From positions 62,001 to 126,000 of the forward strand of contig JAHDBD010000003.1 in the NCBI GenBank assembly GCA_020630575.1: a DNA stretch of 64,000 nt, in the 5' to 3' direction. Origin of the DNA: Bernardetia sp. Its GTDB lineage: Bacteria > Bacteroidota > Bacteroidia > Cytophagales > Bernardetiaceae. The notes under the pieces were generated by a model, which worked only from the letters and a program-made list of their open reading frames with translations, was not told where the DNA came from and did no database searches. Below are positions 1 through 64,000 of the stretch, piece after piece. Numbering within the stretch: the stretch's first letter is position 1; each line of letters opens with the position of its first letter. A program made the position numbers and the translations under genes.

Positions 1-128
1 AAAAAAATGTTTTTCTGCTGTTTGAAAAATAGTATATTATTTTTCAAACAAAAAATTAGATTTTACGTTAATAGGCTGATTTTATTTGATAATAATCTCC
101 TTTTTTGTAAAAAATAGTCTGAAATTTG

Positions 129-159
129 TTTGTACAATTAATAATTCTACATACATTTG
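129..159 (+). promoter_or_regulatory. Bacteroidota-type promoter, TTTG-N19-TACATTTG
   Basis: TTTG at 129-132 is followed after 19 bases by TACATTTG at 152-159, which fits the -33/-7 consensus of Bacteroidota vegetative promoters. Transcription would start about 7 bases downstream, almost at the ATG at 167, so the message would have little or no leader. A match of this kind can arise by chance in AT-rich DNA. Confidence 0.45.
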
Positions 160-166
160 CGACACA

Positions 167-619
167 ATGAAACAGCTTTTCAAAATATCGTTTGCGCTAA
201 TCTACCTTTTCCTGATAAACGGAAATGGTTTTTTGTATGCCCATACAAATCAAGCAAACGAAAAGACATCTTTAGAAAAGTTTTTTTCTACTATTGAAAA
301 CACAAGTGAATCGCTAGATGCTGATTTTGATAATCAGTTTGTCATTCCTACACTAGAAGCAGATTCATTTCCTAGTGGTAAAAAGAAAAGTAAACGCTTT
401 AAATTTCGTTTTTTTGAAAAAGAAGAGAAAGAAAAAGAAGACAAACTACATTCTTTAGAAATATCTTCACAAGGTAGTTTTACTTTTGCTTCTATTTTTA
501 ATACTCCTCTATTCGCTAGATTTTATAATTATAATAGAAACTATCTTTATGTAAGCGAAAACCTCAATTATTTCTTATTTCATAAATGTTATATTCTGTT
601 CCAAGTGTTCAGGTTATGA
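167..619 (+). CDS. Small secreted protein of unknown function
   Basis: I do not recognise this 150-residue protein. The open frame extends up to 86, but the ATG at 167 is preferred because it opens directly with a signal peptide (MKQLFKIS, a hydrophobic run, then a likely cleavage after YAHT) and because a promoter match lies between 129 and 159. The mature part has an acidic stretch, then a strongly charged Lys/Glu-rich segment around residues 68-92, and ends in an aromatic Tyr/Phe/Asn-rich tail. No enzyme motif or cysteine pair is visible. It precedes an RND efflux operon in the same direction with a 199-base gap, so a link to that operon is possible but not shown. It could be a lineage-specific periplasmic protein. 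Confidence 0.5.
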   Translation: MKQLFKISFALIYLFLINGNGFLYAHTNQANEKTSLEKFFSTIENTSESLDADFDNQFVIPTLEADSFPSGKKKSKRFKFRFFEKEEKEKEDKLHSLEISSQGSFTFASIFNTPLFARFYNYNRNYLYVSENLNYFLFHKCYILFQVFRL

Positions 620-818
620 TGCCTTGTCTTTCCTCATTTTAGGTTTTTCAAACTTTTGAAATAACCTATCTCTGTATCTCAGCTTTATCTATACTTTTTG
701 CACGTACTAGAATCAATATTTTTTTATATAAATATTTGATTGTCAAGTAGTTGTTTATATGTTTTGCTGTTTATACTATTTTAAGGTATCTAAATTAATA
801 TTTATTAAAGAAATAATC

Positions 819-1904
819 ATGAACAAGATATTACTTGGACTTATGAGCTTGTGCTTAATTTTGCTTTATACAAGCTGTGAGTCCCACCACGAAAAAGAAG
901 AAGAAGAAGTAACTTTTTTGGTTACAAATCCTATCAAAATGGATACTTCAGTTATCAAAAATTATGTTTGTCAAATCCACGCTATACGACACATTGAGCT
1001 TAGAGCTTTAGAAAGAGGCTATCTACAAAATACGTATGTTGATGAAGGACAGAAAATAAATGAAGGACAAGCCATGTTCCAAATTATGCCAATGCTCTAT
1101 GAAGCTGAAACTCAAAAAGCTCAAGCTGAAGTAGATTTTGTAGAAATTGAATATAAAAACACTAAAAAGTTGGCTGATAGTTCTATCGTTTCTCCCAATG
1201 AATTAGCACTTGCAAAAGCAAAACTAGACAAAGCAAAAGCTGAATTATCACTTACCAAAGTGCATTTGGGCTTCACAAAAATTAGTGCGCCTTTTAGTGG
1301 TATCATGGACAGGCTGCAAGTAAGACAAGGAAGTCTTTTAGAGGAAGGCGAATTACTGACTACACTTTCAGACAATAGCACTATGTGGGTATATTTTAAT
1401 GTTCCTGAATACGAATATTTAGAATACAAAGCCAATGAGAAAAAGGATAGTTTGATGAAAGTAAATCTATTAATGGCAAACAATAAGCTATTTAGTGAAG
1501 TAGGTTATGTAAAGGCAATAGAAGCTGATTTTAATAATGAAACTGGAAATATTGCTTTTAGAGCTACTTTTCCAAATCCAAATGGTCTTTTAAGACATGG
1601 AGAAACAGGAAATGTTCAAATGACTGTTCCTTTCAAAAATGCTATTATTATTCCACAAAAAGCAACATTTGAGATTTTAGAGAAAAAATATGTTTTTGTG
1701 GTAGATAAAGAAAATGTAGTACATCAAAGAGAAATTGTAGTAGCTGGAGAACTTCCAGATTTATATGTCGTTCAGGCAGGTTTGAAAGAAGATGAAAAAA
1801 TACTGCTTGAAGGAATTCGAAAAGTGAGAAATAATGATAAGATATCATTTGAATACAAAGACCCTAAAGAAGTGCTAGACACTTTAGAGGTCTATGTAGA
1901 GTAA
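819..1904 (+). CDS. RND efflux periplasmic adaptor lipoprotein (MexA/AcrA family)
   Basis: Membrane fusion protein that links an inner-membrane RND pump to an outer-membrane channel. The frame is open from 759, but the ATG at 819 gives a proper lipoprotein signal: MNKILLGLMS, a hydrophobic stretch and a lipobox ending TSC at about residue 21. A Glu/Lys-rich spacer follows, then the half-lipoyl motif (YVDEGQKINEGQ), a coiled-coil hairpin (residues ~95-145), the second lipoyl half with the typical SAPFSGIMDRLQVRQGS and LSDNSTMWVYFNVPE, a beta-barrel domain (GETGNVQM) and a membrane-proximal domain. At 361 residues it has normal family length. It is the first gene of an adaptor-pump-channel set (next genes at 2149 and 5412), so drug or metabolite export across both membranes is the likely role. 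Substrate cannot be told from sequence. Confidence 0.93.
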   Translation: MNKILLGLMSLCLILLYTSCESHHEKEEEEVTFLVTNPIKMDTSVIKNYVCQIHAIRHIELRALERGYLQNTYVDEGQKINEGQAMFQIMPMLYEAETQKAQAEVDFVEIEYKNTKKLADSSIVSPNELALAKAKLDKAKAELSLTKVHLGFTKISAPFSGIMDRLQVRQGSLLEEGELLTTLSDNSTMWVYFNVPEYEYLEYKANEKKDSLMKVNLLMANNKLFSEVGYVKAIEADFNNETGNIAFRATFPNPNGLLRHGETGNVQMTVPFKNAIIIPQKATFEILEKKYVFVVDKENVVHQREIVVAGELPDLYVVQAGLKEDEKILLEGIRKVRNNDKISFEYKDPKEVLDTLEVYVE

Positions 1905-1918
1905 AATAAACAATTATA

Positions 1919-2111
1919 AATTACGAATTACGAATTACGAATTACGAATGTAATCTTGTAATAAGTGACTTATAATTTAAACGATTTTACAAACTCTTAT
2001 CAAAAAATATTGCACTAGGAATAGAATTAAATAAAGGAAGCAGTTTTAAATCCTAAACTGTTCATTATGAATATATCCATGTTCGTAATTTTTAATTCGT
2101 AATTCGTAATT
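1919..2111. repeat. Inverted pair of ATTACGAATT repeats in the efflux operon
   Basis: Four tandem copies of a seven-base unit reading ATTACGA occur at 1919-1949. The reverse form (TTCGTAATT units) is at 2082-2111. The two arms face each other across about 130 bases between the adaptor and pump genes and could fold into one long stem-loop. The same reverse form recurs at 44953-44982 between two retron genes. The arrangement resembles a small non-autonomous inverted-repeat element; no coding capacity is seen inside. Confidence 0.55.
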
Positions 2112-2148
2112 GCTTCTTAAATCATTCATTTTTCAAATTCCAATTACC

Positions 2149-5100
2149 ATGTTCGAACAATTCTTAAAACGACCTGTACTAGCTATAGTATTGTCGTTAG
2201 TAATTATATTCTTGGGTGTAATGTCCATTTATACCCTCCCAACTTCTCAATTTCCATCTATTGCACCTCCAATGGTAATGGTTTCGGCTTCTTACCCTGG
2301 GGCAAGTGCCAAAACGCTAACCGAATCAGTTATCATTCCTTTAGAACAAGCCATTAATGGTGCTTGGGGAATGCGTTATATGAAATCTGATGCAACTAGC
2401 GCAGGGGAAGCAAATATTCAAATCGTTTTCGAACCAGGAAGCGATCCCAATCAAGCCTTAGTTCAAATTTCTAACCGTGTAGAGCAAGTCAGAAACCGAC
2501 TTCCTGAGCTTGTTCAGCGTGAAGGCGTAATTATTACACCAATGATGCCGAGTATGTTGATGTACGTAAACCTTTACAGTACAGACAAAAATGCAAACAT
2601 GAAATTCCTTTTCAACTTTGCAGGTGTAAATATGTTGCCTGAATTGCAACGTATTAACGGTATTGGTCAAGCAAGGATATTAGGTAGCCGTCAGTATGCA
2701 ATGCGTATTTGGTTAAATCCTGAACGCATGAGAGCCTATAAAATTTCGCCAGATGAAGTAATGAAAGCTCTTGAAGAACAAAGTGTTATTGGTAAAGCTG
2801 GTCGTATTGGTCGTGGAGATGGTCAGCGTGCAGAAGCTCTTGAATATGTTTTGGCGTATTCAGATAGGCTCAATGATGAAAAAGAATACGGCGATGTGAT
2901 AATAAAAGCCAATTCTGAGGGCGAAATTTTGCGATTAAAAGATATTGCTACAGTAGCCTTAGGAAGTGAATATTACGATATTTATTCTAATATTAATGGT
3001 TATCCTTCGGCTGCAATTGTGTTGAAGCAAACATATGGAAGTAACGCAAGTGCAGTTATTGAAGATGTGAAAATTCAATTAGAAGAACTCAAAAAAACAT
3101 TTCCACCTGGAATGGAATACGAAATTAGTTATGACGTTTCTAGTTTCTTAGATGCTTCTACTGAAAACGTAGTTCATACGCTTAGAGATGCTTTTATTTT
3201 GGTGGCATTAGTAGTATTTATATTTTTGGGAGACTGGCGTTCGACGCTTATTCCTACTTTGGCTGTGCCTATTTCACTTATTGGTGCATTTATTTTTATG
3301 CAACTTTTTGGTCTGACCATCAACATGATTACCCTATTTGCACTTGTTTTGGCTATTGGTATTGTTGTCGATGATGCCATTGTGGTAGTGGAAGCCGTTC
3401 ATGCCAAAATGGAAGAGGAAAATTGCTCTCCTTACGTAGCTGTACAAAAAGTGTTGAAAGAAATTAGTGGTGCAGTTATCGCCATTACGCTACTTATGAC
3501 GGCTGTATTTGTTCCTATTGCATTCATGACGGGTCCTGTGGGAGTATTTTATAGACAGTTTTCTATTACCATGGCAAGTTCAATTGTACTTTCTGGACTT
3601 GTAGCCCTTACACTTACACCAGTTTTGTGTGCTATGATTTTGAAAAATAATCACGGCAAAAAACGCAAAAGAACATGGCTTAATAGAGGATTAGATGGTT
3701 TTAACAGAGGTTTTGAAAAATTGACTAATGTATATGTAGGTCTATTGAAAAGAATTGCTCATAGAAGATTGGTTACAGCTATTTTGTGGATTGCTTTTGC
3801 TGGTGGTATTTACGGAATTGCAACAAACCTGCCTTCTGGATTTATTCCTAGTGAAGACCAAGGAATGGTTTATGCCATTATCCAAACACCTCCTGGTTCT
3901 ACCTTAGAGCGTACTAATGATATTGCACGTCAGTTACAAGAACTAATGAAGGATGTAGATGCAATTCAATCTGTTTCTACAATTGCAGGATATGAAGTTT
4001 TGACTGAAGGGCGTGGTTCGAATGCTGCAACTTGTCTAATTAACTTAAAACCGTGGTCGGAAAGACACCATACTGTTACTGAAGTTATTCACGAATTAGA
4101 GGAATTATCGACAGCTATTCCAGGGGCAACAATTGAATTTTTTGACCCTCCAGCCGTTCCAGGGTATGGTGCAGCAGGTGGTTTTGCACTTCAACTTTTG
4201 GATAAAGCAAATACAGGAGATTACGAATTACTTGAAAAAGTAACGAATGATTTTATGGAAAGACTAGAAAAACGAAAAGAACTATCAGGTGTATTTACGT
4301 TTTATAGTGCCAATTATCCACAATACGAAATCGAAATTGATAACCAATTAGCCATGCAAAAAGGTGTTTCTATTGGAAATGCTATGAATACACTTTCTGT
4401 TTTTGTAGGTAGTACTTATGAACAAGGCTTTATCAAATACCAACGCTTTTTTAAAGTCTTTGTACAGGCTTCGCCAGAATTTAGAAAACTACCAGAAGAT
4501 GTGCTGAATTTATGGGTTAAAAACGATGTTGGTGAAATGGTTCCGATGTCTGCTTTTATGAAAATTCATAAAACACAGGGAGCAAACGAAATCAACCGTT
4601 ATAATATGTACACTTCATCAGGTTTTAGTGGTGTGCCAGCAAAAGGATATAGTAGTGGAGAGGCTATTGATGCCATACGAGAAGAAGCCAAATCATTACC
4701 AAATGGTTTTGATATTGACTGGGCAGCTCTTTCTTATGATGAAGCAAGACGTGGAAACGAAGCTATTTATGTTTTTATCGTTGTTTTGGTCTTTGTTTAT
4801 TTTGTTTTGGCAGCACAATATGAGAGTTTTATTATTCCATTAGCTGTTATTTTCTCACTTCCTGCTGGAGTCTTTGGGTCGTTTTTACTTGTCAAATCAA
4901 TGGGACTAGCCAATGATATTTATGCACAAGTAGGATTGGTTATGCTAGTCGGACTCTTGGGTAAAAATGCTGTTTTGATTGTGGAATTTGCTGTACAAAA
5001 ACAACAGCAAGGATTTACTGTATTGGAAGCTGCCATTGAAGGAGCAAAAGTACGTTTCAGACCTATTTTGATGACTTCTTTTGCCTTTATTGCAGGTCTT

Positions 5101-5325
5101 ATTCCTCTTATTTTAGCTCATGGTGCTGGTGCAATTGGTAACAAAACCATTGGTGCTTCTGCGCTTGGGGGTATGCTTTTCGGTACTGTTTTCGGAGTAA
5201 TTATCGTTCCAGGGTTATATTATATTTTTGGAACAATAGCAGAAGGCAAACACCTTATTAAAGGAGAAGATGAAACGCCTTTGACAGAAGATAAACATGC
5301 CATGGATAATCCTCATGTTTTATAA
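2149..5325 (+). CDS. RND multidrug efflux pump, inner-membrane subunit (AcrB/HAE1 family)
   Basis: Proton-driven trimeric exporter of the HAE1 group. The ATG at 2149 (MFEQFLKRPVLA) is chosen because RND pumps start with this short amphipathic helix before TM1; the upstream extension to 2110 lies in repeat DNA. Length 1058 residues is typical. Visible landmarks: the N-terminal LPTSQFPSIAPPMV, the duplicated porter domains, TM4 with the proton-relay pair in AIGIVVDDAIVVVEAV (equivalent to AcrB D407/D408), and TM10 with the relay lysine in GLLGKNAVLIVEF (equivalent to K940). The last third ends with TM segments and a short charged tail. It sits between its adaptor (819-1904) and outer-membrane channel (5412-6854). 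It is complete with no frame break. Substrate range is unknown. Confidence 0.96.
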   Translation: MFEQFLKRPVLAIVLSLVIIFLGVMSIYTLPTSQFPSIAPPMVMVSASYPGASAKTLTESVIIPLEQAINGAWGMRYMKSDATSAGEANIQIVFEPGSDPNQALVQISNRVEQVRNRLPELVQREGVIITPMMPSMLMYVNLYSTDKNANMKFLFNFAGVNMLPELQRINGIGQARILGSRQYAMRIWLNPERMRAYKISPDEVMKALEEQSVIGKAGRIGRGDGQRAEALEYVLAYSDRLNDEKEYGDVIIKANSEGEILRLKDIATVALGSEYYDIYSNINGYPSAAIVLKQTYGSNASAVIEDVKIQLEELKKTFPPGMEYEISYDVSSFLDASTENVVHTLRDAFILVALVVFIFLGDWRSTLIPTLAVPISLIGAFIFMQLFGLTINMITLFALVLAIGIVVDDAIVVVEAVHAKMEEENCSPYVAVQKVLKEISGAVIAITLLMTAVFVPIAFMTGPVGVFYRQFSITMASSIVLSGLVALTLTPVLCAMILKNNHGKKRKRTWLNRGLDGFNRGFEKLTNVYVGLLKRIAHRRLVTAILWIAFAGGIYGIATNLPSGFIPSEDQGMVYAIIQTPPGSTLERTNDIARQLQELMKDVDAIQSVSTIAGYEVLTEGRGSNAATCLINLKPWSERHHTVTEVIHELEELSTAIPGATIEFFDPPAVPGYGAAGGFALQLLDKANTGDYELLEKVTNDFMERLEKRKELSGVFTFYSANYPQYEIEIDNQLAMQKGVSIGNAMNTLSVFVGSTYEQGFIKYQRFFKVFVQASPEFRKLPEDVLNLWVKNDVGEMVPMSAFMKIHKTQGANEINRYNMYTSSGFSGVPAKGYSSGEAIDAIREEAKSLPNGFDIDWAALSYDEARRGNEAIYVFIVVLVFVYFVLAAQYESFIIPLAVIFSLPAGVFGSFLLVKSMGLANDIYAQVGLVMLVGLLGKNAVLIVEFAVQKQQQGFTVLEAAIEGAKVRFRPILMTSFAFIAGLIPLILAHGAGAIGNKTIGASALGGMLFGTVFGVIIVPGLYYIFGTIAEGKHLIKGEDETPLTEDKHAMDNPHVL

Positions 5326-5332
5326 TTTATTC

Positions 5333-5370
5333 TTTTTTTGGTTCAAGCGTCGACGCTTGAACCAAAAAAA
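5333..5370. terminator. 38-base perfect palindrome between pump and channel genes
   Basis: A perfect inverted repeat centred at 5351/5352: seven T, G, GTTCAAGCGTC and then the exact complement ending in seven A. As RNA it makes a very stable hairpin flanked by U and A tracts, so it can act as a bidirectional intrinsic terminator or an attenuator that lowers expression of the downstream outer-membrane channel relative to the pump. It might instead be one of the dispersed palindromes of this genome. Confidence 0.6.
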
Positions 5371-5411
5371 TATAACATATTTTATCCAAAAAAAAAAAAC
5401 ATAAAAAAATC

Positions 5412-6854
5412 ATGTTCAAAATAAAAAAATACAAACTCTATAATTATTTGGTCTTTCTATTTATTTCTTCGTTTGTTACAGCTTGTTCTGTTCCTACGTT
5501 GGTAAATAAAAATGCAAATCCACAAACGCCTAAAAATTATTCAAATCAAGCTGACTCTACAAATTCAGCTAAAATGAATTGGAAGCAGTATTTTAATGAT
5601 AAAAATTTAATTGCTCTAATTGATACAGCACTCAAAAATAATCAAGAATTAAATATTACACTTCAAGAAATTCAGATTGCAAATAATGAAGTAAGAATTA
5701 GAAAAGGAGAATACCTACCTTTTGTAGATATTGCTGCAGGTGCAGGAATAGAAAAACCTAGTCGTTATACTAGCAAAGGAGCAAGCGATGCGATGAGTGA
5801 AATTGAAGATGGCAGAAAGACACCTGACCCTTTACAAGATTATATGATAGGAGCGTATGCAAGTTGGGAAGTCGATATTTGGAAGAAACTTAGAAATGCC
5901 AAAAAATCAGCTTATCTCAATTACTTATCTTCTATCGAAGGCAGAAATTTCTTAGTAACCAATATTATTGCTGAAATTGCTAATTCGTATTACGAACTTT
6001 TAGCCTTGGATAATCAGTTGGATATCATTAATAAAAATATTGAAATTCAAACGAACGCATTGCGAATTGTTCGCCTTCAAAAACAAGCTGGTAAGGTTAC
6101 TGAGCTGGCAGTCAAGCGTTTTGAAGCTCAGCTTTTAAATACAACAAGTTTGCAGTTTGATATTCTTCAAGATATTACGGTTACAGAAAATAAAATTAAC
6201 TTTTTATTAGGTCGTTATCCTCAACCAATTGAAAGAAATTCTACTGATTTTATGGCTTCTGTTCCAAATACAATTTCGGCAGGAATTCCTTCACAGCTTT
6301 TGGGAAATCGTCCAGATATTAAACAAGCAGAATTAAAATTGGCAGCTACAAAGCTAGACATTGCTGTAGCAAAAGCTAATTTTTATCCTTCTTTGCGTCT
6401 TACGGCTGGTTTGGGACTGCGTGCTTTCAATCCTACGTTCTTAGTAAAAGCTCCTGAATCTATTTTATATTCATTGGCTGGAGATTTGGCTTCCCCTCTT
6501 ATCAATAGAAATGCCATTAAAGCAAATTATTTGACTGCCAATTCAAAGCAAATTCAAGCTATTTATGATTATGAAAGAACAATTTTGAACGGTTATTTAG
6601 AAGTTACAAATCAGTTATCTTATATCAATAATTTACAACAAAAATATGATTTGGAAACCCAACAAGTAGAAGCTCTTAATCAGGCAACTACAATTTCAAA
6701 TGATCTTTTTCAAGCGACAAGAGCCGACTATATGGAAGTTTTACTGACTCAACGTGATGTTTTGGAAGCAAAAGTAGAACTTATAAATACTAAAATGCAA
6801 CAGATGAATGCCATTGTAAATGTATATCGTGCCTTAGGTGGTGGTTGGAACTAG
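5412..6854 (+). CDS. Outer-membrane efflux channel lipoprotein (TolC/NodT family)
   Basis: 480-residue outer-membrane factor that would complete the tripartite efflux system. It starts with a basic N-terminus (MFKIKKYKL), a hydrophobic segment and a lipobox ending SFVTAC at residue ~25, as in the NodT/OprM lipoprotein branch. Family signs are WKQYFNDKNLIALIDTALKN near the N-terminus, two repeated outer-membrane-efflux domains with long helices, GNRPDIKQAELKLAATKLDI in the second half (the classic RPDIxxAE motif), and FYPSLRLTAGLG. The C-terminus with LTQRDVLEAKVELINTK is complete. It is separated from the pump gene by 86 bases containing a strong palindrome, so its level may be set separately. 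It is followed by a bidirectional terminator. Confidence 0.94.
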   Translation: MFKIKKYKLYNYLVFLFISSFVTACSVPTLVNKNANPQTPKNYSNQADSTNSAKMNWKQYFNDKNLIALIDTALKNNQELNITLQEIQIANNEVRIRKGEYLPFVDIAAGAGIEKPSRYTSKGASDAMSEIEDGRKTPDPLQDYMIGAYASWEVDIWKKLRNAKKSAYLNYLSSIEGRNFLVTNIIAEIANSYYELLALDNQLDIINKNIEIQTNALRIVRLQKQAGKVTELAVKRFEAQLLNTTSLQFDILQDITVTENKINFLLGRYPQPIERNSTDFMASVPNTISAGIPSQLLGNRPDIKQAELKLAATKLDIAVAKANFYPSLRLTAGLGLRAFNPTFLVKAPESILYSLAGDLASPLINRNAIKANYLTANSKQIQAIYDYERTILNGYLEVTNQLSYINNLQQKYDLETQQVEALNQATTISNDLFQATRADYMEVLLTQRDVLEAKVELINTKMQQMNAIVNVYRALGGGWN

Positions 6855-6898
6855 AAATTACACAAGAGCAAGTTCTTAACTCTCTTTATTTAAACATA

Positions 6899-6933
6899 AA
6901 AAAAGCTATCCATATTTTTTGGATAGCTTTTTT
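6899..6933. terminator. Bidirectional intrinsic terminator
   Basis: Stem GCTATCCA (6905-6912) pairs with TGGATAGC (6920-6927) around a 7-base loop, with seven A before and six T after. It lies between the convergent channel gene (ends 6854) and recQ (ends 6985) and can serve both. Confidence 0.85.
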
Positions 6934-6984
6934 CAGTTGTACTTTTGATATATAATCAATTTTTATAAAATTTCAGATGTTATT

Positions 6985-9174
6985 TTACATCGCATATTCT
7001 GATAAAAACTTAATACGCATTAGTCGTAATTCGTCTTCTCCATATTCGTCTTCTTCAAACTCATCTAAAGCATCTTGAATACTATCTGTTTCAGCGTTCA
7101 TAAAATAATCATAGATTTCATCCTGACGATCATAATCCATTATTTTATCAATATAATAATCAAGATTAAGTTTTGTTCCTGAATAACAGATATGTTCTAT
7201 TTCAGAAATTAAATCACTTACTTTTATGCCTTTTGCATCAGCAATTTCTTCTAAGTCAATCATTCTATCAATCTGTTGAATAATAAAAATTTTGACTTTT
7301 GATTTATTAGCCGTTTGTTTTACTAATACTTCTGCATCGGTTTCAATATCATTATCCTCTACATATTTGTTAATGGCATCTAAAAATACTTTACCAAACT
7401 TATCTACCTTTGCCATTCCAACACCATTTATTTGTGCTAGTTCGTCATTGGTGGTAGGATAAACAGTTGCCATTTCTTCCAAAGAAGGATCTTGAAAGAT
7501 TACATAAGGAGGAAACCCTTTTTCTTTTGCTAATTTTTTACGTAATTTTTTAAGTAAATCAAATAAAACAGGGTCATGTCCTCTGTCTACTGTTGTTCCT
7601 CCAATATCTTTTTCTTCGTCTTCTGCTGTGATTTTACTAAAGTCGTGATCTTCTGTCAGCATTACCTTATGTGCCTTTGGATTTTCCAAAAACTTTCTTC
7701 CTTTATCATTTAACTTTACAACACCGTGATTGTCAAAATCTTTGTTGAGATAATTAAATAATAAAACTTGACGAATTACAGAACGCCAATATTGAACAGT
7801 TTGATCTTTTCCATTACCAAAAACACTTACTTTATTATGACTATAACTTTTGACATAGTCAGTTTCTTTTCCTATCAGTACATCAGCGATATGACTAATC
7901 GTAAAACGTTCTTCTGTTTCTTTGACAGCTTTCAACACCCACTCTGTATGTTCATTAGCTTCAAATTTTGGTTTTGGTTTGTCTGTATTGTCATTAAAAC
8001 CTCCGTCTTTATCTACATTTTCTCCAAAATAATGAAGTAATTGTCTTCTTCTACAAACTCCAGAAGTAGCATAATCCATCATTTCTTGTAACAAATGACG
8101 TGCATTGTCTCGTTCTGTAACTGGTTTGTCTTTATTGAATTTTTCTAGTTTATGAATATCTTCTGGACTATAAAACATAATACAGTCGGCATTCAATCCA
8201 TCTCTTCCTGCTCTTCCTGTCTCTTGATAATAGCCTTCTAAAGACTTTGGTGCATCATAATGAATCACACAACGAACATCTGGCTTGTCAATTCCCATTC
8301 CGAAGGCAATAGTAGCAACAATTATGTCTACTTCTTCATTTAGGAAAGCATCTTGATTTTGCATTCGGATACTAGAATCCAACCCTGCATGATAAGGACG
8401 TGATTTTATATCATTGACTTTCAAAAATTCGTGAATTTCTTCTACCTTTTTTCTACTCAAACAATAAATGATACCTGATTGTCCTTTTTTTCCTTTTAAA
8501 TATTTTATTAACTGTTTTTTTACATTTTTCTTTGGACGAACTTCATAATATAAATTCTGACGATTAAATGAAGTTTTGAAGACATTTGCATCTTCCATGT
8601 GAAGATTCTTTTGAATGTCTTGTTGTACTTTTGGTGTTGCTGTTGCTGTAAGCGCAATGATAGGTAAATTTCCGAGTGAATCTACAATGAAACGGATACG
8701 ACGATACTCTGGACGAAAATCATGTCCCCATTCCGAAATACAGTGAGCTTCATCAATAGCAATAAAAGAAAGATTGGCTTTAGATAAAAAATCTAAATTT
8801 TCTGGCTTGGTAAGAGATTCAGGAGCAACATAAAGCAGTTTTGTATTTCCTGCCAGTACTGATTTTTTGACTTTATTACTTTCTGATTTTGAGAGCGTGG
8901 AGTTGAGAAAAGAAGCATTGATTCCGACAGCATTCAGCTGATCAACTTGATTTTTCATGAGAGCTATCAAAGGCGAAATTACGATTGCTGTCCCCTCCCT
9001 TACAATAGCAGGAAGTTGATAACAAAGTGATTTGCCTGCTCCTGTGGGCATAATTACAAATGTATTTTTGCCATCAAGAAGGTTTTGAATAATTGTTTCT
9101 TGATTTCCTCTAAATTGATTATATCCAAAAACTTCTTTTAGTGTTTTTTTGAGATTTATTTTTTGCTCTACCAT
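6985..9174 (-). CDS. recQ: ATP-dependent DNA helicase RecQ, zinc site apparently lost
   Basis: 3'-5' DNA helicase for recombination and fork repair. Domains in order: helicase core with Walker A (MPTGAGKSLCYQ, ~res 41-52), the DEAH box (AIDEAHCISEWGHDFRP, ~res 138-154), motif VI (QETGRAGRDG), RQC region, HRDC domain (~res 525-600, with LAQINGVGMAKVDKFG) and a C-terminal helix-turn-helix-like extension common in Bacteroidota RecQ. Length 729 is normal for that group. Oddity: the RQC zinc module usually reads CRRxxLLxYFGE followed by CGNCDxC. Here the first cysteine is kept (CRRRQLLHYFGE, ~res 372) but the second cluster reads DGGFNDNTDKP with no cysteine. So three of four zinc ligands seem absent. 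The gene is otherwise intact. No promoter match was found upstream. Confidence 0.96.
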   Translation of the reverse strand: MVEQKINLKKTLKEVFGYNQFRGNQETIIQNLLDGKNTFVIMPTGAGKSLCYQLPAIVREGTAIVISPLIALMKNQVDQLNAVGINASFLNSTLSKSESNKVKKSVLAGNTKLLYVAPESLTKPENLDFLSKANLSFIAIDEAHCISEWGHDFRPEYRRIRFIVDSLGNLPIIALTATATPKVQQDIQKNLHMEDANVFKTSFNRQNLYYEVRPKKNVKKQLIKYLKGKKGQSGIIYCLSRKKVEEIHEFLKVNDIKSRPYHAGLDSSIRMQNQDAFLNEEVDIIVATIAFGMGIDKPDVRCVIHYDAPKSLEGYYQETGRAGRDGLNADCIMFYSPEDIHKLEKFNKDKPVTERDNARHLLQEMMDYATSGVCRRRQLLHYFGENVDKDGGFNDNTDKPKPKFEANEHTEWVLKAVKETEERFTISHIADVLIGKETDYVKSYSHNKVSVFGNGKDQTVQYWRSVIRQVLLFNYLNKDFDNHGVVKLNDKGRKFLENPKAHKVMLTEDHDFSKITAEDEEKDIGGTTVDRGHDPVLFDLLKKLRKKLAKEKGFPPYVIFQDPSLEEMATVYPTTNDELAQINGVGMAKVDKFGKVFLDAINKYVEDNDIETDAEVLVKQTANKSKVKIFIIQQIDRMIDLEEIADAKGIKVSDLISEIEHICYSGTKLNLDYYIDKIMDYDRQDEIYDYFMNAETDSIQDALDEFEEDEYGEDELRLMRIKFLSEYAM

Positions 9175-9571
9175 TTTAAAACCTTTTGTAAGATAGGGTA
9201 CGACTTGTGAAATAGTATTAATACGAAGTTGTTTAGAGAGTTTATAATCCTGCTTGAATTACATTCATCTAATCTTTTGTTTTCTACTATATTTGATTAT
9301 TTCGTGCTAGTTAAAACTTTAATTTTCTAATTCTATATAATAAAGTTAGCACAAAACTTTTAGAAAACAAGCCTATTTTTTTGTTTTATAGAAAAATAAT
9401 TTACAATAAAGTACCTTTCTATTCACAATTTAGTTACAGATTCTTCATGAAACATTTATAAATCTGTTTTTGATAAGCATTTTTATTTACGTATTTATCT
9501 ATTACCAATATACTCAATTACTGTAAAAAAACAACTATCTTTAAGGGTGATTTTTTCAATTTATAAAATTA
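9175..9571. other. Intergenic stretch with nothing recognised
   Basis: 397 bases of AT-rich DNA between recQ and the glycosyltransferase gene, both on the minus strand. No open frame of note, no hairpin with a U-tract, no tRNA-like fold and no match to TAnnTTTG on the minus strand was seen. It must hold the recQ promoter, which I cannot place. Confidence 0.4.
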
Positions 9572-10510
9572 TTAGAGGGTATGTTTGAAGATTTTACCAT
9601 TTTCAAAATGGTCTATTGTTTTGATAGGACTAAAATCTTGTAATGAAATTTGTGTTCCTTTTTTATCCAAAATTCGTAAAGGTGTTTTTCCATAAAAAGA
9701 AGCCCACATAGAATACGAACTCGGTACACCTAAAATATAATCACAGGCAGCTAAACAATACATATCTTCTAAGAAATGATTGGTAGAAAAACAAATATCT
9801 AAATTTTGTTCTTCAAAAGGCTTTGTTTCAATTTTATCATTCGAACAAATTAAAAAACGAACTTTTTGATTTAGATATCTAACATCATTTTCTACTTCTG
9901 CTTTAATCTGAACTAAAAAATTAGCATACTCTTCCCATTCAAAATAATATTTCCCTCCAAAAAAATCTTTATAATCGCCTCTTCGGATATGCACACCTAC
10001 CAAAATATCAGTGTCCTGTCTTCTTTTTTCTATTAGTTCTTTGACATTATCTATGTATTTTTGTTGAGGTGTAAAAATGGTTCGAAGTTTATTCGCATGT
10101 TTTTCAAAGTTTTGATAATCTCTAAAATTCCACCCCTGCACGAAAAGAATTTTCTTTGTTTTTTCTAAAAACTCTTGACTATTCAAATCATATTTTCGTT
10201 CGTCTTTATCATACTCTGAAATATTTAGTGTTTCTATCCATCTTTTATTTTTATCAATTTTTGGCAAACGATAACGTAAACGCTCTAAATTTTGTCGCAA
10301 AAATTTATCGATAGAATCATTTTCTGAAAGACGAGTTTTGATAGAATAATTTAGAAATTTATTTTGAGCTACAGCAGGAAAATACTCTTCATATTCATCA
10401 AAATTGGGATTATAAAGTGTGTATTTGTGTTCAATAGCATTGGCTATAAAAAAAGCAAAAGAAAAAATGCGATTAGCAAGTTGTCCAGATTTTCCGTCTA
10501 TAATGACCAT
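9572..10510 (-). CDS. GT11-like glycosyltransferase (alpha-1,2-fucosyltransferase family)
   Basis: 312 residues from the ATG at 10510. A longer frame runs to 10600 but would overlap the next gene by 76 bases and would push the family N-terminus inward. The start MVIIDGKSGQLANRIFSFAF matches the GxLGNQMFQYAF-like opening of GT11 enzymes, and the key motif VGVHIRRGDYKDFF (residues ~190-203) is the HxRRGDY nucleotide-sugar site. LICSND and the later FLEDMYCLAACDYILG, with SSYSMWASFYG, are also usual for this fold. It would transfer a deoxyhexose (GDP-fucose in studied members) to a surface glycan. It is 14 bases downstream of a macro-domain gene on the same strand. Donor and acceptor are unproven, and the sequence is divergent. 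Confidence 0.65.
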   Translation of the reverse strand: MVIIDGKSGQLANRIFSFAFFIANAIEHKYTLYNPNFDEYEEYFPAVAQNKFLNYSIKTRLSENDSIDKFLRQNLERLRYRLPKIDKNKRWIETLNISEYDKDERKYDLNSQEFLEKTKKILFVQGWNFRDYQNFEKHANKLRTIFTPQQKYIDNVKELIEKRRQDTDILVGVHIRRGDYKDFFGGKYYFEWEEYANFLVQIKAEVENDVRYLNQKVRFLICSNDKIETKPFEEQNLDICFSTNHFLEDMYCLAACDYILGVPSSYSMWASFYGKTPLRILDKKGTQISLQDFSPIKTIDHFENGKIFKHTL

Positions 10511-10524
10511 TTTTATAAAATAAA

Positions 10525-11157
10525 TTAAGGAATATTGTAAGTTATATCTCTGTCGTGGTGTGTAAAGAAGTACGCATAATTTGAGCGTAATTCTTCCCAT
10601 CCTTTTTCAGTTTTGAATTTTTCATTCATTACATCCTCCCAAGCTATTCTCATACTTCTAGCACAAAGCAATGCTGGGACTTGTCCAACACCAGTTCCTA
10701 AGCCTGAAAGAGCAACCGTTTTGATTCTCTCTTTTATAAGATCTCCATTTTCAAATTTCCCATAATTTAAGAGTGTCAAAATTGCTTTCATACTCAAATA
10801 TACGTTCGGACTTCTATGAATTGTCATGGGAGTTCGCATAGTCGGAGCAGAAATTAAATAAGGGAAATCGGTATGGTCTGTGGGAATAATTTCAGCTTGA
10901 CCAACTAATAGTTCTCCAAAATATTTTTCTCTAATTATTTTTTGAAGCCTTTTTTCAATATGCCAACCCAAATTTTTAGAGATAGCAAAATCAATTCCTC
11001 CATTCATAAATCCAAAACTATTAGCAGGACTTACAATAACATCAGAAGGATAATTAAAAATAGAATCGTTCTTGACAATTACATTTTCTACATCTTGAAA
11101 AACTTTTTCCCAAGCAGCAGTAACTTTCTCGTTTGTATCTACAAAATAAAATTTCAT
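10525..11157 (-). CDS. Macro-domain protein (ADP-ribose-binding fold)
   Basis: 210 residues. The macro fold is indicated by DVIVSPANSFGFMNGGID (residues ~39-56), which is the substrate loop seen as NAAN...GGG(V/I)D in ADP-ribose hydrolases, and by the phosphate loop VALSGLGTGVGQVP (residues ~148-161). It also has LISAPTMRTP, seen in the branch of macro proteins annotated as Appr-1-p processing or phage-tail-like. Family members bind or hydrolyse ADP-ribose derivatives; the exact substrate here is not inferable. It lies 14 bases upstream of the glycosyltransferase gene and may be cotranscribed. There is no DarT-like ADP-ribosyltransferase beside it, so it does not look like the antitoxin of a DarTG pair. 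Confidence 0.8.
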   Translation of the reverse strand: MKFYFVDTNEKVTAAWEKVFQDVENVIVKNDSIFNYPSDVIVSPANSFGFMNGGIDFAISKNLGWHIEKRLQKIIREKYFGELLVGQAEIIPTDHTDFPYLISAPTMRTPMTIHRSPNVYLSMKAILTLLNYGKFENGDLIKERIKTVALSGLGTGVGQVPALLCARSMRIAWEDVMNEKFKTEKGWEELRSNYAYFFTHHDRDITYNIP

Positions 11158-11197
11158 TTTGTAAATTTAAGAATGAATTTTTACAAAAACTAGAATA

Positions 11198-11226
11198 CAG
11201 TCAAAGGCAAGCCTTTAACCTACGAT
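11198..11226. repeat. Dispersed palindrome, AAAGGCAAGCCTTT type
   Basis: Small hairpin AAAGG-CAAG-CCTTT within a longer conserved block. The reverse complement reads GTAGGTTAAAGGCTTGCC, nearly the same as the block at 51648-51674 (GTAGGTAAAAGGTTCGCC). Two intergenic copies 40 kb apart mark this as a REP-like family member. Confidence 0.5.
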
Positions 11227-11235
11227 AAAAATCTA

Positions 11236-12060
11236 TTATTTTTTTTGAATGCTCTCTGTCATTAATTTATAAATCTGCGTGAAATGAGGATTAGAATCAG
11301 ATAAATTCATTTCTTCAATCATTTCTAAATGCTTTTCTATTATCTTTTCATCTTTTCTAATTGCAGGTCCTGTTTGAGCATTTGATGGATTTATTTCTAA
11401 TGCTTTTTGAAGTGTTTCTTCCAATAGAGGTTTTAGCATATCAAAAGGAAGATTTTTTTCTTTCAAAATTTGCTCGCTAATTGTCCATAAATAATTAGAA
11501 AAATTACACGCAAAAACGGCAGCAACGTGCAAAATACTTCTATCCTTTGAAGAAACTTGAAATACTTTTTCAGAAAACTGTTTTGCTAAAGAAGTCAGTT
11601 TTTCTTCAATTTCTTTCTCATTTGCTTCTATACAAAATGGAATAGAAGCGAAATCAACTTCTTTTGCTTTGCTAAAAGTCTGTAAAGGATAAAAAACACC
11701 AATTTTTTCTATTTTTTCTCCTAGCACATTTTGATTAGCTAGTTTCAACATTTCCATCGGTTGCGCTCCCGAAGTATGCACCAAAATACAGTTTTTTGGA
11801 AGAATAAGTTTTGATAAAACAGGTTCAAAAGCTCCGTCTGCAATAGACAAAATAGCTAAATCTGCATCAGTTTTAGAAAAATCTAGTTGTTCGACAGAAT
11901 GATAAATTTCTATATTTTTATCATTAAGTTTTTGCTTTAAAATTTCTGCGTTTTCTCTATTTCTACTCCAAATATGAGTGATTTTTAAGTCTTGTTTCTT
12001 AGAAAATAAAAATGCCAAATGCAAAGCTACATTTCCAGCACCAATGAAGATAGTTTTCAA
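11236..12060 (-). CDS. Rossmann/DUF2520 oxidoreductase-like protein
   Basis: 274 residues. The N-terminus FIGAGNVALHLAFLFSKK is a dinucleotide-binding loop (GxGNVA) of the type found in the F420/NADP-oxidoreductase and ketopantoate-reductase-like superfamily. The middle contains VHTSGAQPMEML, FYPLQTFSK and PFCIEANEKE. The helical C-terminus has ILHVAAVFACNFSNYLW and GPAIRKDEKIIEKHL, both hallmarks of the DUF2520 family. Biochemical function of this family is not settled; members are widespread single-copy genes in Bacteroidota. It stands alone, with repeat-rich spacers on both sides (macro-domain gene downstream at 79 bases, ThiF-like gene 161 bases upstream). Confidence 0.85.
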   Translation of the reverse strand: MKTIFIGAGNVALHLAFLFSKKQDLKITHIWSRNRENAEILKQKLNDKNIEIYHSVEQLDFSKTDADLAILSIADGAFEPVLSKLILPKNCILVHTSGAQPMEMLKLANQNVLGEKIEKIGVFYPLQTFSKAKEVDFASIPFCIEANEKEIEEKLTSLAKQFSEKVFQVSSKDRSILHVAAVFACNFSNYLWTISEQILKEKNLPFDMLKPLLEETLQKALEINPSNAQTGPAIRKDEKIIEKHLEMIEEMNLSDSNPHFTQIYKLMTESIQKK

Positions 12061-12072
12061 ATTCTTTTTTTA

Positions 12073-12211
12073 GGAATTGGGAATTAGATAATAGGAATTA
12101 GTAATATAAATACATTTTCAAACACAGAGAATGAAGAGATAAAAGAGAATGAAAATACATTTAGTTTTATTAATTCTAACTTCTAAAATCTGAATTCTCA
12201 ATTCTCAATTT
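12073..12211. repeat. GGAATT/AATTCTC repeat-rich spacer
   Basis: The spacer between the DUF2520 and ThiF-like genes begins with several GGAATTnG units (12073-12105) and ends with the opposite-strand form AATTCTCAATTCTCAATT (12193-12210). The arms face each other over about 90 bases, like the ATTACGAATT pair at 1919-2111 although the units differ. Confidence 0.4.
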
Positions 12212-12221
12212 GTTTTTATTA

Positions 12222-13454
12222 CTAACTGAAAAGCTTTTTCTTATCTCCAGTAAGTTCATAATATTTATGTTTTCCATCTGTATCTTGAACAGCCACGATG
12301 TGCAAAATAGGAACTCCTAGTTCTTTTAATGAAAAATTAAGTAGTCTTTCTTCTGTTGTTTCTAAATTGAACTGTCCAATAGTTTGTTTTGGTGCAGGAG
12401 TTTGGTGTTCTGATTCATTTTTTCCTTCACTTCTACACTCTTCACAATGACTTTCGTAATCAAAAATACGGAAAGAAGGACGGTAAAATTCAATTTGTTT
12501 TTGGCAAGTTCGGCACGACATATTCTTTACAAATGTTCTATCTCCTCTAAAATCTAATGTTGCTCCTTCGCCTGAATTTTCAGGTTTAGAAATTTCTTTT
12601 AAGAAATCTTTAAGTAAAATATCTGTATCCAAATCTAAAGAAATAATCTCATCATAACTCGCTTGATGCGCCCAACAATCTGGATTATCTGGCATATCAA
12701 AAACATCAAAATCATTTGTTTTTCCTTGATAATAGATTTGTTTTCCGACAGGTACTTCTTGTCCACAAAGGAATTTTATAGCTTCCTGAACTTGCAACGC
12801 ACCCACTAAAGCAGAGGCAATCTGAACTGTAGGAATTTTTCCTTCACTAACTACTTGTTTTTTAAAATCATCACACGAATAACGCTCTCTAGCAGCCTGC
12901 CATTGATTGGGTGACAAACTACACTGATAACAAGGCGAATGAGGGGGTTTATAAAAATTAATTCTCAAACCTAATTCATAAATTCCTGCATCAATCCAAG
13001 GCGTTCCAGCCAAGTAACATTGTTTGTTTACAGCAATTCTAGTTTCGATATTATCCAAACAACCCAAAACTATATCTACGTGTCTATAAACGCCAGTTCC
13101 AAGTTCCCAAACCACATCACCTTCAAAATAATTTACTTTAAAATCATCTGAAAGAGCCATGTCTTTAATTCTTTCAGCTGCTGTTTGTGCTTTTCGTTTT
13201 CCTTGGTCTCCTTTTCTGAATAAAACTGTTCGGCTTAAATTAGACTTTGAAATATCATCAAAATCAGTAATCAGAATATTTCCAACTCCTAAAAGAGCTA
13301 AATTTTTTAGTGTTTCGTTGCCGATTGCACCAGCACCCACTACCAAAACAGTAGCATTTTTTAGTTTATCTTGTTCCCACCAATCTATTCTTTCTTGACG
13401 GTCAAAAAAGCTGTCTTCTGTTGATGAGATGTTGGTTACTTCAAATTTTGCCAT
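12222..13454 (-). CDS. ThiF/MoeB-like E1 adenylyltransferase with extra C-terminal zinc-ribbon region
   Basis: 410 residues. The first ~260 form an E1-like domain that would adenylate the C-terminus of a ubiquitin-like sulfur carrier: nucleotide loop VLVVGAGAIGNETLKNLALL (~res 35-54), the ITDFDDISKSNLSR segment with the conserved Asp and Arg, GKRKAQTAAERI, and VDIVLGCLDNIETR. A CYQC pair (~res 176-179) and a Cys in RYSCDDF (~res 192) follow; the latter sits where E1 enzymes have a reactive cysteine. Beyond ~res 300 there is an unusual tail with CRTC and CEEC pairs, probably one zinc site. That tail is not part of ordinary MoeB/ThiF. No ThiS/MoaD-like carrier, rhodanese, JAB or E2-like gene is adjacent, so the partner is unknown. 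Start at 13454 gives a normal N-terminus. Confidence 0.8.
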   Translation of the reverse strand: MAKFEVTNISSTEDSFFDRQERIDWWEQDKLKNATVLVVGAGAIGNETLKNLALLGVGNILITDFDDISKSNLSRTVLFRKGDQGKRKAQTAAERIKDMALSDDFKVNYFEGDVVWELGTGVYRHVDIVLGCLDNIETRIAVNKQCYLAGTPWIDAGIYELGLRINFYKPPHSPCYQCSLSPNQWQAARERYSCDDFKKQVVSEGKIPTVQIASALVGALQVQEAIKFLCGQEVPVGKQIYYQGKTNDFDVFDMPDNPDCWAHQASYDEIISLDLDTDILLKDFLKEISKPENSGEGATLDFRGDRTFVKNMSCRTCQKQIEFYRPSFRIFDYESHCEECRSEGKNESEHQTPAPKQTIGQFNLETTEERLLNFSLKELGVPILHIVAVQDTDGKHKYYELTGDKKKLFS

Positions 13455-13570
13455 AATTTCTTGTTGTTAGGGAAGGTTTGTAAACACACAAACTTCTACA
13501 AATATTGCGTTGCACTGCAACTAAAATTCTATATTATTTAAATCGAAAATGAAATTAACTGATAACTGTT

Positions 13571-14446
13571 TTAAACCGTTTTGACATAATACAAGCTAAA
13601 CAAATCAAAATCTTCGTGACTTTCTAGTTGATCAAATTGATACCCAAAACTAAGATGGGCAGGACGCTCAGCAAACTTTACATAGGCATATCTATCTAAA
13701 AGCTGAAAAATCTTTCCTTCTTTATTGCTTTGTCCATAAAGAACAACTTCTAATTTTTGAGAATTTATTTTTACATCATCACTTACAGCTAAAATAAAAT
13801 AAGCAACTTCTTCAGCATTCTTAAATTCAAAACGATTCAAGAAGAGAAGATTTTGCTCCTCTAAAACAGCTACAAAAAGTTGATTTCCTTCTATAAGTGC
13901 ATGAACTTGATTTGCTTTATTTTCTTGTAATAAAAGTCCTTCCAAAAAAGCAGCCGTTTGATGCACATACGTAATTCCTGTTTTTTGATGAGGATATTTT
14001 TCTTCTATCCAATCTGAAACTGTTTTGGGCATTGAAAAAAGACAATTTGTAGATGCAAGCTGATGCTCACTAAACTGTACATACGTTTTTGAAGTATCCA
14101 AAGTAGTATTGAAACGCAAATAAGAAAGGGCATATTCTGTTCTAAAATATTCATCTGGAACAAAGGTAAATTCTTGTCCTCCCATCATGAGTGTAATTTT
14201 CTGCCAGTATCCAGCCGAAGCAAAACTATGTGTATCTACCAAACTGCTAAAGGCTTCTAAAAACTGCTCATCGGTTTCTAAATAAAAATCAGATGTATAT
14301 CGTTCGTAACACAGACAACGGTCTGATTTTGTATCAAAAACCACTAAACGACATTGTGTAGGCGTAAGGGCAAAACAAAGTTTGTATCTACCTATTTGAT
14401 CGACTTCAAACTTTTCATCTCTTATAATTAAATCTTCTTGGAACAC
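13571..14446 (-). CDS. DUF3822 family protein
   Basis: 291 residues, no signal peptide or membrane segment. The order of motifs (short N-terminus, LCFALTPTQCRLVVFDTKSD, a central GITYVHQTAAFLEGLLL followed by NQLFVAVLEEQNLLFLNRFEFKN, and a conserved tail) fits DUF3822, a Bacteroidota family thought to have an actin-like ATPase fold split in two halves. Family members often lie next to rsmD or coaD; that context is absent here. Function unknown. It is 116 bases upstream of the ThiF-like gene on the same strand and could be cotranscribed with it. Confidence 0.72.
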   Translation of the reverse strand: MFQEDLIIRDEKFEVDQIGRYKLCFALTPTQCRLVVFDTKSDRCLCYERYTSDFYLETDEQFLEAFSSLVDTHSFASAGYWQKITLMMGGQEFTFVPDEYFRTEYALSYLRFNTTLDTSKTYVQFSEHQLASTNCLFSMPKTVSDWIEEKYPHQKTGITYVHQTAAFLEGLLLQENKANQVHALIEGNQLFVAVLEEQNLLFLNRFEFKNAEEVAYFILAVSDDVKINSQKLEVVLYGQSNKEGKIFQLLDRYAYVKFAERPAHLSFGYQFDQLESHEDFDLFSLYYVKTV

Positions 14447-14846
14447 GCTATATTTTTGTGTTAATGTGATGCGATTAATTTTTTATTCTAACCAATCGAA
14501 TAGCTAAGAAAGTAAAAAAAGTGCATTCTTACAAATCAATTATTAATTATGAATCGAAAAGGGAATAAAGTCAATTAAAATTACCTTCTTTTAAGGTAGG
14601 GAAGCTAATTAAATTTATGACTAACTATTTCTTGGGAATAAATTATTGTCAGTGGAGATACCAATAGTAGTAAAAAAATAGGTGTTATTGGTGTCTCCAT
14701 CAAGGACAAAAACGTAACATACTTTTTACAAAATCTCAAAAAACATATAGCACAAATTAAAATTAGTTTCTTTTATTTTTTTGAGAAAATATAGATTACA
14801 AATAAATCAGTAAGTAAAAAACGTAGAAAAATACTTTCTAAAACAA
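14447..14846. other. 400-base spacer containing one long hairpin
   Basis: Between the histidine phosphatase and DUF3822 genes, both minus strand. The only clear structure is the hairpin at 14653-14699 listed separately. No open frame, tRNA-like fold or U-tract terminator was recognised in the rest. Confidence 0.4.
14653..14699. repeat. Long imperfect hairpin, GGAGA(T/C)ACCAATA
   Basis: TGGAGATACCAATA at 14653-14666 pairs with TATTGGTGTCTCCA at 14686-14699 (14 bp with one G-T mismatch) around 19 bases. There is no following T-tract on either strand, so a simple Rho-independent terminator is less likely than a REP-like palindrome. Confidence 0.55.
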
Positions 14847-15497
14847 TTATTTAGAAACATTCATTTCTTCTAAGTGGCTTTTATCATTAGCTAGTTGTAG
14901 TTCAAAACTATGCGTATCATAATGATAATGCAAAATATACAAACCTAGGTTTGAGTGTTCGAAGTCATCCATATTCGAAATAGGTTGTCGCATAAGTTGG
15001 CAGAGTAATATTCTCATTGCTCTTCCGTGCATACAAACCAAAACTTGTTTTTCGTGTGGACGGGAAAGAATTACCTCTAGGGCTTCTCTTTGTCTTTCTG
15101 CTACTTCAAGAGGACTTTCTCCTTTTGGTACTTTTAGATGTAGCTCTCCATTACGCCAGCCTTTCAGCATTTCAAAATAGGCATCATTTTCTTCTTTTGT
15201 AACAGGTCTTCCTTCTTTATCGCCCCAACTGACCTCATTGAGACCAACAAGTTTTTCCCAAGCTATTTCTAAATCTAAAAAATCTTGTACACTTTGATGT
15301 GTTCGTTTGAGCATTGAAGTATAGACTTTATCAAATTTTATGTGTCCATGTTTTTGAAAAAATAGTTCAGCTTGTTGCCTACCGACATCATTCAAATCTG
15401 AATCTATGCCACAACCTTGTACTAAACCTAATCGGTTGTATTCAGTTTGTCCGTGCCTAATAATATAAATAATTTTATCTGGAGTAGAGGTTTTCAT
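14847..15497 (-). CDS. Histidine phosphatase family protein (phosphoglycerate mutase-like)
   Basis: 216 residues. The catalytic signature IYIIRHGQTEYNRLG starts at residue ~10 (RHG histidine is the phospho-acceptor), with the second histidine in VLVCMHGRAMRILL (~res 151-164) and the acidic partner in GLNEVSWGDKEGRP (~res 83-96). Two arginines of the phosphate pocket are visible (RHG and TSMLKRTHQ). The family removes phosphate from small molecules such as sugar phosphates, alpha-ribazole phosphate or fructose-2,6-bisphosphate; substrate here is unknown. Cytoplasmic, no signal peptide. A TTTG-N17-TATATTTG promoter match lies 84 bases upstream of the ATG. Confidence 0.9.
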   Translation of the reverse strand: MKTSTPDKIIYIIRHGQTEYNRLGLVQGCGIDSDLNDVGRQQAELFFQKHGHIKFDKVYTSMLKRTHQSVQDFLDLEIAWEKLVGLNEVSWGDKEGRPVTKEENDAYFEMLKGWRNGELHLKVPKGESPLEVAERQREALEVILSRPHEKQVLVCMHGRAMRILLCQLMRQPISNMDDFEHSNLGLYILHYHYDTHSFELQLANDKSHLEEMNVSK

Positions 15498-15587
15498 AAT
15501 GAATTGTGTTTTAGTGAATTGAGTATTGATTTTTATAAATCTTTGTTAGATAATTTAGTTTTGTAGGAGTTTTTTTTGTTTATAAGT

Positions 15588-15616
15588 CAAATATAGATAC
15601 AATTTACCCAAACAAA
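15588..15616 (-). promoter_or_regulatory. Possible Bacteroidota promoter for the histidine phosphatase
   Basis: On the minus strand TTTG (complement of 15613-15616) is followed after 17 bases by TATATTTG (complement of 15588-15595). Spacing is slightly short of the usual 19. The start would fall near 15581, about 84 bases before the ATG. Confidence 0.4.
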
Positions 15617-15726
15617 ACTAAATAGATAACGTCTGTATTAAATAAAATAGTTTCAAGAATTGTACTAATTTTATGTTACAGATTGATAAATAAGTAGAAT
15701 TACAGACTAAATATAAAGCAGAGAAA

Positions 15727-16770
15727 ATGAATATTCATAAAATAGACCCTCATTTACATCAATCTTTTTTAGAAGAAGAACGAAAAGATGCCATTACAGG
15801 AGATTTAATTCAAGCAAGTGATGAGGTTGTTTTTTGTGGAATTTGTAAATCTGCTTTTTTGAAAGATTCTTGGGAGTATATTGGTGAAAAACATTGTAAT
15901 GAGTCTAAAACGCTTGATTCTGTTCCTATTTCTCAGCCTTTATCACTTAGTGTTTTCAAAATTATTCCTAAATTTATCACGCTCATAAATTCAGATATTT
16001 CTTTTAAAGAGTGTCAAAATTGTCTTTCTACTTTTAAGCCAATCGACAAAAAAACAGTTATTTATTTGAATGAAAACTTTAAGAAAGGAACGTCAAAATA
16101 TAATGAGTTATCAGACCAATATAAAAGAATAGAAAGTAAGCGCATAGGAGATGAAATGCGAAAAAATCACAAATCTGTTGAAACAATAGACGAGGATACT
16201 CTAAGAGCTTTCATTGTAACAGTAACAGTATCAGTTTTTGCTATACCACTCTCAATCTTTGCGTTTAGTAGATTCATGATAATTGGTTGGGTAGAAGGAG
16301 TAGCTTTGGCTTTAGTAGTTATAGTAATAATTTACTTTCTTATGACAAAGCTATTTATTAACTCTGAACCAAATGATAAGGAGATTGATTATCTTCTAGA
16401 AAAGGAGCAAATCGGAAAAATACATAAATTTCCACCAAAAAGCATGCATTCTTCAGACAATCATGATACTGTTACTTTTGGAATCTTCGATAATAGTTTA
16501 TTTTTTTATTTTGAAGAAGTACAACAAGCTATTTTTGTAAAATTTACACGAATTGATCAAATTAGAATTAATTATCAATCTGATACCTATTGGTACATTA
16601 CACTAATAAAACACAAAAAAAAAGATGTTGAGGTAACTATTCCGTTAGTCTTTTTGAATATAGAAGACGTGAATTTATTTTTATCAGAATTGATAAAATT
16701 GCAAAAAGAATTTTATAAAACAGGAAATATCACATTAATAGATTTTCCTTCTTATAGTAAGACATTATAA
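15727..16770 (+). CDS. RING/U-box-like membrane protein, tandem copy 1
   Basis: 347 residues; first of three tandem paralogues. N-terminal ~60 residues carry DAITGDLIQASDEVVFCGIC, then KSAFLKDSWEYIGEKHCNE. The CxxC, the SW pair and the HC pair resemble a RING or U-box treble clef in which the first cysteine pair is replaced (as in U-boxes). Residues ~155-210 hold two hydrophobic membrane segments (IVTVTVSVFAIPLSIFAFS and WVEGVALALVVIVIIYFLM). The C-terminal ~100 residues (TFGIFDNSLFFYFEEVQQAI, then FVKFTRIDQIRINYQ) form a conserved beta-rich domain that could be PH-like. I do not know a named family. A role at the membrane in protein-protein contact is inference. The next copy starts 6 bases after the stop. 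Confidence 0.75.
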   Translation: MNIHKIDPHLHQSFLEEERKDAITGDLIQASDEVVFCGICKSAFLKDSWEYIGEKHCNESKTLDSVPISQPLSLSVFKIIPKFITLINSDISFKECQNCLSTFKPIDKKTVIYLNENFKKGTSKYNELSDQYKRIESKRIGDEMRKNHKSVETIDEDTLRAFIVTVTVSVFAIPLSIFAFSRFMIIGWVEGVALALVVIVIIYFLMTKLFINSEPNDKEIDYLLEKEQIGKIHKFPPKSMHSSDNHDTVTFGIFDNSLFFYFEEVQQAIFVKFTRIDQIRINYQSDTYWYITLIKHKKKDVEVTIPLVFLNIEDVNLFLSELIKLQKEFYKTGNITLIDFPSYSKTL

Positions 16771-16776
16771 AGAAAG

Positions 16777-17862
16777 ATGAATATTCATAAAATAGACCCT
16801 CATTTACATCAATCTTTTTTAGAAGAAGAACGAAAAGATGCCATTACAGGCGATTTGATTCAAGCAAATGATGAGGTTGTTTTTTGTGGAATTTGTAAAT
16901 CAGCCTTTCAAAAGGATTCATGGGAATACATGGATAGAAAACACTGTGGGCAAACCAAAACGCTCAATTCTGTTCCTATTTCTAAACCCTTGTTGTTGAA
17001 TGTTTCTATTATAAAACCTCATTTTATTACACTTACAAATTCTTCTACTTCCTTTAAAAAGTGTTTGAAACTACTTTCATCTTTTAAAGCAAAAGATAAA
17101 AAAGTAGATATTGTGTTAGATTCTGTCTTAAAAAGAGGAACAGAAGAATATATCAGTTTAGTAGAAAAAACGATAAGGAAAATTGAAAAAGTTAATAAAG
17201 AAATTATTATCAAAAGTGAAGAGGATAATGAAAGTTTACTTGGCTGTTTTATGATACTTCTAGTCTTGTTTTTTATTTCGATTGGTATCATTTATTTGAT
17301 TCCTAAAGATTATGCAGGATTTGAAATTTTTCCTTTTCTTATTGCTCTATTTACAGGACTTTTTTGTATAAGCTTTTTGAGTGAGTATATTAAAGACATA
17401 TTTAAAAAGATGAAACTTAGAAAGAAGAAGAAAAATAAAATTCCGAAAAGAACGACTTTAGAAAGTTTAGAAAATAAGTTTAGTTTCAAACACTCAATTA
17501 CTTTTGGTATTTTTAATCACAATCTATTTCTTTATTTTGAAGAATTACAACAAGCAATCTTTGTGGAATTAACGAAGATAAATGAAATAGAAATTAAATA
17601 CCACTCACATTGTTACATACTTTTGATTTTGAAAAGTTATAAAATAGCTAGTCAAGAAATAGAAATACCTTTGGTTTTTACAAAAAACTCACGAGTAACA
17701 AAGTTTTTGACAAAACTAGCTTCCTCTAACAAAGAAATTGCGAACCCTTCAAATATAATGATTACTAACTTTCCTACTAATCAAAAGAAATCTTTAAAAA
17801 ATAGTTTAAAAATCTATCCCGATATTACTTTTATAGAAAATGAATATTCACAAAATAAATAG
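16777..17862 (+). CDS. RING/U-box-like membrane protein, tandem copy 2
   Basis: 361 residues. Its first ~25 codons are identical at DNA level to copy 1, and the following ~80 bases nearly so, showing recent duplication or gene conversion of the RING-like head. The head keeps CGICKSAFQKDSWEYMDRKH and the HC pair. The middle differs: two hydrophobic segments at residues ~152-172 and ~178-205 (FMILLVLFFISIGIIYLI; FPFLIALFTGLFCISFL), followed by a Lys/Arg-rich cytosolic stretch. The C-terminal domain begins SITFGIFNHNLFLYFEELQQ. The final residues (ENEYSQNK) are encoded by the same bases as the first codons of copy 3, an overlap of 23 bases. Function unknown; likely made together with both neighbours. 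Confidence 0.75.
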   Translation: MNIHKIDPHLHQSFLEEERKDAITGDLIQANDEVVFCGICKSAFQKDSWEYMDRKHCGQTKTLNSVPISKPLLLNVSIIKPHFITLTNSSTSFKKCLKLLSSFKAKDKKVDIVLDSVLKRGTEEYISLVEKTIRKIEKVNKEIIIKSEEDNESLLGCFMILLVLFFISIGIIYLIPKDYAGFEIFPFLIALFTGLFCISFLSEYIKDIFKKMKLRKKKKNKIPKRTTLESLENKFSFKHSITFGIFNHNLFLYFEELQQAIFVELTKINEIEIKYHSHCYILLILKSYKIASQEIEIPLVFTKNSRVTKFLTKLASSNKEIANPSNIMITNFPTNQKKSLKNSLKIYPDITFIENEYSQNK

Positions 17863-19054
17863 CCATTTACATCAATCTTTTTTAGAAGAAAAGCGAAAAG
17901 ATGCTATTACAGGAGATTTAATTCAAGCAGATGACGAGGTTGTTTTTTGTGGAATTTGTAAGTCTGCTTTTCTCAAAGATTCGTGGGAATATATGGATAG
18001 GAAGCATTGTGGACAGACCAAAACGCTTAAAAAAGTTCCTGTTTCTGTGCCTTTGCTTTTAAATGTTTCGATTATAAAACCTCATTTTATTACGCTTACA
18101 AATTCTTCTATTTCATTTGAAGAGTGTTTGAAAATGCTTTCTGATTTTAATCCAATAGATAAAAAAATAGAAATTCGATTAGACCCAATTTTCAAACAAG
18201 GAACAGAACAGTACACTAATTTATTAGAAAAAATAAACAAACCTATTGAAGGAGAATTACAAATACAAGAAACCGATACAGAACAAGGTTGGGTGTCGAA
18301 TATCGGTATATTTATGATAATAACTGTGATAGCTTCATTTATCTTAGGACTTTTTGCTATTCCTTTTTTAGATACAGTTTTATCAAAATTTATATTCTTC
18401 TCTTCTACGGCATTATTATCTTATATTTTTGTTTTCGGTAATACTAAATATTCACTTAAAAAGCCTGTCAAAAAGGAAAAATATCAATTTCCGATAAGAA
18501 ATGTAGATGTTTTAGAAAGCGAAGAATCTATTACTTTTGGTATTTTTAATCATAATTTCTTTCTTTATTTTGAAGGTATTCAACAAGGGGTTTTTATCGA
18601 ACTTGCACGAGTAAGCGAAATCGAAATTCATTATCAATCTAGTTGTTATGTTCATTTGGTTTTGAAAAAGCAAGACAAAACACATAAGGAAGTTAGTATT
18701 CCTTTACTTTTTTCAAAAAAAGAACGAATCACTGCTTTTTTATTGCGTTTAGCCAAAACAAAAAAAGATATTTCAAGTCAAGCCAAAATCAAATTTGTTG
18801 ATTTTCCTGAAAGAAGAGTTCGTTTACTCAAGAAAAAGCTACGATTTTATACAGATTTTATTTTTCCTGTAAAAAATGAAAAAAAGCAGGGCACTAAAAC
18901 AGAAAAATATATTTTAAGACAAGTAGATGGACAAAAAAGGGCAAAAACTGCTAGAGTAAAAGAGTTTTTAGAAGATACTACTCGTTATAAAAACAGAAAT
19001 CAACATCATCAAAACAGACATCAGACACAGTATAGAAATTACAAAAGAAGATAA
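17840..19054 (+). CDS. RING/U-box-like membrane protein, tandem copy 3, with basic tail
   Basis: 404 residues. Same plan as copies 1 and 2: RING-like head (DDEVVFCGICKSAFLKDSWE, then KHCGQTKTL), two membrane segments (~res 155-203), and the C-terminal SITFGIFNHNFFLYFEGIQQ domain. It differs by an extra ~75-residue tail rich in Lys, Arg, Gln and His, ending NRHQTQYRNYKRR, which may contact nucleic acid or acidic partners. It starts inside the end of copy 2 in another frame, so translation is probably coupled. The three genes end just before a convergent sensor gene (stop at 19068), leaving only 13 bases, with no visible terminator. Confidence 0.75.
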   Translation: MNIHKINSHLHQSFLEEKRKDAITGDLIQADDEVVFCGICKSAFLKDSWEYMDRKHCGQTKTLKKVPVSVPLLLNVSIIKPHFITLTNSSISFEECLKMLSDFNPIDKKIEIRLDPIFKQGTEQYTNLLEKINKPIEGELQIQETDTEQGWVSNIGIFMIITVIASFILGLFAIPFLDTVLSKFIFFSSTALLSYIFVFGNTKYSLKKPVKKEKYQFPIRNVDVLESEESITFGIFNHNFFLYFEGIQQGVFIELARVSEIEIHYQSSCYVHLVLKKQDKTHKEVSIPLLFSKKERITAFLLRLAKTKKDISSQAKIKFVDFPERRVRLLKKKLRFYTDFIFPVKNEKKQGTKTEKYILRQVDGQKRAKTARVKEFLEDTTRYKNRNQHHQNRHQTQYRNYKRR

Positions 19055-19067
19055 AAAGTAGGCTATT

Positions 19068-22000
19068 TTAACTCCACTTAAAACCTAAAATAAGTTGGTC
19101 ATCAATTTGGTCTTCATTTCCTTCTTCTTGCCATTTTTCCATAAAATCAGTAAAGTATTGTTTCTGTTTGTCCAAAGGTTGAGAAGCTACTTCTTTAATC
19201 ATTTCATAAAAATCGTGTCTTCCTAATTTTTTATTCTCTTTTCCTCCAAATTGGTCTTGATAGCCATCAGAAGTAAGGTAAAAAGTTGTATCCGAATTTG
19301 AAGGCAAAGTATGCAATGTAAATTCTATATCTTCTTCTTTTCCTCCAATAGAATGACGGTCGCCTTTTATAGAATGCAGTTTTTTATCTTGAACATAAAT
19401 AAAAGGACGTTTTGCACCTGCAAAATATACTTGTTTGTTTTCAACTTCATCACTATCAAAAGCACACAAAATAATATCCATTCCATCTTTGATATTACTT
19501 TCAGATTGTGATAAATTCTGACGAATAAGTGTATGTAATCTACTCAAAACTTTGTGAGGTTGCCATTCTCCCTCTGCTTCAATGATTTGAGTGAGTGCAG
19601 AGTTGGCTGCCATTGCCATAATTGCTCCTGGTACGCCGTGTCCTGTACAGTCAATTCCTGCAATAAGTATCTTGTCTTTTGTTTTTCCTATCCAATACGA
19701 ATCACCACTCACAACATCTTTTGGCTGATAATACACAAAATGATTTGGTAAAAGACGCAACAAAGTTTTTTCAGAAGGCAACATTGCTTGTTGGATTCGC
19801 TTTGCATAACGAATACTCTGACTAATTTTTTTATTCTGTTTATCAGCTTCTAAATAAATGAATGAAAGCTGTTCGGCTTGTAAACTAATATCATCTCTTT
19901 GCGCCAAAATTTCTTCTTTTTGCTGCATAATTTCAGCATTTCTTTCTACTAAAGAATCATTATAAGATACTATTTCTTCTTTTTGAGCATTTATTTCTTC
20001 GGTACGAATTTCTACAATTTTTTCTAAATGCAGTTTGTCATTCTGAATTTTTCGCATACGCAAGTTATGACCTCCCCAAACTAAAAAACAAATACAAACT
20101 CCAGCTAAAATCTGAAACCACAGGCGATTCCAAAAAGCAGGACTGATTACAAATGAAGTAGTTGCCAGCTCTTTAGAAACTACACCATCAGCATTGATGG
20201 CACGAACTTCAAAGTTATATTTTCCATGAGGAAGACTTGTATAAGTAGCCAAATTTGCGTTTGTTGGAGGCGACCATTCTGTATCTAATCCAGTCAAACG
20301 ATATTGATAACGCAAATCAGTTGGATTCTTGTAGCTAATTCCTATAAAATTAAAAGTCAGATAATTTTTATCATAAGGTAATTCTTGATTACTAATTTGA
20401 ATGGTATCTCTCAAAAATAACTGTGTGTTTTCTAAAAAAATAGGTGGAGGAGTTTCATTTTTTTCAAATAAAGTAGGATTACATTTCATAAGTCCATTGA
20501 TTGTTCCAAACCAAAGATTATCATTTTTATCTCTAAAAACTGAATTTTGATTCGTTTCCATCCCTGTAAAACCTTCCTTAAAGCTATATTTTTTCACTTC
20601 ATTTGTTTTTGGATTCAGGCGATTTAAGCCATCATTTGTTCCTATCCAAATATTTCCCAAAGCATCTCCAACAATTAAATAAGGATTATCTGATGTAATG
20701 CCATCTTTCGTTGTATAAACTTTAAAATCTTTTCCATCATACTTGAAAATACCACCTCCAATACTTGCAAACCACAAATTTCCTTCTGCATCTTCGGTAA
20801 TGGCAGCAGGACGATTGTGTGGTAAACCTTCTTTTTTGGTAAGTGAATGAAATTTTGTCCCATCATAGCGAGAAAGTCCATTATCATTACTTCCAAACCA
20901 TAAGTCCCCTTTTTTGTCTTTATACAAAGTCCAAATTACATTACTGACAAGTCCTTCATTGGTTGTAAAATCTTGAGTAGAAATCGCTTTTTGTCCTTGC
21001 ATAGTTAAACGAACACATTTTTGTCTAAAAACTGAAACCCAAATCTGATTTGTTTTGTCTTCATTGATTGAAATAATAGGTGAATTTGGATTGCCATTTA
21101 TCAATTTTGAATAATCTGAAATTTGTTTGGTTTGAGGATTGTAACTCGCCAATTTTCCTCTTGCACCTATCCAAACCAAACCTCTTGAATCGGTATAAAG
21201 TGATGTAATTGAAGTGTTGGGGAAAATATTTATCTGTTCTATAGTAGCAATATTACTTTGAGCTTCATTTGTAAATGTATAGCGATATAAACCTGAAAGT
21301 GTTCCTGTCCAAACTCCTCCTTGATTATCTGTTGTGGTTGCAAAAACGATTTCGTCTTCAGCTTGTTTTATTTGTTCAAAATAACGACCTAAAAAAAGCG
21401 AAAGTCCTTTTCCCATGTGTGTTCCTATCCAAATTTGCCCTTCGTGGTCTTGTTCGATAGTGGTTAATTGCGCCCCTGCAAGTCCATTTTGAGTGGTAAA
21501 AGTTTCTATTTTTTTGTCTTTTATATGAATAGCTCCTCCATTTGTAGCTACCCAAATGCTTTTGTCATTTGAGAGTTTGAGAGAATTTATTCCATTCAAA
21601 AGAGGAATTTCATTGACTGTATACTTTTCTAAAACAGTAGGTTTCTGTGCTTTTTCTAATGAAATTTTGAATAATTCATTTGCTGTGGCTACCCAAAGCA
21701 TATTTTTATCTATAAATTTGACATCCGAAAAACCTGCTGCTTGTGAGTTGAGATTAAAGGGAGAAAGAAGTGAATCAAGTATTGGTATTTGTTTAGTGGT
21801 ATTTAATTTATGTAATCCATTTGTTCCTGCAACAAACGTTTCATTATTTTCTGTAAAAATCTGACTAATAAAATTAGTTTGGAAATGATGAGAAAGTAGT
21901 TTTCCAGTAATTGCATCTACCAAAAAAAGACCTGTATTTGTGGCTATCCAAAGTTTTTTATTTTCTGTTTGTAGGATAGAATTTACAGCTTTTATAGTAT

Positions 22001-22364
22001 CGGCTGCAAAATTGATAAATGTATTACCTTTTTTGAGAGAAATACCTGTATAACGATGTCCCACCCAAATCTGATTTTGATTATCTTGATAAATTGTGGT
22101 TACATGATTGTCTCCTAAACCTTCTTTTTGTGTGTAGGTAGTAAAATTTTGTCCATTGAAAGAAGCAACTCCTCCTTGTGTTCCTACCCAAAGTTTAGAC
22201 TGGTTGTCTAAAAAGAGAGAGTAAACCGAGCTTTGTGGTAATCCTTCTTGTATAGTGTAAGTACGAAAATGAGGGTTTTGAGCTTGTGAGAAAGAAATAC
22301 AGGGCAAATAACTAAAAATAAAACTACTGAAAAATAGTAGTGTCTTTAATAAAAAAGAATTCAT
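19068..22364 (-). CDS. Propeller-domain sensor with SpoIIE/PP2C-type phosphatase output
   Basis: 1098 residues. Signal peptide (MNSFLLKTLLFFSSFIF ... SQAQ), then about a dozen two-component-regulator propeller repeats (for example SKLWVGTQGGVASFNGQNFT, NQIWVGH, GLVWIGARG), making a periplasmic double propeller. A Y_Y_Y Ig-like domain follows (~res 650-735, YKNPTDLRYQYRLTGLDTEW), one membrane helix (~res 745-770), a long coiled coil (~res 775-855) and a PP2C-type serine phosphatase (~res 870-1098) with VSGDSYWIG, IAGIDCTGHGVPGAIMAMAA and LTSDGYQDQFGG carrying the metal-binding aspartates. It is thus a one-piece transmembrane sensor that ends in a phosphatase rather than a kinase. Such phosphatases often act on anti-sigma antagonists; no partner gene is adjacent. 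Stimulus unknown. Confidence 0.92.
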   Translation of the reverse strand: MNSFLLKTLLFFSSFIFSYLPCISFSQAQNPHFRTYTIQEGLPQSSVYSLFLDNQSKLWVGTQGGVASFNGQNFTTYTQKEGLGDNHVTTIYQDNQNQIWVGHRYTGISLKKGNTFINFAADTIKAVNSILQTENKKLWIATNTGLFLVDAITGKLLSHHFQTNFISQIFTENNETFVAGTNGLHKLNTTKQIPILDSLLSPFNLNSQAAGFSDVKFIDKNMLWVATANELFKISLEKAQKPTVLEKYTVNEIPLLNGINSLKLSNDKSIWVATNGGAIHIKDKKIETFTTQNGLAGAQLTTIEQDHEGQIWIGTHMGKGLSLFLGRYFEQIKQAEDEIVFATTTDNQGGVWTGTLSGLYRYTFTNEAQSNIATIEQINIFPNTSITSLYTDSRGLVWIGARGKLASYNPQTKQISDYSKLINGNPNSPIISINEDKTNQIWVSVFRQKCVRLTMQGQKAISTQDFTTNEGLVSNVIWTLYKDKKGDLWFGSNDNGLSRYDGTKFHSLTKKEGLPHNRPAAITEDAEGNLWFASIGGGIFKYDGKDFKVYTTKDGITSDNPYLIVGDALGNIWIGTNDGLNRLNPKTNEVKKYSFKEGFTGMETNQNSVFRDKNDNLWFGTINGLMKCNPTLFEKNETPPPIFLENTQLFLRDTIQISNQELPYDKNYLTFNFIGISYKNPTDLRYQYRLTGLDTEWSPPTNANLATYTSLPHGKYNFEVRAINADGVVSKELATTSFVISPAFWNRLWFQILAGVCICFLVWGGHNLRMRKIQNDKLHLEKIVEIRTEEINAQKEEIVSYNDSLVERNAEIMQQKEEILAQRDDISLQAEQLSFIYLEADKQNKKISQSIRYAKRIQQAMLPSEKTLLRLLPNHFVYYQPKDVVSGDSYWIGKTKDKILIAGIDCTGHGVPGAIMAMAANSALTQIIEAEGEWQPHKVLSRLHTLIRQNLSQSESNIKDGMDIILCAFDSDEVENKQVYFAGAKRPFIYVQDKKLHSIKGDRHSIGGKEEDIEFTLHTLPSNSDTTFYLTSDGYQDQFGGKENKKLGRHDFYEMIKEVASQPLDKQKQYFTDFMEKWQEEGNEDQIDDQLILGFKWS

Positions 22365-22522
22365 AAATGCAATTATTAGGTAAAGTTTGGTACTCTAATT
22401 TACAAACTATTTCAAAATAATTGCATTTCTTTTCGATAAATTACATAATTTTTCAATCTATTAAGCTCAAACTACTTATTACATTTATAAAAATGAGTGT
22501 ATTACTGACAATCTTCAACTAA

Positions 22523-22558
22523 CAAAAAAAAGGAACTTGAAATTAATTAAGTTCCTTT
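22523..22558 (-). terminator. Terminator after the YihY/BrkB gene
   Basis: AGGAACTT (22531-22538) pairs with AAGTTCCT (22549-22556) around an AT-rich loop that adds further pairs. Read on the minus strand the hairpin is followed by a run of seven T, fitting Rho-independent termination of the gene ending at 22569. Confidence 0.75.
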
Positions 22559-22568
22559 TCTGAATATC

Positions 22569-23492
22569 TTATAAAGAGGTAGGTCGTCGATCTAGAAGTT
22601 TTTCTTTACTTTTTGCATGTTTGGAAACCTTTGTACGATGTCCATAAAAGCGAGCATATACTTTTGTAAATTCTGCCCCAAAAAACAGAATTAAACAAGC
22701 GTAGGAAACCCAAAGCAAAATCAAGACAACTGAACCAGCTACGCCATACGTAGAAGCAGGCTCTGCAATTCCAAAATAAAAACTTAATCCTTCTTTACCC
22801 AATGTAAATAAAACTGCTGTAACAATTCCACCAATGCCGACAGTTTTCCACTGAATTTCTCTATCAGGGAGTGTTTTGAACATAAAAGCAAATAAGATTC
22901 CTATTATAATAAGTGAGATTACTATTTCAATAGCACTCATAGCATAAATCATAAAATCAGGTAGGTAATTCATCATCCAATCTGAAAGTGTAGAAATAAG
23001 CGTAGATACGATAAGTGAAATCAATAATAAAAAAGCAATTACCATAATAAGTCCAAAAGAAGTAGCCCGATCTGTAACTAGTTTCATTATTCCACTGCCA
23101 CTTGTATCAGGTTCTACTTCCCAAATATTATTAAATGACTTTTGCAGTTGAACAAAAACACCTGTTGCTCCAAAAATTAGCGAACCAATTCCTACTATTA
23201 AAGCAAAAGTAGAATCTTGATTGCTAAGTGCATTTTTTATCATTTCTTGTACAGCTTCGGCTGCCTCTTGCCCTATCATTCCAGAAATTTGTCCTGTAAT
23301 TTCTCCTCTGACAGCTTCTTCTCCAAAAAGTGCGCCTGCTGATTTGATTACCATAATCAAAAGCCCAGGTAAGGAAAAAATAGTATAATAGGCAATGACA
23401 GCACTTTCACGAAAAGGGTCAAGGGCATTCCATTCTTTAAACGTTTCTTTGAGAAGTTTTCCTAAATCTTTGAATTTGAATTTGTGAGCCAT
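22569..23492 (-). CDS. YihY/BrkB family inner-membrane protein
   Basis: 307 residues with about six membrane segments. The family order is visible: FKEWNALDPFRESAVIAYYT near the N-terminus (the conserved AxAYYxxFSLPGLL segment), GIGSLIFGATGVFVQLQKSF, NNIWEV, DRATSFGLIMVIAFLLL and, near the end, STYGVAGSVVLILLWVSYAC followed by LILFFGAEFTKVYARFYG. The C-terminal tail is basic and cytoplasmic. The family was once called ribonuclease BN by mistake; its actual role is unclear, with transport or envelope function proposed. It has its own terminator and a 121-base gap to proC upstream. Confidence 0.92.
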   Translation of the reverse strand: MAHKFKFKDLGKLLKETFKEWNALDPFRESAVIAYYTIFSLPGLLIMVIKSAGALFGEEAVRGEITGQISGMIGQEAAEAVQEMIKNALSNQDSTFALIVGIGSLIFGATGVFVQLQKSFNNIWEVEPDTSGSGIMKLVTDRATSFGLIMVIAFLLLISLIVSTLISTLSDWMMNYLPDFMIYAMSAIEIVISLIIIGILFAFMFKTLPDREIQWKTVGIGGIVTAVLFTLGKEGLSFYFGIAEPASTYGVAGSVVLILLWVSYACLILFFGAEFTKVYARFYGHRTKVSKHAKSKEKLLDRRPTSL

Positions 23493-23613
23493 AAAATAAG
23501 TAGGTATAAAAAAATCAAGTTGAAAAAATGAAAAGCAATAAAAAATGTCTTTTGTATGAATAAACTAAAATCATAACATAGAAAAAATAAATTTGTTATT
23601 GAGTTTCCAAAAT

Positions 23614-24414
23614 TTATTCTCCCAATTCTTTTGCTCTTTTCTGTGCTGCTTGCAATCCTTGTCCTATCTTATCTGATATTTCTTGTTTAGAAAAAAAGTT
23701 TAGCGCAGCTTCTGTTGTTCCTCCTTTTGAAGAAACTCGTTTTATCCATTCTTCACACGAATAATTACTTCGGTTTTCTAAATGAACAGCTCCCATAAAT
23801 GTTTGTGTAACCAATAGTTCGGCTTCAGAATGTGAAAAACCCATTTTTTGAGCTTCTTTTATCATGGCTTCCATAAAAAAATAAACATACGCAGGACCAC
23901 TGCCAGAAATAGCTGTTACGGCATCTATTTTTTCTTCTTCTGAAAAATAAAGCGATTTTCCTGTTGTATTGAGAAGGTTTTGAACAAAAAACAATTCATC
24001 TCTAGTTACCGATTGGTCAGCTGTAAAACCTGTCATTCCCATTCCAATTTGAGAAGGAAGGTTTGGCATAGCACGAATAACTTTTGTAGTTCCCAAACTC
24101 TTTTTTAAAGTTTCAATCTTAACCCCTGCCATTATAGAAAGAACAGTTTGAGAAGGCAAAATATAGCTATTGAGCGTTTCAAATAATGCTTTTGTGTCTT
24201 GTGGTTTGACTGCCAAAATAATTAATTGAACTTTTGAAACTCGTTCATCAGGCGTAGAGATAACATAAGAATAGCCTTTCTCTCTCAAAAAATCAGCTTT
24301 TTCAGGTGTTTTTTCTAATATCAGTAAATCATCTTTTGTAATAGAATGAGAAAGTAAAAAACTCTCTGCATACGTTGTTCCCATATTTCCAGCACCGACA
24401 ATTAAAATTTTCAT
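23614..24414 (-). CDS. proC: Pyrroline-5-carboxylate reductase
   Basis: 266 residues from the ATG at 24414; the open frame extends to 24540 but the extra 42 residues precede the Rossmann start and are not part of the family. It catalyses the last step of proline synthesis, reducing 1-pyrroline-5-carboxylate with NAD(P)H. Seen: MKILIVGAGNMGTTYAESFL (dinucleotide loop), IILAVKPQD, RAMPNLPSQIGMGMTGF, AVTAISGSGPAYVYFFMEAM and the C-terminal signature VSSKGGTTEAALNFF. Length is normal. It is monocistronic as far as can be seen, with the YihY gene 121 bases downstream. Confidence 0.95.
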   Translation of the reverse strand: MKILIVGAGNMGTTYAESFLLSHSITKDDLLILEKTPEKADFLREKGYSYVISTPDERVSKVQLIILAVKPQDTKALFETLNSYILPSQTVLSIMAGVKIETLKKSLGTTKVIRAMPNLPSQIGMGMTGFTADQSVTRDELFFVQNLLNTTGKSLYFSEEEKIDAVTAISGSGPAYVYFFMEAMIKEAQKMGFSHSEAELLVTQTFMGAVHLENRSNYSCEEWIKRVSSKGGTTEAALNFFSKQEISDKIGQGLQAAQKRAKELGE

Positions 24415-24728
24415 TTTTGAGTTATGTTGAATTATTCGAATAAGAAAAAGTATTTTAGAAAAAAATAAAGAAATTTTGAAGTTTTTTTTACTCCTCAAAT
24501 AGGTTACGTTCTGCACCCCTAAATTTGTAGTATAAACCAAAGAGAAAAAGGGTTTATATTATTGATAACAGGGTTAAAGTCCTGTCCAATTCAATAAATA
24601 TAAGTTACATTTTGTATATCATATTAAAAATATTTAAAGTAGTTTTAATATAGAACAGAATCTAATTTTCAATCAATTGAACAGGGTTTTAACCCTAATT
24701 TTTCACCAAATTTACCTATTTATTTATT
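24415..24728. other. Divergent spacer with an inverted pair of ACAGG...CCCT palindromes
   Basis: 314 bases between divergent proC and the coiled-coil gene. Two related blocks face each other: 24562-24595 (contains ACAGG-GTTAAAGT-CCTGT) and 24673-24699 (contains AGGGTTTTAACCCT). The reverse complement of the first, TTGGACAGGACTTTAACCCT, matches the second, TTGAACAGGGTTTTAACCCT, at 17 of 20 bases. This looks like a REP-like inverted pair. No promoter match was found. Confidence 0.5.
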
Positions 24729-25691
24729 ATGGACAAGAATCAAATTAAAAATGACTTTTCTTCACTTCTCAAAAACTATTATCATCAGCGTCATGAAGTG
24801 ATTACCAAAGAAGAATCAGTTGCCAAAGTAAAAGAAATTACACTTTTGCAAACTGCTCGCACCTATACACCTGATAATATTATTAAAGGACTTGGAACGC
24901 TTCAACTTACCTTTGCTGATACGCTTACTCAATGGTCTAAAAAACTACAAGATGAGTCTGAAAAACGTTCACAAATTGAGGAGGCTATCGAAATAGAAAA
25001 GAAAAGACTCAAAAACTTACACCAAGTAAAATTAGCTGCTGATGCTTTGTATTTATTAAAACAAGAACACGAATCAAAGTTGGCTGAACTTACTGAAGCA
25101 CATCAAAAAAGAATGGAATTGATGGCAAATTCTCGCAAGGAAGATGAGGCATTTTGGAAAAAGGAAACAGAGCTTTTTGAAAAAGAAGTAAAAGAGTCAG
25201 AAGAGCGCACAAAGAAAACTCGTTTGCAAGAAGAAGAACGATTTGGATATGATTTGGAACGTAACACACAATTGGCAACCGATGCGTTTGAAGCTCAGAA
25301 AAAACAATCACAGCGCAAACTAGAGCAGCAAAAAGCTGAAAAAGAAAAAGCATGGATGTTGCGTGAAGAAGTTTTGGCAGAGAAAGATGAAAAACACCAA
25401 AAAAATCTTGTTTTGATTGCCGAATTTGATGAAAAACTTAAAGAAGAAGTCAAAAAAGCAAGAGAAAAAGGAGCTAATGAAGCTACAAAAGAAGGAAAAG
25501 CAGTTGCTGAATTAATGGAAAAAGAAGAAGCTGCCAACGAGCAAATCTTTGCCGAACAGATAGAAGATTTGAAATTGAATGTAGAGACTGGAAAAGTGGA
25601 AGTTGATAATCTGACAATTCAACTCAAACATGCTTTAGAGCAAGTACAATCACTTTCTCTGAGAGCATTTGATAACCCAACTTCTAAATAA
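24729..25691 (+). CDS. Coiled-coil protein A of a paralogous pair
   Basis: 320 residues, almost wholly alpha-helical coiled coil rich in Glu, Lys, Ala and Gln, without signal peptide or membrane segment. A short globular head (DKNQIKNDFSSLLKNYYHQR, ~res 1-50) precedes the coil (~res 75-305). The central repeat KEKAWMLREEVLAEKDEKHQ is also present in protein B, encoded 120 bases downstream, as EKEWTLREKLLAEKEESYEK, and both end with a similar QLKHALEQVQSLSLRAFD / QLTGALKEAKELAIKAID tail, so the two are paralogues. I do not recognise the family. A cytoplasmic filament, scaffold or partner-binding role is a guess from shape only. Confidence 0.75.
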   Translation: MDKNQIKNDFSSLLKNYYHQRHEVITKEESVAKVKEITLLQTARTYTPDNIIKGLGTLQLTFADTLTQWSKKLQDESEKRSQIEEAIEIEKKRLKNLHQVKLAADALYLLKQEHESKLAELTEAHQKRMELMANSRKEDEAFWKKETELFEKEVKESEERTKKTRLQEEERFGYDLERNTQLATDAFEAQKKQSQRKLEQQKAEKEKAWMLREEVLAEKDEKHQKNLVLIAEFDEKLKEEVKKAREKGANEATKEGKAVAELMEKEEAANEQIFAEQIEDLKLNVETGKVEVDNLTIQLKHALEQVQSLSLRAFDNPTSK

Positions 25692-25811
25692 ATTCATTCA
25701 TTCATCTAACCTTTTTGATAAATAAAAAATCTGCTCAACATCCGTAGGAATCTACTTTATCAAATTTTTTATTTAAAAATCCTTTCAAAACCTTCTAAAA
25801 AAAATAGCATT

Positions 25812-26930
25812 ATGGCAGTTTCAATGAAAAGCACTAAAAAAGAGATTCTTGACTCATATCAAGACCTTGTAAGAGAAAATAAATCACTTCAAGCAGAAGT
25901 AACCAAACTAAAAGTAGAAAATAAAACGCTGCAAAGCAATTTGGATAATAATATAACTTCTCAAAAATCTGCACCAAAAACTCAAAGTTTTGCTAAAGCA
26001 GAACCAAAACAAATTTCAACTAATTTGGGTGGTGGTTATCAGTCTGTAGAAAGTGTTGTTACAGCATTTGAGCATATCAAAGGAAATGTAGGTATTGCAA
26101 TTAGTGGGCTTTCAGATAATCTCACAAAAGAGGCTGCAAACTTAGCTATTTTGCAAGATGAAAGCAACCAAATTGAAACGCAACTTTTAGAGCTTCATCA
26201 GATTGAAGAAGCAGAAGAAAACACGCTTTCAAAACTTATTCAAGAATATATCGAAAAGTCAGAATCTTTCGAAAAAATTATCACTCAAACAGGAAAAGAG
26301 CAATTACAAGCTGAAGAAGAAGCTAAAAAAGCTTATGAAGAAGCTGAAGATTTGCACAACTCAACACTTAGTGAGCGTAAAAAAGAATGGCAAACTAAGC
26401 TGGATAGAGAAGAAGAAACCTATCATTATGAAAAGAATTTGGCTCGTCAGCAAATAAAAGATGAAGCTATGCAGCTTGCTAAATCTCGTAGTGAAGAATT
26501 GGAAAATCTTAAAGAAGAACAAGAAAAAGAGTGGACATTGCGTGAAAAACTTTTAGCTGAAAAAGAAGAGAGTTACGAAAAAGCAACTGAAAAGGCTGAA
26601 GAACTTCCTAAGAAATTGGATAGTGAAACTAAGCGAGCTTATGAAAGTACAAAAGCAGCTATTCAGAGAGATAATAAAGCAAAATCTGATTTGTTGGCAA
26701 AAGAAAATGAAGGCAAAAAGCGTATTGCAGAACGTCAAATCAATGCTCTTTCTAGCAAAATTACACAGCAAAATGAGCAAATCAAGTCATTAAATAGTCA
26801 ATTGACAGGTGCGTTAAAAGAAGCAAAAGAATTAGCTATCAAAGCTATAGATGGAGCTTCGGGTGCAAAATCATTGGCTGCTTTGCGTGAAGTTGCTTTT
26901 GAGCAATCCAAACAAAACGGTAAAAAGTAA
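25812..26930 (+). CDS. Coiled-coil protein B of a paralogous pair
   Basis: 372 residues. N-terminal helix KSTKKEILDSYQDLVRENKS with a leucine-rich coil (res ~10-45), a Pro/Ser/Gln linker (~res 50-75), then a long coil (~res 100-345). Compared with protein A it has a longer N-terminus but the same central WxLREKLLAEKEE element and the same end region. The C-terminus adds GASGAKSLAALREVAFEQSK. No transmembrane segment, cysteine motif or nucleotide-binding loop is seen. With the upstream gene it probably forms a hetero-oligomer; this is inferred from homology, adjacency and shared direction. A terminator follows at 26959-27007. Confidence 0.75.
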   Translation: MAVSMKSTKKEILDSYQDLVRENKSLQAEVTKLKVENKTLQSNLDNNITSQKSAPKTQSFAKAEPKQISTNLGGGYQSVESVVTAFEHIKGNVGIAISGLSDNLTKEAANLAILQDESNQIETQLLELHQIEEAEENTLSKLIQEYIEKSESFEKIITQTGKEQLQAEEEAKKAYEEAEDLHNSTLSERKKEWQTKLDREEETYHYEKNLARQQIKDEAMQLAKSRSEELENLKEEQEKEWTLREKLLAEKEESYEKATEKAEELPKKLDSETKRAYESTKAAIQRDNKAKSDLLAKENEGKKRIAERQINALSSKITQQNEQIKSLNSQLTGALKEAKELAIKAIDGASGAKSLAALREVAFEQSKQNGKK

Positions 26931-26958
26931 GAAGTAAGTTTTTTATCTACTAAACAGA

Positions 26959-27007
26959 AAAACCTATCTAATTCTTCACTCAATAGGAAAATTAGGTAGG
27001 TTTTTTT
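26959..27007 (+). terminator. Intrinsic terminator after the coiled-coil pair
   Basis: AACCTATCTAATT (26961-26973) pairs with AATTAGGTAGGTT (ending at 27002, one G-T wobble) around a 16-base loop, and is followed by a run of T to 27007. Confidence 0.8.
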
Positions 27008-27109
27008 GAATTTGTAATTATCTATCCAAACTATTATGAGTTATTTTGTTTATATTTAGAAGGTAATATTTTTTTATTCTTGCTGATTTGTAATTTATAA
27101 AACTTTTAT

Positions 27110-27709
27110 ATGAATTTTTTAGCTCACTTTTTTCTATCTAATAGAATAGAAAACATAATCATAGGTAACTTTTTGGGTGATTTTGTGAGAGGAAATAAAT
27201 ATAAAGAATATCCTAATGAAATAGCAAAAGGAATTATGTTGCATCGCAACATTGATACTTTTACAGATAAGCATCCTATTATATTACAAACCAATAAACG
27301 TTTACATGCTGACTTTGGAAAATATGCACCTGTAATTACAGACATTTATTACGACCATTTTCTAGGGTTACATTTTAATAAATATAAATTTGAAAATCAA
27401 AGTAAAAACTATAATTTAACTGATTTTTCAACGTTTATATATCAGGTTTTAGAGAAAAATTATGATATTTTGCCATCTTTAGCACAACAAGTGTTTTTGA
27501 AAATGAAAGAGCAAGATTGGCTCACACATTATGCAACTTTATATGGAATGGAGCAATCGCTCAATGGACTTTCCCACAGAGCAAAATATGCCACCAATTT
27601 ATATGAGTCATATAATTTTTTGAAACAGAATTATTCTGATATTGAAAAAGATTTTTTATTGTTTTTTCCAGATATTATGCAATTTGTTCATGAAAAATTA
27701 AATGAATAA
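27110..27709 (+). CDS. Acyl carrier protein phosphodiesterase-like protein (AcpH/DUF479)
   Basis: 199 residues. The AcpH family removes the 4'-phosphopantetheine arm from acyl carrier protein and belongs to the HD-like metal hydrolases. Motifs seen in order: MNFLAHFFLS, IIGNFLGDFVRG (~res 22-33), MLHRNIDTFTDKHPI (~res 44-58, with metal ligands His and Asp), ITDIYYDHFLGLHF (~res 77-90) and GLSHRAKYAT (~res 153-162). Length agrees with the family. In Bacteroidota this gene commonly stands alone, as here, so the ACP assignment rests on the E. coli enzyme only. It is 43 bases before the next open frame but about 150 before that gene's likely start. Confidence 0.85.
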   Translation: MNFLAHFFLSNRIENIIIGNFLGDFVRGNKYKEYPNEIAKGIMLHRNIDTFTDKHPIILQTNKRLHADFGKYAPVITDIYYDHFLGLHFNKYKFENQSKNYNLTDFSTFIYQVLEKNYDILPSLAQQVFLKMKEQDWLTHYATLYGMEQSLNGLSHRAKYATNLYESYNFLKQNYSDIEKDFLLFFPDIMQFVHEKLNE

Positions 27710-27860
27710 ATTTGTAAATGAATGAGTTTTTGTATTTTTACTTTTAGAATTTTTGTTATTTTATCAAATAGCTTATCTTTTTCTATATGAGCTTTTAGTT
27801 GTTTGTTATTTTATTTATATGAATCGTCTTAATCCATATTATTTTTTTTACTTTAGTAAG

Positions 27861-30131
27861 ATGAAAAATTATTTTTCTTTTTTGAAAGATGGATTAAATT
27901 GTATTTCTTTTTTTGAAAAAAACAGGTATAGCTATTTGAAATTAACTGTATTCTTTATTCTTTTCTCCTCTTTTCCTTTTATAGCTTATTCCTATAATCA
28001 AAATATTAAAGAGTTAGATAGTTTGATTCAAGCATTAGAATTACGCCAAAAAGAAGATACAGTCAAACTTTTTCTTTACAATTCTATTGTTAATAGAGCA
28101 ATAAAAAATGATAATGAAACAGCCTATAAATATGCTCAAAAAGGATATGATTTAGGACAAAAAATTCATCCTACTCGTTTAGTTGCCATTTCTTCTTATC
28201 AATATGCTAAAGTTTTGCAAATCAATGGAGAACACTTAAAAGCAGCACAGGTGATAGAAGACCAAATTTCTACCTTTCAAAAATTTAAGGAAACTCCTCC
28301 TCCTTTTTTGTATCATCAGCTAGGAAAAATATACGATGAAACTGGAAATAAAGTAGAGGCTTTAAATAGTTATTTGAGAGCTTTTGAACTTTGGAGAAGC
28401 TATAAAAACCCATTATTGACAAAAGAAGATTTTTATCAAAGTATCGCCACTCTTTATCTTGAAAGTGGACAGTATAAAGAGGCTCAATATTATTATGAAG
28501 AACTATTAAAATGGACTACTAAAGAAAGTAATAACAAGAATGAAGATATAAATGAAAATAAGAAAATACAAGCTATTGCTTCTCATGGGCTTGTGCGAGT
28601 ATTCATTGCCAAGAAAGAATATGATGATGCGTTATTTTATCTACAAAAATCAGAAGAATTTTGTATAGGAAAGTCTAAAAGAAAATGTTTATTATCTACT
28701 TATGATTTGTATTCAGAGTTATACTTTACAAAGTTTGATTATAATTTAGCCAAAAAATATGCTTTTGATGCTCTACAAATTGCTGAACAGTTGGGAGAAC
28801 AACAACAGGCAATTTTGCTTTCTATTCGTTTGGGAGATATTTATAGAGCAGAAGGTTCTTATGATAAAGCAGAATTATTTTTGAGACGAGCTGAAAAAAC
28901 AGCTTTATCTTTAGATAACAATTTGTTGTATAAGCAGCTTTATTTTTCATTTGCTAGTTTGTATGAAAAAAGCCAAAAAGATAAAATGGCATTAAATTAT
29001 TATAGAAAGTATTTGATATATAAAGATTCGGTAAACAATGAGGTTTCTATTCGTAAAATAAATAGTCTTCAAATGCAGTTTGAGCAAGAACGACACCGAC
29101 AAGAGATAGACGTTTTGCAACTCAATCAACGTGAAAAACAACTTCAACAAGAGGCTGAAGTAGAAATAGCACAAATGTTTAATATTATTGCATTAATTGT
29201 GGTTATTGCGTTGGGTATATTTATATTTCTGATTTATAATCGCTATCGCTTTGGGGAACGAACACAGAAAATGCTCAAAAATCAAAGTCATTCTATCCAG
29301 AAACAGAATCAGGAGTTACAGTCTATGAACGAACAACTCGTAGAGTCAAAGAAAGAACTAAATGCTATCAATAAAACCAAAGATCGTTTTTTCTCTATTG
29401 TTGCCCATGACCTCAAAGGACCTCTAAATTCTTTGAAAGGATATTCTCATCTTATTTCTACATTTGGCGATAAACTTCCAAAAGAAGAAATAATTAGCAT
29501 GGCAGCCGACCAAGAACGAACACTAGATAATTTGTATAAATTTTTAGAAGATTTACTTTCTTGGTCAAGAATTCAAATGAAAGCAGTAGCCTTAGAACCT
29601 CAAAATATAGAATTAAAGAATGTTGTTGATAAAATGTGTGAAATATTAATGCCTTTAATAGAAGAGAAAGAAATTGATGCAAAGTGTATTGATGTAGAGG
29701 GAAAACAAGTTTTTGCAGATGAAAATGCTGTATTTACGGTTATGAGAAATTTAGTTTCTAATGCTGTTAAGTTTACACCTAGAAAAGGAATAATACGAGT
29801 AAAAGCAGAAATAGAAAAAAATAAGGAAGGAAATAATACAGGTTTTACCAAAATATCAATAATAGATACAGGGGTTGGAATGCCAAAATCAGTTTCTCAG
29901 AAACTCTTCAAATTAGATAATAAATATTCTACAAAAGGAACAGAAGGAGAAAAAGGAACAGGTTTAGGACTAATAATTTGTAAAGAATTTGTAGAACAAA
30001 ATGGAGGGCAAATAGGTGTAGAAAGCATAGAAGGAGAAGGAACAACATTTTGGTTTACGCTTCCAAGTTTTGATTCATCACAAGAAAAAGTAATTATAAA
30101 AAAAGAGATTCCAATTGAAACAATAGATTAA
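27861..30131 (+). CDS. TPR-domain sensor histidine kinase
   Basis: 756 residues from the ATG at 27861 ([10 protein letters not shown]); an earlier start at 27753 is possible but adds a second hydrophobic stretch. A signal segment (~res 22-45) is followed by TPR-like helical repeats (~res 50-400; [40 protein letters not shown]), a membrane helix (~res 438-460), a coiled coil, the H-box ([19 protein letters not shown], phospho-acceptor His near 516), the N-box ([12 protein letters not shown]), and G-boxes ([24 protein letters not shown]). So periplasmic TPRs sense a signal and the cytoplasmic kinase passes it on. No response regulator is adjacent. It overlaps no neighbour and the next gene begins 6 bases after the stop, suggesting one transcript. 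Confidence 0.92.
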
Positions 30132-30137
30132 AATTAG

Positions 30138-30998
30138 ATGAAATACCCATTTTTATTTATCTTATCATTATTCCATTTTCACTCTATTCTAGCTCAAAAT
30201 GATACCTTACTTTTGCAAAAAGAAGTAGTATTTGAAAGTGAAATTATTTTGAGTAATATCGATACGTATGGACGTATTTATATTTGTGATAAGAAAGGAG
30301 TGATTAAACGTTTGGATACATTGGGAAATACAGAATTAGCTTTCTCACCCTCTTCTTCTATTGCGCCAACTCATTTTAATGTAAAAAATCCAAATCAAAT
30401 TTTTGTTTTTTATCAAGAACTACAAGAGTGGGTAATCTTAAATCGTTTTCTTACAGAGATAGAGCGTTATAAAATTTCTGAAAAAATAGAAAGTAATCAG
30501 TATGGTGAAATTGGTTTTGTAAGGTTACTATCTCCTTCACCAAATAATACGCTTTGGTTTTTTGATGAATCAGATTTTAGCTTGAAAAACTATGATATTT
30601 TGAATAAACAAATTTTATCTCAAACACCTTTAGGATTACTATTGAAAAATGAAGATTATCCTATTTCACATTTAGAATTTTATCAAGGACAAATTTTTTT
30701 AGGTGTAAAAGAACAAGGCATATTGGTTTTTGATAGCTTTGGAAACTATAAAACAGTATTAGATTTTCCAAAATGGAATACTATTACTTTTGCAAAAGAG
30801 TTTATTCTAATTACAGAAAAAGATAAAGTTATTAAAAAGGGACTTTATGATGAAAGTACAGAAGAAATAGCTTTATTAAATAAAGTAAATAAAGATAATA
30901 AAATAGAGAGTTCAATAAATTACTTTTTTGAGTTTAATCTAAAACACTATCAAATTACTAATGACAGAATGTATATCTCTACTATTTCTACAAAATGA
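30138..30998 (+). CDS. Secreted propeller-like protein of unknown function
   Basis: 286 residues with a signal peptide (MKYPFLFILSLFHFHSILAQ, cleavage after LAQ). The mature protein shows repeated beta-strand units with DTYGRIYICDKKGVIKRLD, NNTLWFFDESDFSLKNYD and GILVFDSFGNYKTVLDF, as in six- or seven-bladed propellers of the YncE/NHL type. No catalytic motif is visible. It is encoded 6 bases after the TPR histidine kinase and may work with its periplasmic domain, for example as ligand-binding partner. That link is inferred from spacing only. Confidence 0.7.
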   Translation: MKYPFLFILSLFHFHSILAQNDTLLLQKEVVFESEIILSNIDTYGRIYICDKKGVIKRLDTLGNTELAFSPSSSIAPTHFNVKNPNQIFVFYQELQEWVILNRFLTEIERYKISEKIESNQYGEIGFVRLLSPSPNNTLWFFDESDFSLKNYDILNKQILSQTPLGLLLKNEDYPISHLEFYQGQIFLGVKEQGILVFDSFGNYKTVLDFPKWNTITFAKEFILITEKDKVIKKGLYDESTEEIALLNKVNKDNKIESSINYFFEFNLKHYQITNDRMYISTISTK

Positions 30999-31204
30999 TA
31001 ACAAAATAAGATGTTCATTCAATTTTTTTAAGATTTTCTCGTTAAATTAAGTAGTATTGTTTATTTTTGAACTTATATTAGTATAACTAGATTTTTACAT
31101 TAAGTAAATTTCAAATATTTTTTATAAAAAATATCAATTACAGAATCAAAAAAGAAATCTTCAAATCCTATACATTAATAAGTATTTTAGTTATGACCAC
31201 TATT

Positions 31205-32083
31205 ATGAAAAAAACATTTTTTCTATCTCTGCTTTTCTGCTTAGCTATTACCTATCAATTACAAGCACAAAACTTCTCTTACTCAGGCTTTAAGACAGGC
31301 TTATCAGTTGGACGTGCGCCTATTTCCTTTGAGAAAGTAAAGATACCAGAAGTTATGGATATTATAGATATAGATACTATACCAATTGTACCTGTTTTAA
31401 ATTTGTTAGAAGTAGAGAATGAAAAAAGTAATGGCAAATTCAATGTGGGTTTGCAGTTTGGTGTTTTTGCAGGAAAAGAATTCACTAAAACTATCGGAAT
31501 GCGTATGGAGCTAAACTATGTTCAGATGGGACGAGTTGATACAATTAATTATAATCAACGTCAGAAATATAGCTTGAGTTATTTTTCATTTGACCCTATG
31601 TTACAACTTCGTATAGCTCCAAAAAGTCGTAATCATTTCTATATTTTGGCAGGTCCTTCTGCTCGTCTTTTAGTAGGAAATAAGGCATCAGGAATAGAAG
31701 GAGTAGCACCTTTAGATGTACGTCAGACTGATTTGGGAGCTAATCTAGGGTTTAGTTATTTAGTAGGACTTACTCCTTATCTCTATTTAACTCTTGAGGC
31801 TCGTGCTTATTATGGACTTATGAATATCGCACAAAAACCAAAAGAAGGTTCAGTTCCTATATCTAAATATGTAAATGCTCAAAATTCTGTATTGAAAGCA
31901 TTGTTCTCAAATCCTCCAGGCGAAATAAGTCCTGAAACAGCTCAAACGCTTATAGATTCAGAAAATGGTACAAATTTGAATAATAATTATAAAATATCAA
32001 ATCAAGGAGCTACTTTCAGTATTGGTTTCTGTGTTCCTTTGCGTCCAAAAGCAGACAAATTGATTAAAATGAAGAAACAATAA
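31205..32083 (+). CDS. Outer-membrane beta-barrel protein (PorT/OmpA-barrel-like)
   Basis: 292 residues from the ATG at 31205 (MKKTFFLSLLFCLAITYQLQ, signal peptide cleaved after QAQ); an in-frame ATG 12 bases upstream is less likely. The mature chain alternates hydrophobic and polar residues: GFKTGLSVGRAPISF, FNVGLQFGVFAGKEFTK, MRMELNYVQMG, YFSFDPMLQLRIAP, YILAGPSARLLVGN, LTPYLYLTLEARAYYGL. The ending ATFSIGFCVPLRPK resembles the terminal strand of porin-family barrels. About eight strands are expected. Role unknown; such proteins in Bacteroidota are often secretion- or integrity-related. A possible -7 element (TATTTTTG, 31062-31069) lies upstream. A strong bidirectional terminator follows. 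Confidence 0.82.
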   Translation: MKKTFFLSLLFCLAITYQLQAQNFSYSGFKTGLSVGRAPISFEKVKIPEVMDIIDIDTIPIVPVLNLLEVENEKSNGKFNVGLQFGVFAGKEFTKTIGMRMELNYVQMGRVDTINYNQRQKYSLSYFSFDPMLQLRIAPKSRNHFYILAGPSARLLVGNKASGIEGVAPLDVRQTDLGANLGFSYLVGLTPYLYLTLEARAYYGLMNIAQKPKEGSVPISKYVNAQNSVLKALFSNPPGEISPETAQTLIDSENGTNLNNNYKISNQGATFSIGFCVPLRPKADKLIKMKKQ

Positions 32084-32102
32084 TTCTTTTTAGAAAAATC
32101 AT

Positions 32103-32144
32103 AAAAAAAGCCAAACAATTTTTAAAAATTGTTTGGCTTTTTTT
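32103..32144. terminator. Bidirectional intrinsic terminator
   Basis: AAAAAAAGCCAAACAATTTT and its complement (to 32144) form a perfect stem with A-tract before and T-tract after. It separates the convergent outer-membrane barrel gene and the iron-sulfur carrier gene. Confidence 0.88.
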
Positions 32145-32163
32145 ATTGAAATCAGAGTAAGTT

Positions 32164-32490
32164 TTAAACTGAAAAACTTTCTCCACATCCACAAGTACGT
32201 GAAGCATTTGGATTTACAAATTGAAACCCTTTTCCGTTTAATCCATCTGTAAAATCAAGAGATGTTCCCAAAAGATAGAGTAAGCTCTTTTTATCAACTA
32301 ATATTTTGATACCTTTATCTTCAAATACTTGATCGGAATCTTGAATAGAAGCATCAAAAGCTAGGTCGTACATAAGTCCTGAGCAACCTCCTCCCTGTAC
32401 GGACACACGGATATTACTATCAGGAGCGTGATTTTCTTGTTTTTTGAGCTGGCTAATTTGAGTAGCAGCTTTATCTGTAATTGTAATCAT
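32164..32490 (-). CDS. Iron-sulfur cluster carrier, HesB/IscA/ErpA family
   Basis: 108 residues, the usual A-type carrier size. It receives Fe-S clusters from the SUF or ISC scaffold and passes them to apoenzymes. The three conserved cysteines are present: QGGGCSGLMYDLAF (~res 35) and the C-terminal RTCGCGESFSV. The opening ITITDKAATQISQLKK is the standard family start. The gene is isolated from any suf operon within this window, which is usual for ErpA-like members, but sequence alone does not separate IscA, SufA and ErpA. Confidence 0.92.
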   Translation of the reverse strand: MITITDKAATQISQLKKQENHAPDSNIRVSVQGGGCSGLMYDLAFDASIQDSDQVFEDKGIKILVDKKSLLYLLGTSLDFTDGLNGKGFQFVNPNASRTCGCGESFSV

Positions 32491-32680
32491 AACGTTTCGT
32501 TTACTAGCGTATATATTTTATTCTAGCCAGAATTGAAAGTTCTGTGAACTCTTTATTGATGAAAAATAAATAACTGTCTTTTAAAAATTAACTGATTTTT
32601 TTCAAATCAGCTTATATTTTAAAACGTCTTTTGAAGGAATAAAGTTTAAGATTATAAATTTTATTTAAAATCATTCAAAA

Positions 32681-33391
32681 TTACACAATTCCTCTGACAT
32701 ACATAAATGCTTCTGCAAAATGTTTTCCAACAGCTATTCCATGGTGTTGTGCCTGTATGCGTAATGCTTCTGGAGAGCGAGGATGAGGATAAGCACGCTT
32801 TTCAAATTCGTAACTTTCCATTCCTTTTATTTTTGCATTTACACTTTCTTCTTCTACACTAACAAAAAAGTTAGGTTGAAAAGGATTAGGATAATTAAAG
32901 GCTTGCCACTCAGTAGAAGACGGAGTTTCGAAAGTAAAAACATGCTGAACTTTTTCGTGTTCCATTGGGCGAATAGCCGTCATGACAGCTTCAAAAGTAC
33001 AGCGATGGTCAATATTCAAATCTCCTCCGTGATGTGTAAAAATAATAGTAGGCTCAAATTCTTTTTTTTCTTTCTCTATTACTTTTACTAAGTCTAATAA
33101 AGCTACAGAATCAAAACGATTATCAGCAAAATCATAAATTCCGACACTTTGATAACCAATACATTTTTGAGCAGCATAGATATTATTTCTGTGGGTTTGA
33201 AGCTCTTGTTCCCATTTTTCTCTATCTCTATTATCCGAACGAGAAGTAATTCCTTCGCCCAAAATAATAGCTCTTACCTCACAATTATAGTTTTTGATAA
33301 GATGATGCATTGTTGCGCCAACTCCTAAAAGCTCATCGTCTGGATGAGCTACTACTACTAATATTTTTTTATTTTGGAATAATTCTGACAT
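32681..33391 (-). CDS. PIG-L/LmbE family N-deacetylase in the pseudaminate operon
   Basis: 236 residues. Zinc-dependent deacetylase fold: ILVVVAHPDDELLGVGAT (res ~10-27; AHPDDE holds the metal ligands and catalytic Asp) and IIFTHHGGDLNIDHRCTFEA (res ~117-136; third ligand). The family removes acetyl from N-acetyl sugars such as GlcNAc-PI or mycothiol precursors. It is the last gene of the minus-strand nonulosonate operon and its start overlaps the end of the formyltransferase-like gene by 23 bases, so it is likely translated with it. In context it may remove an N-acetyl group so that the amine can be formylated; that is inference. Confidence 0.9.
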   Translation of the reverse strand: MSELFQNKKILVVVAHPDDELLGVGATMHHLIKNYNCEVRAIILGEGITSRSDNRDREKWEQELQTHRNNIYAAQKCIGYQSVGIYDFADNRFDSVALLDLVKVIEKEKKEFEPTIIFTHHGGDLNIDHRCTFEAVMTAIRPMEHEKVQHVFTFETPSSTEWQAFNYPNPFQPNFFVSVEEESVNAKIKGMESYEFEKRAYPHPRSPEALRIQAQHHGIAVGKHFAEAFMYVRGIV

Positions 33392-34043
33392 TGGCTTTTA
33401 TAGTTTGATCGGATTGTAAATGAGCTTGTGTAAATTCAAATCTAAAATGTTCTGTTTCTAAAAAAGCAGCAGGATACGTTTCAGCATCTAACATACGTAT
33501 ATAATCATACATTTGAGGTATATTATCTAGTTTTTCAATATTTCCCTGACTTGGCTTTCTTCTCTGAAAAATTGTAATTTCGCCTTTTTGTGGAGTTGGT
33601 ACAATTTGTTTGTTTACAATTTTATATATCATCTCTCCAATTATTTTAGAAGAACGGACAAATATTTCTTGTGCTGTTCCTTCAAGAGACAAATCTTCTT
33701 TCAAATAAATATCTCCAGCGTCTAACTGTTTTACTACTCTCAAAGCAGATATTTTAGTTTCAGTATGCCCCCTAACAATTAGATTTTGCAAAGGACTTCC
33801 TCCTCTACCATAAGGTAAATCAGTCATGTGAAAAACTATACACTCAAAATTAGAATATATTTCTTCAGGTATAATATACGACCAATGAGGAATAAATATT
33901 TTCACTGGCTTGATATTTTCTAAATTAGATAAAATAAATTCTTCTTTTTTATCAATAAAAATCCAGTTTGCCTTAATTTTATCTTTCAAATTTAAGAAAA
34001 GTTCCTTATGCCATTCTTTTTCAGAAAGTAATATGTAATTCAT
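33369..34043 (-). CDS. Formyltransferase-fold protein 1 of the pseudaminate operon
   Basis: 224 residues. The core matches the methionyl-tRNA formyltransferase/ArnA-like fold: CIVFHMTDLPYGRGGSPLQN (~res 69-88), ALRVVKQLDAGDIYLKEDL (~res 100-118). The family triad is Asn, His, Asp; here the His (FHM) and the Asp (LDAGD) are kept but the Asn two residues before the His is Val. Sugar N-formyltransferases use N10-formyl-tetrahydrofolate. A second related gene lies at 35095-35727. The gene follows pseI by 4 bases. A likely role is N-formylation of a 2- or 4-amino sugar in place of the missing PseH acetyltransferase; loss of the Asn makes activity uncertain. Confidence 0.78.
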   Translation of the reverse strand: MNYILLSEKEWHKELFLNLKDKIKANWIFIDKKEEFILSNLENIKPVKIFIPHWSYIIPEEIYSNFECIVFHMTDLPYGRGGSPLQNLIVRGHTETKISALRVVKQLDAGDIYLKEDLSLEGTAQEIFVRSSKIIGEMIYKIVNKQIVPTPQKGEITIFQRRKPSQGNIEKLDNIPQMYDYIRMLDAETYPAAFLETEHFRFEFTQAHLQSDQTIKANVRIIPK

Positions 34044-34047
34044 CTAA

Positions 34048-35091
34048 TTATATTAAGTTTTCAAAAGTAAGTGGAGTTCCTTTTTTCATTGCTTTATGGG
34101 CATTTTTACCTAATACTAAGTCATAATATTTTGGCTGTAATCCAAAACCTGGACGAATTACACGAATATTTTTAGATGTAAATTCTTGTCCTTCCTCAAT
34201 ATCTTCTACCACATAAACAGAGCGTTTGAAAATCAAGCTTTTTTCTTCTGCCTTCTGTATTCCGTATTGTACCTTTCCTAAAGAAAGAAAAGCTCTCTCT
34301 GTTTCTATAACTAGACTTTTTAATTCGTGTGGTTCAATAGAAAAAGCTGAATCCACACCTCCATCAGCACGAGATAAAGTAAAATGCTTTTCTATTACTC
34401 TTGCTCCTAAAGCAACTGAAGCAACAGCAGCACCAATTCCCATAGTATGGTCAGAAAGCCCTGTCATACAATCAAAAGATTGTGCTAAATGAGGAATAGT
34501 AACTAAATTTGTGTTTTCAGGAGTGGATGGGTATGTACTTGTGCATTTTAATAAAATAAGTTCTTTACAACCATTGTTTTGTAATGTATTTACAGCATCG
34601 TCTATTTGGCTCAATGTAGCTGCTCCTGTGGACATAATAACTGGCTTACCTGTTTGGGCTACTTTCTTTAATAAAGGAATATCGTTGTTTTCAAAGGAAG
34701 CTATTTTATAAGCAGGTACTTCTAACTCTTCTAAAAAATCAACAGCCGTTTCATCAAATGGAGTGCTAAAGATAATTAATCCCTTTTCTTTTGCTCTGTC
34801 AAAAAGTGGTTTGTGCCATTCCCAAGGTGTATATGCTTCTTGATACAATTCATATAGTTCTCTTCCATACCATAATGAATTTTTATCTTCTATTTTTAAT
34901 ATTCCTTTCAATGTCATGGTATCAGCTGTATAAGTCTGTAACTTAACGGCATGTGCTCCAGCCTCTGCTGCTGCATCAATAATCTGCAAAGCTCTTTCAA
35001 GCGATTGATTATGATTGCCAGACATTTCAGCAATAATAAAAGGTTTGTGATTTGGACTAATTGTAAATTCTTGAATTTGTATTTCTTTCAT
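34048..35091 (-). CDS. pseI: Pseudaminic acid synthase (NeuB family)
   Basis: 347 residues. Condenses phosphoenolpyruvate with a 2,4-diamido-2,4,6-trideoxy-altrose to make the nine-carbon nonulosonate. Seen: PFIIAEMSGNHNQSLERAL (res ~18-36, the NeuB/PseI opening), AVKLQTYTADTMT, KIASFENNDIPLLKKVAQTG, VIMSTGAATL, LSDHTMGIGAAVASVALGA, VIEKHFTLSR, and a C-terminal SAF/antifreeze-like domain (~res 285-347, SVYVVEDIEEGQEFTSKNIR). Metal-binding His residues sit in GNHN and EKHF. Length is normal. The context (pseB, C, F, G) makes pseudaminate rather than sialate or legionaminate the best call. Confidence 0.94.
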   Translation of the reverse strand: MKEIQIQEFTISPNHKPFIIAEMSGNHNQSLERALQIIDAAAEAGAHAVKLQTYTADTMTLKGILKIEDKNSLWYGRELYELYQEAYTPWEWHKPLFDRAKEKGLIIFSTPFDETAVDFLEELEVPAYKIASFENNDIPLLKKVAQTGKPVIMSTGAATLSQIDDAVNTLQNNGCKELILLKCTSTYPSTPENTNLVTIPHLAQSFDCMTGLSDHTMGIGAAVASVALGARVIEKHFTLSRADGGVDSAFSIEPHELKSLVIETERAFLSLGKVQYGIQKAEEKSLIFKRSVYVVEDIEEGQEFTSKNIRVIRPGFGLQPKYYDLVLGKNAHKAMKKGTPLTFENLI

Positions 35092-35094
35092 AGT

Positions 35095-35727
35095 TTAGAT
35101 TGCTTTACTTATTTTGATATAATATTTTATCCCATTTTTATAAAAAAAAGCAGGGTATTTTTCATTATCACAGACTCTCAATAAATTAAATTGTTCATTG
35201 ATTGTCTTTTCAATATCTAGTTCACTATCTTTAGGAGTTCTTTTAGGATAAAATGACTCTACACCTTTTTGTTTTTTGAACGTAGTAGTAGGATAATTTT
35301 TAATAAATTTCATTATTAATTCTATAGTTTTTTCTCCTTGCAAACTATGTAGCTCTTCTACCAACTCATTTCCATCTAAAAGAATATAATCTTGGTCATA
35401 AATTACACCTGCATCTATTTTTTGAGTAGCTTCAAATAAAGTAATAGGAATTTTGTTTTTTCCTTCTAGAATTTGCCAAGTGAGAGGTGACCAGCCTTTT
35501 CCTTGTGGTAAGGCACTTTCATGAACTACTAAATTGTGAACATTCAAATTTAAGTTTTTTAAAATTTGTTCACAAGATAATAAAACTAACACATCGCCTT
35601 TTTGTATATCCTCATGAGAATGGATTAATTCAACATCATGATTTAATTCTAGAAGCAAACTTTGTAACTTTTTAGCATAAGGAATAATCCAAGAGCCAAT
35701 ATTATCAGCTAATAATTGTATTTTCAT
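35095..35727 (-). CDS. Formyltransferase-fold protein 2 of the pseudaminate operon
   Basis: 210 residues, between pseG and pseI. Core motifs: LVVHESALPQGKGWSPLTWQ (~res 67-86) and LFEATQKIDAGVIYDQDY (~res 98-115). As in the other formyltransferase-like protein, the catalytic His and Asp are kept and the Asn is Val. The order of secondary structure after the motif is shorter than in Fmt, with no C-terminal OB domain. It overlaps pseG by 4 bases (ATGA), so translation is coupled. PseH normally acts at the step between PseC and PseG/PseI, and the position of this gene fits a replacement of that step. Whether it formylates or has another function is not proven. Confidence 0.78.
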   Translation of the reverse strand: MKIQLLADNIGSWIIPYAKKLQSLLLELNHDVELIHSHEDIQKGDVLVLLSCEQILKNLNLNVHNLVVHESALPQGKGWSPLTWQILEGKNKIPITLFEATQKIDAGVIYDQDYILLDGNELVEELHSLQGEKTIELIMKFIKNYPTTTFKKQKGVESFYPKRTPKDSELDIEKTINEQFNLLRVCDNEKYPAFFYKNGIKYYIKISKAI

Positions 35728-36764
35728 AAATTTTTAAATAATTCTAAAAGTCGTTCAGATGAATAGCCATCAATAGGTTGAGAGTTTGGTAAAGAAGATA
35801 GGGAGAATAATTTACTAAAGCCATTAATAATTTTGTTTTCCAAGTCTACTTTTAAATCATGTAAATCAATAGTTAGATTATTTTCAAAACCTCTGTAAAT
35901 AGATAGTTGATTATCTACATAATAGCCTCCCAACCAAATTAAGCCAGTTGAAAGAATTTCATAAGAAATACTACTGGCAGGTGCAATAGCTATATCGGAT
36001 TCTATCATTAGTTCACACATCTGTTGAGCAGAAAGGTTTTGATGAAGAATTATTTTATCATTTTGTTTACACAGTTTTAGAATTTCTTGATAAAATAATG
36101 AAGCACTGCCTAAAACTACATGAATAGTCTCTATTTTAGAAATATTTAAACAACCTTTTATCACTTTTTTAGTTAGGTTATGACTATCAGCACCTCCAAA
36201 ACAAATAAAAATGGTTTCTATTTTGGTTATCTCTCTTCTTTGTTTAGCAGCTTCTAAAAAAGGTTTTCTAAGCAAAGCATATTCTATTCCTAAACATAAT
36301 TTTGTATAGGTCTCACATGAATAATCAGTTGCATCTAATCCTCCTGCATGATTAATCACCACATCAGCCACAAAATGCCAATTGTGCATATCGTCAATAC
36401 AAACTACTTTTGAATTGCTGTTCTCTTTGATAATTCTTTGATATTCTGTTTGTAGTTGATAATGGTCTAAAACAATAATAGAATTATCTTGTAAATAATT
36501 TTGAGTAATAAAATGAGCTTCTTCAAGAAAATTATTTGTTTCTTGCAAAATAATTAATTCAAATTTTTCTTTAATTTGATTTTGAAGAATTAAAGAAGGA
36601 TTTTGCACCAAAAACACACATTCAAAAAATGAATTTTTATTCTCAATGAGCATATCAGCTATAGCCATACAGCGCACTACATGTCCCCAACCGATTTGAG
36701 AATTGGCATCTGATCTGAAATAAACTTTAGTTTTTGAGATATTTATCGTTGTTTTTTTATCCAT
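35724..36764 (-). CDS. pseG: UDP-sugar hydrolase PseG
   Basis: 346 residues. Removes UDP from UDP-2,4-diamido-2,4,6-trideoxy-beta-L-altrose before PseI acts. The N-terminal signature reads YFRSDANSQIGWGHVVRCMA (~res 14-33), with the GxGH histidine thought to activate water. Later parts fit the MurG-like GT-B fold: VVCIDDMHNWHF, VINHAGG, CLGIEYALLRKPF, ICFGGADSHNLTKKVI, LHQNLSAQQMCELMIESDIA and APASSISYEIL. It is complete and overlaps pseF by 22 bases. No appended acetyltransferase domain is present, unlike some PseG-PseH fusions. Confidence 0.92.
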   Translation of the reverse strand: MDKKTTINISKTKVYFRSDANSQIGWGHVVRCMAIADMLIENKNSFFECVFLVQNPSLILQNQIKEKFELIILQETNNFLEEAHFITQNYLQDNSIIVLDHYQLQTEYQRIIKENSNSKVVCIDDMHNWHFVADVVINHAGGLDATDYSCETYTKLCLGIEYALLRKPFLEAAKQRREITKIETIFICFGGADSHNLTKKVIKGCLNISKIETIHVVLGSASLFYQEILKLCKQNDKIILHQNLSAQQMCELMIESDIAIAPASSISYEILSTGLIWLGGYYVDNQLSIYRGFENNLTIDLHDLKVDLENKIINGFSKLFSLSSLPNSQPIDGYSSERLLELFKNL

Positions 36765-37438
36765 CGGTATTTAAATTCAGCCATTTTCCAATCCTGTTGA
36801 TTATCAATATCTTGAACTTGCAAGGGAGGTAATACTATTACTCCTGTGTTGTCTGTCCAAAGTTGTTTTTTTTCTAGTAATGAATTTGTTTTACAAAAAT
36901 AAAACTGCCCTGCATCAAAATAAGCCTTTTCTAAATCTTGAGAACGCTTTACTAAGTTTTGAGGTTCAAACATAACTATTTTACCTAACTCATCCTTTTT
37001 TAAAGCTCTTTGAATAGGAGAAGAAAATTCACTTACTGGAAAAACAACATCAAAATTCTTGGCAATTAATAATTCAAAGGCTTCATTTAATTTTTTAGGA
37101 GTAATAAAAGGAGCAGTTGGATAAATACCACAACAAAAATCAAATTCTTTTCTTTGCTTTTGATATTCATTGATTACTTCTATTAATACATCAGTTGTGC
37201 CTGAAAAATCATCTGCATTTTTATGACTGCGAAAAAAAGGAACTATTGCTCCATATTTTTTAGCAACTTCTGCAATTTCTTCATCTTCTGTTGAAACCAT
37301 TACCTCATCAAATAATTCAGATTTTAAAGCTGTCTCAATCGAATAAGCAATGATAGGCTTTCCCAAGAAATCTTTTATGTTTTTTCTAGGAATGCGTTTG
37401 CTTCCTCCTCGTGCTGTAATAATAGCTAGTTTTTTCAT
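36743..37438 (-). CDS. pseF: CMP-pseudaminate cytidylyltransferase
   Basis: 231 residues from the ATG at 37438; an in-frame extension to 37534 overlaps pseC and does not belong to the family. It activates the finished nonulosonate with CTP. Signature LAIITARGGSKRIPRKNIKD (~res 3-22) is the CMP-NeuA/PseF nucleotide loop, followed by MVSTEDEEIAEVAKKYGA, CCGIYPTAPFITPKKLNEAF, VFPVSEFSSPIQRAL, and QDLEKAYFDAGQFYF. Length is standard. Encoded 8 bases downstream of pseC. Confidence 0.93.
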   Translation of the reverse strand: MKKLAIITARGGSKRIPRKNIKDFLGKPIIAYSIETALKSELFDEVMVSTEDEEIAEVAKKYGAIVPFFRSHKNADDFSGTTDVLIEVINEYQKQRKEFDFCCGIYPTAPFITPKKLNEAFELLIAKNFDVVFPVSEFSSPIQRALKKDELGKIVMFEPQNLVKRSQDLEKAYFDAGQFYFCKTNSLLEKKQLWTDNTGVIVLPPLQVQDIDNQQDWKMAEFKYRWIKKQR

Positions 37439-37446
37439 TATTAATT

Positions 37447-38637
37447 CTATTTTCCTACAAACTCTAGTATTTTTTCTATTACAAAACTCTGCTCTTCTTC
37501 TGTAAGAGTTGGATACATTGGAATACTTAAGCAAGATTTATAATACCCTTCTGAATTAGGAAAATCTCCGTTTTTATGACCTAAAGATTTGTAATAAGGC
37601 ATTGTATGTACGGGAATATAATGTACTTGAGCAAAGATATTATTCTCTCTCAGGTAATCATAAAGCTCTTTACGCTTTTCTACTTGAATGACGTAAAGAT
37701 GATAAGCATGGAGGATTTTGTTTTCACCTTCAATATCTGCATTTTTAGGATACTGAAAAAAGCAAACCTTCGTATTTCTAAATGCTTCATCATAACGCTC
37801 TGCAATTTCTTGACGCTTTTGCATCATTTCATCAGCTCTTGAGAGTTGAGAAATTCCTAAAGCTGCCAAAATATCGGGAATACGATAATTATATCCTAAG
37901 TCTTGCATTTCATAATACCAACCTCCATGATTTTCTTGTAATAAATCTGGATTTTTGGTAATTCCATGTGTACGAAGTTTGATTAATTTATCATATAAAG
38001 TTTTGTCATTTGTTGTAATCATTCCACCTTCTCCAGAGGCAATATGTTTGACAGGATGGAACGAAAAAATAGCTAAATCTGCATAATTGCCATTCCCACA
38101 ATTCTGTTTTTTATTTTGAGAGTCTATAAAATATCCTCCAGGTGCATGACAAGCATCCTCAATAATCCATAAGCCATACTGATCAGCTAGTTTTTTTACT
38201 TTTTCCAAATTCACAGGTAAACCCATAAAATCTACAGGAATAATCCCATCGAATGTTCCTTTTGGATGGGATTTTAATAACTCTTCTAATTTATCTAAAT
38301 CAATAAGTGCCGTTTTCGGATCAATATCTACAAAAACCACTTCCCCACCACAATATTTAATACAATTTGCTGAAGCTGCAAAAGTAATAGGAGTTGTAAT
38401 TACCTTACTTTTCTCATCCACATTCAATGCTAAAGTACATAAATGCAATGCTGCTGTTCCATTGGAAACTGCCACAGCATATTTTGAGCCTACATAATCA
38501 GCAAATTTATTTTCAAATTCATCAATTTTTGGTCCTTGAGTTAAAAAGTCAGCCTGTAGAGTTTCTACAACAGCATTTATATCATCTTGTGTGATATTTT
38601 GTCTGCCGTAAGGAATAGAAAATGTAGTGGTAGTCAT
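37447..38637 (-). CDS. pseC: PLP aminotransferase PseC
   Basis: 396 residues of the DegT/DnrJ/EryC1 aminotransferase fold. Converts the UDP-4-keto sugar from PseB into the UDP-4-amino sugar, using glutamate. Seen: IPYGRQNITQDDINAVVETL (N-terminal signature), AVAVSNGTAALHLC, TTPITFAASANCIKYCGGEV, IIEDACHAPGGYF, and FSFHPVKHIASGEGGMITTN with the PLP lysine (~res 187). C-terminal part has YHLYVIQV and VHYIPVHTMPYYKSLG. Length and order are typical. 44 bases separate it from pseB. Confidence 0.94.
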   Translation of the reverse strand: MTTTTFSIPYGRQNITQDDINAVVETLQADFLTQGPKIDEFENKFADYVGSKYAVAVSNGTAALHLCTLALNVDEKSKVITTPITFAASANCIKYCGGEVVFVDIDPKTALIDLDKLEELLKSHPKGTFDGIIPVDFMGLPVNLEKVKKLADQYGLWIIEDACHAPGGYFIDSQNKKQNCGNGNYADLAIFSFHPVKHIASGEGGMITTNDKTLYDKLIKLRTHGITKNPDLLQENHGGWYYEMQDLGYNYRIPDILAALGISQLSRADEMMQKRQEIAERYDEAFRNTKVCFFQYPKNADIEGENKILHAYHLYVIQVEKRKELYDYLRENNIFAQVHYIPVHTMPYYKSLGHKNGDFPNSEGYYKSCLSIPMYPTLTEEEQSFVIEKILEFVGK

Positions 38638-38681
38638 AAATAGTTTTTGACGTAAAAAAGTATTAGTTTTTAGTTGAAAAA

Positions 38682-39725
38682 TTAGCTTGTAGCTTCAAAA
38701 GCTTCAAAGTTAGAATCAACATGAGTTTTGATAAGCTCACGCAACTGCTCAATAGTAAGCCAGTCAGTATTTTCTCCAGAGCTATAAGAAAAACCATCTT
38801 CAACTACTTTTCCACCATGATAACCTAAATATTTCTTTACTTGCTCTTCATAACTTGCAAAAGGAGCGTTAGGAACAATGATAAAATGATTTTCTAGTTC
38901 GATTGTATTCATCGAATCACTTTCTGTAATCATTTCTTCGTGAATTTTTTCTCCTGGTCGAATACCTACAATTTCTTTCTCACATTCAGGAGCGATTGCT
39001 TCAGCAACATCTAAAATACGATAAGAAGGAATTTTTGGAACAAATATTTCTCCTCCTTTAGCATTTTCTAAAGCAAAAAGTACAAGATCTACTCCTTCTT
39101 CCAAAGAAATATTAAAACGTGTCATCCCTTCATGTGTAATTGGTAACTTTCCTTCAGCTCTTTTATTCATGAAAAATGGAATAACCGAACCACGAGAACC
39201 CATTACGTTTCCATACCGAACCACAGAAAAACTAATTTCATTATTTCCTGCTATATTATTGGCAGCAACAAAAAGTTTGTCTGAACAAAGCTTTGTTGCT
39301 CCATACAAATTAATAGGAGCTGCTGCTTTATCAGTAGAAAGAGCAACTACTTGTTTTACACCAGAGTCAATAGAGGCTTCAATCAAATTTTGAGCACCCA
39401 AAACATTAGTTTTGATACACTCAAAAGGATTGTATTCAGCAGTAGGAACTTGTTTTAGAGCTGCTGCATGAATAACAATATCTACTCCATGTAAAGCACG
39501 CATCAAACGTTCTTTATCACGAATATCTCCAATAAAATAACGAATGGCTGGGTATTTTTCTGAAGAAAAAGTTTGTGCCATTTCAAATTGTTTGAGTTCA
39601 TCTCTAGAAAAAATAATCAAACGCTTTACTTTTGGATATTTTTCCAAAATTGTCTTTACGAATTTTTTACCAAAAGAACCTGTACCACCTGTAATAAAGA
39701 TGGATTTATGATTTAAGTCTAACAT
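38682..39725 (-). CDS. pseB: UDP-GlcNAc 4,6-dehydratase (inverting)
   Basis: 347 residues, extended SDR fold. First step of pseudaminate synthesis: removes water from UDP-GlcNAc and inverts C5. Motifs: SIFITGGTGSFGKKFVKTIL (NADP loop), FSRDELKQFEMAQTF, IRYFIGDIRDKERLMRALHG, VVIHAAALKQVPTAEYNPFE, and the catalytic NLYGATKLCSDKLF with YxxxK. VVRYGNVMGSRGSVIPFF and MTRFNISLEEGV are also diagnostic for PseB/FlaA1. A gene of this length without membrane segments is the soluble inverting type. It lies 89 bases downstream of the ABC permease. Confidence 0.95.
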   Translation of the reverse strand: MLDLNHKSIFITGGTGSFGKKFVKTILEKYPKVKRLIIFSRDELKQFEMAQTFSSEKYPAIRYFIGDIRDKERLMRALHGVDIVIHAAALKQVPTAEYNPFECIKTNVLGAQNLIEASIDSGVKQVVALSTDKAAAPINLYGATKLCSDKLFVAANNIAGNNEISFSVVRYGNVMGSRGSVIPFFMNKRAEGKLPITHEGMTRFNISLEEGVDLVLFALENAKGGEIFVPKIPSYRILDVAEAIAPECEKEIVGIRPGEKIHEEMITESDSMNTIELENHFIIVPNAPFASYEEQVKKYLGYHGGKVVEDGFSYSSGENTDWLTIEQLRELIKTHVDSNFEAFEATS

Positions 39726-39814
39726 AGTATCAGTTATATAATTTGCATATAATAGAGTGCAAAATTGATTAGTTGAGTTTGATTGAAATACAGTATTGAT
39801 TTTGTGTGAATAAC

Positions 39815-40696
39815 TTATACCGTATCCATAAATGTTCTTTCTGTTTTATTGAAGAGAATAATTCCAATGATGAATACAACAACAGACAAGATTCCTAAGT
39901 AAGCAATATCTATAATAGTAATACTTCCTACTCCCAAAAATGCCATTCTATAACCTTCCATCAAAGTAACTAATGGATTGTATTTGGCAGCCCATTCATA
40001 TTTTTCAGGTATTTGAGATAGAGGATATAATACAGCAGAGAAAAACATTAATAACTGAACGCCAAAACCAATAAAAATAGTCAAATCTCTATATTTTGAA
40101 GTCAGTGAAGATATAATAATTCCTAAACCTAAAGCTAATGTACCACTTATAGCCATGAGCAAAGGTAGATTTAAAAGCCAAATAGATAAAATTAATTTTT
40201 CATCTGTAAAGAAATAAAAATAAGCTAACGAGCCAACAAGCAAAAGCAAGCTAATCCCAAAGCCAAGTAAAGCTGAAAAAATAGTAGAGATAGGAGTAAC
40301 CAAACGAGGAAAATAAACTTTTCCGAAAATACCTTGATTGGCTGAAAAAGTAACAGCTGTACCTTGTAAGCATTTTGCAAAGAACGACCAAGATAAAGTG
40401 CTAACTAAGTAAAATAAAAAAGGATGTACCCCGTTTGTGGTAACATTCATAATATTTCCAAATACAATCACATACAAAATAGTGGTCATAAAAGGAACAA
40501 TAAAATGCCACATTGGTCCCAAAACAGTTTGTTTGTATTGAGCAACAAAATCACGTTTCACAAAAAGATAGATCAAATCTCTATATCTCCAAACTTCTTT
40601 TAACTTTAAATCAAATAAACTACCAGTAGGAACAATTTCCTCTGTCCAATACTCATCTTGTAACGTTGTATTATCTTTATTAATTTCTTGAGTCAT
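39815..40696 (-). CDS. ABC-2 type polysaccharide export permease (Wzm-like)
   Basis: 293 residues. Starts with a soluble N-terminus containing VPTGSLFDLKLKEVWRYRDL, typical of KpsM/Wzm/TagG permeases, followed by KRDFVAQYKQTVLGPMWHFI (amphipathic coupling region) and about six membrane segments; the GxLWxxxxP motif is GPMWHFIVP. It would move an undecaprenyl-linked O-antigen or capsule chain across the inner membrane. Its ATPase partner is normally encoded next door but none is in this window; upstream is gmk on the other strand. It is the first gene of the minus-strand operon leading into pseB, so a glycan containing pseudaminate is the likely cargo. Confidence 0.9.
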   Translation of the reverse strand: MTQEINKDNTTLQDEYWTEEIVPTGSLFDLKLKEVWRYRDLIYLFVKRDFVAQYKQTVLGPMWHFIVPFMTTILYVIVFGNIMNVTTNGVHPFLFYLVSTLSWSFFAKCLQGTAVTFSANQGIFGKVYFPRLVTPISTIFSALLGFGISLLLLVGSLAYFYFFTDEKLILSIWLLNLPLLMAISGTLALGLGIIISSLTSKYRDLTIFIGFGVQLLMFFSAVLYPLSQIPEKYEWAAKYNPLVTLMEGYRMAFLGVGSITIIDIAYLGILSVVVFIIGIILFNKTERTFMDTV

Positions 40697-40723
40697 TCTG
40701 TTTTTATTAAATTAAAATAGAAG

Positions 40724-41000
40724 TTTTTTGAGTGTAAATTATTTTATGAAGTACAAAATTAAAAATTTTTAGCTCATTTCTCATATCTATTTCATTTATA
40801 TTTTATCCATTGGTTCATTTGGATTAAAAAAAAGTATTAGAAAATGATTCTTTTTTAGAATAGAGCTTTTTTGAGTGTAAATTATTTTATGAAGTACAAA
40901 ATTAAAAATTTTTAGCTCATTTCTTATATCTATTTCATTTATATTTTGCTCCTTGATTTAGATGGATCAAAAAAATAGAGTAGAAAATGATTATTTTTTC
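40724..41000. repeat. 143-base tandem duplication in the pse/gmk divergent spacer
   Basis: The spacer of 396 bases holds two copies of a unit starting TTTTTTGAGTGTAAATTA: copy 1 from 40724 and copy 2 from 40867. The first ~80 bases differ at only one position (C/T); the rest of the unit is degraded but still alignable (ATTAGAAAATGATT versus AGTAGAAAATGATT). Each copy contains, on the minus strand, a TAATTTTG box (complement of 40754-40761 and 40897-40904) that fits the -7 consensus, so the promoter region of the polysaccharide operon may be duplicated. No good -33 is seen. On the plus strand TAATTTTG at 41002-41009 may be the -7 box of gmk. Confidence 0.75.
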
Positions 41001-41092
41001 GTAATTTTGTATGTAAACACTTGCAAAGAAAGTCAAAACTGCATCATTAAAAATCAGTTATAACTAGGTAAGCAATTACTTTACAACCATCT

Positions 41093-41707
41093 ATGAGCCA
41101 AAAATTAATTATTTTTTCTGCCCCTTCTGGAGCTGGCAAAACTACCATCGTCAAACATCTACTAGGTGTTTATCCTGAAATTCTGAGTTTTTCAATCTCT
41201 GCTACTACTCGCTCACCTCGTTCTTATGAAAAACCAAATAAAGACTATTATTTTATTTCTGTTGATGAATTCATTAAAAAAATGACAAATGATGAATTTA
41301 TAGAACACGAACAAGTTTATGACGGACTTTATTATGGAACATTACGAAGTGAGGTCGAACGCCTTTGGAGTCAAGGACAAGTTGTCGTTTTTGATGTAGA
41401 TGTAAAAGGAGGTGTTGCTCTCAAACAAGAATTTGGAGATGCTGCATTAGCCGTTTTTGTAAAACCACCTTCTATCAAAGAACTTAGAAAGAGACTATTG
41501 TCTCGCAAAACAGAAACCGATGAAACCCTCAAAGCACGAGTAGAAAAAGCTGAAATAGAAATGGAGTTTGCTCCTTTTTTTGATGAAGTTGTTATTAATG
41601 ATTCACTTAGTGAAGCCTTAGATTTTAGCGAAAAAATAGTAGAAGAGTTTATCTTAAAAAAGCCAAACCACAATCATCACCAACATCATAAAAATACAAC
41701 TCTATGA
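41093..41707 (+). CDS. gmk: Guanylate kinase
   Basis: 204 residues. Phosphorylates GMP (and dGMP) with ATP. P-loop IIFSAPSGAGKTTIVKHLL (res ~6-24), GMP-binding segment SFSISATTRSPRSYEKPNKD followed by YYFISVDEF, EHEQVYDGLYYGT, VVFDVDVKGGVALKQ and the lid arginines (ELRKRLLSRKTETDETLKAR). A His-rich tail (NHNHHQHHKN) precedes the stop and might bind metal or be neutral; it is an unusual end for the family. The stop overlaps the nadD start by four bases (ATGA), so the two are translationally coupled. Confidence 0.96.
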   Translation: MSQKLIIFSAPSGAGKTTIVKHLLGVYPEILSFSISATTRSPRSYEKPNKDYYFISVDEFIKKMTNDEFIEHEQVYDGLYYGTLRSEVERLWSQGQVVVFDVDVKGGVALKQEFGDAALAVFVKPPSIKELRKRLLSRKTETDETLKARVEKAEIEMEFAPFFDEVVINDSLSEALDFSEKIVEEFILKKPNHNHHQHHKNTTL

Positions 41708-42276
41708 AAATAGGTCTTTATTTTGGTTCATTCAATCCCATTCATGTTGGTCATTTGATTACTGCTAACACAATGGCAGAAAATACAGATTTAGATCAAG
41801 TTTGGTTTGTTGTTTCGCCTCACAATCCACACAAAAAAAAATCTTCACTTCTCCATGAATTTGATAGGTATGATATGGTGCGCTTGGCGATAGCTGATAA
41901 TGAAAAACTAAGTGTAAGTGATATAGAGTTTAGTTTGCCCAAGCCAAGCTATACTATAGATACACTGACATATATTCAAGAAAAGTACCCCAATTATCAC
42001 TTTCAAATTTTAATAGGAGAGGATAATCTCACACATTTTCATAAGTGGAAAAATCATGAGCAGATTTTGGAATATTATGGTGTTTTGGTTTATCCAAGAG
42101 ATGGAACTCCAAAAACAGAGTTTCATAACCACCCAAAAATAAAATTTGTAGAAGCTCCTTTATTAAATATTTCGGCTACTTATATTAGAGAACTTATCAA
42201 GACTGAAAAATCTATTCGCTATCTTGTTCCAGAAGAAGTAGAAGTTTTGATTCGTTCAAAGAAATTTTATTTATAG
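41704..42276 (+). CDS. nadD: Nicotinate-nucleotide adenylyltransferase
   Basis: 190 residues. Makes deamido-NAD from nicotinate mononucleotide and ATP. GLYFGSFNPIHVGHLITA holds the nucleotidyltransferase HxGH motif (~res 16-19), and ISATYIRELIKT is the second ATP-binding signature (ISxTxIR, ~res 159-165). PHNPHKKKSSLLHEFDRYDM and PSYTIDTLTY are NadD-specific. Coupled to gmk by a 4-base overlap. It ends 107 bases before the promoter-like sequence of the retron region. Confidence 0.95.
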   Translation: MKIGLYFGSFNPIHVGHLITANTMAENTDLDQVWFVVSPHNPHKKKSSLLHEFDRYDMVRLAIADNEKLSVSDIEFSLPKPSYTIDTLTYIQEKYPNYHFQILIGEDNLTHFHKWKNHEQILEYYGVLVYPRDGTPKTEFHNHPKIKFVEAPLLNISATYIRELIKTEKSIRYLVPEEVEVLIRSKKFYL

Positions 42277-42359
42277 AATGTAGCCTTAAACTTTGGTAAG
42301 AGCTAAAATGTGCTAGAAATTTCAGTTTCTGAAAAAAACGTGAAAATTTTAGCAAATGT

Positions 42360-42390
42360 TTTGCAGGTTAGAAATTTATTCTTACCTTTG
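42360..42390 (+). promoter_or_regulatory. Bacteroidota promoter of the retron RNA, TTTG-N19-TACCTTTG
   Basis: TTTG at 42360-42363, then exactly 19 bases, then TACCTTTG at 42383-42390, the best match to the Bacteroidota consensus seen in this window. The start would lie near 42396, just before an 8-bp hairpin and the a1 arm of the first retron RNA unit. No second such box precedes the second unit, so both units are probably on one transcript. Confidence 0.65.
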
Positions 42391-42395
42391 AAGCA

Positions 42396-42419
42396 TAGAA
42401 ACACAAAAGGCTGTTTCTA
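42396..42419 (+). ncRNA. 5' hairpin at the predicted start of the retron transcript
   Basis: TAGAAACA-CAAAAGGC-TGTTTCTA forms an 8-bp perfect stem with an 8-base loop at the very start of the predicted RNA, three bases before the a1 arm. It is not repeated before unit B. It may protect the 5' end. Not a known retron element that I can name. Confidence 0.5.
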
Positions 42420-42420
42420 A

Positions 42421-42664
42421 TAAAAATACAGTAGTTATAAATACCTTGCTTTCTAAGTTTATTCTTAGAACGAATGATGTTTCGTCATTCAAGAACTTTT
42501 ACATAGCATACACCACTACATACTATCTTTATGATGACTAACTACTACCTATACGCCATTTACGGTTTGAGTGCGTTGCACTTAAATAGCGTATAGGTAG
42601 TGTTAGTCTGGAGTTGATAGATATAGTCCTCAGATAATACGAAGATTTTATAACTGTATTTTTA
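42421..42664 (+). ncRNA. Retron msr-msd RNA, unit A
   Basis: Template/primer RNA for the reverse transcriptase at 43266. Elements read directly: a1 arm 42422-42447 complementary to a2 arm 42641-42663 (AAAAATACAG with CTGTATTTTT, TTATAAA with TTTATAA, CTT with AAG); msr hairpin 1 TTCTAAG/CTTAGAA at 42451-42470; hairpin 2 GAATGA/TCATTC at 42472-42490; then the long msd stem, 42536-42556 pairing with 42589-42608 (20 pairs, one bulged base), closed by an inner hairpin around AGTGC-GTT-GCACT (42570-42582). The segment 42609-42640 is identical to unit B. Arm divergence with kept pairing between units A and B supports a functional structure. The branching guanosine and exact cDNA ends cannot be fixed from sequence alone. 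Confidence 0.85.
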
Positions 42665-42699
42665 TAATTTCATTGAAAAAATAAAATAGCAGCTCATAG

Positions 42700-42945
42700 T
42701 AGCTTTAATAATAGCAATGAATACCTTGCTTTCTAAGTTTTGTTCTTAGAACGAATGATGTTTCGTCATTCAAGAACTTTTACACAACATACATCACTAC
42801 ATACTATCTTTAAGATGACTAACTAACTACTAGTAGTCATTTACGGTATAAGTGCGCTGCACTTAAATAACTACTAGTAGTTGTTAGTCTGGAGTTGATA
42901 GATATAGTCCTCAGATAATACGAAGGTTTTCAAAACTATTTTTAA
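42700..42945 (+). ncRNA. Retron msr-msd RNA, unit B (second copy)
   Basis: Second homologous unit, offset 280 bases from A. Arms a1 (42706-42727) and a2 (42923-42944) differ in sequence from those of A but pair with each other: ACCTT/AAGGT, TGAA/TTCA, ATAG/CTAT. Hairpin 1 TTCTAAG/CTTAGAA and hairpin 2 GAATGA/TCATTC are unchanged. The msd stem 42817-42837 with 42870-42889 has a wholly different upper half (ACTACTAGTAGT in place of CTACCTATACGC) yet is again fully paired except one bulge; the inner hairpin is TAAGTGC-GCT-GCACTTA. There is no separate promoter match, so co-transcription with A is likely. RT open frame follows about 320 bases later. Confidence 0.85.
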
Positions 42946-43265
42946 ATAAAAAATAAAAAAAAGAGAGAGTTTAACTACTCAAATCTTTATGCACTTCTAT
43001 GTGCAACTCATCTGTCATTGTTTGAGATTCTCACCAATGATAGATAATAACAAACAAACAAATAGAAATTAATTAGTCTTTTTTAGCTTTTACACCTTAG
43101 TAAATTACCATTTTTTTTATTTAGATTAGCATTTAATCTAGTAAAAATGTTTTTTTTGCTATGTCATTTTTTGCTGAATAATTTTTAATTCAAGCAATTT
43201 CATTTTCTTATATTTTTATTTTTTATAAGAAATTGGAAAAAGTTGCCAAATTAACCTATTTGTTT

Positions 43266-44882
43266 ATGTCAATGACCCGTCAACAACTCTACGACCGAAT
43301 TCGTGCTACCTCAAAAGAAGACTACATTTTAACAGAAATGAAGCGATTAGGATTTTGGGGAGATTCTGAAAAACCAACTCTTGCTGAAGAACTTATCAAT
43401 AGACAAGCAAGTCTTCGAAAAGAACTCGCAGAACTCACTCAAAAACAAAGACAATACGACAGCAGAGAAGCCATGCTAAAACAAATGCGTCTTGAACGCA
43501 TGAAAGCTTCCAAAGAAAAACAGAAAGAAACAAAAGCCAAAAACGAAGAAAAACGAAGAATAAAAGCTGAAAAATGGGCAGAAACCCAAAAATCAAATAT
43601 TATTTATTTGGGTGGAGAAGTTTCTAAAGGTCTTAATAATACTCTTTCAGATAAAGAAAAGCTAGACAAACTCAACCTTCCTTATTTTGAGAATATTGTA
43701 GAATTTTCTACAATAATAAATAAGCCTATTTCAGAACTTCGCTTCTTAGCTTTTCAACGCTCAGTTTCTAAAGTTAATCAATATCATAATTATTACGTTC
43801 CAAAAAAATCAGGTGGAAAACGCCTTATTTCTGCACCAAAGCCAAAACTAAAAGCCACTCAAAATTGGATTAAAGCAAACATTTTAGATAAAATTGAAGC
43901 TAATTCAACTGTTCATGGTTTTGTAAAAGAACGTTCTATTCTGACAAATGCAGAGCCACATCAAAATAAAAACTTAGTCATTAGTTTAGATTTAAAAGAC
44001 TTTTTTCCTTCTATTTCCTACAAAAGAGTAAAAGGACTTTTTCTCAAATTTGGCTATTCCGAACAATTATCGACACTTTTTGCACTTCTGACTACCCACA
44101 ACGAAACTGATAAATTAAGTGTCGATGGAGAGGTTTATTATGCTCAAAAGGTAGATAAAGAAACAGGAAAAACAAATCGCTTCCTTCCTCAAGGTTCGCC
44201 TGCCAGTCCTGCTATTACTACACTCATTGCATATAAAATGGATAAACGTTTGGAAGGACTTGCCAAAAAAATGGGCTTTACTTACACTCGTTATGCTGAT
44301 GATTTGACTTTTTCTTCTGACTTAGATTTAAAAAAGGATGCAAAAAGTACAGATAAAATCATTGGTTCATTGCTTTATTTTGTCAAAAAAGTAGTAAACA
44401 GCGAAGGTTTTGAAGTTCATCCAGACAAAACGCACATTATGCGAAAAGGAAATCAGCAAAAAGTTACAGGAATTATTGTCAATGAAAATGCTGATAATAA
44501 ATTAGGAATTGACAGAAAAACAATCCGAAAATTCAGAGCTTTTTTACATCAAACTTCTAAAACAGGTTGGAAAATAGATAAGTATGCAAAAGATAAGAAG
44601 TGGGGAATTCATTCTGATCCAAAACAAGCAGCTCTAGGTTTTGCCTCTTTTATTAAAATGGTAGATACCAAAAAAGGAGAGAAATTTATAGAACAAATAA
44701 ACTCTATTCCTAATGCAGAAAATTATGTTGAAAATGCTGTTTTAGAAAATCCTACTCGTGCATTCGTTTCTGAGGAAAAGAATGATAAACAAGCTATTGG
44801 GTTAAATCAAAATCAAACAGAAGAACAAAATCAAGAAATAGAAAATCAATCAAATGAATCGGATTGGTGGGATATTTTTTAA
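43266..44882 (+). CDS. Retron reverse transcriptase
   Basis: 538 residues if the ATG at 43266 (MSMTRQQLYDRIR) is used; the frame is open from 43233. Domains: an N-terminal helical region, a Lys/Glu-rich coiled coil (~res 40-105) that is longer than in compact retron RTs, then the RT. Retron signatures are all present: NAEPHQNKNLVISLDLKDFF (NAxxH motif followed by catalytic motif A Asp), LPQGSPASPAITTLIAYKMD (motif B), TRYADDLTFSSDLD (catalytic YADD), and HIMRKGNQQKVTGIIVNE (VTG motif for msr-msd recognition). The C-terminal thumb/specificity region is followed by an acidic Asn/Gln/Glu tail. It would prime cDNA on the tandem RNA units upstream. Downstream genes encode the WGR and SWIM proteins, 108 and then 110 bases apart. 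Confidence 0.95.
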   Translation: MSMTRQQLYDRIRATSKEDYILTEMKRLGFWGDSEKPTLAEELINRQASLRKELAELTQKQRQYDSREAMLKQMRLERMKASKEKQKETKAKNEEKRRIKAEKWAETQKSNIIYLGGEVSKGLNNTLSDKEKLDKLNLPYFENIVEFSTIINKPISELRFLAFQRSVSKVNQYHNYYVPKKSGGKRLISAPKPKLKATQNWIKANILDKIEANSTVHGFVKERSILTNAEPHQNKNLVISLDLKDFFPSISYKRVKGLFLKFGYSEQLSTLFALLTTHNETDKLSVDGEVYYAQKVDKETGKTNRFLPQGSPASPAITTLIAYKMDKRLEGLAKKMGFTYTRYADDLTFSSDLDLKKDAKSTDKIIGSLLYFVKKVVNSEGFEVHPDKTHIMRKGNQQKVTGIIVNENADNKLGIDRKTIRKFRAFLHQTSKTGWKIDKYAKDKKWGIHSDPKQAALGFASFIKMVDTKKGEKFIEQINSIPNAENYVENAVLENPTRAFVSEEKNDKQAIGLNQNQTEEQNQEIENQSNESDWWDIF

Positions 44883-44952
44883 AAAACATTATTTTTTAAA
44901 CTAAATTATTTCTCGTTTTACAAATCATTCTTATCTAAAAATAAAGAGTTAT

Positions 44953-44982
44953 TTCGTAATTCGTAATTTTTAATTCGTAATT
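44953..44982. repeat. TTCGTAATT repeat between RT and WGR genes
   Basis: Three TTCGTAATT units, in the order unit, adjacent unit and a third after TTTTTAA. It matches the right arm of the inverted repeat at 2082-2111, where the same three units occur in the other order. It lies in the short spacer just before the WGR gene start. Confidence 0.55.
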
Positions 44983-44990
44983 GAAATAAT

Positions 44991-47900
44991 ATGAAATTAA
45001 TAGAACAAAGCAAACTCTTTTTTAAGCAAGGAAATTCGGATAAAGTCTATGAAATCGACCTTTGTGAAGTCGGAACAGATTTGTATGTAGTCAATTTCAG
45101 GTTTGGAAAACGAGGCGCAAATCTAAAGGACGGAACAAAAACGCCTTCTCCAGTAGGAAAAATAAAAGCACAAGCCGTTTTTACATCCTTAGAAACTGAA
45201 AAAACGAAAAAAGGCTACAAAAAAGAAAGTCAGTCAAAACAGAAAAAAGAAAAAGTTTTTCCATCTTCAATTTCTTCAAAAGAAGAAGCTATTTTGCAGC
45301 GTTTGAGAGAAGCTGTAAATAAAATAAATAGTCCAAATGAAGAACAGAAAAGTATTTTTAAATCAGAATGGAAAACAGGTAGAGTAGCTTGGCAAGTTGG
45401 TGAGCTAAAACTAAAATCAGCTATTCCTTTTTTAGTTGAATTAATTGAAAAAGATAATAGTTTGGAAACGGTAGAGATTTATTCTATTCTTTGGGCATTG
45501 GTGCGCTGTCAAGATGCGCAAGCAATTTCAATTTTTGAAACTTATGCCAATACTACTAAACATCCTGACCATATCAAAAAGATAGCGAAAGAAGGATTGA
45601 TGAGTGTAAATTTTGATGAAAAAATAGAAGCTCAATCACAAGCTAAAATTAATACAATTGCGAATTTAGTACAGAGTTTGCCTCCAATTATTCAAGAATA
45701 TACATTAAATCAAGATACAAAAGGGTTAGAAAAAGAAATTCAGTTAAGAATAAAAGAAAAACAAAGCGATTTTCAGTTTTTAGAAACACTTTATTTGCTC
45801 GTACACGTGTATCCGTTTTTGCAAAAAGTAGTTCTAGAAACGCTTACTCCTGCACCCCTCAATTCTTTATACAAGGATAAACAGGATATACTAACTTTAC
45901 GTCCTCCATTTTTTAAATACATTCGCTCAATTTATAAGTTGGCAGAACTTCGTGAAGATATTCGAATCTTGGGTTTGCTTTCTTATCTCTTTGAAAAATC
46001 AACAGCGATGTATCGCCACACAAATGTTAAAGAAGATACAGCTAGAAATAACTGGTATTATTCGTACAGCGTAAGAAAATATATTCCTGAAATCAATCAG
46101 CAGATTCCAGATGTTACAAAGGAAGTCAAGAACAAAAACTCAAGAATTGGATTTTCAGAACAAACAAAAGCCTATTTTCAACGCAGAGATTTGAAGAGAT
46201 TGAGAAACTATGCCACTCAAAGCGAAGATGAGAATAATAATTATGTCAAACTAGCAACTTCTATTCTCCTTTCTTATGAAAAAATGTTGAGTAAAGTTCA
46301 TTATTTCAGACCTGCTAGTTACCCAACTTGGGATAGAAATACTAGAAAATACACTCATACTTTTTATACACATCCAGATTATTGTAACTCTTTGCTATTA
46401 CATTTGATATTGAATGGAAATAACAATGAAATGGAATTAGCTGGTAATGTGTGGCGCTATAAAGAAAAAGTTACGATAGTTTCAGATAGTTGGTATGCAC
46501 AGCCAACTGCTCAAAATGAGCAACCTTCTAGTTTGCAACGAATAATGTTTTTTAACAGAAAAACACTTCAAGAACAAAAAGAATTTCATAAAGGAGACAA
46601 AAGAACAGAGTTTTTTCCTCAAAAATGGGATGCTCTGCCACAGGCTTATGTTCAACTTTTAGTAGAAGCAAAACTAGATAGTATACATGAGTTTGCCTAT
46701 AAAAATCTCAAAGTACATTCAGAGTATGAAAATATAATTGCAAAATTTGATGTGAAACTTTTGAAAAAACTAATTTCTTCTGATTTTGAAATTCCTGCAC
46801 TTTTTGGAGTAGAAATATGTAAGGATAAATTAAATGAAAATTTTGATAAAGAATTGACTTTGGTTCTTTTAAACTCAAAACTAGAAGAAGGACGAAGATT
46901 AGCAAAAGAAATCATAGAAAAGAACAGCCAAGAATTTACAAAAGATGTAAACTTTACACTTTTTGTCTCTGAGCTTATTTTTAATCAATATATAGATATC
47001 CGAAGCTGGATAAACCAGTTTTTACAAACTATTCCTTTATCAACTGAGAAATGGCAGATTATTGTAGGAAAAGCAATTTCTGAGATGCTTAGTACAGATA
47101 AAAATTATTCTACTTTTTTACTTAAAGATGCTCAAAACATATTGAAAGCAAACGCAAAGTCTGTTTTAGAAAATGTAGGTTGGAATATTGTTTTGGAGCT
47201 TTTGGAAGACGCAAACCTTCAAAATCAAGTTTTTGCAAGTGATATTTTGCTTATTAAATCTAAACTCATAAAGGCAACTGATATTCCTTTTTCTATTTTG
47301 AATGGATTTTTTGAGAGTAAATCAGAAGAAATACGAGCAAATGGAATGGAAATTTTTGCAGATTATCCTGAAAGCGCACTTTTAGAAGCGCATCAGCTTT
47401 TAGGAAATATGCTTATTTCTCCGTATCAAAATTTAAGAAGTTCGGCAACTGAAATTGTCAAAAAACTGATTCAAAATAAAGTCAATCAAAACTCAAAAGA
47501 AGGAAAAGAGTTTTCTAAATCTATTGTAACAAAATTAGTTTTGGCTCTTCGTAAAAAAGACCCAGAAGAAATAAAACGAGAAGAAGCTGCAAGAATAAAA
47601 GCAGAACAAGAAAAACAAAATAAAGAAAATGGAAATAAATCTGAAATTCAAAGTGATGGTTCTGATTTAGAACAATTAAGTGTTCATAAAGAAATTGCAG
47701 AGCTTTTAATCAATCATTTTGATTCTTATTTGTCAAATGTTACACTCAAAACGACGCTTAATCTTCTTCATGGAAATTACAGAGAAGGACAATTTGTAGG
47801 TTTTCATATTCTCAAAAATCATATTATTCCAAACAAAGAAAAAGAAGAAATTTCTATTCGTCAGATTGTCGCCTTAGCAGCTCATGAACTTTTAGAAATT

Positions 47901-48500
47901 CGTAGCTGGACATTGGAGTATTATCAAAATAATCTTGCTCGTATTCGTTACGAACGTGATGAAGCCTTACGAATTTTAGATGCAAAATGGGATGATGTTC
48001 GCCAAAAAGCAATGGCATTTTTTAGAGAAAACTTCACAGAAAACGATTGGGATGTAGATAGTTTGGTTTCGATTGCTGATTCAGTTCGTCCAGATGTAGA
48101 AGCATTTGGAAAAGAACTCATTACAAAATTCTTTGAAGAAAAAGATGGAGAGAAATATCTCACTATGCTTAGTCAGCATCCAAGTAATTCGATGCAGCTT
48201 TTTGCAACCAATTATTTAGAACGTTTTGCAACTGGAAATCTAGAGCGTTTGAAAGAAATGGAATTTTATTTCCGTTGTGTTTTGATGCAAGTCAATAAAG
48301 GAAGAATTGCAAAAGATAGAGTTTTAGAGTTTTTAGAAAAAGAGGCTTTATCTTCAAAAGAAACTGCTTTTTGGGTTGTTCCATTGTTTAATGATTTGGT
48401 GGCTACAAGTGCCGTTCAAGACAAAGAGCGATTTATTCAGATTCTTCAAAAACTAAAAGTGAAATATGAGAATTTGAAAGTGGCTTTAGTTTTTGAATAA
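44991..48500 (+). CDS. WGR-domain, helical-repeat protein of the retron operon
   Basis: 1169 residues. The N-terminus is a WGR domain (~res 1-80): QSKLFFKQGNSDKVYEIDLC and NFRFGKRGANLKDGTKTP with the GxxG(A) core; such domains occur in PARPs and bind nucleic-acid ends. The rest is almost all alpha-helical with HEAT/ARM-like pairs, for example AIPFLVELIEKDNSLETVEI (res ~141) and the C-terminal EVRSWTLEYYQ-like repeats EIRSWTLEYYQNNLARIRYE and LDAKWDDVRQKAMAFFREN. No catalytic motif is recognised. It is the second gene of the retron operon. I recall that published retron surveys list a type with an ARM-repeat protein and a winged-helix SWIM protein (type XIII in my memory); this should be treated as unverified. 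Likely the effector or a sensor of the system. Confidence 0.85.
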   Translation: MKLIEQSKLFFKQGNSDKVYEIDLCEVGTDLYVVNFRFGKRGANLKDGTKTPSPVGKIKAQAVFTSLETEKTKKGYKKESQSKQKKEKVFPSSISSKEEAILQRLREAVNKINSPNEEQKSIFKSEWKTGRVAWQVGELKLKSAIPFLVELIEKDNSLETVEIYSILWALVRCQDAQAISIFETYANTTKHPDHIKKIAKEGLMSVNFDEKIEAQSQAKINTIANLVQSLPPIIQEYTLNQDTKGLEKEIQLRIKEKQSDFQFLETLYLLVHVYPFLQKVVLETLTPAPLNSLYKDKQDILTLRPPFFKYIRSIYKLAELREDIRILGLLSYLFEKSTAMYRHTNVKEDTARNNWYYSYSVRKYIPEINQQIPDVTKEVKNKNSRIGFSEQTKAYFQRRDLKRLRNYATQSEDENNNYVKLATSILLSYEKMLSKVHYFRPASYPTWDRNTRKYTHTFYTHPDYCNSLLLHLILNGNNNEMELAGNVWRYKEKVTIVSDSWYAQPTAQNEQPSSLQRIMFFNRKTLQEQKEFHKGDKRTEFFPQKWDALPQAYVQLLVEAKLDSIHEFAYKNLKVHSEYENIIAKFDVKLLKKLISSDFEIPALFGVEICKDKLNENFDKELTLVLLNSKLEEGRRLAKEIIEKNSQEFTKDVNFTLFVSELIFNQYIDIRSWINQFLQTIPLSTEKWQIIVGKAISEMLSTDKNYSTFLLKDAQNILKANAKSVLENVGWNIVLELLEDANLQNQVFASDILLIKSKLIKATDIPFSILNGFFESKSEEIRANGMEIFADYPESALLEAHQLLGNMLISPYQNLRSSATEIVKKLIQNKVNQNSKEGKEFSKSIVTKLVLALRKKDPEEIKREEAARIKAEQEKQNKENGNKSEIQSDGSDLEQLSVHKEIAELLINHFDSYLSNVTLKTTLNLLHGNYREGQFVGFHILKNHIIPNKEKEEISIRQIVALAAHELLEIRSWTLEYYQNNLARIRYERDEALRILDAKWDDVRQKAMAFFRENFTENDWDVDSLVSIADSVRPDVEAFGKELITKFFEEKDGEKYLTMLSQHPSNSMQLFATNYLERFATGNLERLKEMEFYFRCVLMQVNKGRIAKDRVLEFLEKEALSSKETAFWVVPLFNDLVATSAVQDKERFIQILQKLKVKYENLKVALVFE

Positions 48501-48506
48501 AGTTTT

Positions 48507-48584
48507 AACCGTCAACGAGACTTCGTCATCGTTGAGGATTATAGATTCAAAACCTCGTTGACGGTCTTGACCTCAACGACGGTT
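48507..48584. repeat. Dispersed compound palindrome, AACCGT...ACGGTT family, copy 1
   Basis: Two half-units: AACCGTCAACGAGACTTCGT to 48537, then CCTCGTTGACGGTCTTGACC to 48584 with CCTCAACGACGGTT at its end. GTCAACGAG pairs with CTCGTTGAC, giving a large cruciform in the 110-base spacer between the WGR and SWIM genes. Related blocks lie at 55517-55591 and 59251-59283. Confidence 0.65.
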
Positions 48585-48610
48585 AAACAAGAATACAAAA
48601 AAATAAAATT

Positions 48611-50293
48611 ATGCTTTTCGAATATAAATACGGTGGCAACACCAACATCATAAATAACTCAGAGCAGACTTCTATGTCTTTTGCTCCTGATGCGCTGCGT
48701 GAACCTACTTTTTTCGTAGGAAAATTAGATAAAAAAATAAATTTTCGTGAAGCTATTTCTGCGCTTCATCATGTGGTAGTTTCAGATTTGCGTTTCAAAC
48801 CCAAAGACAAAACAGAATATAAGGCGTGGGCAGAAAAGCAAGAACAAATTTGGCTTGCCGAATATATGGAATCCTTTCAGATTGAAGAAGTAAAAGCTAA
48901 AACTGAAAAAGTCAGAAAGGAATTAAACGAATCCTATAAAGAAAGTGGGAAGATTTTAGAGCCTTACTACAAAGCACAACGTGAATATTTCAAATATCTC
49001 TATGAAAAAGATAAAGATGCTTGGTTTGTTCTTGACCCTGTAATTACGGTTCATCCAGACGAGGTGTTTTTTGAGTGTTTTAGTCAAGATGAATCTACTT
49101 ATGGCAAGCTAAGTTGTAGTTATAATGTATTCAAAGAAATAAATGAGTTTGAATGTGGAACTACAAATGTAGATTATTCAGCTACTTTATATAATGAATT
49201 TCAAAAGATTCGTAATTATAAAGAAACAGATTTTAAAATTGACCCAAGTGGCTTTGAGGTTCAGACGACCAATGAAGACAGCTATAAAGAGGTTAAAATT
49301 GATTTGCCTGATACGTGGGTACGAGGGTTTTTGCAAGTTAGTTCTGCTATGACCCTTCCTTCGACTACACTAGATTTACATCCAATGGATATTTTTAGTC
49401 TGTGTCAGTTTTTGAGAAGATTTAAGGAGAAAAAAAGTCCTCGTTCGTTGCGTTTTGTGTTAGAACCAAATCAACCTATCAAAATAATTATTGAGCCTTG
49501 GAACAAGGAATTAGTCTTTAATCGTTCGATTTATACAGGACACGAATCTAAAGAAATTCGTATTTGGGGAAGAAGACGTATTTTGATTTTGGAAAGATTG
49601 ATTCCAGTAGCCAAAAATTTCAAACTTGTTTTGCTCGGTTCTGGATTACCTTCATTTTTTATAGCTGAATTAGAATCAGATATGACTTTTACGCTTGGTC
49701 TTTCGGGTTGGACTTCTAATGATTGGTCAAGAGCTGGGAATTTTGATTTGATGGCACCAAGAAGTGAAGTAGATGATTTTACCAAAAAAACAGTATTCAA
49801 TGCACTCAAACAAAATTGGTTTGAAAGCTCGGCATCACTTGCTCGTCGTTTAAATTTAGATACAAAAACGGTTTCTTCTGCCCTTGCTGCCTACACACAA
49901 GCAGGACGAGTTATTTATGATTTGAAAATGGGCGTTTATCGTGTTCGTGAGCTTTCGAAAGACCCTTTGCCAATGGATAAACTGCGTTTTGCTAGTGAAG
50001 AAGAAGAAAAAGCAACACGTTTTATCAAAAATAATGGCGTACAAGTAGAAGTTGATACGACAAATGTCGTCAATAAAGATGGCGAAAAAAGTGAACGAAT
50101 TGTTTTGAAAGGCAGAGTAAGAGATAGAAATACAACCTATCCAACGCTTGTTCAGATAGATAATGATGAACGAATTGTAGATGCTAGTTGTGAATGTAAT
50201 TTTTACAAAATGAATAACCTTCGAAAAGGAGCTTGTGAACACATGTTGGCTACACGAATGTATTTTAATGAAGTAAAAATGGAGAAGGTTTGA
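48611..50293 (+). CDS. Winged-helix/SWIM zinc-finger protein of the retron operon
   Basis: 560 residues, third gene of the retron operon. A long N-terminal region of unknown fold (~res 1-380) is followed by a winged-helix segment (~res 393-445; KTVFNALKQNWFESSASLAR, NLDTKTVSSALAAYTQAGRV) and a SWIM zinc finger (~res 500-555) with VDASCECNFYK and KGACEHMLATRMYF, i.e. CxCxnCxH. SWIM and winged-helix domains bind DNA or proteins, so this protein may recognise the retron cDNA or its target. It has no visible nuclease motif. A clear terminator at 50329-50374 closes the operon. Function as effector, antidote or accessory cannot be decided from sequence. Confidence 0.85.
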   Translation: MLFEYKYGGNTNIINNSEQTSMSFAPDALREPTFFVGKLDKKINFREAISALHHVVVSDLRFKPKDKTEYKAWAEKQEQIWLAEYMESFQIEEVKAKTEKVRKELNESYKESGKILEPYYKAQREYFKYLYEKDKDAWFVLDPVITVHPDEVFFECFSQDESTYGKLSCSYNVFKEINEFECGTTNVDYSATLYNEFQKIRNYKETDFKIDPSGFEVQTTNEDSYKEVKIDLPDTWVRGFLQVSSAMTLPSTTLDLHPMDIFSLCQFLRRFKEKKSPRSLRFVLEPNQPIKIIIEPWNKELVFNRSIYTGHESKEIRIWGRRRILILERLIPVAKNFKLVLLGSGLPSFFIAELESDMTFTLGLSGWTSNDWSRAGNFDLMAPRSEVDDFTKKTVFNALKQNWFESSASLARRLNLDTKTVSSALAAYTQAGRVIYDLKMGVYRVRELSKDPLPMDKLRFASEEEEKATRFIKNNGVQVEVDTTNVVNKDGEKSERIVLKGRVRDRNTTYPTLVQIDNDERIVDASCECNFYKMNNLRKGACEHMLATRMYFNEVKMEKV

Positions 50294-50328
50294 TTTTTTT
50301 AGAATCAGATATGATTTGCTGAATTTTT

Positions 50329-50374
50329 AAAAAGTCTAATTACTCAGAAATTCTTTTGATTAATTAGACTTTTT
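50329..50374 (+). terminator. Terminator of the retron operon
   Basis: AAAAAGTCTAATTA (50329-50342) pairs perfectly with TAATTAGACTTTTT (50361-50374) around an 18-base loop. The T-run gives Rho-independent termination 36 bases after the SWIM gene stop. Confidence 0.85.
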
Positions 50375-50568
50375 GTAATTTATGAGGATTTTTTTACTGA
50401 AAAAGCAGATTTTTTTAAAATACCTTTAATTGGGTGAAATTTTTGTTTAGTTTTAATAACTTTAAAGTTAAACAAAATATTTTGCTAACATTGTTTATAA
50501 TCTATTCATTATTTAGTTTAGCTTTCTGCGAAGGTTTCATCTTATCCACTTCTTACTTATTTATTCTT

Positions 50569-51636
50569 ATGCAAAAATCTACATTCTCAAAATTGCCTCC
50601 TTTTTTGAAATCAAAAGATACGATTCGTTTGATTGCTCCTTCTGGAATTGTTGAACCTAATAATATAGAATATGCTGTAGAGTGGATAATTGAAAATGGT
50701 TTTGTTCCAAAAGTGGGAATTCATTTAACAGATAATTTTTTCCGATTTGCTGCTACAGACGAACATCGATTATTTGATCTTCAAAAAGCCTTAGATTGTA
50801 AGGAAACGAAAGCAATTTGGTGTATCCGTGGTGGATATGGAATGGGACGTATTTTGGACAAACTCAACTGGGATAAATTTTTAGAAAATCCGAAATGGCT
50901 CATCGGTTTTAGTGATATTACAGCTATTCATTTGAAAATAAATCAATTAGGTTTTCAAAGTATGCATGGGTTTATGCCTGTTCAGTTTAAGTATTTATAT
51001 CAATCTCAAACTCATTTAGAAACTCAAAAATCATTTACAGATTCTCAGAAAGTACAAATTCAACAGAGTAAAAAGGGCGAAAAAGGAGTAAGAAATACCC
51101 TGAAGCAAGATACAAGTGAAATTACTGATAAAATACAGATTGAAAAATCTATACAAAGTTTTTTACAGGCTCTATTAGGCAAATCATATCAAATTAATTC
51201 AACACATCATCCAAAAAATAAATTAGGAGAAACAGAAGGAGAAATAATAGGAGGAAATTTAAGTATGATAATCAACAGCCTTGCTACTCCCACAGAAATA
51301 AATACAGATAATAAAATTCTTTTTTTAGAAGAAGTAGGTGAAAATCTTTATGCTGTTGATAGAATGCTTTGGCAACTTTACCGAGCAGGTAAATTTAAAA
51401 ACTTAAAAGGAATTGTTGTAGGAAGTTTTTCAGGTTCAAAGCAAACTGCCCAGCAATTTGGTTTTTCAGTCGAACAAATGATTATTGATTTAGTAAAAGA
51501 ATATAATTATCCTGTTGCTTTTAATTTTCCAATCGGACATACTTCTCAGAATGAAACTGTTATCTGTGGTGCAAACGTAATTTTTGAAGTGAACAATAAA
51601 GGAGGAGTTTTAAAATTTTTACAAAATCCTATATAA
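50569..51636 (+). CDS. Muramoyltetrapeptide (LD-)carboxypeptidase, S66 family
   Basis: 355 residues from the ATG at 50569 (MQKSTFSKLPPF); an upstream extension to 50434 adds a hydrophobic stretch that is not in the family. Serine peptidase that removes D-Ala from murein tetrapeptides during recycling. TIRLIAPSGIVEP (~res 19), CIRGGYGMGRILDKLNW (~res 85), WLIGFSDITAIHLKINQLG (nucleophile Ser in GFSD, ~res 111), FLEEVGENLYAVDRMLWQL (catalytic Glu region) and FPIGHTSQN (His) are visible. Between the Ser and Glu parts lies an extra ~45-residue polar linker (Lys/Gln/Ser rich, ~res 150-200), making it longer than E. coli LdcA (about 300). No signal peptide from this start. Confidence 0.9.
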   Translation: MQKSTFSKLPPFLKSKDTIRLIAPSGIVEPNNIEYAVEWIIENGFVPKVGIHLTDNFFRFAATDEHRLFDLQKALDCKETKAIWCIRGGYGMGRILDKLNWDKFLENPKWLIGFSDITAIHLKINQLGFQSMHGFMPVQFKYLYQSQTHLETQKSFTDSQKVQIQQSKKGEKGVRNTLKQDTSEITDKIQIEKSIQSFLQALLGKSYQINSTHHPKNKLGETEGEIIGGNLSMIINSLATPTEINTDNKILFLEEVGENLYAVDRMLWQLYRAGKFKNLKGIVVGSFSGSKQTAQQFGFSVEQMIIDLVKEYNYPVAFNFPIGHTSQNETVICGANVIFEVNNKGGVLKFLQNPI

Positions 51637-51647
51637 TTTGTCTTTTG

Positions 51648-51674
51648 TAGGTAAAAGGTTCGCCTTTTACTAGA
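51648..51674. repeat. Dispersed palindrome, AAAAGGTTCGCCTTTT type
   Basis: GTAAAAGG-TTCG-CCTTTTAC forms an 8-bp hairpin with a TTCG loop, between the carboxypeptidase and lpxB genes. The flanks match the block at 11198-11226 in reverse. A TAATTTTG box at 51688-51695 just beyond may be the -7 element for lpxB. Confidence 0.55.
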
Positions 51675-51738
51675 TTAGAATTTTGTCTAATTTTGTACTT
51701 TACAAAAAAAATAAACAGAACAAGACACACAAAAATTA

Positions 51739-52944
51739 ATGCGCTTTTACATCATTGCTGGCGAAAAGTCAGGCGATTTACATGCTTCTAATCTTGTAAA
51801 TGCTTTAAAGAAAGAATATCCAACAGCTATTTTTAGAGGTTTTGGAGGCGATTTAATGGAAAATAATGGTGTAACTCTTGCTAAACATTACCGAGAAACA
51901 GCTTTTATGGGTTTCTTTGAAGTTGTTCAAAATTTGGGGACAATTCAAAAACTACTTTCATTCTGCAAAAAAGATATTTTAGAATTCAAGCCTGATGCTG
52001 TTATTTTTGTAGATTATCCAGGGTTTAATTTGCGAATAGCAAAGTATTTGAGAAATTATTTTATCAAAAATTCTACCTCTCAAAATATACAAACTCCCAA
52101 ATTGTTTTATTACATTTCTCCGAAACTTTGGGCGTGGAATCAATCAAGAGCCAAACAAATTAAAAGAAACATCGATTATATGTTTTCTATTTTGCCTTTC
52201 GAAATTGAATTTTATAAGAAATTTGATTTTGATAGAATAACGTATGTTGGAAATCCTCTTTTTGATGCAATAGAAAATTATAAACCAAATGATAATTTTT
52301 TATTGGAAAATAATTTGAAAGGCAAAGTAAAAACTGTAAATGACGAATTAAATAAAGAAAATTCTAATCAAAAAACAATTGCGCTTTTAGCAGGAAGTAG
52401 AAAACAGGAAGTAAAATCACTTTTGCCTGTGATGATAGAAGTAGTAAATAAATTTAAGCAAAAATCAGATGCTGTAAATTATAAATTTATTTTGGCTGGT
52501 GTTTCTAGCTTAGATGAGAGTTTGTATGATGAGGCAAAAGCAAATGGAATTGATGTGATTTTTGAGCAAACTTATGATTTACTTTCTCATGCAGATGCTG
52601 CTATTGTTGCTTCTGGAACAGCAACTTTAGAAACAGCTCTTTTTGAAGTTCCTCAAGTGGTAATTTATAAAGTAAATGCAATTACGTATCAGATTGCAAA
52701 ATTAGTTATTAAAGTAAAGTGGGTTTCGCTTGTCAATCTTATTGCAAATAAAGAAATTGTAAAAGAGCTTCTCCAACATGATGCAAATGTAGAAACTATT
52801 AGCCAAGAATTAGAATTGCTCTTAAACAATAAAAGTGATAGATATAATTTTATGAGAGAAGAATATATTGCCCTCAAAAATCAAATTCAGACAGAAGGAG
52901 TTTCTATACGAACAGCTAAAAAAATAAAAGAGCTTTTGAGTTGA
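51739..52944 (+). CDS. lpxB: Lipid-A-disaccharide synthase
   Basis: 401 residues, GT19 family. Joins UDP-2,3-diacylglucosamine and lipid X to make the lipid A disaccharide, at the cytoplasmic face of the inner membrane. Seen: YIIAGEKSGDLHASNLVNAL (start), FRGFGGDLMENNGV, AFMGFFEVVQNLGTIQKLL, FVDYPGFNLRIAKYL, YYISPKLWAWNQSRAKQIKR, ILPFEIEFYKKF, YVGNPLFD, LLAGSRKQEVKSLLPVM, and VASGTATLETALFEVPQVVI. The order is complete. It shows that the host has a lipid-A outer membrane. Confidence 0.95.
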   Translation: MRFYIIAGEKSGDLHASNLVNALKKEYPTAIFRGFGGDLMENNGVTLAKHYRETAFMGFFEVVQNLGTIQKLLSFCKKDILEFKPDAVIFVDYPGFNLRIAKYLRNYFIKNSTSQNIQTPKLFYYISPKLWAWNQSRAKQIKRNIDYMFSILPFEIEFYKKFDFDRITYVGNPLFDAIENYKPNDNFLLENNLKGKVKTVNDELNKENSNQKTIALLAGSRKQEVKSLLPVMIEVVNKFKQKSDAVNYKFILAGVSSLDESLYDEAKANGIDVIFEQTYDLLSHADAAIVASGTATLETALFEVPQVVIYKVNAITYQIAKLVIKVKWVSLVNLIANKEIVKELLQHDANVETISQELELLLNNKSDRYNFMREEYIALKNQIQTEGVSIRTAKKIKELLS

Positions 52945-52967
52945 TAATTATTTTTATAGCATTTTTA

Positions 52968-53300
52968 CTATTTATAAAAAATATCTTTCGAACTATCAAA
53001 GGAAAGTCTGCCAGTAATAATATCGAAAAATAATTTGAAATCAGATATTAAACTCCAAATAGGATATTGAAATGTAGCAGGTTTATTTTTCTCAAAAAAT
53101 GCATGTCCAACCCACGCAAAACCATATCCAACAATAGGCACAAAAATCCATTGCCAACTCCAACCCATAAAAATAGCTATGCCTATAAAAATAAAAACTA
53201 AGAATGTACCTATAAAATGAAGAATTCGACTCGTTTTATTTTGGTGTTCAGATAAATAAAATTTATAAAACTCGTTATATATTTGGATTCGTTCTTTCAT
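52968..53300 (-). CDS. DUF962/Mpo1-like membrane protein
   Basis: 110 residues. Family signs: YNEFYKFYLSEHQNKTSRIL (N-terminus, with His), LHFIGTFLVFIFIGIAIFMG, WIFVPIVGYGFAWVGHAFFE and KNKPATFQYPIWSLISDFKL. About two to three membrane segments. The yeast homologue Mpo1 is an iron-dependent dioxygenase of 2-hydroxy fatty acids; conserved histidines (SEHQNK, LHFIG, GHAFFE) are kept here. In bacteria the function is not established. It is convergent with lpxB (23 bases) and its own upstream neighbour is mnmG, also minus strand. Confidence 0.85.
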   Translation of the reverse strand: MKERIQIYNEFYKFYLSEHQNKTSRILHFIGTFLVFIFIGIAIFMGWSWQWIFVPIVGYGFAWVGHAFFEKNKPATFQYPIWSLISDFKLFFDIITGRLSFDSSKDIFYK

Positions 53301-53436
53301 GGTTTCATTAATTTTGAGTTTATATAAAAAAAATAGTAATCTAAATTACATAGAATGTAACTAAATTACTATTTTTTTCGTTTTATTGGATTTTTTTTAG
53401 CCGTTGTCGATGTCCTCACCGACCACAAACATATAT

Positions 53437-55338
53437 TTATCTATTCAAATAAACCATCAAAACAGAAATATCAGAAGGACTAATTCCACTAATTCGTGAT
53501 GCTTGTCCTAATGTACGAGGCTGAATTTGAGTTAGTTTTTTACGTGCTTCCATAGAAAGTGAAGGCATAGAATGATAATCAAGACCATCAAATAAATGAA
53601 GTCCTTCCAAACGGTGCATTTTCTCAACTAGCTTTTGTTCTTTCTCTACATATTCAGAATATTTGATTTGAATTTCGGCTTGTTCCAAAATCTCTTCATT
53701 ATTCCTATTGTTTGTGCTACTTCCATTTTCTGAATCAGAAACAGAATACTTTTCTAAAAGGTTAGCAATTTCGCTGTCCATTTTACCCAAATCAGAAAGC
53801 TGAACTTGTGGACGCTTCAAAACATCGATAGATTTTACTTTTTGCTTAAGTTCTGATGTTCCTAACGCTGCCAAAACAGGATTTGCATCTTCTAACTCAA
53901 GACTTCTTTTAGACAAAATTTTAATTACTTCTTTTACCTCTTCTTCTTTTTGTTTCATTTTTTGAAGACGAGTTTCAGAAGCCAAACCTAAATCAAAACC
54001 TTTCTGCGTAAGACGAACATCTGCATTATCTTGACGTAACAAAATACGATATTCGGCTCTTGAAGTAAACATTCTGTACGGTTCGTCCGTACCTTTATGA
54101 ATCAAATCATCAATCAAAACACCGATATAAGCATCAGAACGAGAAAGCGTAAAGGCTTCTTTTTCGTGTGCTTTTTGATGGGCATTTATTCCTGCCATAA
54201 GTCCTTGACAAGCAGCTTCTTCATAGCCTGTTGTTCCATTGATTTGACCTGCAAAATACAGATTTTCAATGCGCTTTGTTTCTAATGTTTCCTTTAATTG
54301 TGTCGGCTGGAAAAAGTCATATTCAATCGCATACCCTGGACGAAACATTTTTGCTTTCTCAAAACCTACAATTTGATTCAATGCTTTTTGCTGAACTTCA
54401 TACGGAAGCGAAGTCGAAAAACCATTTACATACACTTCGACGGTATCCCAACCTTCGGGTTCTACAAAAATTTGGTGTCTATCACGCTCTGAAAAACGAA
54501 CAATTTTATCCTCAATAGAAGGACAATATCTTGGCCCTAGTCCTTTTATACGTCCTGCAAACATAGGCGATTTCTCAAAACCAGTTTGCAAAATCTCATG
54601 AACTTTTGGATTTGTATAAGTGATATAACAACTTCTTTGATTTACTAAAGAGGTAGTTTCATCAGAATACGAAAATTTTGAAGGATTTTCGTCGCCTTTT
54701 TGTTCTTCAATGGCTTCGTAATTGATAGTTCTGCCATCTACTCGTGGTGGCGTTCCTGTTTTCATTCTGCCAGCCTCAAAACCTAATTCTACTAATTGTC
54801 CTGTAATTCCTTTGGCTGCTCGCTCGCCTGCACGTCCTCCTCCAAATTGTTTTTCTCCAATATGAATAAGTCCGTTTAGGAAAGTTCCGTTGGTAAGGAT
54901 TACTGTTTTTCCTTCAAACTCAATTCCTAATTGCGTTCTTACTCCACAAACTCGTCCATCACGCACCACCAAACCTTCGACCATTTCTTGCCAAAGGTCA
55001 ACATTTTTATTGTTTTCTAAAGCTGTTCGCCATTCTTCTGCAAAACGCATTCGGTCGCTCTGACAACGTGGACTCCACATCGCAGCACCTTTCGAACGGT
55101 TGAGCATTCGGAATTGTATCATTGTTTTGTCTGTAATAATTCCAGACATTCCACCTAAGGCATCTATTTCTCGCACGATTTGACCCTTTGCAACGCCTCC
55201 CATAGCAGGGTTACAACTCATTTGAGCAATCGTGTGCATATTCATTGTTACTAACAAAACTTTTGAGCCTAATGTGGCTGCTGTGTGGGCTGCTTCACAA
55301 CCTGCGTGTCCTGCGCCCACTATTATTACATCATACAT
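53437..55338 (-). CDS. mnmG: tRNA uridine-5-carboxymethylaminomethyl modification enzyme MnmG
   Basis: 633 residues. FAD and NADH-dependent partner of MnmE that builds the cmnm5 group on U34 of certain tRNAs. Motifs: DVIIVGAGHAGCEAAHTAAT (FAD loop), MSCNPAMGGVAKGQIVREID, ILTNGTFLNGLIHIGEKQFG, GFEAGRMKTGTPPRVDGRTI, RYCPSIEDKIVRF, YFAGQINGTTGYEEAACQGL and TSRAEYRILLRQDNADVRLT. C-terminal helical domain ends TLGQASRISGISPSDISVLM. Length is standard. Monocistronic as far as seen. Confidence 0.96.
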   Translation of the reverse strand: MYDVIIVGAGHAGCEAAHTAATLGSKVLLVTMNMHTIAQMSCNPAMGGVAKGQIVREIDALGGMSGIITDKTMIQFRMLNRSKGAAMWSPRCQSDRMRFAEEWRTALENNKNVDLWQEMVEGLVVRDGRVCGVRTQLGIEFEGKTVILTNGTFLNGLIHIGEKQFGGGRAGERAAKGITGQLVELGFEAGRMKTGTPPRVDGRTINYEAIEEQKGDENPSKFSYSDETTSLVNQRSCYITYTNPKVHEILQTGFEKSPMFAGRIKGLGPRYCPSIEDKIVRFSERDRHQIFVEPEGWDTVEVYVNGFSTSLPYEVQQKALNQIVGFEKAKMFRPGYAIEYDFFQPTQLKETLETKRIENLYFAGQINGTTGYEEAACQGLMAGINAHQKAHEKEAFTLSRSDAYIGVLIDDLIHKGTDEPYRMFTSRAEYRILLRQDNADVRLTQKGFDLGLASETRLQKMKQKEEEVKEVIKILSKRSLELEDANPVLAALGTSELKQKVKSIDVLKRPQVQLSDLGKMDSEIANLLEKYSVSDSENGSSTNNRNNEEILEQAEIQIKYSEYVEKEQKLVEKMHRLEGLHLFDGLDYHSMPSLSMEARKKLTQIQPRTLGQASRISGISPSDISVLMVYLNR

Positions 55339-55683
55339 AAACAGTTACCAGTTATCAGTGAACAGTTAATTTCTTAGTTTCTTCTGCGAAGAAATAGGAT
55401 TTCTGTTTCTGTGTTTTTAAATTCTTTTTATTTTAGAATAATTCTACAAAATTACACTATTCTAGCGTTTTTTACTAATTTTTAGTTCCTTGATTTTTAA
55501 GGAATTATGTTTTGCCAACCGTAAACGAGGCTTCTAGCCGTCGTTTAGGTTTATAAATGCTCGTTTACGGCTAAAAGCCTAAACGACGGTTACTTTACCA
55601 ATAAAAAAACACCAAAACTATTTTGTTTTTATAGAAATAGTTGCGTTCTTTATTAGCTTACAAAAAATCTAAAAATACAGTTA
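55339..55683. other. Divergent spacer mnmG/Roco gene
   Basis: 345 bases. It holds the palindromic repeat at 55517-55591 (listed separately). On the minus strand TAGTTTTG (complement of 55613-55620) could be a -7 box for mnmG, but no -33 is present. No other structure recognised. Confidence 0.4.
55517..55591. repeat. Dispersed compound palindrome, AACCGT...ACGGTT family, copy 2
   Basis: Same architecture as 48507-48584: AACCGTAAACGAGGCTT, CGTCGTTTAGG, CTCGTTTACGGCT, CCTAAACGACGGTT. Where copy 1 has GTCAACGAG/CTCGTTGAC this copy has GTAAACGAG/CTCGTTTAC, so the paired base changes on both sides. Located in the mnmG/Roco spacer. Confidence 0.65.
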
Positions 55684-58600
55684 ATGGATAATAAAGAAAG
55701 AAAGAAACCAGAACAGGTTTTGTGGCTTGAGGAACAGCTTGGATTTGAACTTAGAGAAGTGAAGACTGAAAAAGAAATACTAAATTGGCTAAATGGTCAG
55801 TCTTATTTGCTTAACGAAAAACAGGAATTAAGAGCGTTAAGCCTATATGGATGTAATCTTGCGAATATTTCTTTTTTGTTAGAGTTTAAAGATTTGATAC
55901 TTCTAAATCTTGGAGCTAATCAAATTTCAGATATTTCTATTTTATCAACCTTAAAAGAATTAACTACTTTAAGTCTTGGAGCTAATCAAATTTCAGATAT
56001 TTCGCCTTTACTAGATCTAAAAAAATTAACATATTTAGATATTAGTGTCAATTCATTTTTAGATATAGATATATATTTACTACCAAGTCTAAAAAATTTA
56101 ACATACTTAGACTTTAGTGCTAATCAAATTTTAGATTATTCTCCTTTGTCAGAATTAGAAAATTTAACATCTTTAAAATTATATGATGCTCATGTTTCTG
56201 ATTACAGTTTTTTATTGAAATTACATAATTTAACTTTCTTAAATATTCGTGATAGTCAAGTTTCAGATATATCTGCGTTAGCAAGTATGAATAATTTGTC
56301 AGTAATAGATCTAAGTAGTAATGAAATTTCAGACATTTCAGTTTTAGCAAATCTTAAAAAGTTGTCCAACTTAAACCTTAGTTATAATAAAATATCTGAT
56401 ATTTCTTTTTTATCAGAGTTAAAAAACTTAACCGATTTAAGTATTAGTTCTAATAATATTTCAGATATTACTGTTCTAGGAACATTAGAAAAGTTGATAG
56501 ATTTGGATATTAGTTATTTAGATATTAACAATGATACCATTCAAAATGTATTTGTAAAGTTAAAAGACTTAACTCATTTAAGAATTGTTGGAAATAGTTT
56601 TTCAGATGTGTCTTTTTTATCAAAATTAGAAAAGATAAGTTATTTGAATCTCAATGATAATCAAATTTCAGACTTATCTCCTTTAATGAAACTGAAAAAA
56701 TTAACTGATTTAGAACTTAACATAAACGAAATTACAGATATTTCTCCCTTAGCAGAACTAGGTAATTTAAAAGAACTAGAAGTTAGTTATAACAAAATAA
56801 AAGATATTTCTTGTTTAGCAGACCTAAAAAAAATTACTTTTTTAAATCTTTCTAATAATAAAATTTGTAGTACAAAAGGTTTGAAAGAAATAGTAGAAAA
56901 TGAAAGTATAGAACATTTACGTTTAGAAGATAATCCTATTCCCTATTTACCTCAAGAGTTAATTAAAGAACACTGCCTCCCACACCTAAGAAATTACTAC
57001 CAAAACCAAGATTTTGTACCTAATAAAGAAATAAAAGTAGTCATTTTAGGTAATGGAATGGTAGGAAAAAGTACGCTTTTGAATCGTTTTTTGAATCCTA
57101 CTGGCGATTGGGAAAAAGAAATACAAATAGATATTAGCGACCGTACAGAGGGAATTGTAATAAAAGAAAATATTCCTTTTGATTTGGAAGACGACAAAGA
57201 AATAAGATTGAATATTTGGGATTTTGGAGGACAAGAAGTTTATCATGGAACGCATCGTCTTTTTCTGAATAAAGATGCTGTTTATATTATTGTTTGGACA
57301 TTGGAAACGGACGAACAAAAAGAAGAAATCCGTCAAGATTTGCATTATTGGTTAGATTATGCACAAGATTTGGCTATTGATAGTCCTATAATTTTGGTGC
57401 ATAGTCAGTGCGATAAAGAAAGTGAAAAAGACCAAGATAAAATAGATGAGCAAATAGATATTTTGAGAGATTCAAAATATAAAAATAGTATTACAACACG
57501 TTATTTAAAATTTTCTGCTAAAGAAAAAACAGGAATTAAAGAATTAAACAAAGCCATTAAAAAAGCCATAAAGGATAAACTTTCGGCTAGAGTAGAAACA
57601 GAAATTCCTAAAAAATGGTCGTTTTTGCGTGATGATTTGAGAGAATTAAGAAAAGATACAGAAAATAAAAAAGATAAGATAAATGAAATTTCGAAAAAAG
57701 ATTATCAAGCTATTTGTGATAAATACGAAATAAGTGAATCAGAAGCCGAAACAGTTCTTACTTTTTTGCACCGAACAGGCTTTTTATATTACGATACACA
57801 ATTATCAGATAATATTATTCTCAATCAGACGTGGGCAATAGAAGCCATTTATGAAGCCTTAAAACCGAGTGGCTTAGTAAAAGATAAAAATGGAAAAATA
57901 AGCTCTGATAGATTAAAAAGACTTTGGCAAGAAAGGGGATATTCAAAAAAAGAAGCCAAAACCTTTATTGATTTTATGTTGAGTTCTGAAATTTGTTTTT
58001 GTAAGGAACAGCAAAATTATAGAGAATTAGAAAATCCTACTTTTATTGTTCCTCATTATTTAGAAGAGCCAGCAAACTCATTTACTAGGTGGAGATATGA
58101 AAATAGTTTTTATATGATTTACAAACCTCAATTTTTTCATAAGGGAATTGCAGAGCGTTTTTTAAGTCGTTTAGGACGCTTGAGTAAAGAAACTGATTTA
58201 TGGAGAGATGGAATACGTATTTTTAGTGATACGTTTAAAGGCGAAGCATTAATTATTTTTGATAGAGAAAAGAAAGAAGTCAATATTTCTACTGAAAACT
58301 ATGAGCTTTTGAAAGCCATAGAAAAAGAACTCAATAAAATTTTAGATGAAGGTTCACAAACTAAGCCTTCTGAAAAAGTTACGTTTTTTTATTCGCTTGA
58401 TGGAGAGGAGTTTGTGGAAAAGAAAAAACTGATGACACAGATTCAAGACGGAAATCAATTTGTAAGAACAGTAAACAACAAAAAAGTAGAAGTAAAAGAC
58501 TTTGCAGAAAAATATAGATTAAAAGAACCTCAAAAAACTATTTCTGAAAAACCTTATTTTGAAGAAAACAGAAAACAAGCTAAGAATCCACTTATTGAGG

Positions 58601-59187
58601 AAGCAAATAACAAGAAAAACCCTATTGCTATGAAACAGAATTTAGAAATAAATGAAGAAGGAAAAAAGAAAATTAAGATTTTTATATCTTATTCTAGCAA
58701 AGACAGGGAAATAAGAGAACTGTTTGTAGAAGAGTTACAAACTCATTTGGCACATCGTAAAAACTTTGAGTATTCACAATGGACTGATACAGAAATTGAT
58801 TTAGGTGCAGATTGGGAAGAAGAAATAAATAAAGCTCTAAAAGAGAGTAACGTAGCTATTTTATTAGTTAGTGCTAATTTTGCAGCCTCATCTTTTATAA
58901 ATGAAAAGGAATTAACAGCCTTCTTTAAGAAACGAAAAGAGGAAGGATATTTAATTTTGCCTGTCTTAATCACAAAGTACAATTTTTCTCAATTTGAGAA
59001 GTTGAGTAAACTGAATTTTTTTAAGACTTATAATAGGGAATATGGTTTTAATAAACCTATAGAGAGAAATAAATTACTTCATTTCGCAAAATTGGCTGAA
59101 AACGAAAATACAACCAACGAACAATTAAGTATATATTTTAATAAACTAGCTGATTTTGTTGATACTTCTGTTTCTAATACATTTTGA
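55684..59187 (+). CDS. LRR-Roc-COR-TIR protein (Roco GTPase with TIR domain)
   Basis: 1167 residues. Order: short N-terminus; about 16 leucine-rich repeats of 22 residues (~res 45-415; units like LTTLSLGANQISDISPLLDL, SDS22/internalin type); Roc GTPase (~res 445-620) with P-loop VVILGNGMVGKSTLLNRFL, switch LNIWDFGGQEVYHGTHRLF and HSQCDKESEKD; COR dimerisation domain (~res 640-930); a linker; and a C-terminal TIR domain (~res 992-1135) starting IKIFISYSSKDREIRELF. The TIR helix SFINEKELTAF carries a Glu (~res 1073) at the place of the NADase catalytic residue. Roco proteins with TIR tails are rare; bacterial TIR domains often degrade NAD after infection sensing, which suggests an immune role with the LRR as sensor. 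Not proven. No adjacent partner. Confidence 0.9.
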   Translation: MDNKERKKPEQVLWLEEQLGFELREVKTEKEILNWLNGQSYLLNEKQELRALSLYGCNLANISFLLEFKDLILLNLGANQISDISILSTLKELTTLSLGANQISDISPLLDLKKLTYLDISVNSFLDIDIYLLPSLKNLTYLDFSANQILDYSPLSELENLTSLKLYDAHVSDYSFLLKLHNLTFLNIRDSQVSDISALASMNNLSVIDLSSNEISDISVLANLKKLSNLNLSYNKISDISFLSELKNLTDLSISSNNISDITVLGTLEKLIDLDISYLDINNDTIQNVFVKLKDLTHLRIVGNSFSDVSFLSKLEKISYLNLNDNQISDLSPLMKLKKLTDLELNINEITDISPLAELGNLKELEVSYNKIKDISCLADLKKITFLNLSNNKICSTKGLKEIVENESIEHLRLEDNPIPYLPQELIKEHCLPHLRNYYQNQDFVPNKEIKVVILGNGMVGKSTLLNRFLNPTGDWEKEIQIDISDRTEGIVIKENIPFDLEDDKEIRLNIWDFGGQEVYHGTHRLFLNKDAVYIIVWTLETDEQKEEIRQDLHYWLDYAQDLAIDSPIILVHSQCDKESEKDQDKIDEQIDILRDSKYKNSITTRYLKFSAKEKTGIKELNKAIKKAIKDKLSARVETEIPKKWSFLRDDLRELRKDTENKKDKINEISKKDYQAICDKYEISESEAETVLTFLHRTGFLYYDTQLSDNIILNQTWAIEAIYEALKPSGLVKDKNGKISSDRLKRLWQERGYSKKEAKTFIDFMLSSEICFCKEQQNYRELENPTFIVPHYLEEPANSFTRWRYENSFYMIYKPQFFHKGIAERFLSRLGRLSKETDLWRDGIRIFSDTFKGEALIIFDREKKEVNISTENYELLKAIEKELNKILDEGSQTKPSEKVTFFYSLDGEEFVEKKKLMTQIQDGNQFVRTVNNKKVEVKDFAEKYRLKEPQKTISEKPYFEENRKQAKNPLIEEANNKKNPIAMKQNLEINEEGKKKIKIFISYSSKDREIRELFVEELQTHLAHRKNFEYSQWTDTEIDLGADWEEEINKALKESNVAILLVSANFAASSFINEKELTAFFKKRKEEGYLILPVLITKYNFSQFEKLSKLNFFKTYNREYGFNKPIERNKLLHFAKLAENENTTNEQLSIYFNKLADFVDTSVSNTF

Positions 59188-59250
59188 AAAATATTTTAAG
59201 GTAATAAACTTTGTTCTGTAGGAACTATATATTGGTAAAAAATTTCAAAT

Positions 59251-59283
59251 CCTCGTTTACGGCTAAAAGACTCAACGACGGTT
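59251..59283. repeat. Half-unit of the ACGGTT palindrome family
   Basis: CCTCGTTTACGGCTAAAAGA followed by CTCAACGACGGTT matches the second half of the unit at 55559-55591 with few changes. No first half is present. It lies 64 bases after the Roco gene. Confidence 0.55.
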
Positions 59284-59418
59284 AGATTTTAAACAAAAAA
59301 ACTCCCAAAAATACAAACGTAGTTCTAAGAGTAGAAAAAATGAGTGTTAATGAATTGTAGTTAAATTTGTGGATTATAAACAATTTAAAAGAAGCTGTTT
59401 ATAAATTCCGAGTTACTG

Positions 59419-59796
59419 CTATTTCGCATCTGCATTTTTTTGCATATAAATTTTATATTCTTTTTCTGCTAACTCAATCATTGTATCAAATAAAATAGCT
59501 TTTTCATCTAAAGCAGATAATTTTTCTTTTAAAGTTGTGTTTTGTTTTCTAAGATTACGAATTTCCTGTTCTAATAAACGTTGTTCTGCTGTTTTCATAG
59601 GACGAATTACTTTATAAGAATGATCAAAATTACCATATTTATCAAGCCAATTAACAACTGTTTTTCGGCTCTGAACACCATAATTCCGTTGGGCTTGAGT
59701 GACTGTAAAAAGACCTTGTTCGATTTCCTTAACTACTTGAAGTTTGAACTGCATGGTGTAGTCTTTCTGTGTACGTTTAACATATTTACGTTCCAT
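59419..59796 (-). CDS. Orphan IS3-type transposase OrfA (HTH) fragment or domesticated gene
   Basis: 125 residues. N-terminal helix-turn-helix of the Tnp_1 type: KRTQKDYTMQFKLQVVKEIE (res ~7-26), TVTQAQRNYGVQSRKTVVNW (res ~32-51), then a leucine-rich coil (LEQEIRNLRKQNTTLKEKLS), as in IS3/IS150 OrfA. The expected downstream OrfB with its DDE domain is absent; the 231 bases toward the Roco gene hold no such frame. No terminal inverted repeats were recognised. So it is either a remnant of an insertion sequence or a retained DNA-binding protein. The frame is intact. Confidence 0.75.
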   Translation of the reverse strand: MERKYVKRTQKDYTMQFKLQVVKEIEQGLFTVTQAQRNYGVQSRKTVVNWLDKYGNFDHSYKVIRPMKTAEQRLLEQEIRNLRKQNTTLKEKLSALDEKAILFDTMIELAEKEYKIYMQKNADAK

Positions 59797-59870
59797 AATA
59801 AAATTAGTTATGTAACACTATGTTAGGACGAGACAGGTCTCCACAAGCTAAATTATTAATACATAATAAT

Positions 59871-60596
59871 TTATACTTTCAAAGCTCTTTTGTATAGTCC
59901 GATTGTGTTTTCTAGTCCTAGATAAAGAGCATCACAAACAAGCGCATGACCAATAGAAACCTCTTGTAAATAAGGTAAATGTTTGGCTAAATAATTTAGA
60001 TTATCTAAATCCAAATCGTGTCCTGCATTGATTCCTAAACCTAACTTGTGAGCAAACTCTGCACATTGAACATATTTTCTGATTGCTTTTTCAGGACTTT
60101 CTTGAAAGTTTTTTGCATAACTTTCTGTATAAAACTCTATTCTATCTGCACCTGTTGAGGCAGCAGCTTCAATAAACTGGTCTATTGGGTCGATAAAAAT
60201 AGAAACCCGAACTCCTAGAGCCTTTAAATCAGTAATTACTTCTTTGAGATAATCTTGGTGTTTTATAGTGTCCCAGCCTGCATTAGAAGTCAAAACTCCA
60301 TCTGAGTCAGGAACTAAAGTCGCTTGCGTAGGTTTTATTTCTTTTATAATTTCTAAAAAACGTCCTTGTTGTGGATTTCCTTCGATATTAAATTCTGTTT
60401 TGACAATTTTTGCAAGTGCAAAAGCATCCTCATAACGAATATGACGCTCGTCTGGACGTGGATGTATTGTAATTCCTTGCGCTCCAAAACGCTCACAATC
60501 TTGTGCTACTTGTATCAAATCTGGATTGTTGCCTCCTCTTGCATTTCGCAGGGTTGCAAATTTATTGATATTTACGCTTAATTTAGTTGAGTTCAT
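59871..60596 (-). CDS. pdxJ: Pyridoxine 5'-phosphate synthase
   Basis: 241 residues. Last ring-closing step of the DXP-dependent vitamin B6 pathway (with PdxA), joining 1-deoxy-xylulose-5-phosphate and 3-amino-2-oxopropyl phosphate. Seen: [86 protein letters not shown] and [20 protein letters not shown], then [16 protein letters not shown]. Length is typical. A weak promoter match (TTTG, 16 bases, TAATTTTG on the minus strand, 60673-60700) lies about 75 bases upstream. Confidence 0.95.
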
Positions 60597-60819
60597 TTGG
60601 CTATATTTTATTGTGATTGATTTGTAGCTTTCTTGATAGAGAGAGATAACTATTCTGAATTATACTGATGTTCAAAATTACTCTTTTTATCTGCATCAAA
60701 CAATATTTGCATCAGACAAAATACTTGTTCATGAACTGTGTAGAGAATTACTAAAAGAGTTAAGACTTTTTTGTATTTTAGAGATTCAAATACTCATCAC
60801 TTCATAATGCTTAATTCTC

Positions 60820-61752
60820 TTGTTAAAATACCATATTCGTCTTCATTTTGTAATTTGGCTTTCTAGTCTTGTTCCTTTGGTAGTCAATCAAATTCATTTA
60901 TCAGCTACTGAACTTGTTTTTTATCGAACTTCAATGGCTGTAGTATTTTTGGCTATTTGGCTTTTAGTTATTAAAAAGTTTAAATGGACAGGTAAAAAGA
61001 CTTATTTTTTGATGGGAACTGGAATCCTAACTTTTGCTTATTGGACATTAATTGTTCTTTCGGCAAAACTAGCAAATGAAGCTGTTTGTTTGATTGGACT
61101 TGCTACAATTCCTCTTTTTGTTAGTATTTTGCGACCCATTTTGGGAAAAGGAGCTTTATCAGTGGGTGAAATAATTACAGGACTAAATGCTATTTTTGGA
61201 ATCTATATAATTTATAGCTCTGATTTTGATTATGGTTTAGGCTTTTTTTTAGCTCTTTTAGCTGCTTTTTTTGGTGCATTGGTTACTATTTTTAATGCAG
61301 ATTTAGTAAAGCAAGAAGACTCTTTAGTTATTACCTTCTATCAAATGTTAGGTGCAAGTATTACAGCTTTTCTTCTCTTGCTTTTTTCTACGTTTTGGGG
61401 AGGAATAGTAAGTGATTTTATTCCTGTAAAATGGAGTTTGACTTGGCGTGATTTTATATTGATATTTAGTTTAGCATTGGGAGTTTCTGTCTATGCGTAT
61501 AGCGAATCAGTACGATTGATGAAGTTTTTGAATCCTTTTACAGTGGCTATGGTGGGAAATTTAGTTCCTCTATATGGTATTGTTAGTGTAATTATTTTAT
61601 CTTACTTTATTAGTTCTGTGGAGGCTTCAAAAATGGATATTTATTTTTATGCAGGTGGAATAATATTGGTTTCGGCTGTTGTAGCTCGTCCTTTGGTTAC
61701 GTGGTATTTTGAGATATATGATGGTGGTAAAAAAAATAAAATAAGTAAATAA
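60820..61752 (+). CDS. EamA/DMT-family transporter, likely TTG start
   Basis: 310 residues with about ten membrane helices in two EamA repeats; the first starts RLHFVIWLSSLVPLVV and the second near FFLALLAAFFGALVTIFNAD. Loops such as FYRTSMAVVFLAIWLL and AVCLIGLATIPLFVSIL are family-like. The frame has no ATG at its beginning: a stop codon lies at 60805-60807 and the first usable start is TTG at 60820. An ATG at 60807-60809 opens a different frame that would read MLNSLVKIPYS and stop after about 20 codons, so either a TTG start or a small frameshift near 60820-60835 is involved. Substrate unknown; such proteins export amino acids, nucleotides or drugs. Confidence 0.85.
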   Translation: MLKYHIRLHFVIWLSSLVPLVVNQIHLSATELVFYRTSMAVVFLAIWLLVIKKFKWTGKKTYFLMGTGILTFAYWTLIVLSAKLANEAVCLIGLATIPLFVSILRPILGKGALSVGEIITGLNAIFGIYIIYSSDFDYGLGFFLALLAAFFGALVTIFNADLVKQEDSLVITFYQMLGASITAFLLLLFSTFWGGIVSDFIPVKWSLTWRDFILIFSLALGVSVYAYSESVRLMKFLNPFTVAMVGNLVPLYGIVSVIILSYFISSVEASKMDIYFYAGGIILVSAVVARPLVTWYFEIYDGGKKNKISK

Positions 61753-61782
61753 TCATTTTTTTAATAAAAAATGAAAGTTTAT

Positions 61783-64000
61783 CTATTTCATAAATCTCAT
61801 TATAAAAGTTGTTTCTTTATCCTGTTTGCTTTCTACCCAAATTTTGCCATATTGTTTCTGAGTTGTGTCATTTTTGTCTTTACTTTCTACAAAATGTGCC
61901 TCTACAATTCGTTTAGCGATGCTTAATCCTAAACCTGTTCCTTTGGGTTTTCGATTATTTTTGTCTCTAATTTGATGGAATTTTTCAAAAATAGAAACTT
62001 GATTTTCTTTTGAAATTCCTTTTCCATTGTCTTTGATGCTTATTTGCCAAAAGTCAGATTCAATTTGGGTTATTATTTTGATAGTATAAGGAGGAAATAC
62101 TAAGTCGTTTTTTTCATTTACTCTTAAATCTATTCTATCAATAGGAATTTCATTTTCATTAAATTTCATGTGGCTAATTGCATTTGAGACTAAATTAATC
62201 AGAGCCTGTTCGATACGCTTTTCGTCTGCTTTTACTGTTGATTTTTCTTTTAATGGATTTTGTGGTATAAAAATCATTTCTAAATCAATATTTTTTTCTT
62301 TTGCTAAAGGTTGCATTATTGTGTAGACACGAGAAATTAGCTTTATCAAATCAAATTCCTTGAGTTCTAAAGGCAATGTATTATTTCTAGCATGATTATC
62401 AAAACTTTCTATATCCAAAATTTCATTTATCAAAAGACTAAGCCTTTCGCATTCACCCACTACATTTTCCAAAAAGTTTTGTCTTTCGTTTTCTTCTAAA
62501 TCTGGATTTTGATGAACAATTTCGGAAAGCGCACGAATTGCTGTAATGGGCGTTCTGAGTTCATGCGTAACCGTTGAAATAAAATCATCTTTTATCCTGT
62601 CTTGTTCCTTCAATTTTTGATTTGAAGTTTCTAATTCTTGTGTCAATCGTTTGAGTTCATTTGATTTTTGACGCAATTCTCTATTTGTAGAAAGAACGTT
62701 TTGAGATTCTTTTAAAATGGTAATTACTTCTTCCATCGCCACCGTTTCTTGTTCTTGTAGAAGCGAAGAAACCAAAATACGAGCTGAAACCGAACCTACA
62801 ACACTAGAAAGCATACGTTCGGCAAGAGTCAGAAGACGAGAATCTGCCAAAACAATTTGTGCTTCATTTAGAAATTCATCAGTTTTTATTTTTTTTTCTT
62901 CTATATTCGTTTTTTGATAATTTTCTAATAAAAAAGTAGTTCGTTTTTCTCCTAAAAAGCTATTCAATAATTCTTTTACTTCTGAAAAATAGGCTTTTCC
63001 TTTCCATAAAACAGCACTTTCAAAACGATTGGAATATTTAAAAATATCGACAAAAATTTCAGCTTCATTACGTTCTGTTGCTGATTGAACACTCATGACT
63101 GAAACAACAACATAAAAAAAACTATTTAGAAAAAGTGACCAAAATACACTCTGAGAAATAGAATCTAAATAATCCATTCCAAAAAGGGCATTCGGATTTA
63201 ATAATTTTAGAAAAACAGAATCCGAGTTCCAATAAATAGGAAAATAACCACTTTGTGCAAAAGAAGGTAAAATAAGTGTATATGCCCAAATCAAAAAACC
63301 TATAACAATTCCTGCAAAAGCACCGTTTTTAGTTCCTCTTTTCCAAAAAATACCTCCAAAAAAAGCAGGTGCAAGTTGAGCTATGGCAGCAAAAGAAACC
63401 ATTCCGACCGAAACAAGCGAAGAAAATTCGCCAATTACTCTAAAATAAAAATAGGAAAGAAATAGAATAAATAAAATTCCGAGCCTTCGAAACCATTTTA
63501 TAGTAGTAATGGCTTTAAAATTAGGGTTTTTCCAGTCAAAATCTGAAACCCAGTTTGGAAGCAATAAATTATTTGAAATCATTGTACTCAACGCAGCCGT
63601 AGAAACGATAATCATACTTGTTGCAGCCGAAAAACCACCAATATAGGAAAATAAAGCTATTTGTGGAAACTCAGAAGCCAAAGGCAAACTTAGCATAAAC
63701 ATATCCGAATTGAGTACAGAACTTGTGTCTTCAAACCAAATTCTGCCCCCTAAAGCAATTGGTAAAACCAAAAAATTGATAACCAAAAGGTAAAGTGCAA
63801 AAATCCACATGGCAGGAACGATATGTTTTTCATCTTCATTTTCTACTACCGAAACTTGAAACTGACGAGGCAAGAGAAAAATAGCTAAAGCCGATAAGAG
63901 CAAATACCAAAACCATTCTCCACTATTTTTTTGATGTTGAATAGTAGTGAGTTTTTGTAAATCTACATGCAGTGCTGTTTTTTCAAAAATATCAATTATT
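61783..64000 (-). CDS. Sodium/solute symporter-histidine kinase fusion (partial, continues past the window)
   Basis: The frame is open from the right edge of the window to the stop at 61783; the first ATG-like codon inside is a TTG at 63901-63903, but reading continues through 64000, so the N-terminus is missing. The N-terminal half holds membrane helices of the SLC5/PutP (SSF) fold: FSYIGGFSAATSMIIVSTAAL, TMISNNLLLP, FFGGIFWKRGTKNGAFAGIV. The C-terminal half is a kinase: H-box FISTVTHELRTPITAIRALSE, N-box NLVSNAISHM, G-boxes DNGKGISKENQVSIFEKFHQ and PKGTGLGLSIAKRIVEAH. Such fusions (CbrA-like) link nutrient sensing or uptake to signalling. A coiled coil and a PAS-free linker lie between. Response regulator not in the window. 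Confidence 0.88.
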   Translation of the reverse strand, partial: IIDIFEKTALHVDLQKLTTIQHQKNSGEWFWYLLLSALAIFLLPRQFQVSVVENEDEKHIVPAMWIFALYLLVINFLVLPIALGGRIWFEDTSSVLNSDMFMLSLPLASEFPQIALFSYIGGFSAATSMIIVSTAALSTMISNNLLLPNWVSDFDWKNPNFKAITTIKWFRRLGILFILFLSYFYFRVIGEFSSLVSVGMVSFAAIAQLAPAFFGGIFWKRGTKNGAFAGIVIGFLIWAYTLILPSFAQSGYFPIYWNSDSVFLKLLNPNALFGMDYLDSISQSVFWSLFLNSFFYVVVSVMSVQSATERNEAEIFVDIFKYSNRFESAVLWKGKAYFSEVKELLNSFLGEKRTTFLLENYQKTNIEEKKIKTDEFLNEAQIVLADSRLLTLAERMLSSVVGSVSARILVSSLLQEQETVAMEEVITILKESQNVLSTNRELRQKSNELKRLTQELETSNQKLKEQDRIKDDFISTVTHELRTPITAIRALSEIVHQNPDLEENERQNFLENVVGECERLSLLINEILDIESFDNHARNNTLPLELKEFDLIKLISRVYTIMQPLAKEKNIDLEMIFIPQNPLKEKSTVKADEKRIEQALINLVSNAISHMKFNENEIPIDRIDLRVNEKNDLVFPPYTIKIITQIESDFWQISIKDNGKGISKENQVSIFEKFHQIRDKNNRKPKGTGLGLSIAKRIVEAHFVESKDKNDTTQKQYGKIWVESKQDKETTFIMRFMK

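What the first reader, a model, noticed from the sequence alone, without database searches (positions are those of the whole stretch)
42421..42945. Retron with two tandem msr-msd RNAs that covary in their stems
Two homologous units lie 280 bases apart upstream of one reverse transcriptase. Most of each unit (hairpins 1 and 2, flanks of the stem, the 3' segment) is near identical, but the upper half of the long msd stem is replaced by unrelated sequence in which both arms changed together (42536-42556 with 42589-42608; 42817-42837 with 42870-42889), and the a1/a2 arms also changed while still pairing. This shows two structured, probably functional RNAs. Typical retrons are described with a single RNA, so a dual-RNA retron making two different multicopy DNAs from one RT would be unusual.
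Basis: seen in the sequence. Interest (0 to 1): 0.92.

Follow-up and report, generated by a model that had tools for sequence, protein, structure and literature searches.

The report
Retron with two different template RNAs
A bacterial anti-phage retron carries two side-by-side template RNAs with the same frame but different central hairpins, a pattern that recurs in related bacteria (up to three copies), so one reverse transcriptase probably makes several distinct DNA hairpins, perhaps to sense different phage signals.

Summary
A covariance model built only from 19 single-copy type XIII retron RNAs outside the window's genus finds exactly two matches in the 64 kb window (42437-42649, E 3e-34; 42717-42930, E 9e-34) and no others in the whole genome. 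They precede a complete type XIII retron: RT, WGR/HEAT protein, SWIM protein. Rfam has no such family. Both units fold far better than shuffles, and the upper msd stems covary.

It is not a one-off. Of 38 type XIII loci with this RNA, 7 hold tandem units (six with two, one with three). Within a genome the scaffolds are nearly identical (93-100% where measured) while the msd region differs (61-84%, apart from one 91% pair) and both arms stay complementary. Across species the pattern reverses: stem type A is 99% identical between genomes whose scaffolds are 87% identical; type B 96% versus 90%. Scaffolds look homogenised within a genome while distinct stems are retained.

Best reading: one RT makes two or three msDNAs with different duplexes, probably giving one effector complex different recognition sites. 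The RNA anatomy is well supported; making two msDNAs and dual sensing are inferred. New variant of a known kind; the key retron surveys could not be read.

The parts
42360..42390 (+). Bacteroidetes-type promoter match TTTG-N19-TACCTTTG; the only one in 42.3-43.3 kb, upstream of unit 1 only
   Evidence: pattern scan; at the same place in G463, G425, G412 and G488, with a variant first box in G437
42421..42441 (+). unit 1 a1 arm (pairs with 42647-42664)
   Evidence: fold; duplex -15.0 kcal/mol
42437..42649 (+). unit 1 msr-msd core; candidate branching G at 42448 in the TTGC that is invariant in the alignments (assignment by analogy)
   Evidence: model R1 144.2 bits, E 3.1e-34
42451..42490 (+). 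unit 1 msr hairpins 1 (42451-42470) and 2 (42472-42490)
   Evidence: fold; covariation in hairpin 1 in the genus and in hairpin 2 in model alignment A3
42536..42556 (+). unit 1 upper msd stem, 5' arm (type A)
42589..42608 (+). unit 1 upper msd stem, 3' arm
42647..42664 (+). unit 1 a2 arm
   Evidence: fold
42704..42721 (+). unit 2 a1 arm (weak, interrupted helix with 42929-42946)
   Evidence: fold; -7.1 kcal/mol, not better than non-cognate
42717..42930 (+). unit 2 msr-msd core; candidate branching G at 42728
   Evidence: model R1 142.2 bits, E 9.3e-34
42731..42771 (+). unit 2 msr hairpins 1 and 2
   Evidence: fold
42817..42837 (+). unit 2 upper msd stem, 5' arm (type B)
42870..42889 (+). unit 2 upper msd stem, 3' arm
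42929..42946 (+). unit 2 a2 arm
   Evidence: fold
43266..44882 (+). type XIII retron reverse transcriptase (start ATG 43266 conserved in relatives; longest frame from TTG 43233)
   Evidence: PADLOC RT_XIII 2.7e-168; Pfam RVT_1 8e-25; YADD, NAEPH and VTG motifs seen in the translation
44991..48500 (+). WGR-domain / HEAT-ARM protein of type XIII
   Evidence: WGR_XIII 1.9e-300
48611..50293 (+). SWIM zinc-finger protein of type XIII
   Evidence: SWIM_XIII 3.4e-238

Best explanation
This is a type XIII retron whose single RT is served by two tandem msr-msd RNAs, probably transcribed together from one promoter upstream of unit 1. Each unit has its own a1/a2 ends and the same msr and lower-msd scaffold, so the same RT should bind and copy both. 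The result should be two msDNAs that differ in the upper duplex of the msd hairpin. As in other retrons, the RT-msDNA complex would hold the effector proteins (WGR/HEAT and SWIM) inactive until a phage factor acts on the msDNA. Having two different duplexes would let one effector complex respond to two signals, or keep working when a phage evades one. Shown here: two intact RNAs of the family, the tandem state in related retrons, homogenised scaffolds with distinct conserved stems. Inferred: co-transcription, production of two msDNAs, effector inhibition, dual sensing.
For: Independent covariance model: exactly two hits in window and genome at equal strength. Full type XIII gene set here and in four other multi-unit genomes checked by profile or gene layout. 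Tandem units in 7 of 38 loci, three in G497, including assemblies with contigs of 4-5 Mb. Within genomes scaffolds 92.7-100%, msd mostly 61-84% identical. Across species type A msd 99% with scaffold 87% (window u1, G437), type B msd 96% with scaffold 90% (window u2, G412 u1). Site patterns: 3, 8 and 13 scaffold sites group by genome and 0-1 by unit; in the msd 8 sites group by unit (window, G425) and 12 link G412 u1 with window u2. One promoter, none between the units. Precedent that a motif in the reverse-transcribed DNA sets the trigger (phage adenine methyltransferase and GATC, PMC12548924) and that msDNA gates the effector (PMC13158370).
Against: No RNA or msDNA data. Unit 2 a1/a2 pairing is weak here. 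G437 and G488 in the same genus manage with one unit. PMC13158370 states that msDNA sequence can vary in some retrons without loss of defence. No trigger or recognised motif was found in the stems. The function of type XIII effectors is not established in any paper I could read.
Confidence: 0.62

Rival explanations
1. Dosage: the second unit only raises the amount of msDNA, and stem sequence is free to drift as long as it pairs.
For: Tandem duplication is a common way to raise dosage; pairing is kept while stem sequence differs.
Against: Stems do not drift freely: type A is 99% identical between genomes with 87% identical scaffolds, and type B 96% versus 90%. Homogenisation reaches the scaffold but not the stem in G412, G425, G441 and G497.
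Confidence: 0.2
2. Only one unit is active; the other is a decaying or occasionally used duplicate.
For: Unit 2 has weak a1/a2 pairing and no promoter of its own. In G406 the first unit scores lower (74.1 against 113.4 bits). Two genomes in the genus have one unit.
Against: Both window units score the same (144.2, 142.2 bits). Compensated changes in unit 2 type stems across species (G412 u1 differs from window u2 by a compensated pair). Unit 2 is identical in its core in the same-species genome G463 (100%).
Confidence: 0.1
3. The paired stem changes come from a mutational process, such as hairpin-templated repair or template switching that copies one arm onto the other, not from selection for pairing.
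For: Nearly all stem changes are two-sided with almost no G-U intermediates (0 of 194 paired cells in the genus). Such processes are established for imperfect palindromes (own knowledge).
Against: It does not explain why distinct types A and B persist over species while scaffolds are homogenised, nor covariation in the msr hairpins. The G-U shortage against msr hairpins is not significant once one fixed U-G column is left out (p 0.39).
Confidence: 0.25
4. Independent recent duplications in each genome followed by import of stems from other strains by recombination, rather than an old array with scaffold conversion.
For: G437 and G488 have single units; a tree cannot separate this from conversion. 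The single unit of G488 has a1 like unit 1 and a2 like unit 2, as an unduplicated ancestor or a collapsed array would.
Against: Types A and B occur in several species at the same chromosomal site behind nadD, and the multi-unit loci G497, G441 and the genus form one RT clade (91/85 and 100/99), which favours an old array with later losses. It leads to the same functional reading.
Confidence: 0.3

Closest known systems
Type XIII retrons (RT, WGR/HEAT-ARM, SWIM; PADLOC models after Mestre et al. 2020)
   Same: All three proteins match the XIII models; the RNA belongs to the family found upstream of type XIII RTs in 38 loci.
   Different: Most loci have one RNA unit (31 of 38); here and in six others there are two or three with different msd stems. 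No Rfam match.
Well-studied single-RNA retrons (Ec86/Eco1, Eco2, Eco8, Sen2)
   Same: General anatomy: a1/a2, conserved G after a1, msr hairpins, long msd stem, RT with VTG and YADD motifs, effector genes next to it.
   Different: One msr-msd per RT; different effectors.
Retron-Asa1 and Retron-Squ1 (PMC12548924)
   Same: Show that a short motif in the msd (GATC) can make the retron respond to a phage methyltransferase, the kind of stem-specific sensing proposed here.
   Different: One RNA each; other retron types; no GATC in the stems of the window.

Membership tests
Retron (general) | Retron-type RT with its motifs | tested here: met
   RT_XIII 2.7e-168, RVT_1 8e-25; NAEPH, YADD, VTG in the translation
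Retron (general) | msr-msd RNA next to the RT with paired a1/a2 ends and a long msd stem | tested here: met
   a1/a2 strong for unit 1 and weak for unit 2
Retron (general) | Production of RT-DNA joined 2'-5' to a branching G | not testable with these tools
   needs nucleic acid from cells; an invariant TTGC after a1 is the candidate
Retron (general) | One msr-msd per RT (usual, not defining) | tested here: not met
   two units here; two or three in 7 of 38 loci
Type XIII retron | RT of clade XIII | tested here: met
   best PADLOC model by a wide margin: 558.8 bits against 277.1 for the next
Type XIII retron | WGR/HEAT-ARM and SWIM accessory genes | tested here: met
   1.9e-300 and 3.4e-238
Type XIII retron | Anti-phage defence | not testable with these tools
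   no assay possible; no paper on type XIII function found
Rfam RNA family | match to a curated model | tested here: not met
   no hit up to E 1 over 41000-45500

The most novel reading that the evidence does not exclude
Some type XIII retrons are multi-template systems: arrays of two or three RNAs in which gene conversion keeps the RT-binding scaffold uniform while selection keeps different msd duplexes, so that one effector complex is armed with several different msDNA sensors.
Probability: 0.4. Interest if true: 0.85.

Novelty: new variant of a known kind. Interest (0 to 1): 0.74.

Why it matters
What the msDNA stem recognises, and whether its sequence sets which phage is sensed, is an open question for retrons. 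Natural arrays in which only the stem differs, in one cell with one RT and one effector, are a ready-made test: delete or swap a stem and ask which phages escape. If both units are copied, they also give a natural precedent for making several single-stranded DNAs from one RT, which is of use in editing tools.

Tried and rejected
Palindrome or operator-like motif in the stems: individual cases look palindromic (win u2 ACTACTAGTAGT, L013 GTACTATAGTAC) but enrichment over shuffles is slight (mean 3.57 against 3.37, 9 of 500 permutations) and the sequences are related, so not claimed. Stem origin in phages: the 18-base type A arm hits one viral contig, which is not a retron and is about what chance gives; type B hits none. 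G-U avoidance as a sign of DNA-level selection: not significant without one fixed column. Type XIII RT in phages or viral contigs: none; one full-length but 41% identical match on a plasmid, not followed up. Unit collapse in assembly as the cause of single units: in G437 the contig covers the promoter region, the unit and the RT gene without a second unit. In the RT tree the rows L005 and L006 are a wrong reading frame chosen by my script and were ignored. No RNA unit found for G464 and several far RTs. The main retron surveys (10.1093/nar/gkaa1149; 10.1038/s41587-024-02384-z) are not held, so I could not check whether tandem RNAs are mentioned there.

Full report
Observation. The window holds two homologous units, 42421-42665 and 42704-42946, 280-281 bp apart. 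Each folds into a1/a2, two short hairpins and a long msd hairpin, at -72.7 and -66.8 kcal/mol, far below shuffles (z -6.65 and -5.45). Rfam has no match.

Context. Downstream lie an RT (43266-44882), a WGR/HEAT-ARM protein and a SWIM protein, which match the PADLOC type XIII retron models at 2.7e-168, 1.9e-300 and 3.4e-238. The set sits between nadD and an LD-carboxypeptidase gene. nadD lies upstream in G463, G412 and G488 and the carboxypeptidase gene was also found in G412 and L004 (= G488), so the locus is inherited in place.

Independent test of the RNA. Model R1 was built from 19 type XIII RNAs, each from a locus with a single unit and none from the window's genus. On that alignment 41 of 46 pairs show compensated changes and 92.5% of cells pair, against 34-47% for slid versions. 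R1 finds exactly two places in the window, 42437-42649 (144.2 bits, 3.1e-34) and 42717-42930 (142.2 bits, 9.3e-34), and only these in the whole genome. So both units are full members of the family, equally well preserved.

How common are tandem units. Iterated profile search of the loci around type XIII RTs found the RNA in 38 loci, window included; 7 have more than one: the window, G463 (same species), G425 and G412 (same genus), G441 and G406 with two, and G497 with three. The checked multi-unit loci carry the WGR and SWIM genes. In the RT tree G497, G441 and the genus form one clade (91/85; 100/99 for G441 plus genus), and G406 lies outside it. Several of these assemblies have contigs of 4-5 Mb, so the arrays are not assembly errors. 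G437 and G488 have one unit each.

Scaffold and stem follow different histories. Within a genome, scaffolds are 92.7-100% identical while the msd region is 61-84% identical (91% for G497 units 2 and 3) (G406 was not measured because its second unit lacks the anchor). Yet across species the reverse holds: window u1 and G437 have 87% identical scaffolds and 99% identical msd (type A); window u2 and G412 u1 have 90% and 96% (type B). G412 u2 carries a third stem, type C, with a changed loop stem as well. Site patterns agree: scaffold sites group the two units of a genome (3, 8 and 13 sites in three comparisons, 0-1 for the alternatives), whereas msd sites group window with G425 by unit (8 to 0) and join G412 u1 to window u2 (12 sites) (sites in two arms of a stem are not independent). 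The simplest account is an old array whose scaffolds are kept alike by gene conversion while different stems are retained. Independent duplications with exchange of stems between strains cannot be excluded.

Ends and expression. The only Bacteroidetes-type promoter match (TTTG-N19-TACCTTTG, 42360-42390) lies upstream of unit 1; it is found at the same place in G463, G425, G412 and G488, and with a variant first box in G437; none lies between the units. No terminator-like site was found between them. The a1/a2 ends differ between units. Cognate pairing is preferred in G425 (-11.2 and -11.8 against -5.4 and -7.0), G412 (-13.5 and -13.7 against -5.3 and -9.0) and window unit 1 (-15.0 against -5.0), but not in window unit 2 (-7.1 against -7.0) or G441.

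Mechanism. Since the parts expected to bind the RT are alike, one RT should copy both units and make two msDNAs differing in the upper duplex; read as single-stranded DNA both regions fold into the same hairpin shape. In retrons studied so far msDNA keeps the effector in check (PMC13158370), and a motif in the msd can decide the trigger (GATC and a phage methyltransferase, PMC12548924). I therefore think most likely that the two duplexes offer two recognition sites to one effector complex. This last step is inference. No trigger is known for type XIII and none could be read from the stems. Dosage, a partly inactive second unit and arm-copying mutation are the main rivals; the retention of types A and B across species speaks against free drift.

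Novelty. Searches of the held papers for tandem or multiple retron RNAs, and for type XIII retrons, found nothing relevant. The main surveys are not held, so earlier mention is possible. I rate it a new variant of a known kind.

Noticed in passing
window 55684-59187 (+): A 1167-aa protein with leucine-rich repeats, Roc-COR GTPase and a C-terminal TIR domain (weak ThsB-like TIR match), a few kb from the retron: a possible second defence gene.
   Followed up: partly
L002 1276-2793 (G000 contig C41): The same genome has a second retron-type RT, best PADLOC match RT_III-A 2.7e-142, with about 160 extra residues at its C-terminus.
   Followed up: partly
L003 445-2802 (G000 contig C57): The same genome also has a 785-aa RT matching PADLOC RT_UG37 (DRT group) at 2.3e-147.
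   Followed up: partly
L005-L046, stems listed: Upper msd stems of many type XIII RNAs share a core like TAC(C)TA[TG] near the loop, e.g. CCACCTATACG in far relative L045 and CTACCTATACG in window unit 1. It may be common descent or a recognition site.
   Followed up: partly
L069 (G464): A type XIII RT 55% identical to that of the window has no recognisable RNA unit in about 4 kb upstream.
   Followed up: no
L011: A type XIII RT with its RNA unit (112.8 bits) in a Polyangiaceae (Myxococcota) record, far outside the Bacteroidota; it may be transfer or a mis-binned contig.
   Followed up: no
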